Part shown: positions 1 to 64,000 of the stretch, one piece after another | How the letters are laid out: every line of letters starts with the position of its first letter | How positions within the stretch are numbered: the stretch's first letter is position 1 | Source: Hymenoscyphus infarciens | Lineage: Eukaryota > Ascomycota > Leotiomycetes > Helotiales > Helotiaceae | Assembly: GCA_001414345.1 (NCBI GenBank) | Contig: LLCB01000053.1 | Coordinates: forward strand, 124,001 to 188,000 | Reading direction: 5' to 3' | DNA length: 64,000 nt | The notes under the pieces: generated by a model | The model's database searches: none | Told to the model about the DNA's origin: nothing | Seen by the model: only the letters and a program-made list of their open reading frames with translations | Translations under genes and position numbers: made by a program

Positions 1-68
1 AAAGCAACAAAAAGCTTAAAGAGATATTATAAATGCTATCACCAGCGAAGTAGAGTTTAGCCTTTTTA
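1..68 (-). mobile_element. Internal edge of an LTR element running off the window
   Basis: These bases lie on the internal side of the LTR at 69-420 and match, in inverted form, the stretch just inside the 5' LTR at 31306-31375. They are therefore the first internal bases of a minus-oriented element whose body lies to the left of the window. No coding content is visible. Confidence 0.6.
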
Positions 69-420
69 TATAATAGTACAAAATATACACAACTATAGAA
101 GAGGCATATAGGAGTACGTTTAGCAGAATAACGTATATAAATACTAGGCTCTAATACAGAAGAAAAGGCTAAACTAGCCTTTTCTAACTCTAAGAGAGTA
201 GGCTACTATATATAAGAGGTTCAGACAACAAAAAGGAGTACGAAACCGAACAACGACATACGTCGGCTAATATAAAAGCCCGAACCCTACGAAGTACGTC
301 CGAAAGTCCGGACGTACGTAACCTTCCTAAATTAGACAATATAAAACAACAACTACCGAAACCTTGTATATACGGCATATGCCATATAATCTCGGCTATA
401 TAGGACGGCATGCCGTCATA
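69..420 (-). repeat. LTR (about 352 bp), minus orientation, best-preserved copy of its family
   Basis: In minus orientation this LTR begins with the family start, originally TGTGACGGCATGCCGTCC; here only the second base has changed. It ends in the RIP-mutated form of TGCCGTCACA. Other copies are at 30403-30710 (-), 30952-31305 (+), 33750-34103 (+) and 36082-36389 (-). The open frame of about 73 codons inside it is repeat sequence shared between LTRs, not a gene. Because this copy is the least mutated, it shows how the others changed (G to A, C to T). Confidence 0.8.
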
Positions 421-424
421 TATT

Positions 425-3400
425 CGCCTATTCTATATAGAGACCGACTATTCTTATACTCTATATACCTTATAAGAGTAACCTTCTAACGTCTTTAAAG
501 ATTTAGATAACTCTAATCCTAACTACTCAGACTCTAATTAGAGTAACGTAGAAGAAGAAATCCTTAAAATCGCTACTTCTTCTCTATTCTTAAACTAGGA
601 CCTTAAACTCTTTAGTCTTTAAGTAAGAACCTATAAAGAGAGACCTAAGAGAATTTATAATAGTTTAAACACTCTCTTTAATACTCTTATACTAAAGCTA
701 AAAAGAAGATATCTACTTCTAAGAGATTCTTAGACGTCTCTATTACTATATACGTTCTAGAACTTAGGTCTAATAACTAGTAAGAGTTTAAGTATAGAGT
801 AAAAGAATAGATCGTTATTAGTATCTATAATAATTATTATATAAATATTACCTCTATTAAGGCTAAGCTAGGCTCTAAAACCCTAGTCTAATTTATAAAA
901 AGAACGGCCGAATACTAGCGAAGGATAATATAGACTATAACTACTATATATATACGCTTAGACTCTACTATACTAATAGAGATCGAATACTATATAACTT
1001 TTAAAGAGCTAATAAATAAGCTAAAAGGACTATACTAATCTTAGAGCATAGATATACTTATTAATCTTACTCTTTAATTCTAGCGTCTTAAACTTAGAAG
1101 CTATAAATCAATTAGAGAATCTACTACTACCTTCCTTAACCTTAATACTAACTTAGCTCGAATCTCTAAAGATACTAAAAAGACTAATCTAGACATAGTC
1201 TTAAAATTTATAAATAGTCTCGACTCTTTATATACTAATTATATAGTAGATTTTCAAAGAAACCGAACCTTTATTATAGCCTATAACATAGGCGCTAAGA
1301 ATAACCTTATTTAGGTAGTCTCTTTTACTAAACTCGTTAATACTACTATTACTAAAGAGAAACATATAACTTAAGAAAATAACCGATATATAATAATAAT
1401 AGTAATAGTAGTAATAGCGACAGTAACAGCTCTATTACTATAACTCGCTTTACTAGCTTACTAGTATATTATTAATTACTATAACTTCTATAATAAAAAC
1501 AGATATCTAGAAATAAACTACTATACTAAACATTCTAAAAAGCGTCTAATATAATAGTTAGGCCTTAAGAGTAAGATAACTAAGCCTAAAGGAAAAGGTA
1601 AAGGTAAGAGAGAGCAAAAACCTAGAGTATAAGACAACTCTAACAATAATACTCTAATACTATATACTTATAAAGTAATAGTAATAGACGTCTCTAATAA
1701 CCCCTATAAATAACTCTCTATACCTTCTATTAATCAACTACTAATCTTTAAGAGAGCTCTAATTAATATAGCTCTTATAGTAGTAGTAACAAAACTAAAT
1801 AATCTTAAGAGAGCTAAGTTTAACCTTTAAATAGAATAGCTACTTAATACTAGATACTTCTACTATTATACCGCTAACCGCTTCTTATTTACTAAGTATA
1901 AGGAATTACTTAATATAAAGCTAATCACAGGTATTAGTAGCTTAGTATATACTCTAGTAGGTATTAGCTTTATAAAAATCTTTACTAGAACTAAGGCTAT
2001 TCTTCTTTTAAACGTTTACTATATTCTATAGCTAGGATATAACCTTATTTTAATAGAATAGCTAGAAGAGGAGAGCTATAACTAGAGCTAGATAAAGAAG
2101 CCTTTTAAGCTCTAGTTTAATATTAGCTAAGAACAATTTATATCTATAAAGTAAGGTAATATCTACTTCTTAGATATATAAAAGCTATTTCTAGTCTTTA
2201 TCTCTATACTAGATTCTAAAGAGAGACCTAACTATAGTATTATAGCGCTTATAGCCTACTAGCAAATCGTAATAGTAGTTTATAGCCTAGACTCTAGGTT
2301 ATTCCTTTAGTATAAGTAACTCGGTTATCTAGAGGAATTAAACGTTAAGAGACTATTAGAAGTCTTAGTTAGTATAGACTTTAATAAGCTTTCAGAAGAT
2401 TATAAATCAACTTATTAGATATACGTCTTTAGAGCTATAAAAGCTAAATCTACTTATAGAAATCGTATTAAGCCTAGCTAGTATATACTAGACCTAGTAT
2501 ACTTTAATCTTTATAGCCTAATCCCTATAAATAGCAACTTAGGAGAATACTACTTTATATACGTTATATATAATAAGACTAAATTTAAGTATACTAAGGC
2601 TCTTAAAAGAAAGAGAGAAGTCTTCGATTTCTTTCTTAAATTTAAAATACGCTTTAAGTATAGAAATACTAAAATCCGCTAAGTATAAACAGATAGAAGA
2701 GAACTATTATTCTCAAGACTCTTCTAAGAATACTATTAAAAGGAAGGTATTATAATTAAGCTAATAATAGCCTACTATCTAAGCTAAAACAAAGGGGCTA
2801 AAAGATATAGCTAAATACTTTAGTAAAAGACGTCTATCTTAATATATACTTTAAGAATCTTAAATAACTAGTAGCTAAAGGTTATATAGACTATATAGTA
2901 TCTTACTAATCGTAGCCTATATCAATTACTAAGATATAAAACACTTTATAAGGCTATTAATAAATACACTTCTAAAAGCTATTACCTTTATATTCTAGGA
3001 TCTAAGGTATAGACTATAATTAAGTATAAGAAAAAGAAGCTTAAAGTAAGAGTAAATAAAGGTATTCTAATCGAATATAAAGAGGATACTATCTATAGAA
3101 TACTTCTTCTTAATAGTAAAGTAATAAGAGTAAGCGACGTTTATATTAAAAAACGAATACCTACTAATTTTAACTTCTATAATACTAAAAGATACTACTT
3201 CTCTAAGTTAGAAAGCAATAAAAGTAGTAATAACGACGAACCTTACTAAAAGAGGCTTATAAGACTAATACTAATAAAAGTAATAGTATTAACCTTATAG
3301 AAAAGAGTAACTACTAATAGTACTAACGAGTATACCTTTAATCTCTTTATAAGAATAGTATAACTAGCGAAATCTAGCTCTATACTAGCGCTATAACCTA

Positions 3401-5270
3401 AGCTATAGCTAGCGCCTCTATAACGGATTATCTAAAGTATTACTAGAGAATAGAAGTTCTAGGAAATATATAACGTCTTAAGAGAAGTCCTAGACGTTAT
3501 CTTTCTAGCTCTAGTAAATAATTAGAGATATATTATAGTAGAAGTACTATAAGTATAGTAGGTTATAAACGCTAATATTAGTAAAAGCTCTAATAGCGAA
3601 TTAATACTACTACCTAGCTTTAATAATAAGGAAGAAGCTTAAGCCTTCTTTACTAGATACGCTTTTATAGACGTTATAAGACTAATAGAGCTCTATAAAC
3701 CTAAGACTTAGTAAGAAGCTTACTAAGGTAGCTAGTAGTATTTCTAGAAACTAGCTATCTAAGAAGAATATAATTTACTAATAGATAATAGTATATAAAG
3801 AATAGTTAGTTATTTTAAGAATTAAAAAGTCTTATATAAGTAATAGATATAGTAGTATAAAAGAGGAGACGACGGTAGTATTACTTATTATAAAGCTTAC
3901 TACGTAATTAAGAGTTTTAAATAAAAGGAGAGAATCGACTTCTTTAAGACATTTATAACTATTATTAAACCTATAAGCTATAAGGTAATCTTTACTATCG
4001 CTACTATCTTAGATTAGAAGATCGAATAAATAAACGTTAAAACTGCTTTTCTCTATAGAAATATTAATATTAACATCTATATAGAATAGCTAGAGAGCTA
4101 TAATAATAAAACTAATAGAGTATATAAGCTTAAGAAAGCCTTATATAGTCTTAAGTAAGTACTCTAAGTCTAGTATACTATATTAGTAGACTTTCTAAAG
4201 ACTATTAGCTTCTTACCTATTAACTTAGATACTAGCGTCTTCTACTATAGTAATAATACTATTATAGCTATTTACGTCGACGATCTACTAATTACTAGAC
4301 CTAATAAAAAGTATATTAAGGAAATTAAGAAGACTTTAAGTAAAAGGTTTAAGATAGTAAACTTAGAACTATATAGCTTCTACTTAGATATAAAAGTAAA
4401 ACACGACTATATTAAAAGGTTACTAAAACTATTATAATAAGAATACTTAGAAAAGGTTTTAGAGAAGTTTAAGCTTAGTAATACTAAAAACATAGATACT
4501 CTAATAGAGACCTTACTAAAGTATATAATCTTATTAGAAGCGCTCTATAAAGCTACGCTAGAATTTAGACGTAGATACTAATCTACTATAGGCTCTCTAA
4601 TATATACTATACTAGATACTTAACTAGATATACTATATACTATATCAGTTATAAGCAGGTTTGCTTTCAATTCTAATAAGTACTATATAACAGCTATAAA
4701 ACGTATTCTATAGTATCTTAAAAGGACTTTAAGCCTTCGCCTAAGCTTTTAAAGACTACTAAAAGAACTCTAAGGATATACTAACGTAGACTAAGTAGAG
4801 AACTATAATATAAGAAGATTAACCTTTAAATACGTCTTTAACATTAGTAGTAGAGCTATTAGCTAGTCGTTTAAAAGATAAGCAACTATTATACTCTTAT
4901 TCTACGAATCAGAATATATTAGATAAACCCTAGCTACTAAAGAAGTAGTATAGCTATGAAAATTCCTTAAGTAAGTCTATTATAACTAATACGCCTCTCT
5001 TATAGCTATAGTAATCTTCTATAATAACTAAGGTATTATAGCTCTTACTAAAAACTCTAGAGTCTACTACGCTTATATAAAGTATATCGATATTTAGTAG
5101 TACTACTAGTGTAAAATAATTAATAGTAAAATTATTAAGCTATAGTATACCTCTACTAAAAAGCAAGTAGTCGATAGCCTTATAAAGTCCCTCGACTAAG
5201 CTAAATTTATTATATTTTAGAAGTTAATTAGAGTTCTCTAAGATCTGTTTTTCCTAATTATAGGAGAGTT
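425..5270 (+). mobile_element. Ty1/Copia retrotransposon gag-pol relic, RIP-degraded
   Basis: Broken plus-strand frames, with a stop every few tens of codons, still show the Copia order. A zinc-knuckle remnant near 1475-1545 has its cysteines changed to tyrosine (TGC to TAC). The integrase core is near 2530-2760, with a TDxxE-like segment. The reverse transcriptase begins near 3960 and keeps an intact YVDDLLI motif at 4273-4293. RNase H extends to about 5100 with a TKHIDI-like remnant. CA and TG are almost absent, so CAG/CAA/TGG codons have become stops. It cannot encode a working protein. No matching LTR pair was found around it. Confidence 0.85.
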
Positions 5271-7330
5271 ATATAATAATACCTAATATTATAAATTCTA
5301 ATTATAGATAAAATATCTCTTTACTACCTAAATCGCTATAAAGCCTAATAGCTCTAACTTAAATCTTAGCTATATATAATATATACTTAAAAAGTTATAA
5401 TCTTATGTATTTACTTATACTAACTACTAGATTTTTAGCTAGCTACTTAAAAAAAGTAACTTTAGTAAATAAACATATATATTCAAGTCTTATTTATATT
5501 CTATATAACCTCTTTATTCTCTTTTATTTATAAAGCTCTACTTATTATATTAAGACATATCTTTACTTTAGTAAAGCTACTAAACCTTGTCTTAGGTATT
5601 AACCTACTATATATAACTACTAAATATACTAAAGACTTTAATAATTAGTATATATAAAGTATTAACTCTCTTATACTAGAAGTTCTACTACTAAGTACAC
5701 TTAGTAAGAAGTCTATCTTTAAAGATATATATATATATATATTAGTAGATACTACTAGCTAGTAATAAATACTATAAACTCTACTATTTAGACATTCTTA
5801 CTAATAAGCTGTAATTACTATAGTAATCGTCTTACTATTCTATTAGCTTTACTAATAGCTAAGAAAGAACTAACTATACTATTTTTAATATATAGAAATT
5901 CAAGGTCTTTGTTAACTTTCTAGAAGAGCCTCTTCTTAAAAGCTAAAGAGTACGTCTAGGTATCTTCTATACTAAAAGTAAAAGGCTAGTTATAAACTCT
6001 AACTAGTATATAAGCTTATAACACGTTTAAGACGCTATCTTATAAAAGTAAACTCTTAGTTTTTAACTACTTATTATTAATATAAATACTACTAACTACT
6101 ACTAATAGAAATAGGTCTACTAACTAGAGCTAATAGATATATAGTAGTGTTTTATTAAATATATTAAGATAGAGAGAGAACCTATTACTAAGTATACTCT
6201 TAACTCTATATAGGTGCTTAGTATATATAGTCTAAACCTAGGGAATTAGAATAGCTAATACCTATATAAGATAATAACGTAGTTCATAGACTAGCTATAT
6301 CTTAACTAAATAGATAAATAGCCTTAGACTAACGAATATCTATAAAATAAATACTTTATCTTTAGTATTATACTCTCTAGGCCTAGGTCTATTAAGTCTT
6401 TTAGTAGTAGTTACTTTATAGTATCTAAGAGGTATAAAAGCCTACGTAGCTAAAGCTAAAGTCGTATCTCTAGTATAGTCTCTAGTAGAGCCTTTAGTTA
6501 GAGATTAATATACTAAAAAGCATCTTAGTAAAGTTACTCTCATCTTACTACTATAAGACTACCTAGCTTAGAAGCTAGGCCCTTATTACTAAAACGTTCT
6601 TAACTTAAAACACTACCTCTATTATATTAGAAGACTTCTACATCTATTCTTAAAACTATTAAGATAGTACTTAGGCTATTAGTAGATAAAGTACTATAAC
6701 TTCTAGGATTATAATAACTAAGAAAGGTAAATAGTAGAGAATATCTTATCTATATAGACAGCTTAATAAAGATAAGAGTTAAGCCTAGTACTAATATATC
6801 TAAAAGATATAGTATAACTAAGCTATACGTTAATATACTTAAATACTTACTAGAATACATAAAGTATAACTTTAAATAGAGATCTAATCTATACTAGATC
6901 TTAGACTATACTAGTACTAGTAAAGCTAGTACTATACTAGGTAACTCAACTATAGAGAATATCTTAGTATATACTACTAATAGAGAATTTAAGAATAATA
7001 ATAAAGCTAACATATTAGTATAACTTCTAAGAGAGTTATAACGCTCTCCTTTTCTTTTCTTTCTTTTTCCTTCTTTTTATATTTATAACTAAAGAAGTCT
7101 ACTAAGTATAAGTAACTCTTAGTTATATAGAACGACTAAAGAAGTTTATTAGAAGAGCTCCTCTTTATAGGCCTTATTTATATATAGCTTAGGAGAAGAA
7201 GATAATTATAAGCTTTAATATAACTAATACTTATTTATTCTTCTCTAGCTCTTAATCCTTTAAAGGTTTAGTTATAAGTTTATTAAAGATAAGATAGTAT
7301 AGCTTTAGAAGTTATAGAATTAAAGAGGAG
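5271..7330. mobile_element. A/T-rich degenerate repeat sequence, family not recognised
   Basis: This continues the RIP composition of the Copia relic. It lacks any frame longer than a few dozen codons and shows no motif I can name. A purine-rich tract runs directly into an LTR start at 7331, so at least the right part is the 3' interior of a plus-oriented LTR element. Confidence 0.5.
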
Positions 7331-7454
7331 TGTTGAATATTATAGTATATACTCCTTATAATATACTATAATATTATCTCTTAAGCCTCCTAGATTATAT
7401 ATCTATATAAGAAGGGGAGTATTCTCCTAAGAGAGACTTCTTAAGTAATATAAT
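7331..7454 (+). repeat. Probable 3' LTR of a Copia-type element
   Basis: A purine tract (AAAGAGGAG) immediately precedes TGTTGAATATTATAG, the layout of a polypurine tract followed by an LTR start. The A/T-rich sequence stops sharply at about 7455, where ordinary sequence begins. No second copy was found upstream, so the LTR call rests on this junction. The right boundary is approximate. Confidence 0.5.
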
Positions 7455-7710
7455 ATGGGTTCCACTTACTATACCGTTCAATATCGTACTCCTGTAGAAG
7501 GCTTGAAACTGAAAAAGAGGATTATCTAAAGAGCAACTTTTGGCCTACATATTCATTGGAGTCCCAATTTTCAAACCAACAGTTCAAAAATTCCTTTAAG
7601 CTCACAATTGAACTTCTCAACAAACTCAACTGGTCAAAAAATAAAATAAAACGATTTGCCAACCCTGATCTATCATCTACTCCTGTCCCATCACCAGTGG
7701 CAAAGACACT

Positions 7711-10136
7711 TCACATCCCCCTCTCCTTCAACCTTTGATATTTCCTCGCATCCTTAACACTAGCCTTCACCTTCCCAAGTGCAACCTCCCAATCACAAGC
7801 CTCAATCCTCAGCTCTCCCTCCCCTCCATCAACATTCATCTCACCAGCTTTAACACTCATCTCCCTCTTCAGCGCCGCCACAGCAGCAGCCTGATGCAAA
7901 TTTCCCAAATCCGCCCCCGAATACCCCCCTGTTCTCTCATCCCTCGCAACCCCCTCCAGAAGTCCCACCTCCTCAGGTCCCGCATCAGGAAGTGCTTTCC
8001 TAAATAGTGCTTTCAAAATCTCCACCCGTTCATCGGGGGTAGGTAAATCCACAAAAACACTCGTGCCCAACCTCCCCGGTCTCAACATGGCAGGATCAAT
8101 CATATCTGGTCGATTGGTAGCAGCAACAACATAAATTCCCGCCCTGCTACTAAGTCCATCAAGTTCAGTGAGGAGCGTATTGACAACCTTGCTACTCGCC
8201 TCCGATAAAGAATCTTCTCGTTTGGGGACTAGAGCATCGAGTTCGTCGAAGAAGAGGATACAAGGCACCGAAGAACGGGCTCGTTCGAAGACTTGACGGA
8301 CTGCTCGTTCGGATTCGCCTACGTATTTGTTGAGCAACTCAGGACCTTTGATGGAGATAAAGTTTGCTTTTGATTCATTGGCTACTGCTTTTGCGAGGAG
8401 GGTTTTTCCACATCCGGGGGGTCCCCAGAGGAGGACGCCAGTTGGAGCCGTGATACCGACTCTTGCGAAGGATTCCGGTCTTTTGATGGGTTCTACGATT
8501 GCCATTTCTAGTTGTTCCCTTACTTCGTGAAGGGCTCCGATGTGTGCCCAAGTTGTGTCTGGAATGGTGGCGAATCCTTCTCGTTTCGCTGAAGGTTGGA
8601 CTTTGGGAATGGCAGTGAGGAAGTCGTCGTATTTTATGGAAAAGTCTCCATCTGGTGATGATTCTCCCGCGTGAGCGACCAGAGATCTCAATATTAAGAG
8701 AGCAGGCGCGGTTGTGGGTGGTGTATCCAAGTCCATATCGGTTGCCGTACGTTCTTTTAATACAGCCATCATTCGTTTCATTGCCTCAGTTCCTGCCACG
8801 GAAACCACATCATTCAGATCCGCACCGACAAATCCAGGAGTGAGTTTGGCAAGATGTCGATAATTGAAATCTTCAGCTAGAATCAACTTCTGAGTGAGTG
8901 CTCGTAGAATCTTCTCTCGAGCATGTTCATTCGGAACTCCCAAGTTAATTTCCTTGTTGAATCTCCCCGCTCTTCGAAGTGCTGGATCTAAACTATCAGG
9001 CCGATTTGTTGCCGCGATAATAATAACTGGTTTTCCGCCAGTTTTTTCCAAAGCCATGTCGTCCATACAAGTCAACATCTGAGCCACTATTCGTTTTTCC
9101 ATCTCTCTTTGAGCACTTTCTCGTTTCCCCATAATAACATCAATCTCATCAATAAAAACCAGGCACGGTGCCATCCTTTTTGCTTCATCAAAAATATCTC
9201 GTATTTTCTTTTCTGATTCTCCTGACATTCCTGCTACCAGTGAGGGCGCAGACAAGGGAATAAATGATACCCCTATTTCGGCCGCAAAAGCATTCGCAAT
9301 CATCGTTTTTCCACATCCAGGAGGTCCATGAAGTAGTACTCCTCGAGGAGGTTGTATCCCAGTTCTGATGTATGTATCTGGGTATAACATAGGCATCGCA
9401 ACAAGCTCGTTTAGCTCCTCAATCACATTCTCCACTCCCCCCAAATTTTCGAGAGAGATATCCGTAGGTGGTTTCCGATCGGCATCTTTCTGCGGTCCTC
9501 GTTCTGCTTTCCTCCGTTTTAATTTGGGTTCCCCATTTGGTTGTCGGTCCGCCTTGAGTGGCGATTCCATCTCCCCATTCGCAACAGGTGTCTGTAAAGA
9601 CACAGAAGAAGCAACCATATCTCCCACAGGCGGAGTTCCTTCCCTCGGCGGCATGGTAGTAGAATTCGGTTTCGACCACATCCGTGTAATACTCTTGTTC
9701 ATAACATTATGGTCCTGCCAAAAATTAGTCTCCATAAGAAAATCCCCAATATCAATATTCAAACCTTCAACCTCGGGGCAGGAGCCTCGTCGATCCCCTC
9801 AAAATCCCCATCCAAAGACTCATCATCATCCAACTCCTGCTCCTCCTCCTTGATAACGCGGAGAACCCTGTCTATGCAATCCTCCAACAACTTCTTACTC
9901 CTCCTTTTCAGACTGGAATTCGAATTCTTGATCGAGTCGTAGACTATAGAAATCGTGAGTCGTTTTGCTCCATTTTCCAATTGCGCCTGTTCGTCTGCGA
10001 GTTTGCGCACAATTTGATAAATCTGCCGCCCGTCTTGTTAGCATACCCTAAAACCCATTCCAGTCGCAGAAATTGGAGTCACCTCTTTATCTAGAGCTTG
10101 GGTAAGCGTAGGCCGCGGACCTCGAGAGACCATCAT
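7711..10136 (-). CDS. RIX7: Ribosome biogenesis AAA ATPase Rix7 (NVL-like)
   Basis: Exons 10136-10083, 10022-9765 and 9714-7711 give 771 aa. The protein has two AAA modules: Walker A GPPGCGKT at about residues 234-241 and 535-542, Walker B LVFIDE at about 289 and ILFFDE at about 595. The spacing and the CMDD segment match Rix7/NVL rather than Cdc48. The N-terminal part (TLTQALDKEIYQIVRKLADE) is the family's nucleolar substrate-recognition region and only appears after splicing. In yeast Rix7 strips Nsa1 from pre-60S particles. Intron 1 (60 nt, GTGACT donor) and intron 2 (50 nt, GTTTGA donor, ACTAAT branch) both keep phase 0. The gene is divergent from VPS20 across 283 bp. Confidence 0.93.
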
Positions 10137-10419
10137 TTCCCAAACACATAAGTATGCGCCGTCGTCAAAAGTCCAAATTCACAATCGCATCGCAATGAAA
10201 AAAAGGATTTTCGGGAATACTACTGTAGAACCCTGTCCTTGAGCACTCGGTGAATAATAGCTCCGCCTTACTTATCGATTAGCTTTCCTATCGTGCCGAG
10301 CCCCTCAAGCCTCGTCTCACCAAGGCTGCTCGTGTGCCCTCCCGTGAATACGCCGACAAACTCTCAATGACGTTCTAAGTTCGAGGTTCATCTCAACACC
10401 ATAACTAAACACCACAACT
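10137..10419. promoter_or_regulatory. Shared promoter region of RIX7 and VPS20
   Basis: This 283-bp gap separates two divergent start codons and must carry both promoters. No TATA box or factor site is obvious. Confidence 0.6.
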
Positions 10420-11184
10420 ATGGGCAACACACCCTCAACCCACAAAATCTCTGCCCAGGATAAGTCTGTCCCCCTTTTCCATTCGCCCCTCCAGTACTAA
10501 CACCCTTTAGAGCAATCCTAGACATGAAAAACCAACGCGACAAACTCCACCAATACCAACGACGAATAACCCTCCTCACAACCCGCGAAACAGACATCGC
10601 GCGCACCCTCCTCGCCTCAGGCGACAAGCCACGCGCTCTCCTCGCCCTGCGGAGAAAGAAATACCAAGAATCCCTCTTAGAAAAGACAGACGCCCAACTG
10701 GAACAACTCGAGAAACTGACCGCATCCGTGGAATTCGCGCAAGTGCAGAAGGATGTGGTCTTCGGGTTGGAACAGGGCACCAATGTGCTAAAGGAGATTC
10801 ATAAGGAGATGGGAGGCCTGGAACATGTCGAAATGTTGATGGGGGATACGGCGGATGCGATTGCTTATCAGCAGGTTAGTCTCTTGCTATGGAGCGGGTG
10901 AGTGGTGGGGAACAGTGTGCTAATTGTCTTCATAGGAGGTGAGTGACATGCTGGGGGGGAGGATATCAAACCAGGATGAGGACGAGGTCGAGGATGAACT
11001 GGACGCTCTGGAGGCCGAGGTGAGGGAAAGAGAAGGTCAACCTGAACCCCCTACGAAGGACCCAGAAAGAGAAGTTGAATTACCAGATGCTCCAACCACT
11101 GCGCCTCCGAGTTCAGTGCCGGCCAAAGAAAGGGCCAAAGCAAGACAGAGGGAACAAGAACAGCGAAATGCTATGTTAGCTTAA
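10420..11184 (+). CDS. VPS20: ESCRT-III subunit Vps20 (CHMP6)
   Basis: Exons 10420-10463, 10511-10874 and 10936-11184 give 218 aa, the usual length. The spliced N-terminus starts MGNTPSTHKISAQDKAILDM; glycine 2 fits the N-myristoylation known for Vps20, which nucleates ESCRT-III on endosomes. Charged helices typical of Snf7 proteins follow (QRDKLHQYQRRI), then an acidic C-terminus with a likely MIM helix. Intron 1 has a GTCTGT donor and a TACTAAC branch; intron 2 ends CTTCATAG. Without splicing the initiator and the ISAQDK motif would be missed. Confidence 0.93.
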
Positions 11185-11791
11185 GGGAGGGGATTCTTGA
11201 TTTTTGACTATTTGGAGCATTACACGGCGTTGTTGCGAGCATATAAATGAGTTACGACGGCGGCGTATATGGGTATGTGTATTAACTCAAATACCCAATC
11301 ATATGGAACGGTAGAGTCAAGTCAATTATTAGATTCAACTAGAGTTCACACTGAATAAATATTTATAAACAAAGATTGATATTCGTGAAGTCTTGGGGAG
11401 CTATGCTTCAACCCTCTTGCTGTTGTTACAATGATTCCCCCTTCAATGCCCAGATGCAATTCAAGACTGACGGGTATTTCCTTAGGAACCAAAAACTCCG
11501 CCCTTCAAACTCCAAAAATGCTATGCTTCATCCACTTGCAAATGCAATTCACAACGCCAATTATATACACCTCTCCATGCTCCATCAGCATAATTGACCA
11601 CCCGAACTCCCTCCACACTAGACATTCTCTTCAAGAATGAATAAAAAAACATGTACCAACCTCCACTAAATATGATCCTCATATACACCAGAAGCTGTAA
11701 CAAGAAATATTTCACCTGATAATAATAAACAGAGCTCCTGCAGAATGGCTGTTGGCTCACTTCCAATATGTCATATAACATAGGTCCGAAA
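11185..11791. other. Convergent 3' regions, no gene seen
   Basis: This stretch lies between the stop codons of VPS20 (+) and the DUF2293 gene (-). Short frames here have no coding character or splice support. It presumably holds both 3' UTRs. Confidence 0.6.
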
Positions 11792-14700
11792 TTATTCAAG
11801 AACAATCACCTGTCGTGGAGGTGGTTCTGGGCGAGTATGATAAGCCGGAAGGGGTTCTCTGGTTCGTCCATGAACAAGTATTGGAACCTGATCATGATGC
11901 ATATAACGTTCCTGGTCGGTATGGCGCCGTTCGTACATGACCGGACGCTGAGTTGTTTCCTGGTGGTAGCTATAAAGAATTGTGTCAGCAGATCCGAAGG
12001 GAGGGACAACAAACGAATAATCTTACATGGGTCTTTCCACGTAGGACACAGGAGACCTTGCTCGAGCTGGTGGAAGAGTTTGAAATGATCTGGAAACATG
12101 CTCTTCAAAACCACGTGAAGGATTGATATGACTGCCTGGAACTTGACGAGATCTTTCGGGAACAGTACGGACTGGACCGTCAAGTCGAGACTGAGAAAAA
12201 TCATGAATGAGACCTTGGTCTATACCAGAACGACCCGCAACATCATAAGAACGAGAAAGTCTATCAGAGACAGGGAAGCTGGGGGACTGAGGCATCTGGG
12301 GATGAATGCCTTGGTACTCGGGTTCGACTGGTCTATATCCACGATTCTGTTCACCAATCCTCGAGCTATGCTCATCCGCCGTCATGTGCTCAATGGGCTG
12401 GCGATGATATACAGGACGCTGATATACATGTTCACCTCCATGGCTGTAAGACGGCTGAGGAACAGAATTGTAACGAGCAACAGCTCTACCATCCACCTCA
12501 CGTGGGTCATATACCTCTGGTCTTCTAAATTGCTCAGGGGGACGGCCTAGGTAACCTGATTCAGGTGCGTCGTAGATTGGAATCCGTTCTCCAGCCGGGC
12601 TATACAAATAATCTGCGTTGCCAGACAAACCTTGACTAGAGTCAGGATGAATTGAAGAATCTCGAGCAATGAAATTTCTGGTCTGAACAGACGATGATGA
12701 TATTAAATGGGAATCAGCAGACGGAACAGTTGAAGAGGGATAAGCAGAAGACGGATGAGGTCTAAAACGACCGGATTCATCCTCATGAACAACACGCCGA
12801 CGCTTATACTGGGGGGCATCATCATCATCAAGGATGATTACTTGCCGTCGTGGTGACGGTCTTCGAGCTTCCATCACTGGTCGAGGATATGACTCCTGCC
12901 GGTGATCAAAAGATTCATAGGCATTACGCCGTTCATCTGAGCGAACTAAAGGACGAATCGGGTCGTTTGGAACGGTTTCAATGGAAGGCACAAGCATGTC
13001 CTGGAGACCATTTCTCTGCGGAGATCCTCTCACAACTAGTGGTGGTCTTTGGCCGTTTGCTTGCAATGGAGTACCAAAGCGGGGTTGAAGCTCTTGGTTA
13101 ATGCGGTGATCAGTTTGTTGTCTTACGGTTACCTCATTTCTGGGTGGTGCCGGTGTGCCAGCTACTCTACTGTGCTGTCGATGATAATAGAGAGCCTGTG
13201 GGTATTAGTATAATCGCTGCATCCGCGGAAAATAAATCTGATCAGCTGAGATCAGTTCCAACTTACTGGCTGTATTGCCGAATTCGCCTCATAGCTTTGT
13301 TGATTCATGCTGCTATAATCAGGCTGTCTATCAAATGTTTGTGATCCTGAGGGTCTATGTTGAGGTTGAAATGGGTGAGGTGAAAATGGGGCCACTGATC
13401 TAGGGTTGTTGCTAGACATATTCTTAGTTGGTGAGCTGAGGGGTTGAGATGATGTTGGCTGGCTCAGAGGTCCTTGTTGTCTGTGCAAGGCTTGATCCCA
13501 GGCTGCTTGATACCGTGAAAATCCTCGTTGTTTCGCGTTTTCTAAACGGGTTTTTGGTTGCATCCTAGAACGTGTACGGGAAGATATGGCGTGCGCGGAA
13601 TCTTGACCTGCATTGTTCTGTGAGCGTGATGGATTATTGATTCGAGGTGGAGGTTCAGTTAAAAAGACCCCCGTGGGAGGCACAGGAGCTGCCAGAGAAA
13701 TTGGATTTGAATCAGTGATTTCGCCTTCCTCCTCGTCAGTAGTCTCATCATCAGAGCTGTCGCCGCCATCATCTTCCGAGTCGGTAATTATGACCACCTC
13801 ACGAAGAATCTCATCCATTTGGTCACGTCCAGTTTCCTCGTCGCCGCGCCATTTGACGAGAATGTCTAGACAAACAGGCTCAACTAGTTTTCGAGCGTTC
13901 ATCCAGCTTGTTTCCCTAAGCAGTTTATCGTATCTTGTATGGGTGTGTCGAATATGAGCAAGAGCTGCGAGCTGGACACGGCGAGAAAGTGGAAGATCAG
14001 CCTGTAGCCCAACGGTTGGCTCACCATGGAAATCTCGTCCCTGCTATACATTAGTCGCCGTTCGAAGAATATCGACATGAAACTTGCCTTTTTAAACGCA
14101 TGCTCAATGATCATTTGCCTATCGGTGTTTGGGATCCGCGGGAAAAGGTCGCGAAGTGCAAGATCGGCTTGCTTATTTATTTCCTCTTGCGATTCGGGAA
14201 TAGGCTCAACAGTCCCAGGTGCGACTTTCGATCGAGTGAGTACGGTTTCGCCAACAACTTCTCTAGCTTCATCCACAATCATTTCCCGAAAATGATAACC
14301 CGTCCGATGTATTTCCGCTGAAATTTTCGATGCTTCTCCTCGTTTTGGATCCTGGAAATGTAAAGTTAGCTTAAGGCCACCGATGAGCGGGGTAAGGATG
14401 TACATACGGAGACAACAAATATCATGGCTCCTCGTTCTCTAGAAAGTTCTTTGCACGCATTTGTCATGACTGGATCTCCAAATGGGATAAATGCAAACCC
14501 TGGAGGTGGCTTTGGATCGGTGGTGAGCTATGAGAAGTGTTAATGACTATTGTAGGCAAACGACGGTACCCTACCTGTATCTCGAGCTTCTTCTCCTTCT
14601 TCTCTGTATTTTCGGCAAATTCAAAATAAGATTGATACTTTGATTTGACCTTGGGCATATCCAACCTTGCCACAAGGTGTGAAGGGGCAGGTTCAGCCCA

Positions 14701-14868
14701 CTGGGCGGCTGTGATCTTGGACTTTTCCTTCCTGCGCTGCTCCAGCTTTTTTTGTCGGCGCTGTTCCTTAGCAGCCGACATTGTCTTTTGGCAAGCCTCT
14801 TTGGCAGCTTTCGCGCCTTTTGAGGGCCTTCCTGATGGAAACACAACGGCCTTGTTCTTCTTCGCCAT
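11792..14868 (-). CDS. DUF2293-domain protein, function unknown
   Basis: Six exons (14868-14575, 14527-14408, 14351-14088, 14040-13267, 13195-12027, 11969-11792) give 932 aa. Residues 1-100 are very basic and rich in Lys/Arg/Gln, with a likely nuclear signal. The middle part (about 185-290) carries the fungal DUF2293 pattern: INKQADLALRDLFPRIP, then RRVQLAALAHIRHTHTRYD, then a WRGDEE end. An acidic stretch follows (about 300-330, SDDETTDEEEGE), then a long Pro/Ser/Arg/Tyr-rich disordered tail. Intron 3 (14041-14087) is a GC-AG intron with donor GCAAGT; the reading across it is strongly family-like. The final exon encodes the C-terminus PPRQVIVLE. The layout suggests a nuclear nucleic-acid-linked protein, which is inference. 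Confidence 0.85.
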
Positions 14869-15524
14869 TGCGAGATTCTGTTACGAACCTACCTTCATCA
14901 AAATCCTATCAGAGTTAGTGCGAATACGCGTGCTCGCGCTGGCAAGCACGTTGTCAAAGTTTCAAAGACTGCAGAGCAGGTCTTGTTGTGGCAGAAGAAT
15001 CAAAGAAGAGTCCAAGGAGAAATGATGTTGCGTGAGAGCAGTTGGGCATCAGGTTCTCAGCCAGAAATACATCGGAAAGACTTGGCACTAACCTCACCCC
15101 ATTCGGCTTAGTGCAGGACCACGGCACGAGACTATACTGACACCTGAGGCACTAAGGCGACCTGGAGGGAACCTTGAAGGTTTTGCTTGTCACCTCAACT
15201 CACTGAAAGGACCTCCTTGAAATGATACAAGTAGAGAAATTTAGTAGACTACTCTGAAACTACATTATACAAAGACCAGATAAGGATGATTTAGTTTTCT
15301 TCAAGATAGAGGCCGAAGCTTATATTCCTCAGTCAATCTACCTATGGCTTCAGCTCTTGTTTACAGACACGAGTGAGCTGGTATGGTATCAAATCTCGTC
15401 GTCACTTTCCTTCCATAATCTACACAAAATTCCCCCATTTCATGCCGCGCCAAAAGGGAAAGGAAAAACCAAACTATAAAAATCCCCATGACTCCTATCA
15501 TCCTATGCAATGCATAGATCAATC
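14869..15524. other. Upstream region of the DUF2293 gene and 3' flank of the carrier gene
   Basis: About 650 bp of ordinary composition. It must contain the DUF2293 promoter and the carrier terminator. I see no coding sequence or structured repeat. Confidence 0.5.
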
Positions 15525-16736
15525 TCAATCTTCGAGAGCATTGATCTGTTTCTTGATAAATTCAAAGACGGAGAAAAATATCGAGTTGACCACGCACGAT
15601 CGTCCCATGGAAACACCCAAACCCCGGTACATGCTCTTGTTCATAAACTGAATCTTGGGAGCTTTCTTCACTGTCTCTCCTCGGCAGACGGTGAGGCAGT
15701 TTCGCTGATATATGCTCTTGGCGGAGTCAATTGGATAGATAAGAGCCCAACTAGCAACGCCACACAGGCCTCCCGCAAATAACACAGCAAGAGGATTTGT
15801 TGGGGACGTATCCTTAGTGTAGGTTGTAAGCAATTGTTTACTGCTTTCATACGTCATGAAATAGATGGCAGTTCCAAGCGTATCCCTCACTGTGAATTGT
15901 TTAGCAGCATTCTTGTTGGAGACAGCCCTTTTGCTTACTGAGGTGTAGATTGAATCCAGAATAAAGACCCGCGATTCCCCGATGCTTCACTATATTTTTT
16001 GCAGTCTGAAATGTGCCCTTGTTCTGATAGCTTGCAGCTACCTCTCTGGTACTACTCGCGGGATCGGTAACGCTCGATTTGTTTCGATGGGCCATGAGGA
16101 CAGAAACCTGTGCACTGATTTTAGTCAATTCAAAGGGACCTATGTCATGATAATTAGCAGCTGTAAGCGTAAATGACTCTCTACAACCTGCGACTTACAG
16201 GCCACAAGAGTGATGAACGATCCAGCCGTAGCTCCCGCAGCACCAAAGCAGGCGATTGTAGACAATGTTGGATATGTTCCCGGCGTGTTCACATGGACTA
16301 GAGGATCGACTCCAAGATTCCGCTTGAACCACGCAGCATATGTATATTTCGATCTCTGGTAAACGGAAAAGCTGATAGTTCGAACCAATGTGACGCTCGC
16401 CATGGGGGCAAGAACCCCTCGAAAGAACCCCCGGAATTTTTCGGTTTGATATGTATGTCGAACGCAATCCATGAAGCTGTTATATTTGTAGGTTTGCATT
16501 CGAGTCTTGACCGAATCTAGTGGAAACTATGAGTTGTTAGTAAGATCGTCCCCTCTGCGAAGCAGCAGAAGCTCAACACTTACAGCACCAAACGTAGAGA
16601 AGATGCTGCTGACCGACGCAGCAACTTCTGTGCGATATCTTTTGACCCATCTCTTCCTCGATCTGGACTCTTCCAGCTGTTCTGCCAGCCTGTCTCTCGA
16701 CATCGATGCACGATAAACTTCGGAATTGGGTGGCAT
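15525..16736 (-). CDS. Mitochondrial carrier family (SLC25) protein
   Basis: Exons 16736-16584, 16526-16199, 16139-15939 and 15889-15525 give 348 aa. All three carrier signatures are present: FPLDSVKTRM, CPFELTKI and YPIDSAKSIY, one per repeat, as expected for a six-helix inner-membrane transporter. Each signature sits at or near a splice junction and reads correctly only after splicing. The N-terminus has about 40 extra charged residues before helix 1. The CPFE in place of the usual PXD in repeat 2 and the C-terminal FEFIKKQI are visible. I cannot assign a substrate from sequence alone. Confidence 0.88.
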
Positions 16737-18154
16737 GCTGAAAGGCAGTTCAAACCTCGCGATGGGCTCTGCCGGAGAAAGCAGTTCCTCAACGCTCCAG
16801 TCGTAAAGTCATAGGAAGTTTAACCTCCATGTAGATGGAATCCGTGGTGGTTCGTACGATGGGGCGATTTGGTTGTAGCAAGTTTGAGGTCGTAAAAGAA
16901 ATGGGGATCGATTGTTGCAGGGCAAGTAGGTAGGGGCGTATTGCGGGGTTGGCAAGTTTCTAGTACGAAGCTACATGAGAGGTTGTCGACGGAGAGAAAG
17001 TAGGTCCAGGATTATCGCCCAGCGTAGATTTTGATTTTGGGCTTGGGCTTGGGCTTGTCAGGTTTTGGTAGGTGGGTGTAAGGTAAGTGGTGGGTGGGCT
17101 TGGGCTTGGTATGGTATGTCTGCTCGTGAAGGAGGAGGCATTTAGACCACTCACACGTCACCTACCTAGGTAATGGCGGGAAGAAATGCACCAGAGGGAT
17201 TACACCCTGGTCAAACTAGAACCAAAGTACGGAGAAAGCCCCTCCCCCGTCAATTCTAGTGGAGCACGAATTGATGTAGAGCATTTTCCGTATTTTTATC
17301 TCTAGGTAGATCCCATTCCCCTCTTTTCCTCTTTTTAGATGGAATTTCAGATGAGATAACTGCTTGGAAATATTTGCCTTTTCCCTTCTATGATAAGGAA
17401 GGTTGGTAGTGAGGTTCGGGCCGGTTAGGGGTTGCCGAGTGCGATGCGCTTAGTGTGACTCCAGCTACCAACAAGACACTTCACTGAAGTAACTTTGCAT
17501 GAGTGAATAATGAGAACTTACTCATGTGAGGAAAGTTGATCGGATTTCCTAGGGTGGTTTTACCCCAGAGTTGAAGGAAGACTTCAACCAGCAAATCATC
17601 TCTGCCAAAACATGTAGATCTCTAAAAGGGAAGCTGACAGCAACAATCGTCGCATTCAATGACAATCTTTCAACAGGGTAGCAGACGGTTGGTTCTTAAA
17701 CTTATTCTTAACGCCGAATATATAGATACAAGAGATCGAGATGTCTTTCTCCTCCAACAAGATTTCATCCATGAGAACGCATTGGTGTTATTGAGCTAAT
17801 CTGATCATCACCCTTTGAAAGAAACTCTGGACTCTGGATTTGAGTAAAGTCATTACAGCCTGTGCATACAAATATGAAAGTGCAGATAGAAGCTCTTCCT
17901 TCCCATGGCAGCTGTAGAGTTGGGTCCTGTACATGAATTAGTATCGGCCTTGGGCAGGAGAAAGACAGCAAGTAACATACCAGAATCGTTGGGACAGCTT
18001 TCTGTGATTAAGACCTGTTGGAAGATCAATTCCAGTCCGGAAATTAATTCATCACCAAGACTGCTAAGTGGAGGGTTTCTTAAAAGACATTGCCTCTAGT
18101 AATCCCGAGTGGTGTGGTCTTAGAAGTTACCGCAAGCAGAGACCCATGCTATCA
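16737..18154. other. Long intergenic stretch with short repeats and a possible spliced fragment
   Basis: This holds the carrier promoter and the 3' flank of the LYR gene. At 17036-17113 there are clustered GGGCTT hexamers. On the minus strand at about 18090-17840, a frame reads NPPLSSLGDELISGLELIF, then a donor GTATGT, a CTAAT branch and an ACAG acceptor 54 nt later, then a short continuation to a stop. I found no start codon and no recognisable family, so I do not call a gene. Confidence 0.4.
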
Positions 18155-18561
18155 TTAAGCATCGCTAAAGTCATGGTATAATTCATCGTCGACTTCTTTT
18201 GCATCTGGGCCGCAACCGAATCTCTTCCCCTACACAGCTGTTAGCCACAATTTCAGCTGTAGAATGAAGGGGCTTACCCTCGGTGCGTAGCGGCACTTCG
18301 AGCTTTCCACCAATTCGTCAGGAGAATATTCTTCACAAGTTTATGCTCCAAGCCTCTCTCTCGCGCAGCATAACCGAGGAATTCGAGTGTATTGTCAACC
18401 TTCTGTTGGTCGAAAGTAGCCGGGTCTTCGGTGCGGAAAGACTTTCTCAACTGATCTCTGGCGGTATATCTTGCTGGCTGGGAATACTGAACAGCTTTCA
18501 AAAGCCCCCTATAAAGATTGCGATAGGCAACAAGCTTTTGGGCACTAGTAGGTGCCGGCAT
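18155..18561 (-). CDS. LYR-motif mitochondrial protein
   Basis: The first exon, 18561 to about 18278, encodes roughly 95 aa. Its N-terminus carries AYRNLYRGLLKA, the Leu-Tyr-Arg tripeptide of the LYR family, followed by basic helices and a conserved-looking KSFR. LYR proteins act as small matrix assembly or Fe-S transfer factors; the partner of this one is unknown. A GTAAGC donor at 18277 starts an intron with a GCTAAC branch. The last exon is uncertain: one acceptor gives an acidic tail ending DELYHDFSDA with a stop at 18155, while the nearer TAG acceptor gives a different basic tail that ends further downstream. The gene is divergent from the RING gene. Confidence 0.7.
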
Positions 18562-18944
18562 GACGAGATTTTGAGCGTGAATCAGACGTTGGCTTCTTCC
18601 TGCTTCCAGTTCTTCCGGGAGGAAACCTAGGTAAGTGACATGAACTCAAGATTTTAGTTTGGTCAACCACCAACCCCTGAGGTGGGAACGGAAGCTCCGC
18701 CCGAGTGCGGCCACCTGGAACCCTGCCGGTTCGCCCTCGTACTACGGGTCCCCGTACTACTCGTACACTACACCTTCACGTGCGATTACGGCCTTCCGTC
18801 ACCTGCACCGTCATATTATTATTTAGATCCTTAGCTTTTGCCTTCCAAACCTGTCCTGTCAGCTCATCTGCACAGGATTGTTAAACTACTATCGAACAAG
18901 AAATTAAAACTCGATGCTCATCAGATGAGATACTAAATCACCAA
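18562..18944. promoter_or_regulatory. Shared upstream region of the LYR and CHY/RING genes
   Basis: This 383-bp gap lies between divergent start codons. A GC-rich patch with short inverted GTACTAC elements lies near 18740-18765. No defined factor site is recognised. Confidence 0.45.
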
Positions 18945-21105
18945 ATGACCTCTCTCGTATCCGAGTTCATCATAAATCCAGTCCTGCGAACCGCCCGACG
19001 CTTTTCCCGCAACGGCGCCGATGAAGTAGTGCCCCCCGCACCGAACGAGCGAATACCCGGCGACAGCAGACATGAGGGCGCGGCGGAGGATATAGCAGAG
19101 CAGCTGGAAGGCCAAGACGAACCGAATACTGAAGAGAGAACCAGTGAAGGAGGCATATCCGGTGGCCCATTCACCTCGTCGCCAATTGAGAGCGAGCAAG
19201 GACTCGAGGATGAACTAGATGCTCTCGGGATTGGCAGACAGCCAAATCCGGTAGTGAATAATGGGCACTCAGTTCCGGTTGGGTTAGGTTCGTTTCGCCC
19301 AAGTACGAATGCTGTGGACGACGACGTCTCCAACAACCCATCATTCGGAATCCCTCGAAGACTTCGAACAAGCTCCGGAACCAGCACATCAGGCACGATT
19401 GTAGACGCAAGGATGAGTCCAGCGGAAGGTCCTTCACGGAGCTCCACCGTGGACATTGCAGCTACACATCACAGAAACAATTCTCTGCCAGCAGATGATG
19501 GAATGGGCCCATTACGGCAGCAGGTCACTATGATACAGGCAATGGACGTTCCAGCAGAGGAAAAGGCACGATTGATGCACATGCTTCTCACTCGTGGTTA
19601 CGCCAAAGCGCAAAGGTCCCATACCAAGGAAAAGCAACCTGCGACTTTGCCTGGTAGGATGGTAAGCCAGGAAAGACCTACGACACCCGAGTCTTTGGCT
19701 TCTTTTATTTGGCAAATGAATGGAGCAGTCGATGCTCCAGCTCCAAGCGAACAACATACATTTCACCTCTCGCCGAGTGATCTTGCACGTACATATGCTC
19801 CAGCGGATCCTCCAGAGGTTGACGAAGATGGAGAAGTTGCTGTCGTGGAAGAGACGCCTCGCCTGTTAGGCTGCAAACATTACAAAAGGAATGTTAAATT
19901 GCAATGCTCAGCATGTGAACGGTGGTACACTTGCCGGTTGTGCCACGACGAAGCGGAAGACCATGTTCTGAACCGAAAGGCAACCAAGAATATGCTCTGT
20001 ATGCTATGCGGTTGCGCCCAGAGAGCGGGGGAATTCTGTGTTGAATGCGGAGATAGAACAGCTTGGTATTATTGCGGTGTATGCAAGCTCTGGGATAACG
20101 ACTCAAACAAGAGCATTTACCATTGCAATGATTGTGGTATTTGTCGAAAAGGTCGAGGTTTGGGCAAAGACTTCTTCCATTGCAAGGCAAGTATTTCCTT
20201 GACGAACATGAACCGTACTAACGATCTTACAGACATGTGGTGTTTGCATGTCCATGTCAGTGGAGCGCTCTCACAAGTGTATCGAAAGGGTATCAGATTG
20301 CGATTGTCCCATCTGTGGGGAGTACATGTTCACCTCGCCTTCGCCAGTAGTGTTCATGTTGTGTGGTCATGGCATACATAAGAAGTGTTACGACGAACAC
20401 ATGAAGTCATCATACAAGTGTCCCATCTGCAGCAAGAGTACAGTCAACATGGAAACACAGTTTCGGAACCTGGATCGGGCTATTGATGGACAACCAATGC
20501 CACCTCAATTCCAGGACACCAAAGCCATGGTTTCATGTAACGATTGTTACGCCAAAAGTGCCGTCAAATATCATTGGTTGGGACTGAAATGTGCTATATG
20601 CGATTCTTATAATACGGCTCAGTTATCGATTCTCAGCGACCCTGCTGTAGAAGTTCCAGTCATTGAGAGTAGAGAGCCAGAGGCTACTCCAATACTAGAC
20701 CCTATCAATGGAGAAATGACAGCATCCGGTTTCCTCGGAGTTGGTGGAAGAAGCAGAAGGCATTCTTCACATATCCAACCACCACCCTCAAACGAGAGAT
20801 CGCATCGATTCTCTCCATACCCCATACCTCAGCGTATAGCAAGATCCGTCTCCCCCGTTCGGGGACGATTCTTTGAGGAATCGCCTCCAGTCGGAACAAC
20901 CGAGACAGACGACTCAGCAGACGAAGACGATCTCGATTTCTGGGGCCGAGACGAACCAAGGAGTGTCACTTCCGCAGAGATTATTGATGAAATGGACGAG
21001 GATGAAGAAGAGGAATCTTCGGATGATGATTCTCTTATGGATGATTGCGAGGAAGATGAAGGGGAGGAGGAAGAGGATGAGTTTGCATTATTTGGTCATC
21101 GGTGA
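18945..21105 (+). CDS. CHY/CTCHY/RING zinc-finger E3 ubiquitin ligase (Pirh2/RCHY1-like)
   Basis: Exons 18945-20186 and 20233-21105 give 704 aa. The first 300 residues are acidic and disordered. A CHY finger follows from about residue 305 (GCKHYKRNVKLQCSAC), then the CTCHY domain, a C3H2C3 RING (CPICGEYMF through CGHGIHKKC to CPIC) at about 433-476, and a zinc ribbon (CNDCYAKSA to CAICDSY). The tail is strongly acidic. The intron is GC-AG (donor GCAAGT at 20187); only this splice gives HCKTCGVCMSM and completes the CTCHY cysteine pairs, while a nearby GT donor would destroy them. The family ubiquitinates proteins such as p53 in animals; the fungal target is unknown. Confidence 0.92.
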
Positions 21106-22137
21106 ATTGCATTAGAATGGCGATTGATCGACCAGGGGCGTTGTTTTTGTCGTTTTTTTTATGGGAGATGGGGATTTGGGTTACCGGCGTTTTATTTTTC
21201 TTTTTCTTCTGCTGTTCTGCTGTTCTTCTGATGATGGATGAGGGGTTCTGTACAATAGGGTGGATGGACGAACGCATATCATGATATCACACACCGTAAT
21301 GGCTGAGGGCGAGGAGGTTGGATAGGGAGGACCTCTTGAATGTTTAATTACGCTTTAAATGATGAATATTTCCGATGACTTTTTCGTCGTTCCTTGACAC
21401 ATTGAACATTTGCCTGTGATTCTCAGGGTATAGGTAAGTTGAAATCATCTCGTTTTGGTGCTAAAGCTTGGGGTGCGACTCCTTGATGGACTAATCTAAT
21501 CCCAATGGGTGGAGTCGTTCCCTAACTTTAATGGCAACACGCTAGGCAGGAAGCGACACCTCTACTTATCTAGTAGAGTTTTACCCTCTCCCTCGATTTC
21601 TTCCCATCGAAACAAACTACAACTTTGCTCGGACAATCATTTCCTCATGTTACAAAAGTAAGATGTTCAAACAAGATTAGATGATTCTCAACAGTGTATT
21701 TGTAAAATTCTATTTCGTGACTTTAGGAATTGAGCAGAGTTGGTACTCGGGTCTGTGGAAACTAAACCGACAGATTTCCTAATTCTCCAACTTTGCAATG
21801 TGGAGTTTAGGTGCCAGGGGGCCCTCCCGAGCCATCTCCCATGTCCCTAAACCGGCCGTCAAACATACTTTCGATAGGGCAAGCCTTCGCATATTCCGGG
21901 GGACTTCACAACTCCTCTCCATCTACCCCTCCATAATCCCCAAACCACCGAGGTCAGAACTGCCTGTCCTGCTGTGATAATCGCGACTCGTCCGTGGCGT
22001 AGAATTTCCCCCTTCCGCGACTCCAATGCCCATCCACTATCCCCTAATTACACATCTCATATCTCATAACTCATCAATCATTTCGAAATACTTGCTCCCC
22101 TCTCGTCTAAATTTGGGTCCCCATCGTAGACAAAGAA
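21106..22137. other. Intergenic stretch, convergent 3' regions
   Basis: About 1 kb between the RING gene and MZT1, which converge. T-rich tracts follow the RING stop. No coding sequence is seen. Confidence 0.5.
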
Positions 22138-22555
22138 TCATCGTCTTCCCTCGGCTTGTGGCTGGTTCTGCGCAATCGACTGTTTTGCTTCCTCGGCGTC
22201 TTTTTTGAGTTCTTTTACCACTGTCTAAAATACCAAAGTGGTCAGCTTTATTCCTGCCAAATATCTTTGCAATGGGAGAAGAGGGACATACCGCCAATGC
22301 CTCGGGATTGACACCATTCTCAATCAATGAGATACAGATTGATAGGGTTTGTCTGTCGAGATCTGCGCTCTGTTTTTGTAGCAAAGTCAGCTCTATACAC
22401 CCTCCACGCAAGCTCAATTCGAACCCCTCATCTGAGATAGGAAAGGGAGGGGCTCATACGAGTAAAGTCGAGATCTCATGGAAAACATCGATGACTTGTT
22501 TAGCCTGGGCGGCCATGACTTCTTTGTCTGGCTTTTGGTGATCTTGTGGTGGCAT
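22138..22555 (-). CDS. MZT1: Mitotic-spindle organizing protein 1 (MOZART1)
   Basis: Three small exons (22555-22460, 22369-22292, 22224-22138) give only 86 aa, so the gene is nearly invisible to simple ORF scanning. The spliced protein contains [34 protein letters not shown] and VVKELKKD, which are the MOZART1 core. Donors are GTATGA and GTATGT, with introns of 90 and 67 nt, and all junctions are phase 0. In fungi and animals Mzt1 binds the N-terminus of gamma-tubulin complex proteins and helps recruit the complex to spindle poles. The longer frames overlapping it on both strands are shadows. Confidence 0.93.
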
Positions 22556-22690
22556 TTTGACTGTGGGCTTGGTTGGTTGGATTGTGGTACGGAACAGTGA
22601 GTTTTTGAGTTATAGAGGGGAATCTGGGAGACGCGTTGAGTGGTGAGTCGCGACTTCCCGGAAGAAGTTCGGGATGCGAGGAAATTATAG

Positions 22691-22721
22691 TAGCTGTTAG
22701 CGACTCTCTTAGACATTCTAG
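22691..22721 (+). repeat. Left terminal inverted repeat
   Basis: 31-bp arm, exactly complementary to 24046-24076. Confidence 0.85.
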
Positions 22722-24045
22722 TATAGTAGTGCCGAAATATATTATAATTTATCGTACTCTACAACTATCTTTTATACATAAATATACTTTAAAGTTAAGA
22801 AAATTATATATTAAAGCTATTTAAATATATTAAAAGTATTTATATTTAATATATTATAGTTTTAGTAGTATTTAAAAACTAGTATTTCTCGCTCTTTTAG
22901 TAAAACTCTAGATAATCTAAAATATACTTATTCTTTAAGACTAGGCTTAAAGTAGCTTTAACTACTCTTATCTCTCTTTACTTTCTTTTCTTTTTTATTA
23001 GATTTAATATATTCTTCTTAGTTATTTTAAAAAGCTAGTTAATATCTCTATTTATTATAATATTCTCTTTATACTTTTTATTATAAAACTTAGATCTATT
23101 ATCTATTTTTTCTTCTATTTTAAGTAAAAGCTTTTATAGTCTTAATTAGATTCTTCTTTTCTATTAATATAAAAGATTTCTATATTTAATAAATATAATA
23201 TATAATATATAATTAAAAACAAAAGATATAGATAAAATTAAGTATATAGTATATTAAGCTTTAGTAATAATTTCTTTTTAAAAAGATTAAAGTCTTTATT
23301 ATTTAAAGATTTCTAACTTACTTATAAACCTATTTTATTAAAAGAGATAATATTTTAAATACTTAAAAGTAATAGCTTATTTATCTTAATACTTAGTATA
23401 TAACTTCTACTAAAAGCTTATACTATTAGTATAGAATATAAAGAGATAAACTTTTAAGTAAAGTACTTTTAGAAAAGGTATATTTATCTTATATATATAT
23501 ATTAAACTAAGAGCTAGTATAAGTAGTATAATATAACTATTAATTCTAGTAATTAGCTATATTAGAAAGAATTTAGTAAAATATAAGTTATTAAGAATAT
23601 AAAAGAGTAAGAGAGATTAAAAAAAGAGATAGAAAGTAATATATCTGTATTATATATAAAGTAAGAAATAGAAATAACTTTAATTTAGATTTTAATATTT
23701 TAGTACTTCTAAACTTATTTAATATTATTATAGTTTAAAGCTATCTAGAAATTAGTTTAAAACTACTTTAAATAAGAGTAGTTTCTAACTAAACTACTAA
23801 TTACGTCTATATATAAGATATAAGAATAACTAAAGAAATAGTATATAAAAGTAGAGGTCTTAAATTATATCTTTATTAATAACTATAAGTCTTATAATAA
23901 TTAAGTATATATAATTTTAGTATAATTGAAGAGCTTTAATCTATAGTTTACGCTCTATTAAAAGCTATATACTCTAAAAGGCGGTTATATAGTTATATTA
24001 ATATTTATTACTAGGAGAGACTAAAGTCGATATTTTTCTAAAAAG

Positions 24046-24076
24046 CTAGAATGTCTAAGAGAGTCGCTAACAGCTA
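24046..24076 (-). repeat. Right terminal inverted repeat
   Basis: 31-bp arm, exactly complementary to 22691-22721. Confidence 0.85.
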
Positions 24077-24589
24077 CCATAGGAAATGAAATCTGGAAGC
24101 TTTGAGATTCCAGGCAAAATGCTTTCTTAGCGTAAACGAACGGAGTAGGAAAGTAATCAGTGGACCAGTAATAGAGCCACTATTTTTGCGAACTTCAACC
24201 TACACTGATTTCTTAGCGTCAATGAAGGGCCTGAGAATGGAACTTTGGAACGTACCTGCCCCCTAATACTAAATTGTTCTTAATTTTCAGAGACTCACAC
24301 CCCCCTCTTTCAACCCCAGTCATAGCGACCCATTTCACTGCATTCTTTCTCTTCAACGAAGAGCGTAGGAAGGCAAAAGAAATCCAGAGGGTCAAGTGGT
24401 TCTCTGCCTCAAACCAATCGTGGTTTATATGTCCCAGAAATGAATCTTGGACAGGCTCTTTTTTTCTACGCCCTTCGTTGCCGCTAAAGAGCAGTTAATC
24501 TGTTTGTAGCTCAGCTGAAATGAGCACCTAGATCTTATCTACAATATCTTTCCCAGGTTGAAATCACCAATCTCTCACAAAGTCCTGAT
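24077..24589. other. Flank between transposon relic and pseudogene
   Basis: Ordinary base composition. One short plus-strand frame (24274-24498) has no recognisable product. It may contain the lost 5' part of the neighbouring pseudogene. Confidence 0.4.
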
Positions 24590-24992
24590 ATCATCAGAAA
24601 TTCTCCTCACAGGAAGCTGCATGTGCGGAAACGTAACCTACAGGCCAAATCCACATCTCTTCCCTCCCACCTCACAAACCGCTACTGCAAAACCTTTCGT
24701 CGTCTCTCAGGAGCTCCCTTCCTAACATTCGGAGATTTCCCCGCTGCTGCTATAACCTTCACTTCCCTATCCCCCCCTTCCACCTCTCCCATTACTTCCC
24801 CCTCCAAATCCTCACACAAAACAACATCCTACTCCCAAATCGCAAGAACACACTGTTCTTCCTACGGATACCACTGCGAGCCCGTATAAGTTGCCTAATG
24901 ATGGGATAGTGAGGTATAAGGGGTTCTCTGGAGGTTTCCAGAAGAGGATTGAGGGTTGGAAAAAGGCTTTAGAGGGGCCTGGGCTGGGTTAA
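24590..24992 (+). pseudogene. Broken GFA / CENP-V-family (glutathione-dependent formaldehyde-activating-like) gene
   Basis: The start LLTGSCMCGNVTY is the family's first zinc-ligand segment. The frame then shifts, and a second frame continues with RLSGAPFLTFGDFPAAAITF, unmistakably the middle of a GFA domain. The C-terminal piece DGIVRYKGFSGGFQ is in yet another phase. Zinc-site residues are lost: the expected CHCxxC reads RYCKTF and the later CSSCG reads CSSYG. No start codon connects in frame, as a TGA lies upstream. The frameshifts and lost ligands show a decayed gene, next to a transposon relic. Family members are small zinc enzymes of thiol-adduct chemistry. Confidence 0.75.
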
Positions 24993-25296
24993 TTTGAAAT
25001 ATGATGTGCTAAGGCGATAGGAGGAGGGGATTTGGTAAAGAATCAGGCGGAAGTCAATTGTTGATAGGGAAGTTGAGGTTTGAAGTGACAAATTTGTATT
25101 GTCAAAGTTGGACAAGTAGCGACAATCTTACAATTGAGCGATACCAAACACTAATCCACAGATACGCCCCTGAGCCGCCCAAATTGGCGTGATGCATAGT
25201 GTTTTGAATTGAAAATCATCTTTTCCTAGAGAGATGTGTTGATTTCCTTCCATTTCCAACGCCTGTTTCGTAACCTTCCTCCAAAATATTCTTTCA
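24993..25296. other. Intergenic stretch
   Basis: 304 bp between the pseudogene and the SPC25 stop codon. Nothing is recognised. Confidence 0.4.
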
Positions 25297-26135
25297 TCAC
25301 TTCATAGCTTCCACAAAAAGCTCTCTCATACTCTTCAGCAGAGGGCCTAACTGTCTCGACTCGTTGAGTTCATCCACCACTCGCTCCATGCGCTCCTTTT
25401 CCAATTTCGGTTTGCAGTATGTAATATCGTAATCCCTCTTCGACAAATCCAACTCAAAGAAGGCCTCCCTAGTCCAATCCCGATCATCGATATGCGTGAA
25501 AACAAACTTCAATCTATCATTTTCTCCCGCTCCTTCGATGGACATACATAAAGTCTGGTGCCAGGCATCGAGTTCAGGAACATTGAATCGAGATTGAGAC
25601 TCGAGGTATTGGGCGTGAGCGCGTTGCGCAGCGACACGGGCATCGATTTGCTTCTGGGTATCCGCGATTTGTTGTTTCAATGCTTCTTTCGTGCTTAAAT
25701 GGGCCTCCTTCTGAGCGGTCAAAGATGCAATCGCAGCTTGCATTTCATTTGTCTCGGCTGCTTCCTTTGCGATGGTTTGTTGATGATTATCGGTTTTCGA
25801 GGTCATAATCTCGATATCCTTCTTCTTCATCCTTTGATCCTCTGTGGTGCTGTTAGTCTTTGGTGCGTATTATAAACAATGCTTGAAGACCAACCTTTCA
25901 ACTCAGCAACATTCATGCGGAACTGATTGCGCTCTTCTAGTACGCGCTTTCGTCCTTGCTCGATAAATGTATCGAAGCGCACTGTGAACTTTGCCATGCG
26001 ATCGCGCAATTCATCGAATCCGAAGTTGATGCTGGGTAATGTATCGGCCATCGAAGGCGCGTCCGCGGACGAAAGTGGAGGGCGCATCGTTGTCGATAAC
26101 GACGGATCGAAGGAGGAAGACATCATGAGTGACAT
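25297..26135 (-). CDS. SPC25: Kinetochore protein Spc25 (Ndc80 complex)
   Basis: Exons 26135-25895 and 25841-25297 give 261 aa. The order is a short Ser/Pro-rich N-terminus, a heptad-rich coiled coil (about residues 45-170, MKKKDIEIMTSKTDNHQQ and the following Gln/Ala/Lys segments) and a C-terminal globular domain with LKFVFTHIDDRDWTREAFFELD and ERVVDELNESR, typical of Spc25. With Spc24 it forms the inner end of the Ndc80 complex that links microtubule-binding heads to the inner kinetochore. The 53-nt intron has donor GTTGGT, branch ACTAAC and acceptor ACAG, phase 1. The gene is divergent from RRN6. Confidence 0.92.
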
Positions 26136-26496
26136 TGAATTGGATTTGTGAAAAGTTGGATAATGTTTCGTTGGGATAATTTGGAGTTGAGAGTTTGTGC
26201 TTTCCTGTGTGTTTGATGCGCTCCAGCTTATTTTGTTTATGACGAAGGAAAGCTTCCAGGTTGCTGGGCGACGCGACCTCGGGGAATACCCGGAAGACTA
26301 CGGCTAGCGATAGCGATAAGAAATTATTCGCGATGGAAATTTTGAGACAGCTTCACTCACCCCCTCCTATGGACATTTCACAACCAAAATTGCGACTTCC
26401 CCCACACCTTAAAAGACAGCTAGTTACTTGGCTCTGTCGATCGGACCGCGATGAATTGTACCAAACACACTAGAGCACGCTGCCGACCAAAACCAA
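26136..26496. promoter_or_regulatory. Shared upstream region of SPC25 and RRN6
   Basis: 361 bp between divergent starts. No named element is recognised. Confidence 0.5.
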
Positions 26497-29400
26497 ATGA
26501 CTGACTATAAAGCCACGGATCTTGGGTACGGTCATCCTGGAAAAGCGACCTATGACACGGAGGAAAACCAATGGGGTTTCTCTATAAATCTAGACGAAGG
26601 TGAGATTAAAGTCTAAATAACCTCGGAATAATACTTACATTTTCTAGAACAACATGTCCAACAAATTTCAGCTTTCGAGGAATGTTTGCCTCCATCTCTC
26701 AAACCCTTCCCAACAAGTAATAGCAAACCTTCAGACCTTCCAAAAAGCCATCTGAAAAGATTTGTAAAGGAATGTCCGGAACTTTTCCCGGCAAACGACC
26801 TTTTATCAACCCTCGTGAAATATGAGCCAAAATTGGAGGCTGAAGTTCCAACACACCCTGGGACGCTTCTTGCAACAGGCGATATTTATGTCCGAAAAAG
26901 ACGCTCGAAACTTATTGCGTTGCCTTGCGGGGAAGCGGGCCATATTCTGAGGATCGTTAGAATTCAGACGAGAAGTCGGGGCTGGGGAGGACGACGAGGT
27001 CGACATGGTCCCAGCATCCAACACCAGTATCTCCATTCAACAGACCAGGGTTATTGGATGGGTACTGGAGGTACAATTCGGCAAATATTGTTTTCTGAGG
27101 ATGAAAATCAGTCTACCTCATGGCTCGCAGTACGGCAAGATTCGGTTACCACTATTTTCAGGCCTATTTATGGCGAGTCACAGATGGCTCTTGTCCAAGG
27201 CTCGACTATGAGGGCATTTCGAGCTTCTCCATTGCAGGCCAACCCCATCGTATCTTTGGGTATCAACAAAACCGGATCACGGAGCCATGTCGATGTTTCA
27301 TTTAATCCTTGGTACACTCGACAGTTCATCGTAGTGGATTTATTGGGTAATTGGTCCATTTGGGATGTTGAGAGCCACCTGAGGGGGGTAAGACTTGTAG
27401 CCGGGAGAAGCGGAAATGTTTCTGATGGCCATGAACCGGACCCGCTGTTGAAGCAATCACCATCTGATGAAGATGGATGGCATTGTGCATGCTGGATTTC
27501 CGATCTCGCTACCATTGCTGTTTGTAATCGACAAACTATTGCCATTTTTAATGTCAAAGCTGAGCCCACTCGTCTTCGGAGTATTGACTTGTCGGAATCA
27601 TTCTCAGGGCGCATAGTTGATGTCAAACGGAGTGTCACTGATCAAAGTCATTTATTCGTCTTGACTACCTCCCGGATTTTCTGGATAGAAGTCACTCCAC
27701 CAGGTGAAGGGGACCAAGACCAGACTGGAGCAAGAATCATTCTCTCATATCGACATTTCCGGAACGCAAATAATGAGACCCTTCGACTTGTCCCTTTACA
27801 AGACGAATATGGTATGTAAACTCTCCACTTTATGTAGTATAAAACTGATTGTTTGAAGCCTCGGTTGTAATAAATTCAAACCAAACGCCCCTTCTCGATA
27901 TTTATGCCTTTAAGATTAAGGAAGGAACAAAAGAACCTATCTCATGGCAAAAGTCTTTTGTTCTGTCGACAAATCTCAACTCTCAATCGTTAGACACGCT
28001 ATGTTTTGTGCCGGCAGCATTCGATGCGGGCCATGATGCAAGCCTCGCAAGCGTTGAGGATGCGCTCCGGTTCTTTCAAGTATGGGCACTCACCTCTCAA
28101 CTGGCACTTGCGTCAATCATTTGTGTGGCTCATAGTGCCATTTTGAAGGATTCTAAATTTCCTTCTTTCTGGAAAACCGCACAAATAAACCACCAAAGGT
28201 CAACATTCTATTCAAAGATCAGTTCAGACAAACTTGTCCGCGAGCCATTCATTATCAAGGACCATGAAGACGAAGGCCATCTAGAAATTCTAGATCCTAG
28301 TTCCGTCTCTCAGGATTCTCATGGCGCATCTGCACTGGAGAAGAAAGATGACCCACGATTTAGGATTGATTGGAGATCGATATTTGATCATATCTACCAT
28401 AACGACATAGTATCAAAAGTTTCCTCGCCCATACCTTCACAACGCGAGTCTGGTACTCTTGAACTGCTCCTCAGAACACTGTGGGAGGAATTTCATCGAG
28501 CCAAACAAACTGGGGGAATCACCATGTCGACTCTGTAAGTATGACTGTCCTTTGAGGTTATCAGCACTAACATTTTTATAGCTTTGAATTAGTCGGACAA
28601 ACAACTTTTCCTGAAGAGCTCGATAGGGCCACCAATGCTTTGCACGGATTCATTCAAGAGTTCAAAGAAATCAATGATCCCGAAGATGACTTTAAACTTG
28701 CAGTCTCAAATCTCACTCGCGGCCCTTCGATGGATTCTCTAACGACTGCCAACGGAGAAAGTGATTTGTCAAATTTCTTAGAGATCTATGATAGATTGAC
28801 AGATGGCTGGATGTCCAGTTTGCCTGAGGATGTGTCGAATGCTACACGACTCTCTAAATACAAAACCATCCGTCGGGTAGCCATAGAGCTCTGTCTGAGT
28901 TCAATAGGTGTCTCTCTAACAGCCCAAGATTCCACATCTCTCACCCAACCCGAAAGTCAAGGTGTCGAAGAACAGCGCCTCATATCCCCGGAGATGACTC
29001 CCGAGCCCTCGCAATATGGCAGTCAAAGTTTATCTACAAACCGCAATTTCCGTACACCATCAGTCTATTCTCGCACCACAACAGCAATATCCGAAGCTCC
29101 AGAGGACCCAGCAATCACCCGGCTCCGTAAATACGCCATCTCAATCGACAACCAACCCGACCCTGGAAAATCACGACTTCTCTCCCACTGGGTCGTTGGC
29201 GGTAACCCAGCTGAATACTCTTGGGAAGCAGCTACGAACAATGCTGCTGCTGCTGGAAGTGGAGATGATAACAATCGTAAGAAATGGAGAGAAGATGCTA
29301 GGAGGAAGAGGATGACGGAGAAATCCTTGAGTAGGGAACGGGATAAAGCTGAATCTCAGCCTATTTCCGTGCCAAGGGGTAGTCAGCCGGATGTTGGGCA

Positions 29401-29527
29401 TAAGATGTTTAGTTCTCAGCCGGTAGTGGAGGTGCCGATGACACAACCTGATAGAGGGGCTTTTGGGAGTCGGAGTGCGACGAAGGGGAAGAAGAAGAAG
29501 GCCAAGGTTAGGAATGCCGGGTTTTAG
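26497..29527 (+). CDS. RRN6: RNA polymerase I core-factor subunit Rrn6
   Basis: Exons 26497-26599, 26648-27811, 27859-28534 and 28582-29527 give 962 aa. The N-terminus MTDYKATDLGYGHPGKATYD, the segment SFNPWYTRQFIVVDLLGNWSIWDVES in a beta-propeller-like region, and the C-terminal SQPVVEVPMTQPDRGAFGSR followed by a lysine-rich KKKKAK end are all Rrn6-family signatures. In yeast Rrn6, Rrn7 and Rrn11 form the core factor that places Pol I on the rDNA promoter. The introns are 47-48 nt, with donors GTGAGA, GTATGT and GTAAGT. Codon phase is maintained at every junction. Confidence 0.92.
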
Positions 29528-30397
29528 AGCTGGGGTTATGGGTTGGTTGGTAGGATAGGGACCTCGTTGTAGAAATTTGTCTGCATTCTGTTTTGTTCGT
29601 GTAATTTAAGTACTACTGTATAGTGACTCTACTGCGTCTTCGATTAAACATATACAGTTTGAGGCCCTGCTCTCGAGGGCTCGGAAGAGCCACCGGTGAA
29701 TAGCACTATGTAAAATGAAATAAGAAGAGTAATTAACACTTTTACAATCTAAATAATCGTAAATACCTAGAATACTACCTAATTAATTATAAAGTAACTA
29801 TTTTACTACTTAAATAAATACTTTCTAAAAATAATAGTATTCTAAGTATAAAAGAGAGATAATTTAGTTAGTTATTATTTACTATTCCTATTATAATATA
29901 TTATCTATTTTTTAGTAAATAGAAGCTAATATATTAAAATAAGAGTCTTTAATATAATTACTACTACTACTATTATTAATAAACTAATATACTAGTTAGT
30001 ATTTTAAGAAAATGAATTCTAGTAGAAAGACTTTAAAACTATACTATATAATAAAGTAATAATAAAAGAAATAATATAAAGCTATTACTAATTATATTTA
30101 AGAGAAGAACACTAGTATAAGTGTTAGTTAAGAGTAGAATATTATTAAGAAGATAAGAGAGAATATTTATACTTAACTTAATAATTATATTAAATCTTAC
30201 TTAAAACACTTTTTACTTATAGCTTTTATATATAACTATGTTTCTTTAAAAAGATTAACTATATTCTATTTTAAGTATATACTTTATATATATTTACTAG
30301 CTACTAAGATAAGAATAGTAATTAGATATCTTTTCTATAACTATAGTAATACTATTAACTAAGATCTCTTCTTTAAAACTATAATATTAGTAAATAA
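29528..30397. other. RRN6 3' flank passing into an A/T desert
   Basis: Normal composition lasts to about 29720, then the sequence switches sharply to CA/TG-poor A/T-rich DNA without coding frames. Confidence 0.6.
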
Positions 30398-30402
30398 ATA
30401 AA

Positions 30403-30710
30403 TATAATAGCACGAAATATATACTACTACAAAAGAGGTATATAAGAGTACGTTCGGCAGAATAATATACGTAGATACTAGGCTCTAATATAAAAGAAAA
30501 GGAAAAACTATCTCTCTCTAACTCTAGGAGTAGGCTACTATATATAAGAGGTTTAGACTAAAAGGTCTAAAACCAACTAACGTTATACTTTAGCTAATAT
30601 AAAAGCTTAAACCTACGTAATCTTCCTAAAACAGATAATATAAGATAATAACTACTAAAACTCTATATATAGTAGGTACTCCTAGCTATCTAGGATAGTA
30701 TACTATTATA
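30403..30710 (-). repeat. 3' LTR of the outer element
   Basis: 308 bp. Left end TATAATAGCACG and right end TACTATTATA are RIP forms of TGTGACGGCA... and TGCCGTCACA. Confidence 0.8.
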
Positions 30711-30951
30711 TCTCTCTCTCTTAAAAAAGACTTGTCTCTAAGTCTATCTCTCTTATTATTTAGAGTTAAATTAAGATACTATAGCATTATTATCAAGGTT
30801 AAAGCATTTATCGTATTTATTAATTTTATTATAAGTAAGAAGGTAAGTTAGAGTCTAAATCGTAGCTAATCTAAGTTCGTAGATACTTATAAAAGAGACT
30901 TTGTTTCTAATCCTTCTATATTAAAGCAAGTATTCGCGTTCGCTAAAAGAG

Positions 30952-31305
30952 TATAATAGTATGCCGTCCTATATAGCCGATATTACGTGGCATATACCGT
31001 ATATATTAGCTTTCGGCAGTTGTTGTTTTATATTATCTAATTTAGGAAGGTTACGTACGTCCGGGCTTTCAGACGTACTTCGTAGAGTTCGGGCTTTTTT
31101 ATTAGCTAACGTATGTCGTTATTCGGTTTCGTACCCCTTTTATATTATCTAAAACCTCTTATATATAGTAGCCTACTCCTAGAGTTAGAAAAGGCTAGTT
31201 TAGCCTTTTCTTCTATATTAGAGCCTAGTATTTATATACGTTATTTAGTCTTAAACGTACTCCTATATACCTCTTCTCTTATAGTATATATTTTATACTA
31301 TTATA
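30952..31305 (+). repeat. 5' LTR of the inner element
   Basis: 354 bp, starting TATAATAGTATGCCGTCC. The matching 3' LTR is at 33750-34103. Confidence 0.8.
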
Positions 31306-33749
31306 TAAAAAGGAAAAACTCTTCTTTACTAGTGACGGCATTTATAATATCTTTTTAAGCTTTTTATCGCTTTTGTTTCGTTTTAGGCCTAAATTAGTCT
31401 ATTACGATATTATCTTTAAATAGCTAGGATTCTAGAGATCTCTTAGATAGCTAGTAATATTAGGGTTTAGTATTAGTTTTAGATAGCTAGTAAAAATCGT
31501 ATCTTATATATTATAGGATTTAAATACGCTAAGTGTTTAGAATCCTAATAACCCTCTCTGTATAGGGACTGCTATATATAGGTTCGGTGAATAAGTTGAT
31601 ATACTATAGTTATCGCGAAGGCTTCCGAATCTGACCTTATACCCCCCTCTCTCCAGTTCTGCTACGAGGCGTTAAACGACCTTCTAAGGCTACCCCTCTT
31701 TTCGAAAGACCCTCTAAACCCTCTCTGAACCGAAACCGTATAGTAAACACAAAAGGTCTTAAAGAGACTTTTTAAATACAGATAATATATAGACGAGATA
31801 GCGGTATATAAAGGACAAAAACGATCGGTTAACTAAGAGATAGAGGACAAAATTATAAGCGAACTTTAAAGTTAATAATAAAATCCTATCTTCGAACTCT
31901 CTCTAATCTAACCCTTCTTCGCCTTTAGACCTCTTTCGCTTATAGGCCTCTACTTCTAATACCTTCCTACTACTTCTCTTAAATCAGATACGAATTAGTT
32001 AAAATACACTTTCTATTAGAACTAAAGAAGTAAGCTCTTAGCTAAGTTATCGCTATCTTTAATCCTAACTAAATAGTATCTAACTCTACTCTAAACTTCC
32101 TTTAAACCTCTACTAGTAAACATTTAAAAAGACTACGGTTATAGACTAAGTCCTCGCTAGTATAAAGGTTAAAAGAGATAGAAGTTGAAAGAGATAGAAG
32201 TAGAATTAAGAATAAGATTACGCTAAAGAAACGTTTACTTTTCGAGTATAGCTATACTTAGAGAGAATCGGATAGGTTCTTCGATATATAAGATAAGATT
32301 ATACCTTAGCTCTAAAACGTATCTACTATTCTTAAGAGACGCTAGAATTATAACTTTACTAAAATAGTAAACGATCTTTTAGCTATAGATAAGGAGAGAT
32401 ACTAAAACGCTAAGTTAACTACTAATAAAATAACTAAGTCTATTAATATTAGTACTTTGGTTTAGAATACCTCTTTATCTAGCTCTAAACTCCCTATAGT
32501 CTTAATAGCGACTCTTTCTTTAAAATTAGAAGATGAATAAGTCTTTAAGTATCTTAAAAGGAACGAGGTAGCCTATAGGCTTGAGTAATATAGTTTTATA
32601 CGACTAGATATCTAAACTTAGATACTACTTTATCTATAACTATTCCCTTTTATTATCTCTAGATACTTAGATAATATTTTCAACTTCGACAATTTAGCTA
32701 TAACTTTGCTTTTAACTAGCTGAAACTACCTCTTTTGTTATTCTAAACTTCGGATAGCATTTTCAACTTTTGGTAATAAACTCTTTTAACTAGCTAAAAC
32801 TACCTCTCCTTTTGTTATCCTAGACTTTAGATAATAATTTTAAACTTTAATAATATTTGGTATTAAGTTTATTTAACTAGCTAAAACTACTTCTTTTATT
32901 ATCTTAAACTTTAGATAGTAAAACTTTAATAAACTTTAGTAATAACTTCGCCTTTAACTAGCTAAAACCCTATTAACTCTAATAAGGAGTTTTTCTTACT
33001 TTCTTTTTACTTATAGTAGGCTAGAAGTCCTTTTTTTTATTTTTGAATTCTTTGAATTAGATGTGAATCGGTTTACTCTCGAAGTAAACTCTTAGCTGAG
33101 ATATTACTATCACTTATAACTTTACCTCTTAATATTTCCTTCTAACTCTACTTTGAATTTACCTTTGAGTTTTAAATCTTTTATTTTGAACTTTTTTAGA
33201 CTTATACTCTTTTAGTAATTTGAATTAGATGCGAATTAGTACGCTCTTGAAATAAGCTCTTAACTAAGTTATTACTACCTCTTAACTAAACGACTTCTGA
33301 CTCTACTCTAAATTTACCTCTGACTTTTAAACTTTTTAAACTTTTAAACTTTTTAAACTTTTAAACTTTTTAAACTTTTGAACTTTTTAAACTTTTGAAC
33401 TTTGAACTTTCTCTAACCTACTAGATAGATCGGACTATACTCTTTTAGCGAACGCGAATACTTGCTTTAATATTAAAGGATTAGAAATAAAGTCTCTATT
33501 TTATAAGTATCTATAAATTAGGTTAGTTATAATTTAGAACCTATCTTAACATCTCGCTTATAATAAATTTCAATAAATAAATAAAGTATCTATGAACTAG
33601 GTTAGCTACGATTTAGACTCTAATCTACCTTCTCGCTTATAATAAAATTAATAAATATAATAAATGTTATAATACTTATATTATCCTGATTTAGCCTTGA
33701 ATAATAAGATAGATAGACTTAAGAATAAGTCTTTTTTAAGAGAGAGGGA

Positions 33750-34103
33750 TATAATAGTATACTGTTCTATATAGTTGATATTACGTAGTATATGCTATAT
33801 ATATTAGCTTTTAGTAGTTATTGTTTTATATTGTCTAATTTAGGAAGGTTATGTATATTCGGGCTTTTAGACGTACTTCGTAGGGTTCGGGCTTTTTTAT
33901 TAGCTAACGTATGTCGTTGTTTAGTTTTATACCTCTTTTATATTATTTAAAACCTCTTATATATAGTAGCCTACTCCTAGAGTTAGAAAAGGCTAGTTTA
34001 GCCTTTTCTTCTATATTAGAGCCTAGTATTTATATACGTTATTTAGTCTCGAACGCACTCCTATATACCTCTTCTTCTATAGTGTGTATTTCGTGCCGTT
34101 ATA
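33750..34103 (+). repeat. 3' LTR of the inner element
   Basis: 354 bp, preceded by the purine tract AAGAGAGAGGGA and ending GTGCCGTTATA. Confidence 0.8.
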
Positions 34104-36081
34104 AAGAGTATAGTCTGATCCGTCTAAGAGATTAGAAAAAGTTTAAAGTAAAATCAGAAAAAGTTTAAAGCAGAGTCAGAGGCGAATTTAGAGTAGAGTT
34201 AGAAGTCGTCGGTTAAGAGGTAGTAATAACTTAGTTAAGAGCTTACTTTGAGAGTATACTGATTTATATCCGATTTGAGAATTTCAAATGAAAAAGGACT
34301 TCTAGCCTACTAGAAGTGAAAGAAAGTAAGAAAGTAAAGACTATAAGACTCTATACTAGAGTCGGTGGAGCTTCGGCTAGCTAAAGGCGAAGTTATTACC
34401 GAGTTATCGAAGTTGAAATTATTATCCGAGTATCCAGAGACAATAAAAGAGGTAGTTTCAGCTAGTCTAAAGAGTTGTTACCGAAGTTGAGAATGCTATC
34501 CGATGTTCAGAATAACAAAGGAGCTGTTTTAGCTGGTTAAATAAACTTAATACCGAAGTTGTTATATTACCTTATTCTCTTCGAAGTACTTAAGGACTTA
34601 TTTATCTTCTAATTCTAATTCTACTTTAAAAGTAGTAGAAGATTCGCTATTAGATCGTAGAGAGTTTAGAGAGAGAGTATTTTAGACTAAAGTACTAATA
34701 TTATATAACTTAGCGTTTTAATATATCTCCTTATCTAAAGCTAAAAGATTAGCTACTATTTTAATAAAGTTATAGTTCTATTATCTCTTTCTTAAAGTAG
34801 CTAAGTTTTAAAGCTATAGTATAATCTTATTCTATATTTAAAAGAACTATTCTAATTCTAGTATACTTCTAAGTATAGCTATACTTGAAAAGCGACTCTT
34901 AAAATTAGTAAAAGTTTCTTTAGTATCTTCTTATTTTATTTATAAAGCTATAAAAGCATTCTAAGTATCCTTTGTTTTATAACTAGTTAAAAAGTAGGTA
35001 TCTAAAAGAGTAACTATGTCTTCTTAATCTTTAAAAGTATTTTGAACTAAGTCTAACTTATATCTAGGCTCTAGGTAGTTCCTAGCAAGGCTAGTTATTA
35101 TACTCTAAACAAGGGCTTTTCAGGTTAGAGAGGAATTATAATAATTAGTATTTATATAGAATCTATTATATACTAATATCTTCTATTATTAGTATATAAG
35201 TGAAATGCCGTTGTCTAAAGGTTCGATTTTTTTAGTTATCTTACTTTTTCGTTAAGGTTAGAGGGTATTTAGAGAGGCTTTAGTGCCGTGTTAAGTAGAG
35301 GAATATTAGAAGGTATTAGAGACAGCTACGTCCCTTTGCTAAAAGAGGTATAAATTCAGGCTTAGAAGTAGAAGAGGGTTCGATTAAAGGTTTAAAAGAG
35401 AGTTAGATCAGAGAGGGTTTAGAGAAGAGTTCGAAACTAAAGCAAGATATTAACTTTATTAACTTTAAATATCGCTTATCTATCTTTCTAGCTCGGCTAG
35501 CCGATCCTTTGTTTCTTGATTTTCTACTTCTAAAGTATATATAACCGACTATATCTAGTCTATCTTTAAGAAGTCTCGCTTATCTTTATTCTTTTGTCGA
35601 GATCTTCTAGATCTTAGTATATAGATGCTATTTAGGTAGCTTTCGGAAAGAGAGGTAGCTCTAGAAGAGAGTTGTTGTTTAACGCTATTCAGCGGAACTG
35701 TCGACATAATGTTAAATTAAGAGAGAGAGTAAGATTAGATTCAAAAGCCTTTATAATGACTTTAGGTAATAGTTGACTTATTTACTAAACCTGTATATAG
35801 TAGTCTCTATACTTAGAGGGTTATTAGAAGCCTCTGAAATACTTAGCGTATTTCTACTTCTTTAATATATAATATACGATTTTTACTAGCTATCTATAAC
35901 TAATACTAAACCCTAATATTACTAGTTATCTAGGTAGTCTCTAATTACCTAGCTATTTAAGGATATTATTATTCTAGTCTAAATCTAAGCTAAGTTATAT
36001 TCGAAAATAAAAGAAGCGACGATAAGCTTAAAAGAGATATTATAAAGGCTATTACTAACGAAGTCGAGTTTTTTCTTTTTA

Positions 36082-36389
36082 TATAATAGTACGAAATATA
36101 TACTACTATAAAAGAGGTATATAGGAGTACGTTTAGCAGAATAATATATATAGATACTAGGCTCTAATATAGAAGAAAAGGAAAAACTATCTCTCTCTAA
36201 CTCTAGGAGTAGGCTACTATATATAAGAGGTTTAGACTAAAAGGTCTAAAACCGACTAACGTTATACGTCGGCTAATATAAAAGCTTAAACCTACGTAAT
36301 CTTCCTAAAACAGATAATATAAGATAATAACTACTAAAACCTTATATATAGTAGATACTCCTAGCTATCTAGAATAGTATACTATTATA
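36082..36389 (-). repeat. 5' LTR of the outer element
   Basis: 308 bp, same length as its partner at 30403-30710. Confidence 0.8.
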
Positions 36390-36394
36390 ATAAA

Positions 36395-39300
36395 TATTCT
36401 ATAAGAGAGATTATAAAGTACTTTTATAATAAGTAGATTAAGTAGTTAAAGTATAATAAAAGAAGAGTATAAAGAAGAAAGAAGAATTATTTACTCTATT
36501 TCTTTATTATATAAAATATCTTAAGAATTTAAAAAGTTATTTATTACTTTTATAATAGCTAGTAGTCTTGAATAGCCGAGATTACATAGTATATACTATA
36601 TATATAAGGTTTTAGTAGTTGTTATTTTATATTATCTAATTTAGAAAGGTTTTAGACTTTAGACTTTAGCTTTTAGACTTTTTACTACTATTCGACTCTC
36701 TTTTATATAGTCTAAACCTCTTATTTATAGCTGTCTACTCTTCTATAGTTAGAAGAGGCTAATTTAGTCTTTTCTTCTATATTAGTACCTAGTATTTATA
36801 TACGTTATTCTATAAATTATACTCTTATATATCTCTTTCGTAGTAGTATATATTTCGTATTATTATAACTTTAAAGTTATAATTTATTATAGTTAGTTAT
36901 ATATAATATTTTAGAGAAGCTAATAGTATATATACTTAGGTAAAGTATAAGTAGACTTAGATACTAATACTTTTATATTAATAACTTATTAATAATTAGC
37001 TTTTAAAATAAATTAATACTTTTTTACTCTAATATAATTAGCATAATATATCGTTAGTAAAGAAGAGACGATTATCGATATAAATTAGCTTTTTTAAGCT
37101 AGTAGTTCTATATAGTAAATAGAAATCATATAATAAAACTTACTCTTTTTTCTAAAAGCTAGTTTTCTTTTATATAAATACTATATTAATAAATCTAGAT
37201 TAATTACTTTAAGAGAGCTAAGCACTTACTTATATTATATTATTATATTAGTAAAAAATTATATAACTTTACTTAAAGTAAAGCTTATAGATTCTATTAG
37301 ATATTAGCTTAGAATAACTATTTTACGATTATATAACTCGATATATTAATAGATATTAATATATCGTTAATAACTAAGATATTATTAGTATACTTCTACT
37401 TAATATAATAATCGTTAGATATCTCTCTAATATTATATTAATAGTATTAATATCTAAGTCTAAGTATAAGATAATACTTTATTTTATTATTTCTATTAAT
37501 ACTAATAATAAGATATTACTAATCTATTAAATAGTTATACTAAAAAAGAGTAAAAGAAGTTAGAAGTAGTATTTTATATATATATATATATATATAATAT
37601 TACTAAAAAGTAATTAATAAGTAATAAGAAGTAATTATTAAAAGAGCTTATAAAAAAAAAAGCTTTTTTAAGTATTTCTAAAAGTCTCTACTCTTATATA
37701 ATATTAATATATTATAAATAAAAGTACTTTTTATTATAAAAAAGAGAAGAGTATTTATATAAAAACTCTCTTTTAAATTAAAAAGTTTAAAAAGTAATAT
37801 AATAAGAAGAAATCCTTAAAATATATTAATATTATCTTTATTAATATTTATCTAGTATATAGGATTTTAAGAAAAGACTTTTATATTATAGCTATAATAT
37901 ATAAAATATTATTAAAAGTATTAATAGTATATAAAGCTAGTTTTATAATTAAAGAACTACTTTAGATACTTAATAAGTTTTATAACTAAGTTATAGAAAA
38001 TTTCTAGTAGTATTATACTTTTCTAAGTAAAAGTTTAAAAACTAAAGTAGCTAATAAAATATAAAAGAAGTATTAGAATTAATTATTTTATATTTAAAAT
38101 TATAAAGTAAAATCTCTTACTAAAGATATTTACTAAGTTAATACTTTTACTAAATACTAATATAAAGTTAATTTTAAAAATTATATCTATATCTATTTAG
38201 ATTCTTAAGATAATTAAATACTTTATATATATAGCTATATAATTATAAGTATAAGAATCTTAGACTTAATAGTATTTACTTCTTTTATTATAATTATATA
38301 CTCTTAGATTATTAATTAATTTACTAAGCTACTTTTAAGCTACTTCTTATAATTAAGAACTATTGTCTAATATATCTAAAAAGTATTTTCTAAGATAACT
38401 AAAAAAGACTAGAATCTATTAAAACCTTTACTAGTTTATATTAAAGTATACTTAAGATAAAGAGATTAGTTATAACTTAAGAACTTACTTTATAGTTGCT
38501 TTATAAAATAAGAGAGTATAAAGAGTTAAAATAAATTATTTTATAAATAGTAATTGTTAGTATAACTTATAGTTATAAAAGCGATATAAAAAGAGTTATA
38601 TTATCGTTCGTATATACCGAGTAAAGCTATCTACGATGTCTATCTAAATAGTTCTTAACCGAGAAGGTCACGTGTTCCCACGTGTGCTATCCCGAGCAGT
38701 TACTTACTCTTAAGTTATACCGACAGTAATAGTATAAGTAACTTATTAGCTAATAAGTTTATAAATTAAGCTAATTAAGCTATAAAATTAATTAAAATTT
38801 TTATTATTAATAAAAACTCTATTCTAAGTATATTTATACTTATCTCTAACTAAAAAAACTAGCTTACTTTATATAAGAGGTTATATACGTATAGAGTAGG
38901 CTATAGAGTAGGCTAGGAGTACGTAAGTTAAATTAGTATAAAGTAGGTTAGGTGATTACTAAACCACGTTTCTAAGAAGTTAAAGTATAAGTATAAAAGA
39001 CTTAGTAAAACTTTAACTTAATTTCTAACTAAAGAATAGTAGAGAGCTATATATACTTCTAGAGTAAATACTAGAAGTTTCTATAGCTTATAAATTAAAG
39101 AGGTTATTAGAAGGTTCTAGAGATTACGTATTTACTTAACTATAACTAAGAACGTAACTAAACCTTCTAGATAATACTAGAAAGAACTAGTATAGACTAA
39201 GGTTTAAACCTAAAGCCTATTAGTAAGTAAGGTAATTATTACCTAATACTAATACTTTAAACTATAACTATAAAGTAGAAATCTTTCTTCTTTCTATACT

Positions 39301-40790
39301 CGTCTTTTTAATAACTAAGATAAATACTAATATAAGTAATAAACTTCTACTCTCTTTTCTATCTCTAGATTATAATTTTTATCTTATAAATTACTTATTT
39401 TAAAAGAATACTTCTATTTTCTATTTTATAGTTTCTCTTCTCTTATTCTCTCTTTCTTTCTTTCTTATACTATACTATCTCTTTCTTTATTATATAAATT
39501 ATATAATCTTTCTTCTAGTTTTAATTTTCTTAATTTTCTTACTTTTAAGAATTTATAATAAAAGAGAGTTATAAATAACTCTTAGTCTCTTAGTATATAT
39601 ATATATATATATAAAGTAAGTATAGAATCTATTCTTCTCTTTTACTCTCTCTCTCTCTCTCTCTCTTTTTATAAATACTAAAAAGAGATTATTTATAAAA
39701 GATATTAGACTAAGAAGAAAAGAAGATAGAATATTATCTCTTTAAAAAAAACCTATTAAACTATAAGAAAATAAAGACTAAAAATAAAAATAAGATAAGT
39801 AAACTATTTTTATTAAAAAAAAACTAAATAGTATTTCCTCTTATATATATATATAGTTTCTCTTAAATATATATAAAATTAAACTTTTACGTAGAAAATC
39901 TAACGATAATTTTAATTTTCTTTAATACTTAATATAATTACAAAAGCTTAAAGAGTTAAATTCTTCACTCTTTTAGTTCTTCTTTTCAATTCTTCTTTTT
40001 TCTTTTTTTATATTCAAAAGAGATAGAAAGAAGTAAATAAATAAGTATAATACTACACTTTTAGCTCTTCTATTCTCTTCTATTATAATCTAAGAAGAAG
40101 AAAAAAAAAGAAAAAAAAAGAGAAAAAGAAAAAGATTAGATATCTTCTTTCTATTTTACTTTCTTTTCCTTTCTCTTCTTTTCTCTTCCTTTCTCTTTCT
40201 TTCTCTTATTTAATTAAATCCTAAGACTTAAGTTAAGTTAAGATAAAAGTCTCTTTATTCATTTTCCACTTATAACTTAATATATATATATATATATATA
40301 TATATTCTTTCTAATTTTATATCTTTCACTAGTCTTATATAATTTTCTACTTTTAAAATCTTATAAGGTTTTTACTATTACTATTACTACTACTACTACT
40401 TCTTCTACTCTACTACTCTACTAAATTGAACTTTCAGCAGATATATCTATAACTTTTATACGTCTCTTATCTAAAGAAGTGATTTTGATTTTCCTATTTT
40501 CCTTGTATTTTATTTAGATTATAATTATAGAATATAAGTTGTATTAATCGAGAGAAAGTAGTATAGTATTTTATTTAAGAAAGGAAAGGATTTGAATTGA
40601 ATTGAATTATTCTTATCTCTTTAGAGTAGTAAGGTTTATTAGATGTTTTAGTGTGTTTAGTGTATTTAGTATGTTTAATAGGTTTATATTTAATTTAAAA
40701 TAACTTTCTTTTACTTTTTTCTTTCTGTTTCTCTTTGTATTTCTGTTTCTTATATAATATATGATATATGATATATGATATATCTTGATA
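36395..40790. other. A/T desert with simple repeats, no gene
   Basis: RIP-like sequence with TA and CT microsatellites (for example about 37574-37602, 39645-39665 and 40278-40305). A partial, diverged minus-oriented relative of the LTR sequence is visible near 36565-36860. A short stretch at 38655-38702 keeps normal composition. No coding frames. Confidence 0.6.
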
Positions 40791-40795
40791 GATAA

Positions 40796-40990
40796 AAGTA
40801 GAGTCTTGAAAAGTAGAGTCTTGAAAAGTAGAGATAAAAGTAGAGTCTTGAAAAGTAGAGTCTTGAAAAGTAGAGTCTTGAAAAGTAGAGTCTTGAAAAG
40901 TAGAGTCTTGAAAAGTAGAGTCTTGAAAAGTAGAGTCTTGAAAAGTAGAGTCTTGAAAAGTAGAGAGAAAAGTAGAGAGAAAAGTAGAGA
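40796..40990 (+). repeat. 15-bp minisatellite (GTAGAGTCTTGAAAA)n
   Basis: Ten copies of the 15-bp unit, one interrupted by a 12-bp variant (GTAGAGATAAAA), with two shorter variants at the right end. Both strands stay open through it because 15 is a multiple of three, giving false frames that read KSRVL repeats. A GAA run follows at about 41022-41049. Confidence 0.9.
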
Positions 40991-41090
40991 AATAAGAAGA
41001 TGCTAAAGATGCTAAAGATGATGAAGAAGAAGAAGAAGAAGAAGAAGAAGTGTAGAGTATAAAGGTTATTCACTTAACATATCACGCGAC

Positions 41091-43570
41091 ACTAACCAGG
41101 CTTGATACTTCGCCGTCTTCACTTAAATTTTCTCACTTACGGGAATTCTAATTACAAAGAACTCGGATATTTATAAGTTTTTGTAAGCTAACTTAGGTTA
41201 TGTACACTGTTTATTAGCGCTGTTTAGAAGGTATTGAGGTTTTCGCTTAGATTTAGCTTATTAGATGTTGAAGGTTTGGAAAGGAGATGGAGAATAGTTT
41301 AAAAGAGAGGTAAAGAAGTGAGTATGAGTTCTAAGGAAGGGTAAAGGGATGAGTATGAGTTCTGAGAAAGGGTGAAGGAATGAGTACGAGTTCTGAGGAA
41401 GGGTGTTGTGAGAGAGAGGAGAGTGTGATAAAGTAAGCTCCGAGAGCTCAGGTTGAGATCGAGAGTGAGGAGTGTTTGTAGAAGTGACTAGTCAAAGCTG
41501 TATTTCAACATTCTCTTAGGGGTTTAAAGGTGTGTTTACATGTACTTAAGCGCGATTAGATTACTAACCCGGATTTACACTCACCCCCTCTGCTACCCCC
41601 TCTGCTAGGAGGTATACCGACAACTGCCGTTTTCTCTCACCTGTTTACGAGGGAAGGGATTCCAACAAGGATTTCTCACTGGTCCATGTAGCATGCTGAA
41701 AAACAAGGGGACCCACATGCCTCATCGTCGATCGACGGATGTACAAGTATAGAGGAAGGGTCTAGATTCGCCAGGGAATGCAGGTTGGTGTAGTGTAGTA
41801 CGACGTGACGGGTCATAAGGAGATTGCTCCGGAATGATGAACATTTCATCATTCCGTTGCGTCCGTATTAGCGGGAAGTTTTAAGAGCAGCGAGGAATAT
41901 TGGCTGAAGAGGTGAGATTGGAAAGCGAGGTCGGAGATATTTCCGAGGAAGAACATCAGGGGCTGGATGCTGTGTCCCGAAGAGGAAGTTATAGTATAAT
42001 AGTAGGTAAGATTCTTGCCGTGTGTCTTCGCGAGAGCACGCACCAAAGTTCCCTCAGGTAAAAAGTGACATAAAAGAGGTTGGGAGGTTAAAGTCGTTGT
42101 GCCAAGCCTCCCCACTTGGCTCGCTGAAGGCCCAATGCAGCAAAGGCGTTGATGCGGTGCTCTGAGTGGATGGGATGGAATGGGGGTTCCTGCACCTTGA
42201 CGTCAGATAGGACTGGTGCGTCATTCATGGCGGGGTCCGAAATGCAATGCAATGCTATGCTGGGGGTGTTGACGCACAAATTCACACAAATTGAAGATAT
42301 GTGAATACAAAGGGGCGAGAAAGGGAGCGTTGCCAGTTTCTACAATCACCTACACTTAGGTCAAACTCATAGACGCGTTTCCCAGGGGAGAAAAGAAGGA
42401 TTGCCTCAGAACCGACTATCTCCTCGCGAGGGGAGGGGTTCCTCAGACAGGACGTGGTAGGACGTAGTAGGTCGGTACGGAATACTAGTGTAGGTAGTAG
42501 GCCGTAGTAGGCCGTAGTAGGCCGGAGAAGGATGAAATGGGGCAGCTGGATGGATTGGATGCGTAGAAGAAGCCTTGTACAAGTAGCGCGAAAGGACAGT
42601 TGGCGCCTCTAGACCAGGCCATTCTTCTATGGCCCCATGTCATAAGATGAGCGCCTGTCACCCCCCCTTGTATGCCAATGGCATTGCGATGCATTGCAAT
42701 GCATTGCAATGCCCTCTTGCTGACGGTTGACGGTTGACGGTCCTCCCTCGTACAGTAACATGGATCTTGGACCCCCATCAATAGCAGTCCATACGAGGCT
42801 GGCAAGCAGTAAACAGAGGACCAGCCGACTTCGAGACTCTTCCATTCAGAGGAGAATCCTTCACTTCCCAACCCTTGAGCCAATCTGCCCAGTAGCGAAC
42901 TCGTAACCAAACCAGTTCAAAAAGAGGCTCTTCTGCCCCCGTTGTCACTTGAAACCTTGGTGTTTGGAGAGAGACACGAGCAACCACAACCACACCCGCA
43001 CCCGCACCCCCTTTTTGATATACATATATACACATCCCGTGTTGTTCGTTGCTGTTGTTTGTTGTTGTTGTTGCTGCTGCTGCTGCCGCTGGAGAGTGGA
43101 CAAAGAAACGTCGTTCACCACCTCCTCCACTGTTCCTGCCTTATCCAGTTTTTAGCGGCGGATAAAGATTGACATTACGCGATTAATCGGACGTTCCCTT
43201 ATTATTAACTTCTCAACACCTCCCTCTGCACCAATCACCAATCACCAATCACCAGTCACCAACCTCCTCCTCCCTGCTCGCTCCTTCCTTCCTTCCCTTC
43301 TTCCTCCAAATTCTGACTCCCCGTTAAAGAGTCCAACTCAGTTCAGCGCTATTTGAGACTTTTCGCCAATCTGAATCGGGACGTTCCGAAGATCTCACAT
43401 CTCCTGCTTGTTGAACTGAACAGCAACCTTACCTCACACTACACCCACCGATACTACCTACCACCTCCACTCTGCCCTGCGCTGCGCTGCGCTGCACTGC
43501 GGCTACCTAAAATTAAAAAAAAAAACCACCTCTTTCTACTCAATCCTCCTCCCCTTTACCCCATCCCACT
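41091..43570. other. Long gene-poor flank upstream of YPD1
   Basis: Normal composition returns at about 41090. There are clusters of the pentamer AATGC/GCATT (42239-42261 and 42679-42712), TAGGCCG repeats at about 42500-42525 and GTT/GCT triplets at about 43040-43090. From about 43200 to the start codon the strand is strongly pyrimidine-rich, as in many fungal promoters and 5' UTRs. Several short frames overlap on both strands without splice or domain support. Confidence 0.5.
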
Positions 43571-44200
43571 ATGCCGGATCGTCATGAAGAAGAGCGGGTA
43601 GGTCTCCCTCTTCCTGGATGCGATCCCATGAAACTGAGCTGATCGCAGTGCCACAGAGTGAAGAGGGCTCGGTTGGTCTTCCCGATCTAGGAGATAGCAT
43701 CGATGCCTCGACCTTTGAGCAAATCCTCGAGATGGACGACGACGAAGATGAGCGCGAATTCAGCAAGTCCATCGTCTTTGGATTCTTCGAGCAGGCCGAG
43801 CAAACCTTCACCAAGATGGATGACGCGTTGTGAGTTTTTTCTGCGGCGCGCACATAGGATGAGGCGCACATGCGACACGACCCTCCCTCATTTCATCTAG
43901 GGAACCAAGCAAGGCGAATGAAAGCTAACCACCATTTTTCTGTCGCATAGGAAAGCCAAAGATCTCAAACAACTCTCCTCCCTCGGTCACTTCCTAAAGG
44001 GCTCATCGGCCACCCTCGGTCTCACCAAGGTCAAAGACAGCTGCGAAAAGATCCAACACTACGGCCAGAAGAAGGACGAAGCCGGCACCGAAGACGAGCC
44101 CGACGAGGACAAATGCCTAGAACGCATCAAAGACTCCCTAGTCCAAGTCAAGGAAGAGTACGCCGAAGTCGAGAAGGTTCTGCGGAAATTCTACGACTGA
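43571..44200 (+). CDS. YPD1: Histidine phosphotransfer protein Ypd1
   Basis: Exons 43571-43597, 43657-43829 and 43951-44200 give 149 aa. The HPt core is clear: STFEQILEMDDDEDEREFSKSIVFGFFEQAEQTFTKM and then LGHFLKGSSATLGL, whose histidine accepts the phosphate. In fungi Ypd1 relays phosphate from hybrid histidine kinases to Ssk1 and Skn7, controlling the HOG pathway and stress responses. Intron 1 starts GTAGGT and has two nearby AG acceptors; the second (ACAG, 43656) keeps phase with this donor. Using the first would need the weaker GTCTCC donor, so the N-terminus has some doubt. Intron 2 (121 nt) is longer than its neighbours. Confidence 0.9.
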
Positions 44201-45180
44201 ATGTAACCCCGCATCCATCCAGAATTTTCCACCACGAAACTATGTATCGCATCATGGGAAGGGGTGGGCTTGATGGTGGACAGATGTTCTCGTGCTAGCA
44301 AGGAAGGGAAAAAAAGAGGACTGGGTAGGATCCCTGGGAAGAGAAACGCAAATTACATCCCGGACGGATAAATATCTGGTGCTGCTTTTTTTCTTCACAC
44401 TTCTAGCGACGACATTGGGGAATTCACGCTTGAGCAGTGATTCTCCTCTTACAACCAAGTGCTCCTCATCATACATCTGGGCGTCTCGGGGGATATTGGG
44501 AGGAAGATCAACTCCTCATTTTTTCCCATATTCATTTGTTCTCTGCCGTTTTTTCACTAGGGATTAGCCTTGGATTTAGCATAGTTCAGGTGTCGTCGTC
44601 GTTTGTCATTTTTTCGTTTTTTCCTTCATTTTCCGAGCTGAACCGGGGGTTGTTGTTTTTCCTGCGGGTTGCTGCGTCCTTTTTTTTTATGAGATAAAAA
44701 TTGGCTCATGGTCTACGGATCATGAGGGGTTTTGATGATGATGAAATGATTTTTCGATGAGTGAGATTGAGAGAAAATTGAAAACTGAAAATACTTGATA
44801 ATTTCCTGCGTGTGCTTCGATGTGTGACCGATGTGTGACCTCGATTTTCTTCTTCGGCATCTTTCCATTTTACCCCGCCCTTCGTACCCCGCATGTTCAT
44901 CTTTACTTCTTTCGTCGTTTTCCCCCCCTTCTTAGGCCCAACCCTATTTATTGGGCTGGGGGGTGGGGGTGGATCGTTGAGAGACGTTCTATCGCTCTTT
45001 TTTACAAAGAATTCAGAATGCTGCTGGCTGGAAATCTTATAGTATAGAGTCTCTCTCCCTCTTTCTCTTTCTCTTATTTGCCCTCTCTCCGTCGAGCCGT
45101 GGTGGTGGTAGGGGGTAAAAGATTTATGCTATGCTATGCTATGCTATGCTATGCTACGAGAGCTATATATATATACCAAG
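44201..45180. other. YPD1 3' flank
   Basis: T-rich, low-complexity sequence without a supported gene. A pentamer run (ATGCT, about seven copies) at about 45128-45157 marks the right edge before the A/T desert. Confidence 0.5.
45128..45157 (+). repeat. (ATGCT)n microsatellite
   Basis: About six perfect tandem copies of ATGCT. Confidence 0.85.
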
Positions 45181-48100
45181 GAAGGTCGCGTGAGTTGTAT
45201 ATATTATTCTAGTATATATAACTATATTTTTTTTCTTGGTCTTCTTTTTTTACTGCTCTTCTTTCGACTAAAGCTTGCTTTTCCTAGCCTCTTTCTTTAG
45301 TATCTTGATTTTATTTACAAGTACTCTAAAGGGGTTTGGTATAAGGTTTATTTGGAAAAGTAGATTGTATTTACTTTAAACTGTAAACCGTAAAAGACTG
45401 GTATGATCTAAGTCTGTGAAGTGAGTCGTTTCTGTGATGAAGGAATGACTGGTATCTTTTTTTTTGGTGCTATGTAAGACTTATATCTATCTATATATAC
45501 TGGTGATTCACTCTACTCTTTATCTCGTATCTCTTGTCTTCTCTTGTCTTCTCTTCTATTGATTTACTCCGTGATAAGATAGGTAGGTAGGTAGATAGGT
45601 AGGTAGGTATATATGTATATTTTTCTTACTACTTGATGTCTATCTATCTATCCGTTCGTTGTGAGAAAGCCTTTTTTCGTAGAAGAGATTTATATAGGAC
45701 GGGTGGTGCGTGGGAGTTATAGTGATTAAGAGTTGTAGTGATTATGAATTGTGAAATTACTATCGCTGCGGGTATATTACCTATAGGAACTCTGCGAATT
45801 CAAGAGAGCAGAGGTTGAGGTTGATGATGGTAGAATTTTCACCTAAGATAAATTATGTTAGTGTTATTAGTGTGTTCTAGTCTCTCTTTGTTGCTGGCTT
45901 GTATAGGTACTTATCTTTTGAGATGTTCTGTTTTTTTTTACTAGTTGTTGTAAGTTGGAAATGTTAAGAGAGAGATAGAATTGGAGAGTTAGAGAATTAG
46001 AGAATTATAGCTCTTAGGAGTGGAATCGCTTAGTATTAAGTAGTAGAAAGGTGTAGAGGAAAGGTATAGAGAAAAGCTATATTTAGTTATTAGATATCTC
46101 TCTACCTCTCTTATATAGCTTTTACTCTTTTTATTTTATTTTAAGTAGTTATTATATAGTAAGAAGAGGTTAGTAGTTTTTTTTATATTATATTTGTCTT
46201 ATTAAGAAAAGTGAAGTATTTATCTATACTTATATTATATAATTACTAACTTTATAAAAGTAAAAAGTATTAAGAGATATATATATATATTAGTATATAA
46301 TAGTAGAAGTTAGTCAAGACTATAGTTAGTAAACTATACTTCTAAGTAAAAAACTTAGTCTACTAAAGAAAAGTAATACTTATTACTTTTTTTAAAAAAT
46401 CAAAAATATATAATTTTAATTTTAATTTTAGAGCTAGTTTAGCTCGTATAGATTATTTAAATATATATATATAGATATCTAATAAGACGCTCTAAATAAT
46501 AACCTTATATAAGTTAGTATATATTATTAATTATTACTTATCTATTAAGTAATCGTTTAGTTCGTAGTATATATATTAGTATATATTCTTAGTAAGTAGT
46601 ACTAAGTGCTTTTAATAGTAGTAAGAAAATATATATATATATAAACTTTTAAAGATTTATATCTCTAGAGATCTAAATCTTTTTTTAGTAGTATATATTC
46701 TATTTATATATATACTAAGATATACGAGGTTAAATAAGAGATTTATATTACTTTTAAAGATATATATATATTAAATACTAGTATATATAAATATATATTA
46801 TCTCGTGTTTTTTAGTAGTATATATTCTAGATATATACGACTTAAACAGACTCTTAACTAAAAGTTAAGTTTTTTTTTATCTTAAAAATTTACTTATAAA
46901 GCTAATAGTTAGCTTTACTTTAGAGTTATTAAGTAAAGTAAGTAAAAAGAGTTACTAATAGTATAATTAAGTAAAAAGTCGATTTATTTATAGTTTTAAG
47001 ATATCTAGCTAATAGCTAACTTATTATATAAGTTAGTTATAGTAATCTTACTAACTCTAAACTAGAATCTTATACTCTTAAAAATATAATAAATCAATTA
47101 CTAAGCCTAATTAACTATTTTCTATATATATATCGTTATTTTAATTTAATAAAAGTCTCTATAATTACTAAGTTATTAAAAGTAATCTATATATTATTTT
47201 ATAATTAATAAGATTATAATTATAAGCTTTTAAAGAGAGTCTTAGTAGGTCTTAGTAAGCTATTTAACTATAGTAAAAAGAGGAAAAAGGTATTTATAAT
47301 AACGATAAATTAGTACTAAAGAGCTCTATATATACTAAGAAGCTATATACTACTACTTTTTAAAATCTATTACTTCTTTATAATTATTTTAAATACTAAT
47401 TCTATTATTAATATAGCTCTTTACTAGTATATCTTTAAGTATACCTAGGAACTACTATTTTATAACTATTTATTAGTAAGTTTTTAATTATTTAGATTAT
47501 ATTTTTAGATTTACTACGTTTTAGAGTTAATATAACTAACTTATATAATAAGTTAATAGAGAATATTAAAAAATAATTTAATTAAATTTTTATTTAATTA
47601 TCTCTTTAGTTTAATAAATCTCGCTCTTTTACTTATTTTACTTAATAAATTATAATATATATATATATATATATCTTCGAAGCTAACTAATATATATTAT
47701 TTATTTTTTTATTTTTTTTATTAATATAGAATTAGTAATTCTTTTTTATATATATTTTTATTTACTCTAATAATTCTTTTTAAACGTTTAATAGATAAGT
47801 TACTTAGTTAGTATATTTAGCTATAGTTAAAATATATTATATATATTAAACTCTAAAGCTTTTAGATTCTCTTTCTAATTAATTAATTAATTTCTTTTCT
47901 TTAAAAGGTTAATAGTATAAAAGAATTTTTTTTATATTAACTTTATTATAAAAAGCTTTTAACTACTACTAGAATAGTCTAATACTAGCTATACTATAGC
48001 GTAGTTAGCTAAATATATTAAATATATTAAGTATATTATTATATTAGCTATACTAAGTATATAGCGCTAAAGTAGTTATAAACTAGTCTTAGCGTCTTAG

Positions 48101-48446
48101 TACTAAAGCTAACTTACTATCTAGCTTCTAATACTAAGAATACTAAAGCTATATACTCTATAAGTTCTAGAAATATACGATTATAAAACTAGCTTTCTAC
48201 TTCTTTCTAAACTATTCTAGCTTTATAAAACTATAATAGATAAAAAAAAAAGAGAGCGATAAATTAAGTAATTAAGTAAAAGTTTAGTTTATAGAAAGTC
48301 GCTAATATAGAGATAATATATAAAACGTATATATATACTAATTAGTATTTATTCTAGTATCTACTCTATCTACTACGTATATATATAGAAGTTATTATAA
48401 TAGTATTTCTAGTTTTTCTAGTATTTCTAGTATACTTAATATATCT
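45181..48446. other. A/T desert, RIP-like, no gene
   Basis: The sequence is a mixed transition to about 46070, then A/T-rich, CA/TG-poor DNA with many TATATA runs. No element boundaries could be identified by eye. Confidence 0.55.
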
Positions 48447-48451
48447 ATTAC

Positions 48452-48577
48452 TATTATAAATATAGAAATATATAATAAGCTTAATATTTAAAAAGCTATT
48501 TAGACTAGCTTCTTATAGCTAAAAGGTACGCTACTAAGCGAGTAGGTATATAACTAGTACTATTTACTCTTATAATA
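48452..48577 (-). repeat. 3' LTR of the gag-only element
   Basis: 126 bp, sharing CTAAAAGGTACGCTACTAAG with 50013-50147. Confidence 0.8.
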
Positions 48578-50012
48578 TCCCTCTCTAAGTAATACTATCT
48601 TATAACCTTTTATTTCCTTTTTGTTTCTTATCTATTTCTCGTCTATTTCTTGTCTATTTCCTAGGAAGTATCTTTAGAGACGTCTCTCTTATATAATGTC
48701 CTATTCTCTTAAAAAAGTATTCTATAAAAAGTAGAAAACCAAAGGTAAACTTAAGTTCTTTAAAATATCCTAAAAAGCAAAACCGAAGATAGACTTAAGT
48801 TCTTTAATAATATTCTAAGAGGCTATTAAGTCCTCTAAGAGATAACTAAGAGGTAGCTAATCTCTTAATAAAACAAAGAACTTTATTCCTAATAAATTAT
48901 ATTATAGTATATCGTTTATATTATATTCTAGAGTAAAGTTGTTTCTATCTTTAAGAAAGAGAAGTATAACTAAAGACTTTCTCTATTCTATCTAGTTTAC
49001 TTCTATTCTTCTCTTTATATCTTTTCTTATTTTCGTTATTATACTTCTTTATTCTATATACTCTTTTAATATATCCCTTCTTCTAATAGTAGTTATATAT
49101 CTTATTAATTTAGTACTTCTTACTTTCGTAGCTTAACTTCTTATACTTTATATATTTTAAGAAACTAGGGTTTTAGTAAGCTAAGAGAGCGCTACCTTTA
49201 TTAGTAAAACTAGCTTCCTTTTTATATACTATTTTATCTTAAACTATTTATATTACTTTATTTATAGAAGTAATATTATTAATTTATTAAAGTTATATAA
49301 TAGATTAGTAAGATTTATAAGTACGAAGTTCTAAAATAAGAATAAGGATTATATATATATTAGAAGTAAGAACGATATTAAAAGAGTCTACTTATTTAGT
49401 AAAAGTCTTAACTCCTTATAAGTACTCTTTTATATCTTTAGTATTATCGCGGTAGTAGATAAGAAGCTAAATAAGAGCTTCTATAAAGCTAGTTTAGTTG
49501 TCTAAAGTAAGAATCTTCTTAATAGAGTAAAGAAGGAGCTATTTATTATTAAAATCTCTATCTTTAAGCTTATACTTAATATTAGTTAAGATATAAAGTA
49601 TAATAAGGTTAGCTACTTTAATAAGTTATACTTATTTAGTCTTATGTTTTATAAGCTTTTCCTTTCTAGGTTCGGTCTTCTTTTCGTTATTAGAAGGTTA
49701 AGCTATAAGGTGCTATTCTATAATAATTTCCTATAGCTTATTTTAACAAAGTAAGACGTAGATATTAATTATCTATTTATTAAAGTTCTTCTTTATAAGT
49801 AAGGGAATACTAGTACTAGGCTTAGGCTCTTTATTCGAGTCTATTATTATAGTAGATTAAGTAAATCGTTATTTTTATAAAGCAGGTAAATCGATTACTT
49901 CTTTAAGAGTAGAGTAGATTCGTACTATTAAGCGAAGGAAGCTTAAAGTCTTAAGGTCTATAAGAGCGTATATAGCTCTAGTAGATACGTAGAACCGAGT
50001 ATATTACTACTA

Positions 50013-50147
50013 TATTATAAATATAGAAATATATAATAAGCTTAATAATTAAAGAGCTATCTAGACTAGCTTCTTATAGCTAAAAGGTACGCTACTAAGC
50101 GAGTAGACATATAACTAGCATATAAGAGGCTATTCACTCTTATAATA
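50013..50147 (-). repeat. 5' LTR of the gag-only element
   Basis: 135 bp. It carries a 9-bp stretch (about 50120-50130) absent from the left LTR. Confidence 0.8.
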
Positions 50148-50152
50148 ATTAC

Positions 50153-51797
50153 TAAAAATACTAGCTAGTATCTCTTTTATAGATAGTCTACTACTAGTAT
50201 ACTTAAGAGAAAAGTATATTAAGTATACTAGAAAGACTAGATATACTAATAATATCTCTAGTTTCTAAAGGTTTCTTAGAATATATATAATAGATAGATT
50301 AGAATAATTTAATAAAGTTACTTAAATTATAAGAAAAAGATTATTTATTTACTAATAATTTCTTACTTTAGATCTACTTTTAATAATTTACTAGTTATCT
50401 TCTAATAGAAATACTAAATACTACTACTTTTAAAGGTAATAGAACTACTCTTCTTTCTCTACTAGATTTATATTTCTTTTAGTATTCTTTTACTTAGTAT
50501 TAAAACTAGTATTTAATAAGTAAATATTAAAAAGAGAGATAATTCTATTAAAAAGAATAAAAATAGTAATATTTATAATATAGTTTCTTAAAATCGAAGT
50601 ATTTCTATTAATTACTAATAGAGTAAATATAAACGTTTATTTTACTTTTCTTAATAGTATAAGTATAATATAAGAAATATCTCTCTCTTTTTACTATATA
50701 ATAACTATTTTATTAAATAAGAAGTGTAATAGTCTAGAAGCTTTATTAAGTAATTAAAATCTACGTCTATTATAGCTTTTAAGTCTATAAAGTAGATATT
50801 ACATAGTAAGAAGAATATTAGTTTTCTAAAAACAATCTTTCTCAAAGATTAGTATACGTACTACTCTCGGAGAGAGATTCTTCGCTTTTGTTACTACTAG
50901 CTCTATGAAAGCAAAGCGCTCTCTCTATTATAAGTATTCTATACTACACGGAATATAGTCTAATCGAGGCTCTTATTAGAGAGTTTATAAGAAAGTTATA
51001 AAGAAGTTATAAGAAAGTTTATTATTAAAAAGTAATAATATTCTATAAGAGTAAAGAGCCTATAATTAATAAAGCTTAGACTTTTATAAGGTATTTTAAA
51101 ATAAGAATTATTTTAATTTTTAAATTCTACGCTTTCGCTTACTCTCGCTCTCTCTACCTCTTCTCTTTTTAAAGTAGATAGATTCTTCTAAGTTACTTTA
51201 AAGATAAGGAATTTAGAAGCTTCTCTATAGACGCGTATATATATATAAGCGTGTAAGTAGTAAACTTTACCTAAAACGTCTAATTTTATTACTTATTCTT
51301 TTAAAAAAAGCGATTTTATAGAAGTAGAGGAATAGCGAAAAAAAAAAGAGAGTAATTAGATAATCGTATAATATAAGGCTATTTCTAAATACTAAGAGTA
51401 CTAACTATTTCTTAAAAGAGAATACGTAACTTTTATAGCCTCTTAAAGTACTTAAAACTATAAAGCTAGCGTCTATAGTACTCACTTCTCTTAGAAAGTG
51501 TTCGAGTACTATTCTCTAATTCTACTTTTTAATCCTAGCTAGCTTACTTATAAGAATAAAAACCCTTATTAGAGTATACTAGACATACCGAGAGAGTGTT
51601 CTAGATACTTATCTTACTTTCGTAGAGTAGTGCTAATTTTGATTTTTTTAGACGTATACACATTTATATTCCTAGTTTTTGCTCACTAATAGTCTTCCTG
51701 GTAGGTAACGCTTGGAGGTATAGCTTAACCTGACTAACCACCAAAAAAAAAAAATACGAACTGACAAACCAAAACCCCTGACCAAAACTTTTCGTGC
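50153..51797. other. A/T desert ending just downstream of DCL2
   Basis: RIP-like sequence without genes to about 51650, then about 130 bp of ordinary sequence before the DCL2 stop codon. Confidence 0.6.
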
Positions 51798-54700
51798 TTA
51801 CTCCTCCATAACATCCTCCTTCCCAATCTCAAGCTCAATCTTAGCACTTGCCACCTCAGCGACCTGTTCACCACCCTCCTCTATCACAATATCACGCGTC
51901 GCATCACGTCTCGTATGCTCGGTACTGGCGTCCTTCCTCTTCCTCTCCAACCTCTTTCTCTCCTCCAGAATTGTAATCGCTAAATCAGCAGCTCCGAATT
52001 CTGCTTCCCTCCTATCGAGTCCACCATGATAAGTAGCGATTCTCTCGCCTCCTACTTCGACGGAACAGCTTGTGTGGCCTTCAATCCCATCTTCATAACT
52101 AAAACTTTCTCCTCGTAATTTCTCCTCACTATCAACCTCCGCGTCCACATGCGCACCCGCGTTCTTGAAAACTTTATAATCAACCCTCTCACTCCCCGCC
52201 AAAATCCCCAACTCATTCTTCGGACTCAAAAGCATAGTCCCCAGCTTCCTCCCTCCCTTCTCATCACTCATCACCGTCTCCAAAATCTCCCTCAAATACC
52301 CCACGATCCCCAGCTTTCCAAGGAATAACTTCGATGCATCCATCGCGCCGGAATCAACCCATAAACCACCTAAAAGACTCTCCACAACATCAGAGTAAAA
52401 CTTCTTCGCCCCAAGTCTTGCAAGTAATGTCCATGGATATCTCTCCCCCTTCTCTATTGCTTCCCAGATTTTCGGTTTGAGGATTTGGTAGCGAGATTCT
52501 GTGGTTTTCATCGTACCGGCCATTTCAGGACCGGAAAAGCGGAGGAATTTCCAGAGTGGAATGCTGGTTTCTTCATAGATTGGGGTGAGGGTCTTTGGAT
52601 CTAAGGAGGCGGTAGTAGTGGCGTAGGAGAGTTGCATACAGCACCATGCCAAGAAATCCGCGTTCCCCATCGCACTTTGTAGATCGTGCATTTGGAAATG
52701 TGTAAGGTTGTAATCATACATTTCCGATACCAGGAGATGGTCGAGGATCGCGTCTCCGAGGAACTCTAAGCGTTCGAAGGAGTGGGTGTTCGTTCCGACG
52801 GCGTTTTGGGTGGAGAATGAGGCGTGGGTTATTGCTTCACAGAGGATACCTGGTTTTTGAAATTTGTAACCTAGGAGTTCTTGCAGTGGTAAAAGGGTTG
52901 TTGGGAGAGTGGTCGTGGGGACGAGGTCGAATAGTGTTTGTCGACGAGTTTCGAGGGGTGTCCAGGTTAGTTCTGGGAGAAAGATCTGCATGCATTTCAA
53001 GGCGGAGGGGAGACCGCCGTCGAGCATTGAGGCGCCGATTAGGGCTTCTACGCAATCTGCTAGGACTTTTGTGCTTAGTTCTCTTTTGGCTCCTTCGAAT
53101 TCTTCAGTGGCAAGTAGATCTTCGACGTAGGGAGGTCGCCAATGGTGTCCAGATGCGTTTGAGGTGATGATGAATTTCGCAAGACCGAGATCCATTGCTG
53201 AACGAGAGAGACGCGAATTAGCTACCAATCTATCTTTCTTTCCAGATAGGTAACCTTCTGGCCATAATGGATACTCGGCCATGAGTTGAATCGAACTACA
53301 GAGCTTGAGAAGTGAGTCGCCGAGAAATTCAAAACGCTCATAGTTCTGGAGGACTCCCGAGCTGGGAGCTGAAAGGGCAATCGTGACAAGAGAGAGATTC
53401 TTGATTTGAACAGGTGCGAGGATTGTCGAGCTCAAGCTCTGTGCGATGAGAGAGAAGGACAGTTGATGCAAGATTGAAGGAACGAAAAGTCCAAACTGGA
53501 CGTAGCGAAACGGCAAGTCCTCAACTATACAGCGACCGGCTGGTATCACCGAAGAGTGTGGTTTCTTGGTGACTTCTCCATCCTTTTTGCGAAGGAAGCG
53601 TAGAACACCGAGTGAAGTTCTTGGCAGACGAGTGACAGATAGATGTGGCACGTCAGGAGCGTCTTCATAATCCGTATATGGCTGCTGAACGTCTTCTATC
53701 GGTGGTTTATTTGGTTCAAACGACTTGACGACGTATTTGATGTTTGGTTCCGAATTGTCTGAGACTAGCCCGAATTGTGCGGGGTCCAGGGGAAGGCGAT
53801 GTTTTCCAGTTATGCTTATTTTTTCGCTCGTAAGTTGATCGACACTTGTGGACTCTGCTGTTGAAAACAACAATGGTAATTGTTTTTTCTCAATAGCAAA
53901 CCGGTGTCCAAACGCAGCATTAAGCAATGCCCAGCTTTCATGCTCTGCCTTTTGCTTATTACCAGGAAGCCAGGTCCCTTTAACTTCCACAGTAAATTCG
54001 GTTTTGTTATCCCAAAACAATTTGAACTGTTCAACCAGAGGAAGTGGAACTGGACTAAGAAGAAGCATTTCAAATGCATCGCCACCGGCTGTCGATATAG
54101 TCAAACTCGTACAACTGACTTGATCTGCAGCTTTCCACAGTCTTGCGAGCTCACGCCATGGACTGATTTGCGCCTCGACTGACACGGTTGACGCCCGAGT
54201 TTCGACTCTAGTGGTCAAGAGATCACCCACATCAAGACCATGTCTAAAGAGCGGCAACAAATGGTCATTGACAAGACCTTTCCGGTAAAGAGCAACATAT
54301 GCCTCAAAAGCGACATCTTTGATAGCATTCCTCTCGCTTATCCACGACTTTTGACTGTTTGCGAAACGCACGGAAACATCAACGGACAGTGGCAAAATGA
54401 CTTTTGCACGAACAGAGTTTGACCCAGTATCCTCGCAAATAAATTCTGGTCTCCGGTCGAGGTATTGATTGGCAGGTAATGTCGCGCAGAAATGATGTAG
54501 ATGAGAGACAGCATTGTCAAGATCCAACACAGCACCTGTCTTCTCGACACGGAAGAAGCGACCATCATGTTCTTCGGAGTCTTCAATTGCTCTGAATTCT
54601 TGGAAGATACGCATGTCGTTTTCGTAAATCTCTCTCATGTTTTCCTCCAATTGCTGCCATTCTGTTACGTTTTTCTTCCTCTCTGAGCTGTCATCTTCGA

Positions 54701-57093
54701 GGAGAAGAATCAGTTTGGAATTCTCTTTGCGGGCTCGGCCTCTTCTTTGCACGAAGGATTTCAAGTTGGCGGGTTTTTGGAAGCATATCACGATATTGCA
54801 TTCCGGGACGTCGATTCCTTCCTATAGGTTTGAGACTTCATGTTAGTTTGAACTCCCAGGAATGGGGACACTCTGGGGCCTGACGAAAAGTGGCCCGTGA
54901 TGGGCAATAAAAACGGCAGCGAATAGCTTTCGCTGATTCAACTGCCAGTGCTAATTGAAAATATTATCCCAAAGTTAACCCAGACTCTTGGAACAATCAA
55001 ATTCAATTGTTTCAGAATATCTCGGTCAATACTTTGAAGCGTGCTGTAAAGGTAGAACAACAATAGGTGTTTTCTACCAGGGGGTGGATTGATTTGGGTT
55101 ATCGTCGAAGATATACTTCCAAAACATCCGGAAGAAGGAGCAGTGTTCCACTAGCTGAGCTGGGTTTACCCAGATTGAACAAGCCCCGTAACGCATTTCT
55201 TCTCTAGGCGATTGTACACAATATACGTGCGGGAACTTGTATTATATCCACGCTGATCGGCGACCAGTAGAAATGGATTACTATGCAAAAGCATGGGAGA
55301 TGACTTTGAGAAGTTGTTTGACTTACCTCAAGTACGCTTGTTGCGATGACCAGATTGAGCTTTCCCGCTCTGAAATCAGTGAGTGTATCATTTTGGGACT
55401 CGGCTCCCATGAATTCTCCAATATTGCGCCCTCTCTTGGTATGAGTCGATGTGCCAACCATTGTACCTATTTTGAATCGGTCTCGGGTCTCAGGGTGGAT
55501 AGACAAAATATGGGCAAGCACAGAGACCACGGCTCTTTCTTGGACAAATACAATGCCACGAAATGAAGTGTGCTCTCGCAGTAAGACGTCCATTAGCTTT
55601 TGGACTTTGTCGGATATTGTCGGGGCAGTGTTTGAGGATTCGACTAGAGATTTCTCGATGACCTCAACCTTCCCAAGAGCCTTTGAAATATGACGTTTCT
55701 CTGCTGCTGTAACATCCCATTCAGAATCCCAAGAAATGCCATCTTGATTAGGATCACTTGCAAATTTACTGACAACTTCCGACACGTAGTAGTCGGCTGA
55801 TGAAGTCCCTAGCTCTTCATAAACTTTCAAGGCTGTGGAGAAGAAAGATTTCATCTGAATAGAACACCAAGTCTTATGGTTCATGTAAACTTTGGCAAGT
55901 GCTCGTTGTCCTTTCTCAGAAGTGTCCTTCCGCAATTTTATTACAAATGGATCTTCGTTGAGATTGAGGTTTCCATATGCTTTCCCTAGGCTGCTTACCG
56001 ATTGAGTGCAACCTGGGACCTCTCCTGCAGTAGATTGACTTCGGAAACGCACTTCGACTAATTGCGGACGCTTGACGTGCTGTATTAAATCAGAGCGATG
56101 ATGTTTTGGAGTTCTGCATATCGAATCCAAGGTCTTTTCGATATTCTCAACAGACTTTGGGTCAGACCTCATAACGGGAGAGGCAGTTAGGCCTAGGATA
56201 TGAGGAATTCCCTGGCTCTCGGCTTTTTGCGTGTGATAGAAGGTCTGCATAATTTTGGAGCCGGGGTGCTTTCCAACGCAATTGTGGGCTTATATAATTT
56301 TAGTAGGAAAAATTCAGGAGAGAGAAATGGACGGGAATGAACTTACCTTCGTCGAAAACAACCAAGCCTAATGACCCCATCTTAACAAACCCATGTGTCA
56401 GTGCATCAAGTAGGATCTGATATGTTGAAACAACAATTTTGATATTCAACAGCACAGCATCCCACATGAACTTTTCTGTCCAACGATCAACACCATCCGC
56501 CCCACTGAGGATCTTAACTTCCACCACACTGATTTGCGATTTGATGACTTCGTATTGCTGCTCGCAGAGAGACACAGTTGGAGCCAAGAACCAGATGAAC
56601 TTTGAACGTCAGTAAGTCGGTACGTCAAGTTTTCCCAATTCGGAATACGCACCTGATGTGAAGGCATTCGCTCAAGCTCATGTACCATTCTCATAACGGA
56701 TCTGTGAGGAAGGGGTCAGTTCTAACTTCGTATTACCGGGAAAGTATATCGGCTGAAGAAAAGAGGGAAGTGGGAAAGAGAAAGTTGCCTGGACTCCGAC
56801 CGGTAATGATCGAAGTAAAGCATACGGGAACGTTCTCTGGATTTAGGTACTGGAGCAAGGCTGGAAAGATGAATTTACACATGTGTTTTTCCACTACCAG
56901 TGTCCATCTAAATATCGACCAAGCAGTCAGCTCTCGAAATTATGAAGAAAATGTAGTCATGACTTACTGCAACAATAATATTCCTCTTGAGGCTCTCTTC
57001 CATCATCTCCCTCTGATAAGGTCTTGCTTTGATTTCAAACACACCAGGTATGGCCGTAGCCTCGCCATTTTCGGATTCTGATGGTTCCCCCAT
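51798..57093 (-). CDS. DCL2: Dicer-like protein 2
   Basis: Exons 57093-56968, 56907-56879, 56701-56653, 56599-56347, 56288-55327 and 54821-51798 give 1480 aa. Domains in order: DExH helicase with GSGKT (about residues 46-50) and FDEAH (about 150); C-terminal helicase with EGIDVPECNIVICFQKP and QRRGRAR (about 498-504); Dicer dimerisation domain (NAVSHLHHFCATLPANQY, about 575); RNase IIIa ERFEFLGD (968-975) with VLADCVEAL (1059-1067); RNase IIIb ERLEFLGD (1156-1163) with SDVVESL (about 1283-1289); and a degenerate dsRNA-binding tail. The acidic catalytic residues of both RNase III domains are present. No PAZ is obvious, as usual for fungal Dcl2. Exon 2 is only 29 nt and holds Walker A. It processes dsRNA into siRNAs in quelling and antiviral silencing. 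The 505-nt fifth intron is unusual. Confidence 0.95.
54822..55326 (-). other. Unusually long intron (505 nt) in DCL2
   Basis: Donor GTAAGT after TSVLE; acceptor CCTATAG before EGIDVPE. The two sides join exactly at conserved helicase motif VI and its approach. Most introns in the window are 46-60 nt. The interior has no long frame in either direction. Confidence 0.85.
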
Positions 57094-57535
57094 GACACGC
57101 AATTTGTACACAATTCTCAAAAGACAACGAGTTGGAGATCGTGGATGATATCTTGGACTTGGACTCGGGCTTGCTTGTGAAGGAAAGAGGAGGAAGGAAG
57201 GGAGGGAGGAAGAAGGCAAGCGCAATGCACGTTGGTACGACTATGCAGCAACGGAACGAAGCATATCAACAACACCGCATCATTATGATTGGTCAACGCA
57301 AAAAAGCACGAAGAGAAGCAAAAACCACCTGCACCCAGCGATATCTTGAGAAACAAGATATCGTAGAAGAACTGTGAGCAGACTATGAAGGCTCGTCCCG
57401 TGGTGGGAATCGGGTGAATTGCGGCATCTTGGCTCACACCTTGGCTAAGGTCCTCAAGTACCTTTCATCCTCTGCTCAAGTATCATCCACACAACACCTC
57501 AACATTAATAACTAACTCCACAACAGTAAAGAATC
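57094..57535. promoter_or_regulatory. Shared upstream region of DCL2 and the 2H/PAH gene
   Basis: 442 bp between divergent starts. The frame upstream of DCL2 stays open but has no ATG, so it is probably 5' UTR. Confidence 0.5.
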
Positions 57536-59032
57536 ATGCCACCTAAACCACCTTTAACACATTTCCTTTGCCTTCCTCTTCATACTCCATCCTCACACGG
57601 TCCTCTCTCTAAGTCTCTCGCCACCTTCCTTTCGAAAACGGCACATGCTCGCACTCCAGAAAATCCGGATGGTATTCCGGAAGGAGCTGTGAGACCTGTT
57701 GGGACTGTATGTGATGTTCATTTATATTTCGAGATTCTTGTTGTTAATTTCTCGAGGGCCTTCATGCAGACGTTGCCAATTGCTTAGCCCCCATTTAATA
57801 ATATCATGAGTCTCTATTTTCTTCAGAGAAGAAGAGAAAGACAGTTATCCGATTTATCACATTCGAAATGACATCTCTTTTTGCGGCGACCTCGTCTCGG
57901 AGAACTTTCAAGACCTCTTGTCGATTGAGTAACATCATATAATCCAAATGCAATTTGCATTACTACAATTTCGGTTGCAGTGTATCTTCAATGTTCCACC
58001 TTCAATCTCATAACTTCAGGGACAAGTGTCAATGGAGTACAAAACTCCATTAGAAGCGGGCAGCCGATTAAAAAGAGTATCTCGCTAATATTCTATTCAC
58101 ACAAACAGCTACACTTGACCCTCGGCGTCATGTCCCTAACAACACCAGAACGCGTTGATAGTGCTCTCAATCTTCTCAAATCCCTCCCGATATCGAGTTT
58201 ACTATCCACTTCTCGATCAGAAAACCCAAACGCCACCAGGCCCGAAATCTCGGGAACGCCAAAAACACCAGAAATTGCCAACGATGCACTTTCTTATCTG
58301 GAACAAGTTAAGACTCAATTTGCCGATCAGCCATGGGTTTACAATAATTTCCTGGATATCACGAAAGATTACAAAGATTTAGAGTAATTTCCCCAAACAA
58401 AAAATGGTACCAGATGACCGCTGACAAAAGTTTCCAGCAAAGAGATTTTTGTAGGGGAAGTATTAGATCGTGTGTTCGAACTGTTCGCAGATTATCCGTA
58501 TCTTCTCCAAGGATTCGACACTTTTCTACCTCCTGGACATGGCATGAAAGACAAACCCGAACACGACCTCACCAAAAGAAAACGAGAGCCTTCACCACTA
58601 ACCATAACCCTCCATGGGCTTCACACGACTTCCGCCGATCCCACAAAAACAACTGTTCTTTACACCCCACCTGTCTCATTCCCAGGGTTGAAGACATTCT
58701 GCCACAAACTCCGCACCCCCTTCCTCGAAGCCGGATTGATGATCCCAGATTCAAGACCTCTTCTCTTACACGCCACAATCGTGAATACCATCTACGTTTC
58801 TTCGAAGAGCAAAGCGGGTTCCTCGAAAGGAGGGGGGAAAGGAGGATATGATCGAAAACAAGGGAAAGTAACGATTGATGCCACTGAATTACTAGATGAA
58901 TATGAGGATTTCACGTGGGTGGAGGATATGAGGGTGGAAATGGTGGCGATCTGTAAGATGGGCGCGAGAAAAGTCGAGGATGAAAGTGTTGGACAGGCGT
59001 ATGAACAAGTGGCATGGGTAGAGATGCCTTGA
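57536..59032 (+). CDS. 2H-phosphoesterase (AKAP7/ASCC1-like) with an inserted PAH domain
   Basis: Exons 57536-57706, 58109-58383 and 58438-59032 give 346 aa. The N-terminal part [17 protein letters not shown] and [10 protein letters not shown] (HxT at 59-61), and the C-terminal part [17 protein letters not shown] and [13 protein letters not shown] (HxT at 260-262), are the two halves of an AKAP7-type 2H domain; such enzymes hydrolyse or bind RNA 2',3'-phosphate ends. Between them, at about 113-184, is a PAH domain: [20 protein letters not shown], then [19 protein letters not shown] and TFLPPGHG, as in Sin3 corepressors. Exon 2 contains the first HxT and the start of the PAH in one frame, and exon 3 contains the rest of the PAH and the second HxT, so this is not two merged genes. 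Confidence 0.88.
57707..58108 (+). other. Long first intron (402 nt) of the 2H/PAH gene
   Basis: Donor GTATGT after RPVGT; branch GCTAAT and acceptor AAACAG before LHLTLGV. Phase 0. No coding sequence within. Confidence 0.8.
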
Positions 59033-59687
59033 TTTTGCTCACCAGCGAAAAAAGGAAGCTTTTTCTCATGGTCCAGTACTCCATTGCTTTTTGGCAAGCT
59101 GTAATGCCATCCAAGTAACCTCATTATGGAATCAGGCTAGAACATGATGGGGTCTGCCAAGATGAGGCGAATAAGCCACAGATCCTTTAGGCTCACAGTT
59201 ATCTGTCGAGTGAAAGAAAAATGCCTTCCTCTAAGGCTCTCACTTACCATCCCGAGCCGTGGAGCCCTTCTTTAAAATCTTTAATCAAATCAGCTGCGAC
59301 TTGGCTTACCTTATTGATTGATACTCCACATAATTTAAAGGTAAGCTTATCCTAGCGGAATATTGCTTCGGGTACCACCTCACCACAACACTATTCTTCC
59401 CCAAAATCTTCGGTGAGAAAGGCCCCTTAATCTATAAAGTAAGCTTATATTTGATAAGGGTGTGCTGATTAGATGCACAAGGAAATGTTGTAACCACAAA
59501 TGTAACGAGAGTTACATGTACTCTCTCGTATTCGAAGGATGCACAGTAAGCCACTCGGCTATCAACATCAAGACTAGTACTATAGACGAGATATAAAGCC
59601 TCCTCCATTCTAACATCAATCCCAATTCCCTAAGAAGCAATTTTCTGCAAGCTGTTCATCGTTCACACGGAATTTTCGAAAGGCAAA
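59033..59687. other. Intergenic stretch, promoter of the lyase gene
   Basis: Ordinary composition with short A/T patches. Nothing coding is seen. Confidence 0.5.
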
Positions 59688-60505
59688 ATGTATCTCCCAC
59701 TCATCCCCGCCCTCTTCGCCCTCTCGGCGCAAGCAACCCAACTCTTCAGTAACACAGGCACCATTACAGGCTGGGACGAAACCCCTGTCCCAGAACACAA
59801 AGGCACCATCCAAGAAGTAACAAATGTCGTCTACAAAGGGCCCACCGCCCTGAAAATGACCCAAACATATGATAGTTCTTACACTGGACGTTACCACTCG
59901 GAAGTGAAAAAATACAATGTGGAGAAGAGAGGGGATGAGGGCTTTTATGGATTTGCTTTCCGTCTCTCGTCTGAGTGGGATTTCCAGGGGACGCAGAGTT
60001 ATGATATCTGTAAGTTTTTGGAAAGAAGGGAAATGGGCGGAAGGGAAGGGGCTGATTGAAAATAGCACAATTCATAGCAGACTTCTCCAACACAGGCTGC
60101 GACGACTACATGCCTTCAACCATGATCTACCTCCGCGGAAACCAACTCGCGACCCGTCGAAAATACGGAGATGTCTGCCCTAAGTCAGCCCAAAAGATCG
60201 AACCCTTTGAGAATCTCGCTCCCGTGAGTGCCGGAGTCTGGCATCGTATCGTAGTGCAAGCACGATGGAGATCTGATAACACGGGCTTTTTGAAGCTTTG
60301 GTTTGATGGCCAGAAAGTGCTCGAGAAGTTTGATGTCGCGACGACTGTTACGGACGGGAGAGCTTTCCAGTTTAGGGTTGGACTGTATGCCAATGCTTGG
60401 TTTGATGAGAAGAGATTGGTGGGGAGTGGGGATAGACAGGTTTGGTTTGATAGTATTGCTGCCGGGAGTGAGTTTAAGGATGCAGATCCGGATCAATGGT
60501 CTTAA
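59688..60505 (+). CDS. Secreted polysaccharide lyase, PL20 (glucuronan lyase-like)
   Basis: Exons 59688-60009 and 60066-60505 give 253 aa. A hydrophobic signal peptide (MYLPLIPALFALSAQA) is followed by the beta-jelly-roll pattern of PL20: GFYGFAFRLSSEW, TMIYLRGNQL, WHRIVVQARWRSDNTGFLKLWFDG and FQFRVGLYANAW. Fungal PL20 enzymes cleave beta-1,4-glucuronan by elimination outside the cell. The 56-nt intron has donor GTAAGT and acceptor AATAG, phase 1. Substrate assignment is by family only. Confidence 0.85.
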
Positions 60506-61049
60506 ACTAAAGGGATAGAGGCGTGGGATACAATGAAGAGGGAGTACATACTGTAGACATCGGAAAATAGTTTGTTCTAGAAATTGGAGAAGTGTAAATC
60601 TGTGATAATTAGATCCTCGAAAGGGAATTTTGGTTGTTGGAAACTTGCAACGCACTGCGAAGACTGGGAGAAGAAGATAGAAACAGAAAATTTGGGCTAA
60701 AATAACGGAGCTTTAAAAGTGTGAATTTGCGAAATATGAATGAACTTGACTGAGGGTTTCTTGGGTTGCATGGGCACCACACACCGGAAATAGTCTGTTA
60801 TACTCCAGTAAGAAACCTACCCGCCAGAAATATGATGGGAGACTAGCATTCTTCTTGGTGATGCTGTATTATTGACGACTTTGGGTATTGATCAGCCGTT
60901 CAATTTGCATCGAAGTCCACGTTCGCTGCCGGTCCGCTTTGCCTACCCTCAAGCACCAAGCGACCACTGACCCCTTTCGCAGCCCCTTATTATGACTCCA
61001 TTGTGGGCTGTTCTGGCAGTCCTTCAATTCAGGCCTTCAAGGTGTGTGT
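60506..61049. other. Convergent 3' regions
   Basis: 544 bp between the lyase and VPS29 stop codons, with no gene seen. Confidence 0.5.
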
Positions 61050-61776
61050 TCATGAACTTCCAACAACCTTGGTATATGTGATCTTCTCAACATTAACACT
61101 CTCCTTTCCCTCGGCATCCTTCCTCAGCTGGTAGACATAGAGAGTCAATCCGATCCCTTGGACCTATGGCATCATTGTTAGCAGGATCGTACATTGCTTG
61201 TGCCCATGTACAGGCACTAGCATATCCCTCATGTACTCACATCCATTAAACAAAAACTTGGTACCATCTCCTCCCCTTCTGCCACCCAACCCGTTGTAAA
61301 AGCACCCGTCGCACTTCCCGGATTGACAAAAAACTTGTTCTCATACTCAAACGCATCGAATCTATGGGTGCCGCCCCAGCATAACACATCCACATCCATC
61401 TTATTTGCTTCTGCCAACATCAAGTCCATCTCCATCGGTGCCACCATACTGAACCCCTCTAAGAATCCTATTTTCAGGGAGCCATGTGTAACGGTTTGTT
61501 GGAGGGGTAAGGAGGTAGCGTCGGCATCGAATCGTCCTTTGACTATCTTGAGATCGGGGGAGATGGAACGGAGGTAATCGTATGTAGGCTTATCTGTTAG
61601 GTTTCCTAAACAGAGGGTTTGTCCGATTTTGCCGGGTGTGAGGAGTTTTTTAAACTATTTAAAGATGGTTAGGTACGCTTGAAGGGCTTCGGGAGAGCTG
61701 TTACCTTTGCTGGTATATCCATAGCTCGGTCTGGGATGTGGAGGTCCCCAATGACGAGGACAAGGCGGGATGTCAT
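61050..61776 (-). CDS. VPS29: Retromer subunit Vps29
   Basis: Exons 61776-61705, 61654-61241 and 61163-61050 give 199 aa. The metallophosphoesterase fold motifs are present: LVIGDLHIPDR, LCLGNLTD, VKGRFD, QTVTHGSLKIG and CWGGTHRF, followed by NPGSATGAF. Vps29 is a structural member of retromer that recycles sorting receptors from endosomes to the Golgi. The introns are 50 and 77 nt, both phase 0, with CTAAC branches. The only ATG that fits is 61776; the longer frame upstream lies in the 5' UTR. Confidence 0.94.
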
Positions 61777-62109
61777 GGTTTCGGTGGGGTAATTGTGAGG
61801 GTTTGGGTGGAGTTTGTTTTGTGCGCATGGAAGGTAGATAGCTGGATCAAATGCGGATATAATTTGGGAGCTGTTTATGCGTTCAATTGAGGTTGTATAG
61901 GCTGGGGCGCAAGGTGGTTGTTTGTTTGAGTTATGGGCTCTCCTGCTTGAGGCTGAAGCTCCAAGGCACCTGGGGCCCACCTCAAAAAGGCCGATATTCT
62001 TCCCATTGGTTACTACTTAAGCCTGGCCCCACTATCTTCAACTTTTTTCTGCTTCATTTTCCAAACTTTCAGTATTGAAATAAGAGCTTGTCTCTCCATC
62101 AACACAACG
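61777..62109. other. VPS29 promoter / tRNA upstream flank
   Basis: 333 bp with no gene. Confidence 0.5.
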
Positions 62110-62262
62110 TCTTTGATGGTCTAGTGGTCATGATTTCCGCTTGTCAAGATAAGCCCTAGCTAGGGCTTATTAGCGCGGGAGACCGGGGTTCGATTGTAAG
62201 TATAACGCCTCTATAATACAATATATACCGAAAACTAACAGCGCAATAGCCCCGTCAGAGAG
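62110..62262 (+). tRNA. tRNA-Asp (GTC) with an anticodon-loop intron and a second, spliceosomal-type intron in the T-arm
   Basis: The acceptor strand TCTTTGA (62110-62116) pairs with TCAGAGA (62255-62261; one G-U pair), discriminator G at 62262. The D-arm and A-box read TGGTCTAGTGG. The anticodon GTC is at 62143-62145. A 27-nt intron (62147-62173) sits at the canonical 37/38 position and contains a 22-nt palindrome. The T-arm is interrupted after GGGGTTCGATT by 62196-62249 (54 nt), starting GTAAGT, containing AAACTAAC and ending AATAG. Removing both gives CGGGG-TTCGATT-CCCCG, a perfect T-arm, and a 72-nt tRNA. The identity is clear; whether it matures into a working tRNA cannot be told. Confidence 0.88.
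62196..62249 (+). other. 54-nt spliceosomal-type intron inside the tRNA T-arm
   Basis: GTAAGT donor, CTAAC branch site 10 nt before a TAG acceptor, A/T-rich interior. Size and signals equal those of the mRNA introns in neighbouring genes. Confidence 0.75.
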
Positions 62263-62269
62263 AATCTGA

Positions 62270-62280
62270 GGTTCAATTCC
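62270..62280 (+). promoter_or_regulatory. Second Pol III B-box-like sequence downstream of the tRNA
   Basis: GGTTCAATTCC fits the consensus GGTTCRANTCC in full. The tRNA's own B box is cut by the intron and lacks the final CC. Confidence 0.5.
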
Positions 62281-62298
62281 CCAACAAGAGTTTATTTC

Positions 62299-62305
62299 TT
62301 TTTTT
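62299..62305 (+). terminator. Probable Pol III terminator (T7)
   Basis: Run of seven T, 37 nt beyond the tRNA end and beyond the second B-box-like site. Confidence 0.6.
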
Positions 62306-63211
62306 GCCATATTTTTGAACTAATTTTGTGGCTGTTTCTGGTCACTGTTATCCTACTGAAATCCCTTGAGAGCAGTGTCTCCACTCCCCTTTCACGGTAG
62401 TGGCCCTCGGAGAAGCGTCATTTAAACTCTAGTACAAGTACCGAGTGCCACGGCTGGCAGCGCCCAGGCCTCTCTCATGGCACTCAGTACATACTAGGCC
62501 TTGTATTTGACTTGGGTGAATGTAAAAGGAAAGTAACATAAAGAGCACTCCGATTTCCTCATCCCTGCTTGCTAGGTAAGTTTTTGCAATACTGTAGTGC
62601 ATTGGTTCCAACTAGCACGCAGTTGTTGCAAATACTGAGATGGAATATTCTTCCAGACGTCTCATAAAAGTTCAAGTGTGCACTCGCAGTATGTTTTACT
62701 AATTCAAACTTGGGAAAAAGTGGTTCTTGAGAATCTGTGAACTGAATTGCACCACTCGTTCTATTTCATAGAATATAGGCCTTCGTGGTTGAATACCAGG
62801 CTTTCTGGGAGCAAAGCCTACGTGCGATTCTTACCTTGCCGAGGCCAATTAAGATATAGCTAAAGACTTCATTTACAAAAATAGAGATCCAACAAGTCTC
62901 TTTCGAAGTCACCTTCATAAATGCACAACTCCGCCCAAGGAATCAATTTTAGTCTTCATATGTTTTTGTCCTATTAACTTATAGAACCATGCTTTTATGT
63001 ACGTTTGCAAATTAGGTATCTCGCCCCTGTCTCTTCTCCTTCCACCCTTCGGTCATCAATCTCAACCACCGAAGTCCATTTTTCAAATTGCTTCGCACTC
63101 ATGTAACCAGACCCCATTTTTTCTCATATTCAACGCCTTCAAAACTCCATGTCACCCATGCTGTACAACAATCCACATCCCACCCACCTTAGGCACCCGG
63201 CTACCTCACCC
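62306..63211. other. Intergenic stretch
   Basis: About 900 bp between the tRNA gene and the ABC transporter stop codon. No gene, repeat or structured element is recognised. Confidence 0.5.
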
Positions 63212-64000
63212 CTAGAGCTCATCCTTCGAAATCTTCTCCCCACCCCTCACAAAATCCTCTTTCCTAATTCCCCCTCTCTCACACATACTCCTAAAAACCC
63301 CTCCCTGCTCCCAAAGCACATGCGGCTCATCAAGCTCCACAATCTTCCCCTGATCCATAACACAAATCCGATCATACCCAATAATAGTCTTCAACCGATG
63401 CGCAATACAAAGCAACGTCTTGCCCCTGAAAGCACTCGCCATAGTATTTTGAATCTTCTCATCAGTCTCCATATCCACACTACTAGTCGCCTCATCACAG
63501 ACGATGATCTGAGATCCCCTAACCAAAGCTCTAGCAAGCGCCATCAACTGCCGTTGTCCAAGCGAGAAATTCAATCCCTCGTCTTCGACGATTCCATCAA
63601 GATGGATGCGACCGGGCGATTTATCATCTAGAGAGGCGGTGGAGGAAATTAGGTCGGATTGGCGGAGTGCAGACCAGAGTTCGAGATCGGTATGTTCCGA
63701 GAAAGGATCGAGATTCGTGCGGATGGTGCCTTTGAACAATGTTGGATCTTGGGGTATGATTGCTAGTCGGGAACGCAGGTCATGCAGGCCTATGGTGCTG
63801 ATGTCTAGACCGTCGATTGTTATTGAACCAGCGGACAACTCGACGAGGCGGAAGAGTGTGCTCATGATGGAGGATTTTCCTGCTCCTGTACGACCAACTA
63901 CTCCAATGCGTTCGCCACCTCGGACGTGCATTGTTAATCCGGAGAGGACGAGAGGGAGATTGGCGCGATAACGCATTTGCACATTGTCGAAGATGATTTC
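63212..64000 (-). CDS. ABCC-type (MRP/YOR1-like) multidrug ABC transporter, C-terminal part
   Basis: The last 262 residues are visible and the gene continues beyond the right edge. This is the second nucleotide-binding domain: EIIFDNVQMRYR, GRTGAGKS (Walker A), IIPQDPTLFKGTIRTNLDPF, FSLGQRQ (signature), IIVCDEATSS (Walker B) and CIAHRLKT (H-loop). The RTNLDPF segment is characteristic of the ABCC subfamily, whose members export conjugates or drugs across the plasma or vacuolar membrane. No intron is seen in this part. Confidence 0.92.
   Translation of the reverse strand, partial: EIIFDNVQMRYRANLPLVLSGLTMHVRGGERIGVVGRTGAGKSSIMSTLFRLVELSAGSITIDGLDISTIGLHDLRSRLAIIPQDPTLFKGTIRTNLDPFSEHTDLELWSALRQSDLISSTASLDDKSPGRIHLDGIVEDEGLNFSLGQRQLMALARALVRGSQIIVCDEATSSVDMETDEKIQNTMASAFRGKTLLCIAHRLKTIIGYDRICVMDQGKIVELDEPHVLWEQGGVFRSMCERGGIRKEDFVRGGEKISKDEL

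Follow-up and report, generated by a model that had tools for sequence, protein, structure and literature searches.

The window, a 64,000-nt stretch of contig C481 in an assembly of 65.6 Mb and 742 contigs, contains a tRNA-Asp(GTC) gene on the forward strand at 62110 to 62262 that is interrupted twice. Intron style, the size of the genome and a Rix7-like protein indicate that the assembly is probably fungal. Positions 1-37 of the tRNA occupy 62110-62146, with a mismatch at 1 of 37 positions to an intact tRNA-Asp gene of the same genome (L006). They are followed by a 27-nt intron (62147-62173) at the standard 37/38 position, the place where L006 has an intron of 25 nt. Positions 38-60, up to TTCGATT, lie at 62174-62195 and contain the native B box (GGTTCGATTgt, 10.5 bits), which is split by the second insert. 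This insert is an intron of the spliceosomal type, 54 nt long (62196-62249), that interrupts the T loop beyond position 60; it starts with GTAAGT, carries CTAAC, which places the branch A 11 nt before the 3' boundary, and finishes with TAG. The 3' end of the tRNA, CCCCGTCAGAGA, comprises positions 61-72 (62250-62261) and the discriminator G (62262). Once the insert is left out, positions 38-72 show 0 mismatches to L006. The trailer on the same strand holds a second B box, GGTTCAATTCC, at 62270-62280 (12.8 bits), and a run of seven T residues read at 62299-62305, which is likely the Pol III terminator. Both interruptions had been described in the initial annotation, 27 nt beside the anticodon and 54 nt in the T arm, and both were read directly here and checked verbatim; the second B box was absent from that annotation.

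Neither ARAGORN nor Rfam found a tRNA at 62110-62262 in the raw window. With both inserts removed, the acceptor stem formed 7 of 7 pairs and the T stem 5 of 5, and ARAGORN, run with introns allowed and made-up flanks, recognised tRNA-Asp(gtc) in the spliced sequence and made no call on the unspliced one, as expected from the earlier claim that excision restores a tRNA-Asp. Elsewhere in the window, a 7-bp-like inverted repeat (GGCCTTCG...CGAGGCC) at 62778-62847 resembles a degenerate tRNA by eye; ARAGORN and Rfam gave no tRNA match to this segment.

The signals of the insert had been described as those of neighbouring protein genes. We scanned the window for stretches of the form GTRAGT..CTAAY..YAG with a length of 45-75 nt and obtained five, including the tRNA insert, as opposed to one in the reversed window. 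The stretch at 28535-28581 (forward strand) left one terminal stop in the joined sequence and 16 stops in the unjoined one. On the reverse strand, over approximately 300 nt in each case, the joined and unjoined sequences had 0 versus 1 stops for 16527-16583, 0 versus 4 for 16140-16198, and 0 versus 4 for 13196-13266. Each of the four non-tRNA stretches, when removed, left one frame without internal stops. Three to four protein-gene introns in the window thus share the signals of the tRNA insert, in accord with the original description.

The gene had been presented as a single case. Searches of its own genome recovered at least 13 interrupted tRNA genes on 13 contigs, each verified verbatim, which represent at least five isoacceptors and two insert positions. 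The insert interrupts the T loop beyond position 60 in five tRNA-Asp genes (in the window and on C336, C570, C41 and C422), two tRNA-Ser(AGA) genes (C158 and C721) and two tRNA-Ser(GCT) genes (C287 and C723). It lies in the T stem, just before G53 and directly upstream of an intact B box, in three tRNA-Gly(GCC) genes (C303, C80 and C16) and one tRNA-Trp(CCA) gene (C730). The usual 37/38 intron is present in the interrupted Asp, Gly and Trp genes and absent from the four Ser genes. Position and signals of the insert recur in the five Asp copies, and similar inserts occur in the eight other genes, which upholds the view that the insert is not random decay; a lone decayed gene was rejected as an explanation, since the insert recurs in 13 genes.

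A BLAST search with the window locus against its own genome gave nine matches: the five interrupted Asp genes, the intact gene on C202 (L006), two loci with the 5' part only (C113 and C79), and one self-match of the 37/38 intron. An introner, a mobile intron, would be expected in many alike copies in unrelated genes; for the window insert, the one used as a query of its own, BLAST gave tRNA-Asp loci only, apart from the self-match, and a comparison of the tRNA-Asp copies showed it to be common to five and absent from L006. A pattern for the Asp 5' half returned the same eight loci as BLAST, two of which (L007 and L008) were without a proper 3' part. The Ser, Gly and Trp members were found by patterns, an Rfam tRNA search and reading of contexts. 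The Rfam search scored 63 of 3357 first-look candidates and the pooled BLAST search 40 of 72; the census is thus incomplete, and more interrupted or intact genes are likely.

Pattern counts alone were not taken as evidence, and the decision rested on the contexts that were read. Genome pattern search A gave 44 matches versus 75 in the backwards control, with 33 of the 44 contexts read. Search B gave 69 versus 90; eight of its matches belong to the set, and no tRNA turned up in the contexts read for 15 of the remaining 61. Search C, the sole pattern above its control (11 versus 5), yielded four tRNAs when all 11 contexts were read. Exact pattern scans of viral and genome contig collections returned no match. 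ARAGORN without intron handling made a call at only 1 of 26 loci; as it also failed on intact genes that have a 37/38 intron, this run was uninformative.

The 5' splice signal of the 13 inserts is GTAAGT in ten, GTAAGC in two and GTATGT in one; all follow the U2-type signal GTRNGT except the two GTAAGC inserts, which depart from it at the sixth base. All 13 carry a YTAAY motif that puts the branch A 10-11 nt before the 3' boundary, and all finish with YAG. (For L102, the last, overlapping CTAAC was taken as the branch; an earlier TTAAC stands at 14.) Insert length is 49-54 nt in twelve cases and 70 nt in the remaining one. The inserts thus resemble the genome's U2-type protein-gene introns, which span approximately 47-71 nt in the four window examples, in GTRAGT, CTAAY and YAG, but they differ in having tRNA hosts, in a branch that sits 10-11 nt before the 3' boundary, and in being free of T4+ runs, the last of these not significantly so (P of 0.08 by shuffling).

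Introns removed by the tRNA endonuclease can also lie outside position 37/38, and the inserts could be ectopic introns of this kind, as in Cyanidioschyzon or nucleomorphs. The literature on these organisms indicates that endonuclease-type introns in the T arm exist and that many Guillardia introns are without a clear bulge-helix-bulge (BHB) (PMC9602550, PMC4090602, PMC3978253). At the insert junctions in the T arm, where the initial annotation had suggested looking for this structure, the 4-bp central helix of a BHB had 0-3 of its four pairs in all 13 genes, even with equivalent junctions allowed, and the BHB intron was rejected. Moreover, a BHB would not explain GTAAGY/GTATGT, a branch motif at a fixed distance and YAG in 13 of 13 inserts. 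We regard endonuclease-type introns as extremely unlikely.

We evaluated whether excision at the GT and AG boundaries yields sound tRNAs. With introns allowed, ARAGORN called a tRNA in 13 of 13 genes after excision, as opposed to 1 of 13 unspliced. Five genes (L002, L081, L102, L103 and L105) became a letter-for-letter match of an intact paralogue's mature sequence. The remaining interrupted Asp and Gly genes had 1-5 differences from their intact paralogue, and the Ser(GCT) genes had 16 (L078) and 9 (L079); the Trp gene had no known paralogue against which it could be set. A control with shifted cuts covered Asp, Ser(AGA) and Gly. For each of the five Asp genes and the two Ser(AGA) genes, displacing the cut by 1-3 nt gave a poorer match; the Gly genes are unaffected by shifts from -1 to +2 because GGT flanks the site.

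The acceptor stem was fully paired (7/7) in 12 of the 13 genes and the T stem (5/5) in all of them, and the amino-acid identity of the anticodon was kept in 12. One Asp copy, L005, is decaying, with the anticodon ATC and an acceptor stem of 6/7. The acceptor stems of the Ser genes vary on both strands across the insert while pairing 7/7 (GGCCAGG/CCTGGTC, GGCCATA/TGTGGTC and GGCCAGA/TCTGGTC), although these changes may have originated before the inserts. By hand count, positions 31 and 39 of the Trp gene form an A-C mismatch.

Among the four sound Asp copies, identity was 98% in the exons, 95% in the trailer, 62% in the 37/38 intron, and 37-38% in the flanks. The insert core, defined as the segment from the 5' signal to the branch, was 46% alike in these copies, compared to 32% (standard deviation of 6) for shuffled cores, a control run for Asp only. 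Identity of exons and insert cores was 98% and 38% in Gly and 88% and 31% in Ser, and the two Ser(AGA) genes share every exon letter but differ in their introns. Inserts have therefore drifted while exons and splice signals were kept, which would not be expected of dead genes unless gene conversion keeps the exons alike, and gene conversion could indeed be the cause of exon identity.

These figures bear on the possibility that the genes are interrupted pseudogene lineages, in which an mRNA-type intron hit one gene per family, the dead copies multiplied, and intact paralogues supply the tRNA. The existence of such paralogues for four of the five isoacceptors, the decay of L005, and the weakness of the native B boxes in Asp and Ser are in line with this scenario. 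It is at odds with the excess of exon over core identity in Asp and Gly, with the retention of splice signals in 13 of 13 genes, with the nearly uniform pairing of acceptor and T stems, and with the five genes that match an intact paralogue after excision. No intact Trp gene was found in the incomplete census, which also speaks against it. Overall, we consider pseudogene lineages unlikely.

Intact genes were identified for Asp (L006), Ser(GCT) (L062), Ser(AGA) (L132) and Gly(GCC) (L088-L090). The idea that splicing is forced by a lack of intact genes failed for these four isoacceptors, and because of their intact paralogues, rivals of the pseudogene kind are weakened but retain some probability. 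For Trp, a BLAST search with the exon-joined form found just the 5' part of the same gene, and a pattern for the standard anticodon loop gave five matches versus eight in the control, all five of which were read and contained no tRNA. Since the tRNA census is incomplete, the absence of an intact Trp gene is a lead rather than proof. A more far-reaching proposal, that the spliceosome acts as a tRNA-maturation enzyme for several isoacceptors, that translation itself would depend on mRNA-type splicing of a Pol III transcript since the one Trp gene found has such an intron, and that the downstream B box of the Asp family is a relocated one that evolved to sustain Pol III transcription, is tentative, with chances that we would put a little short of even.

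All 13 genes are followed by a T4+ run that starts 9-41 nt after their final exon base, and such runs occur inside 0 of 13 gene bodies, an absence that for the inserts alone was not significant. We built a B-box matrix from 43 intact genes, which score 12.0-18.2 bits. The T-loop inserts split the B box, leaving 10.5 bits in Asp and 10.4 bits in Ser, whereas the B box is intact in the interrupted Gly and Trp genes. In all five Asp copies, the second B box, GGTTCAATTCC, lies 8 nt past the acceptor end, and its score of 12.8 bits is at the low end of the intact range. It probably stands in for the split B box in TFIIIC binding. As the second B box resembles the 3' part of the gene itself, it may have come from a tandem duplication. 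In the Ser genes, no convincing replacement B box was found; the sequence GTTCAATCC in L078, picked out by eye, scored just 5.1 bits.

If the loci were instead Pol II units, producing tRNA-like or long RNAs that are spliced in the manner of mRNA and give no tRNA by the usual route, the splice signals would be accounted for without a Pol III transcript reaching the spliceosome, and the native B box is indeed split in the T-loop class. Such units would not be expected to have a T4+ run just past the gene in every case, a second B box kept in Asp, an intact B box in Gly and Trp, or an anticodon that retains its amino-acid identity in 12 of 13 genes. We judge this explanation very unlikely.

The best explanation, to which we assign a probability of roughly 0.82, is that the 13 loci are functional nuclear tRNA genes of the Pol III type whose T arms have gained spliceosomal introns of the U2 type. 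The spliceosomal reading of the insert, put forward initially for one gene, is supported at the sequence level by 13 genes with the signals, by conserved exons as opposed to drifted cores, by the lack of a BHB and by acceptor stems whose two halves, one on each side of the insert, both vary. The Pol III transcript may carry two kinds of intron, one at 37/38 and a GT-AG intron in the T arm. The spliceosome would remove the GT-AG intron and thereby rebuild the T arm, and the tRNA endonuclease would remove the 37/38 intron. Since tRNA-processing enzymes need the T arm, splicing of the T arm would come first, followed by end processing and 37/38 splicing.

The two splicing systems are taught as separate, with the spliceosome serving mRNA (and some U6 genes) and the endonuclease-ligase pathway serving tRNA, and the spliceosome is not known to finish tRNAs. 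The closest parallel is the U6 snRNA gene of fission yeast, which contains an mRNA-type intron (Tani and Ohshima 1989, 1991, cited in PMC10484740). In the citing paper, that intron is attributed to a likely reverse-splicing event close to the catalytic bases of U6, itself a part of the spliceosome (PMC10484740). As in the tRNA set, a spliceosomal-type intron is found in a Pol III gene whose transcript must reach the spliceosome; the tRNA set differs in that tRNA genes of five isoacceptors are affected and the interruption is in the T arm. The U6 gene of the present genome matched end to end without a gap, as judged by match coordinates. At G000:C85:16097-16411, two U6 matches (92 and 45 bits) lie in opposite orientation approximately 110 bases apart.

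Papers on tRNAs of Cyanidioschyzon merolae and of nucleomorphs describe another parallel, an extra T-arm intron besides the one at 37/38, which can split the B box and whose removal is ascribed to the tRNA endonuclease (PMC9602550, PMC4090602, PMC3978253). The C. merolae introns are removed by way of a BHB, whereas the inserts of the tRNA set are without a BHB and have spliceosomal signals. In a 2026 review of unusual splicing, tRNA splicing is classed as spliceosome-independent (PMC13149111). None of the matches listed in searches of the open-licence PMC literature, searches that in part used very narrow terms, reported a tRNA gene with a spliceosomal intron.

Our comparisons thus point to tRNA genes as a further class of Pol III gene with putative spliceosomal introns. 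If this is true, Pol III precursors can routinely reach the spliceosome, and the genes offer a natural system in which to examine how an RNA is committed to one splicing route or the other. They would also provide fresh, datable cases of intron gain. Finally, common tRNA finders would overlook real tRNA genes, because ARAGORN, even with introns allowed, called only one of the 13 in the unspliced state.

Several other tRNA-like loci, none of them counted among the 13, were encountered during the searches. L110 (C108:85851-85907 and upstream sequence) is a tRNA-Arg(TCT) with approximately 49 nt in the D loop, bounded by GC..AG at best. L108 (C720), which is Arg(ACG)-like, has an insert before the B box with GTAAAT..CTAAT..AAG, and after excision one G too many remains and the acceptor stem pairs poorly. 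A type II tRNA, L101 (C224:5724-5884), carries GTAAGT..CTAAT in the anticodon region. L095 (C145:40351-40526, reverse strand) is tRNA-like with a long intron and, by hand count, the anticodon UCA, which would read UGA; ARAGORN, run without intron handling, made no call there. Solitary tRNA halves were also seen. The L007 region (C113:41750-44795) contains a solo Asp 5' half at C113:43258-43294 on the forward strand, which ends at position 37, and a solo Ala 5' half at C113:42996-43033 on the reverse strand, which ends at position 38, with a third, Ser-like match nearby of just 20 nt (E value of 0.6). A solo Ser(AGA) 3' half that has no T-loop insert, L133 (C721:584827-584856), lies approximately 450 bases downstream of the interrupted Ser(AGA) gene.
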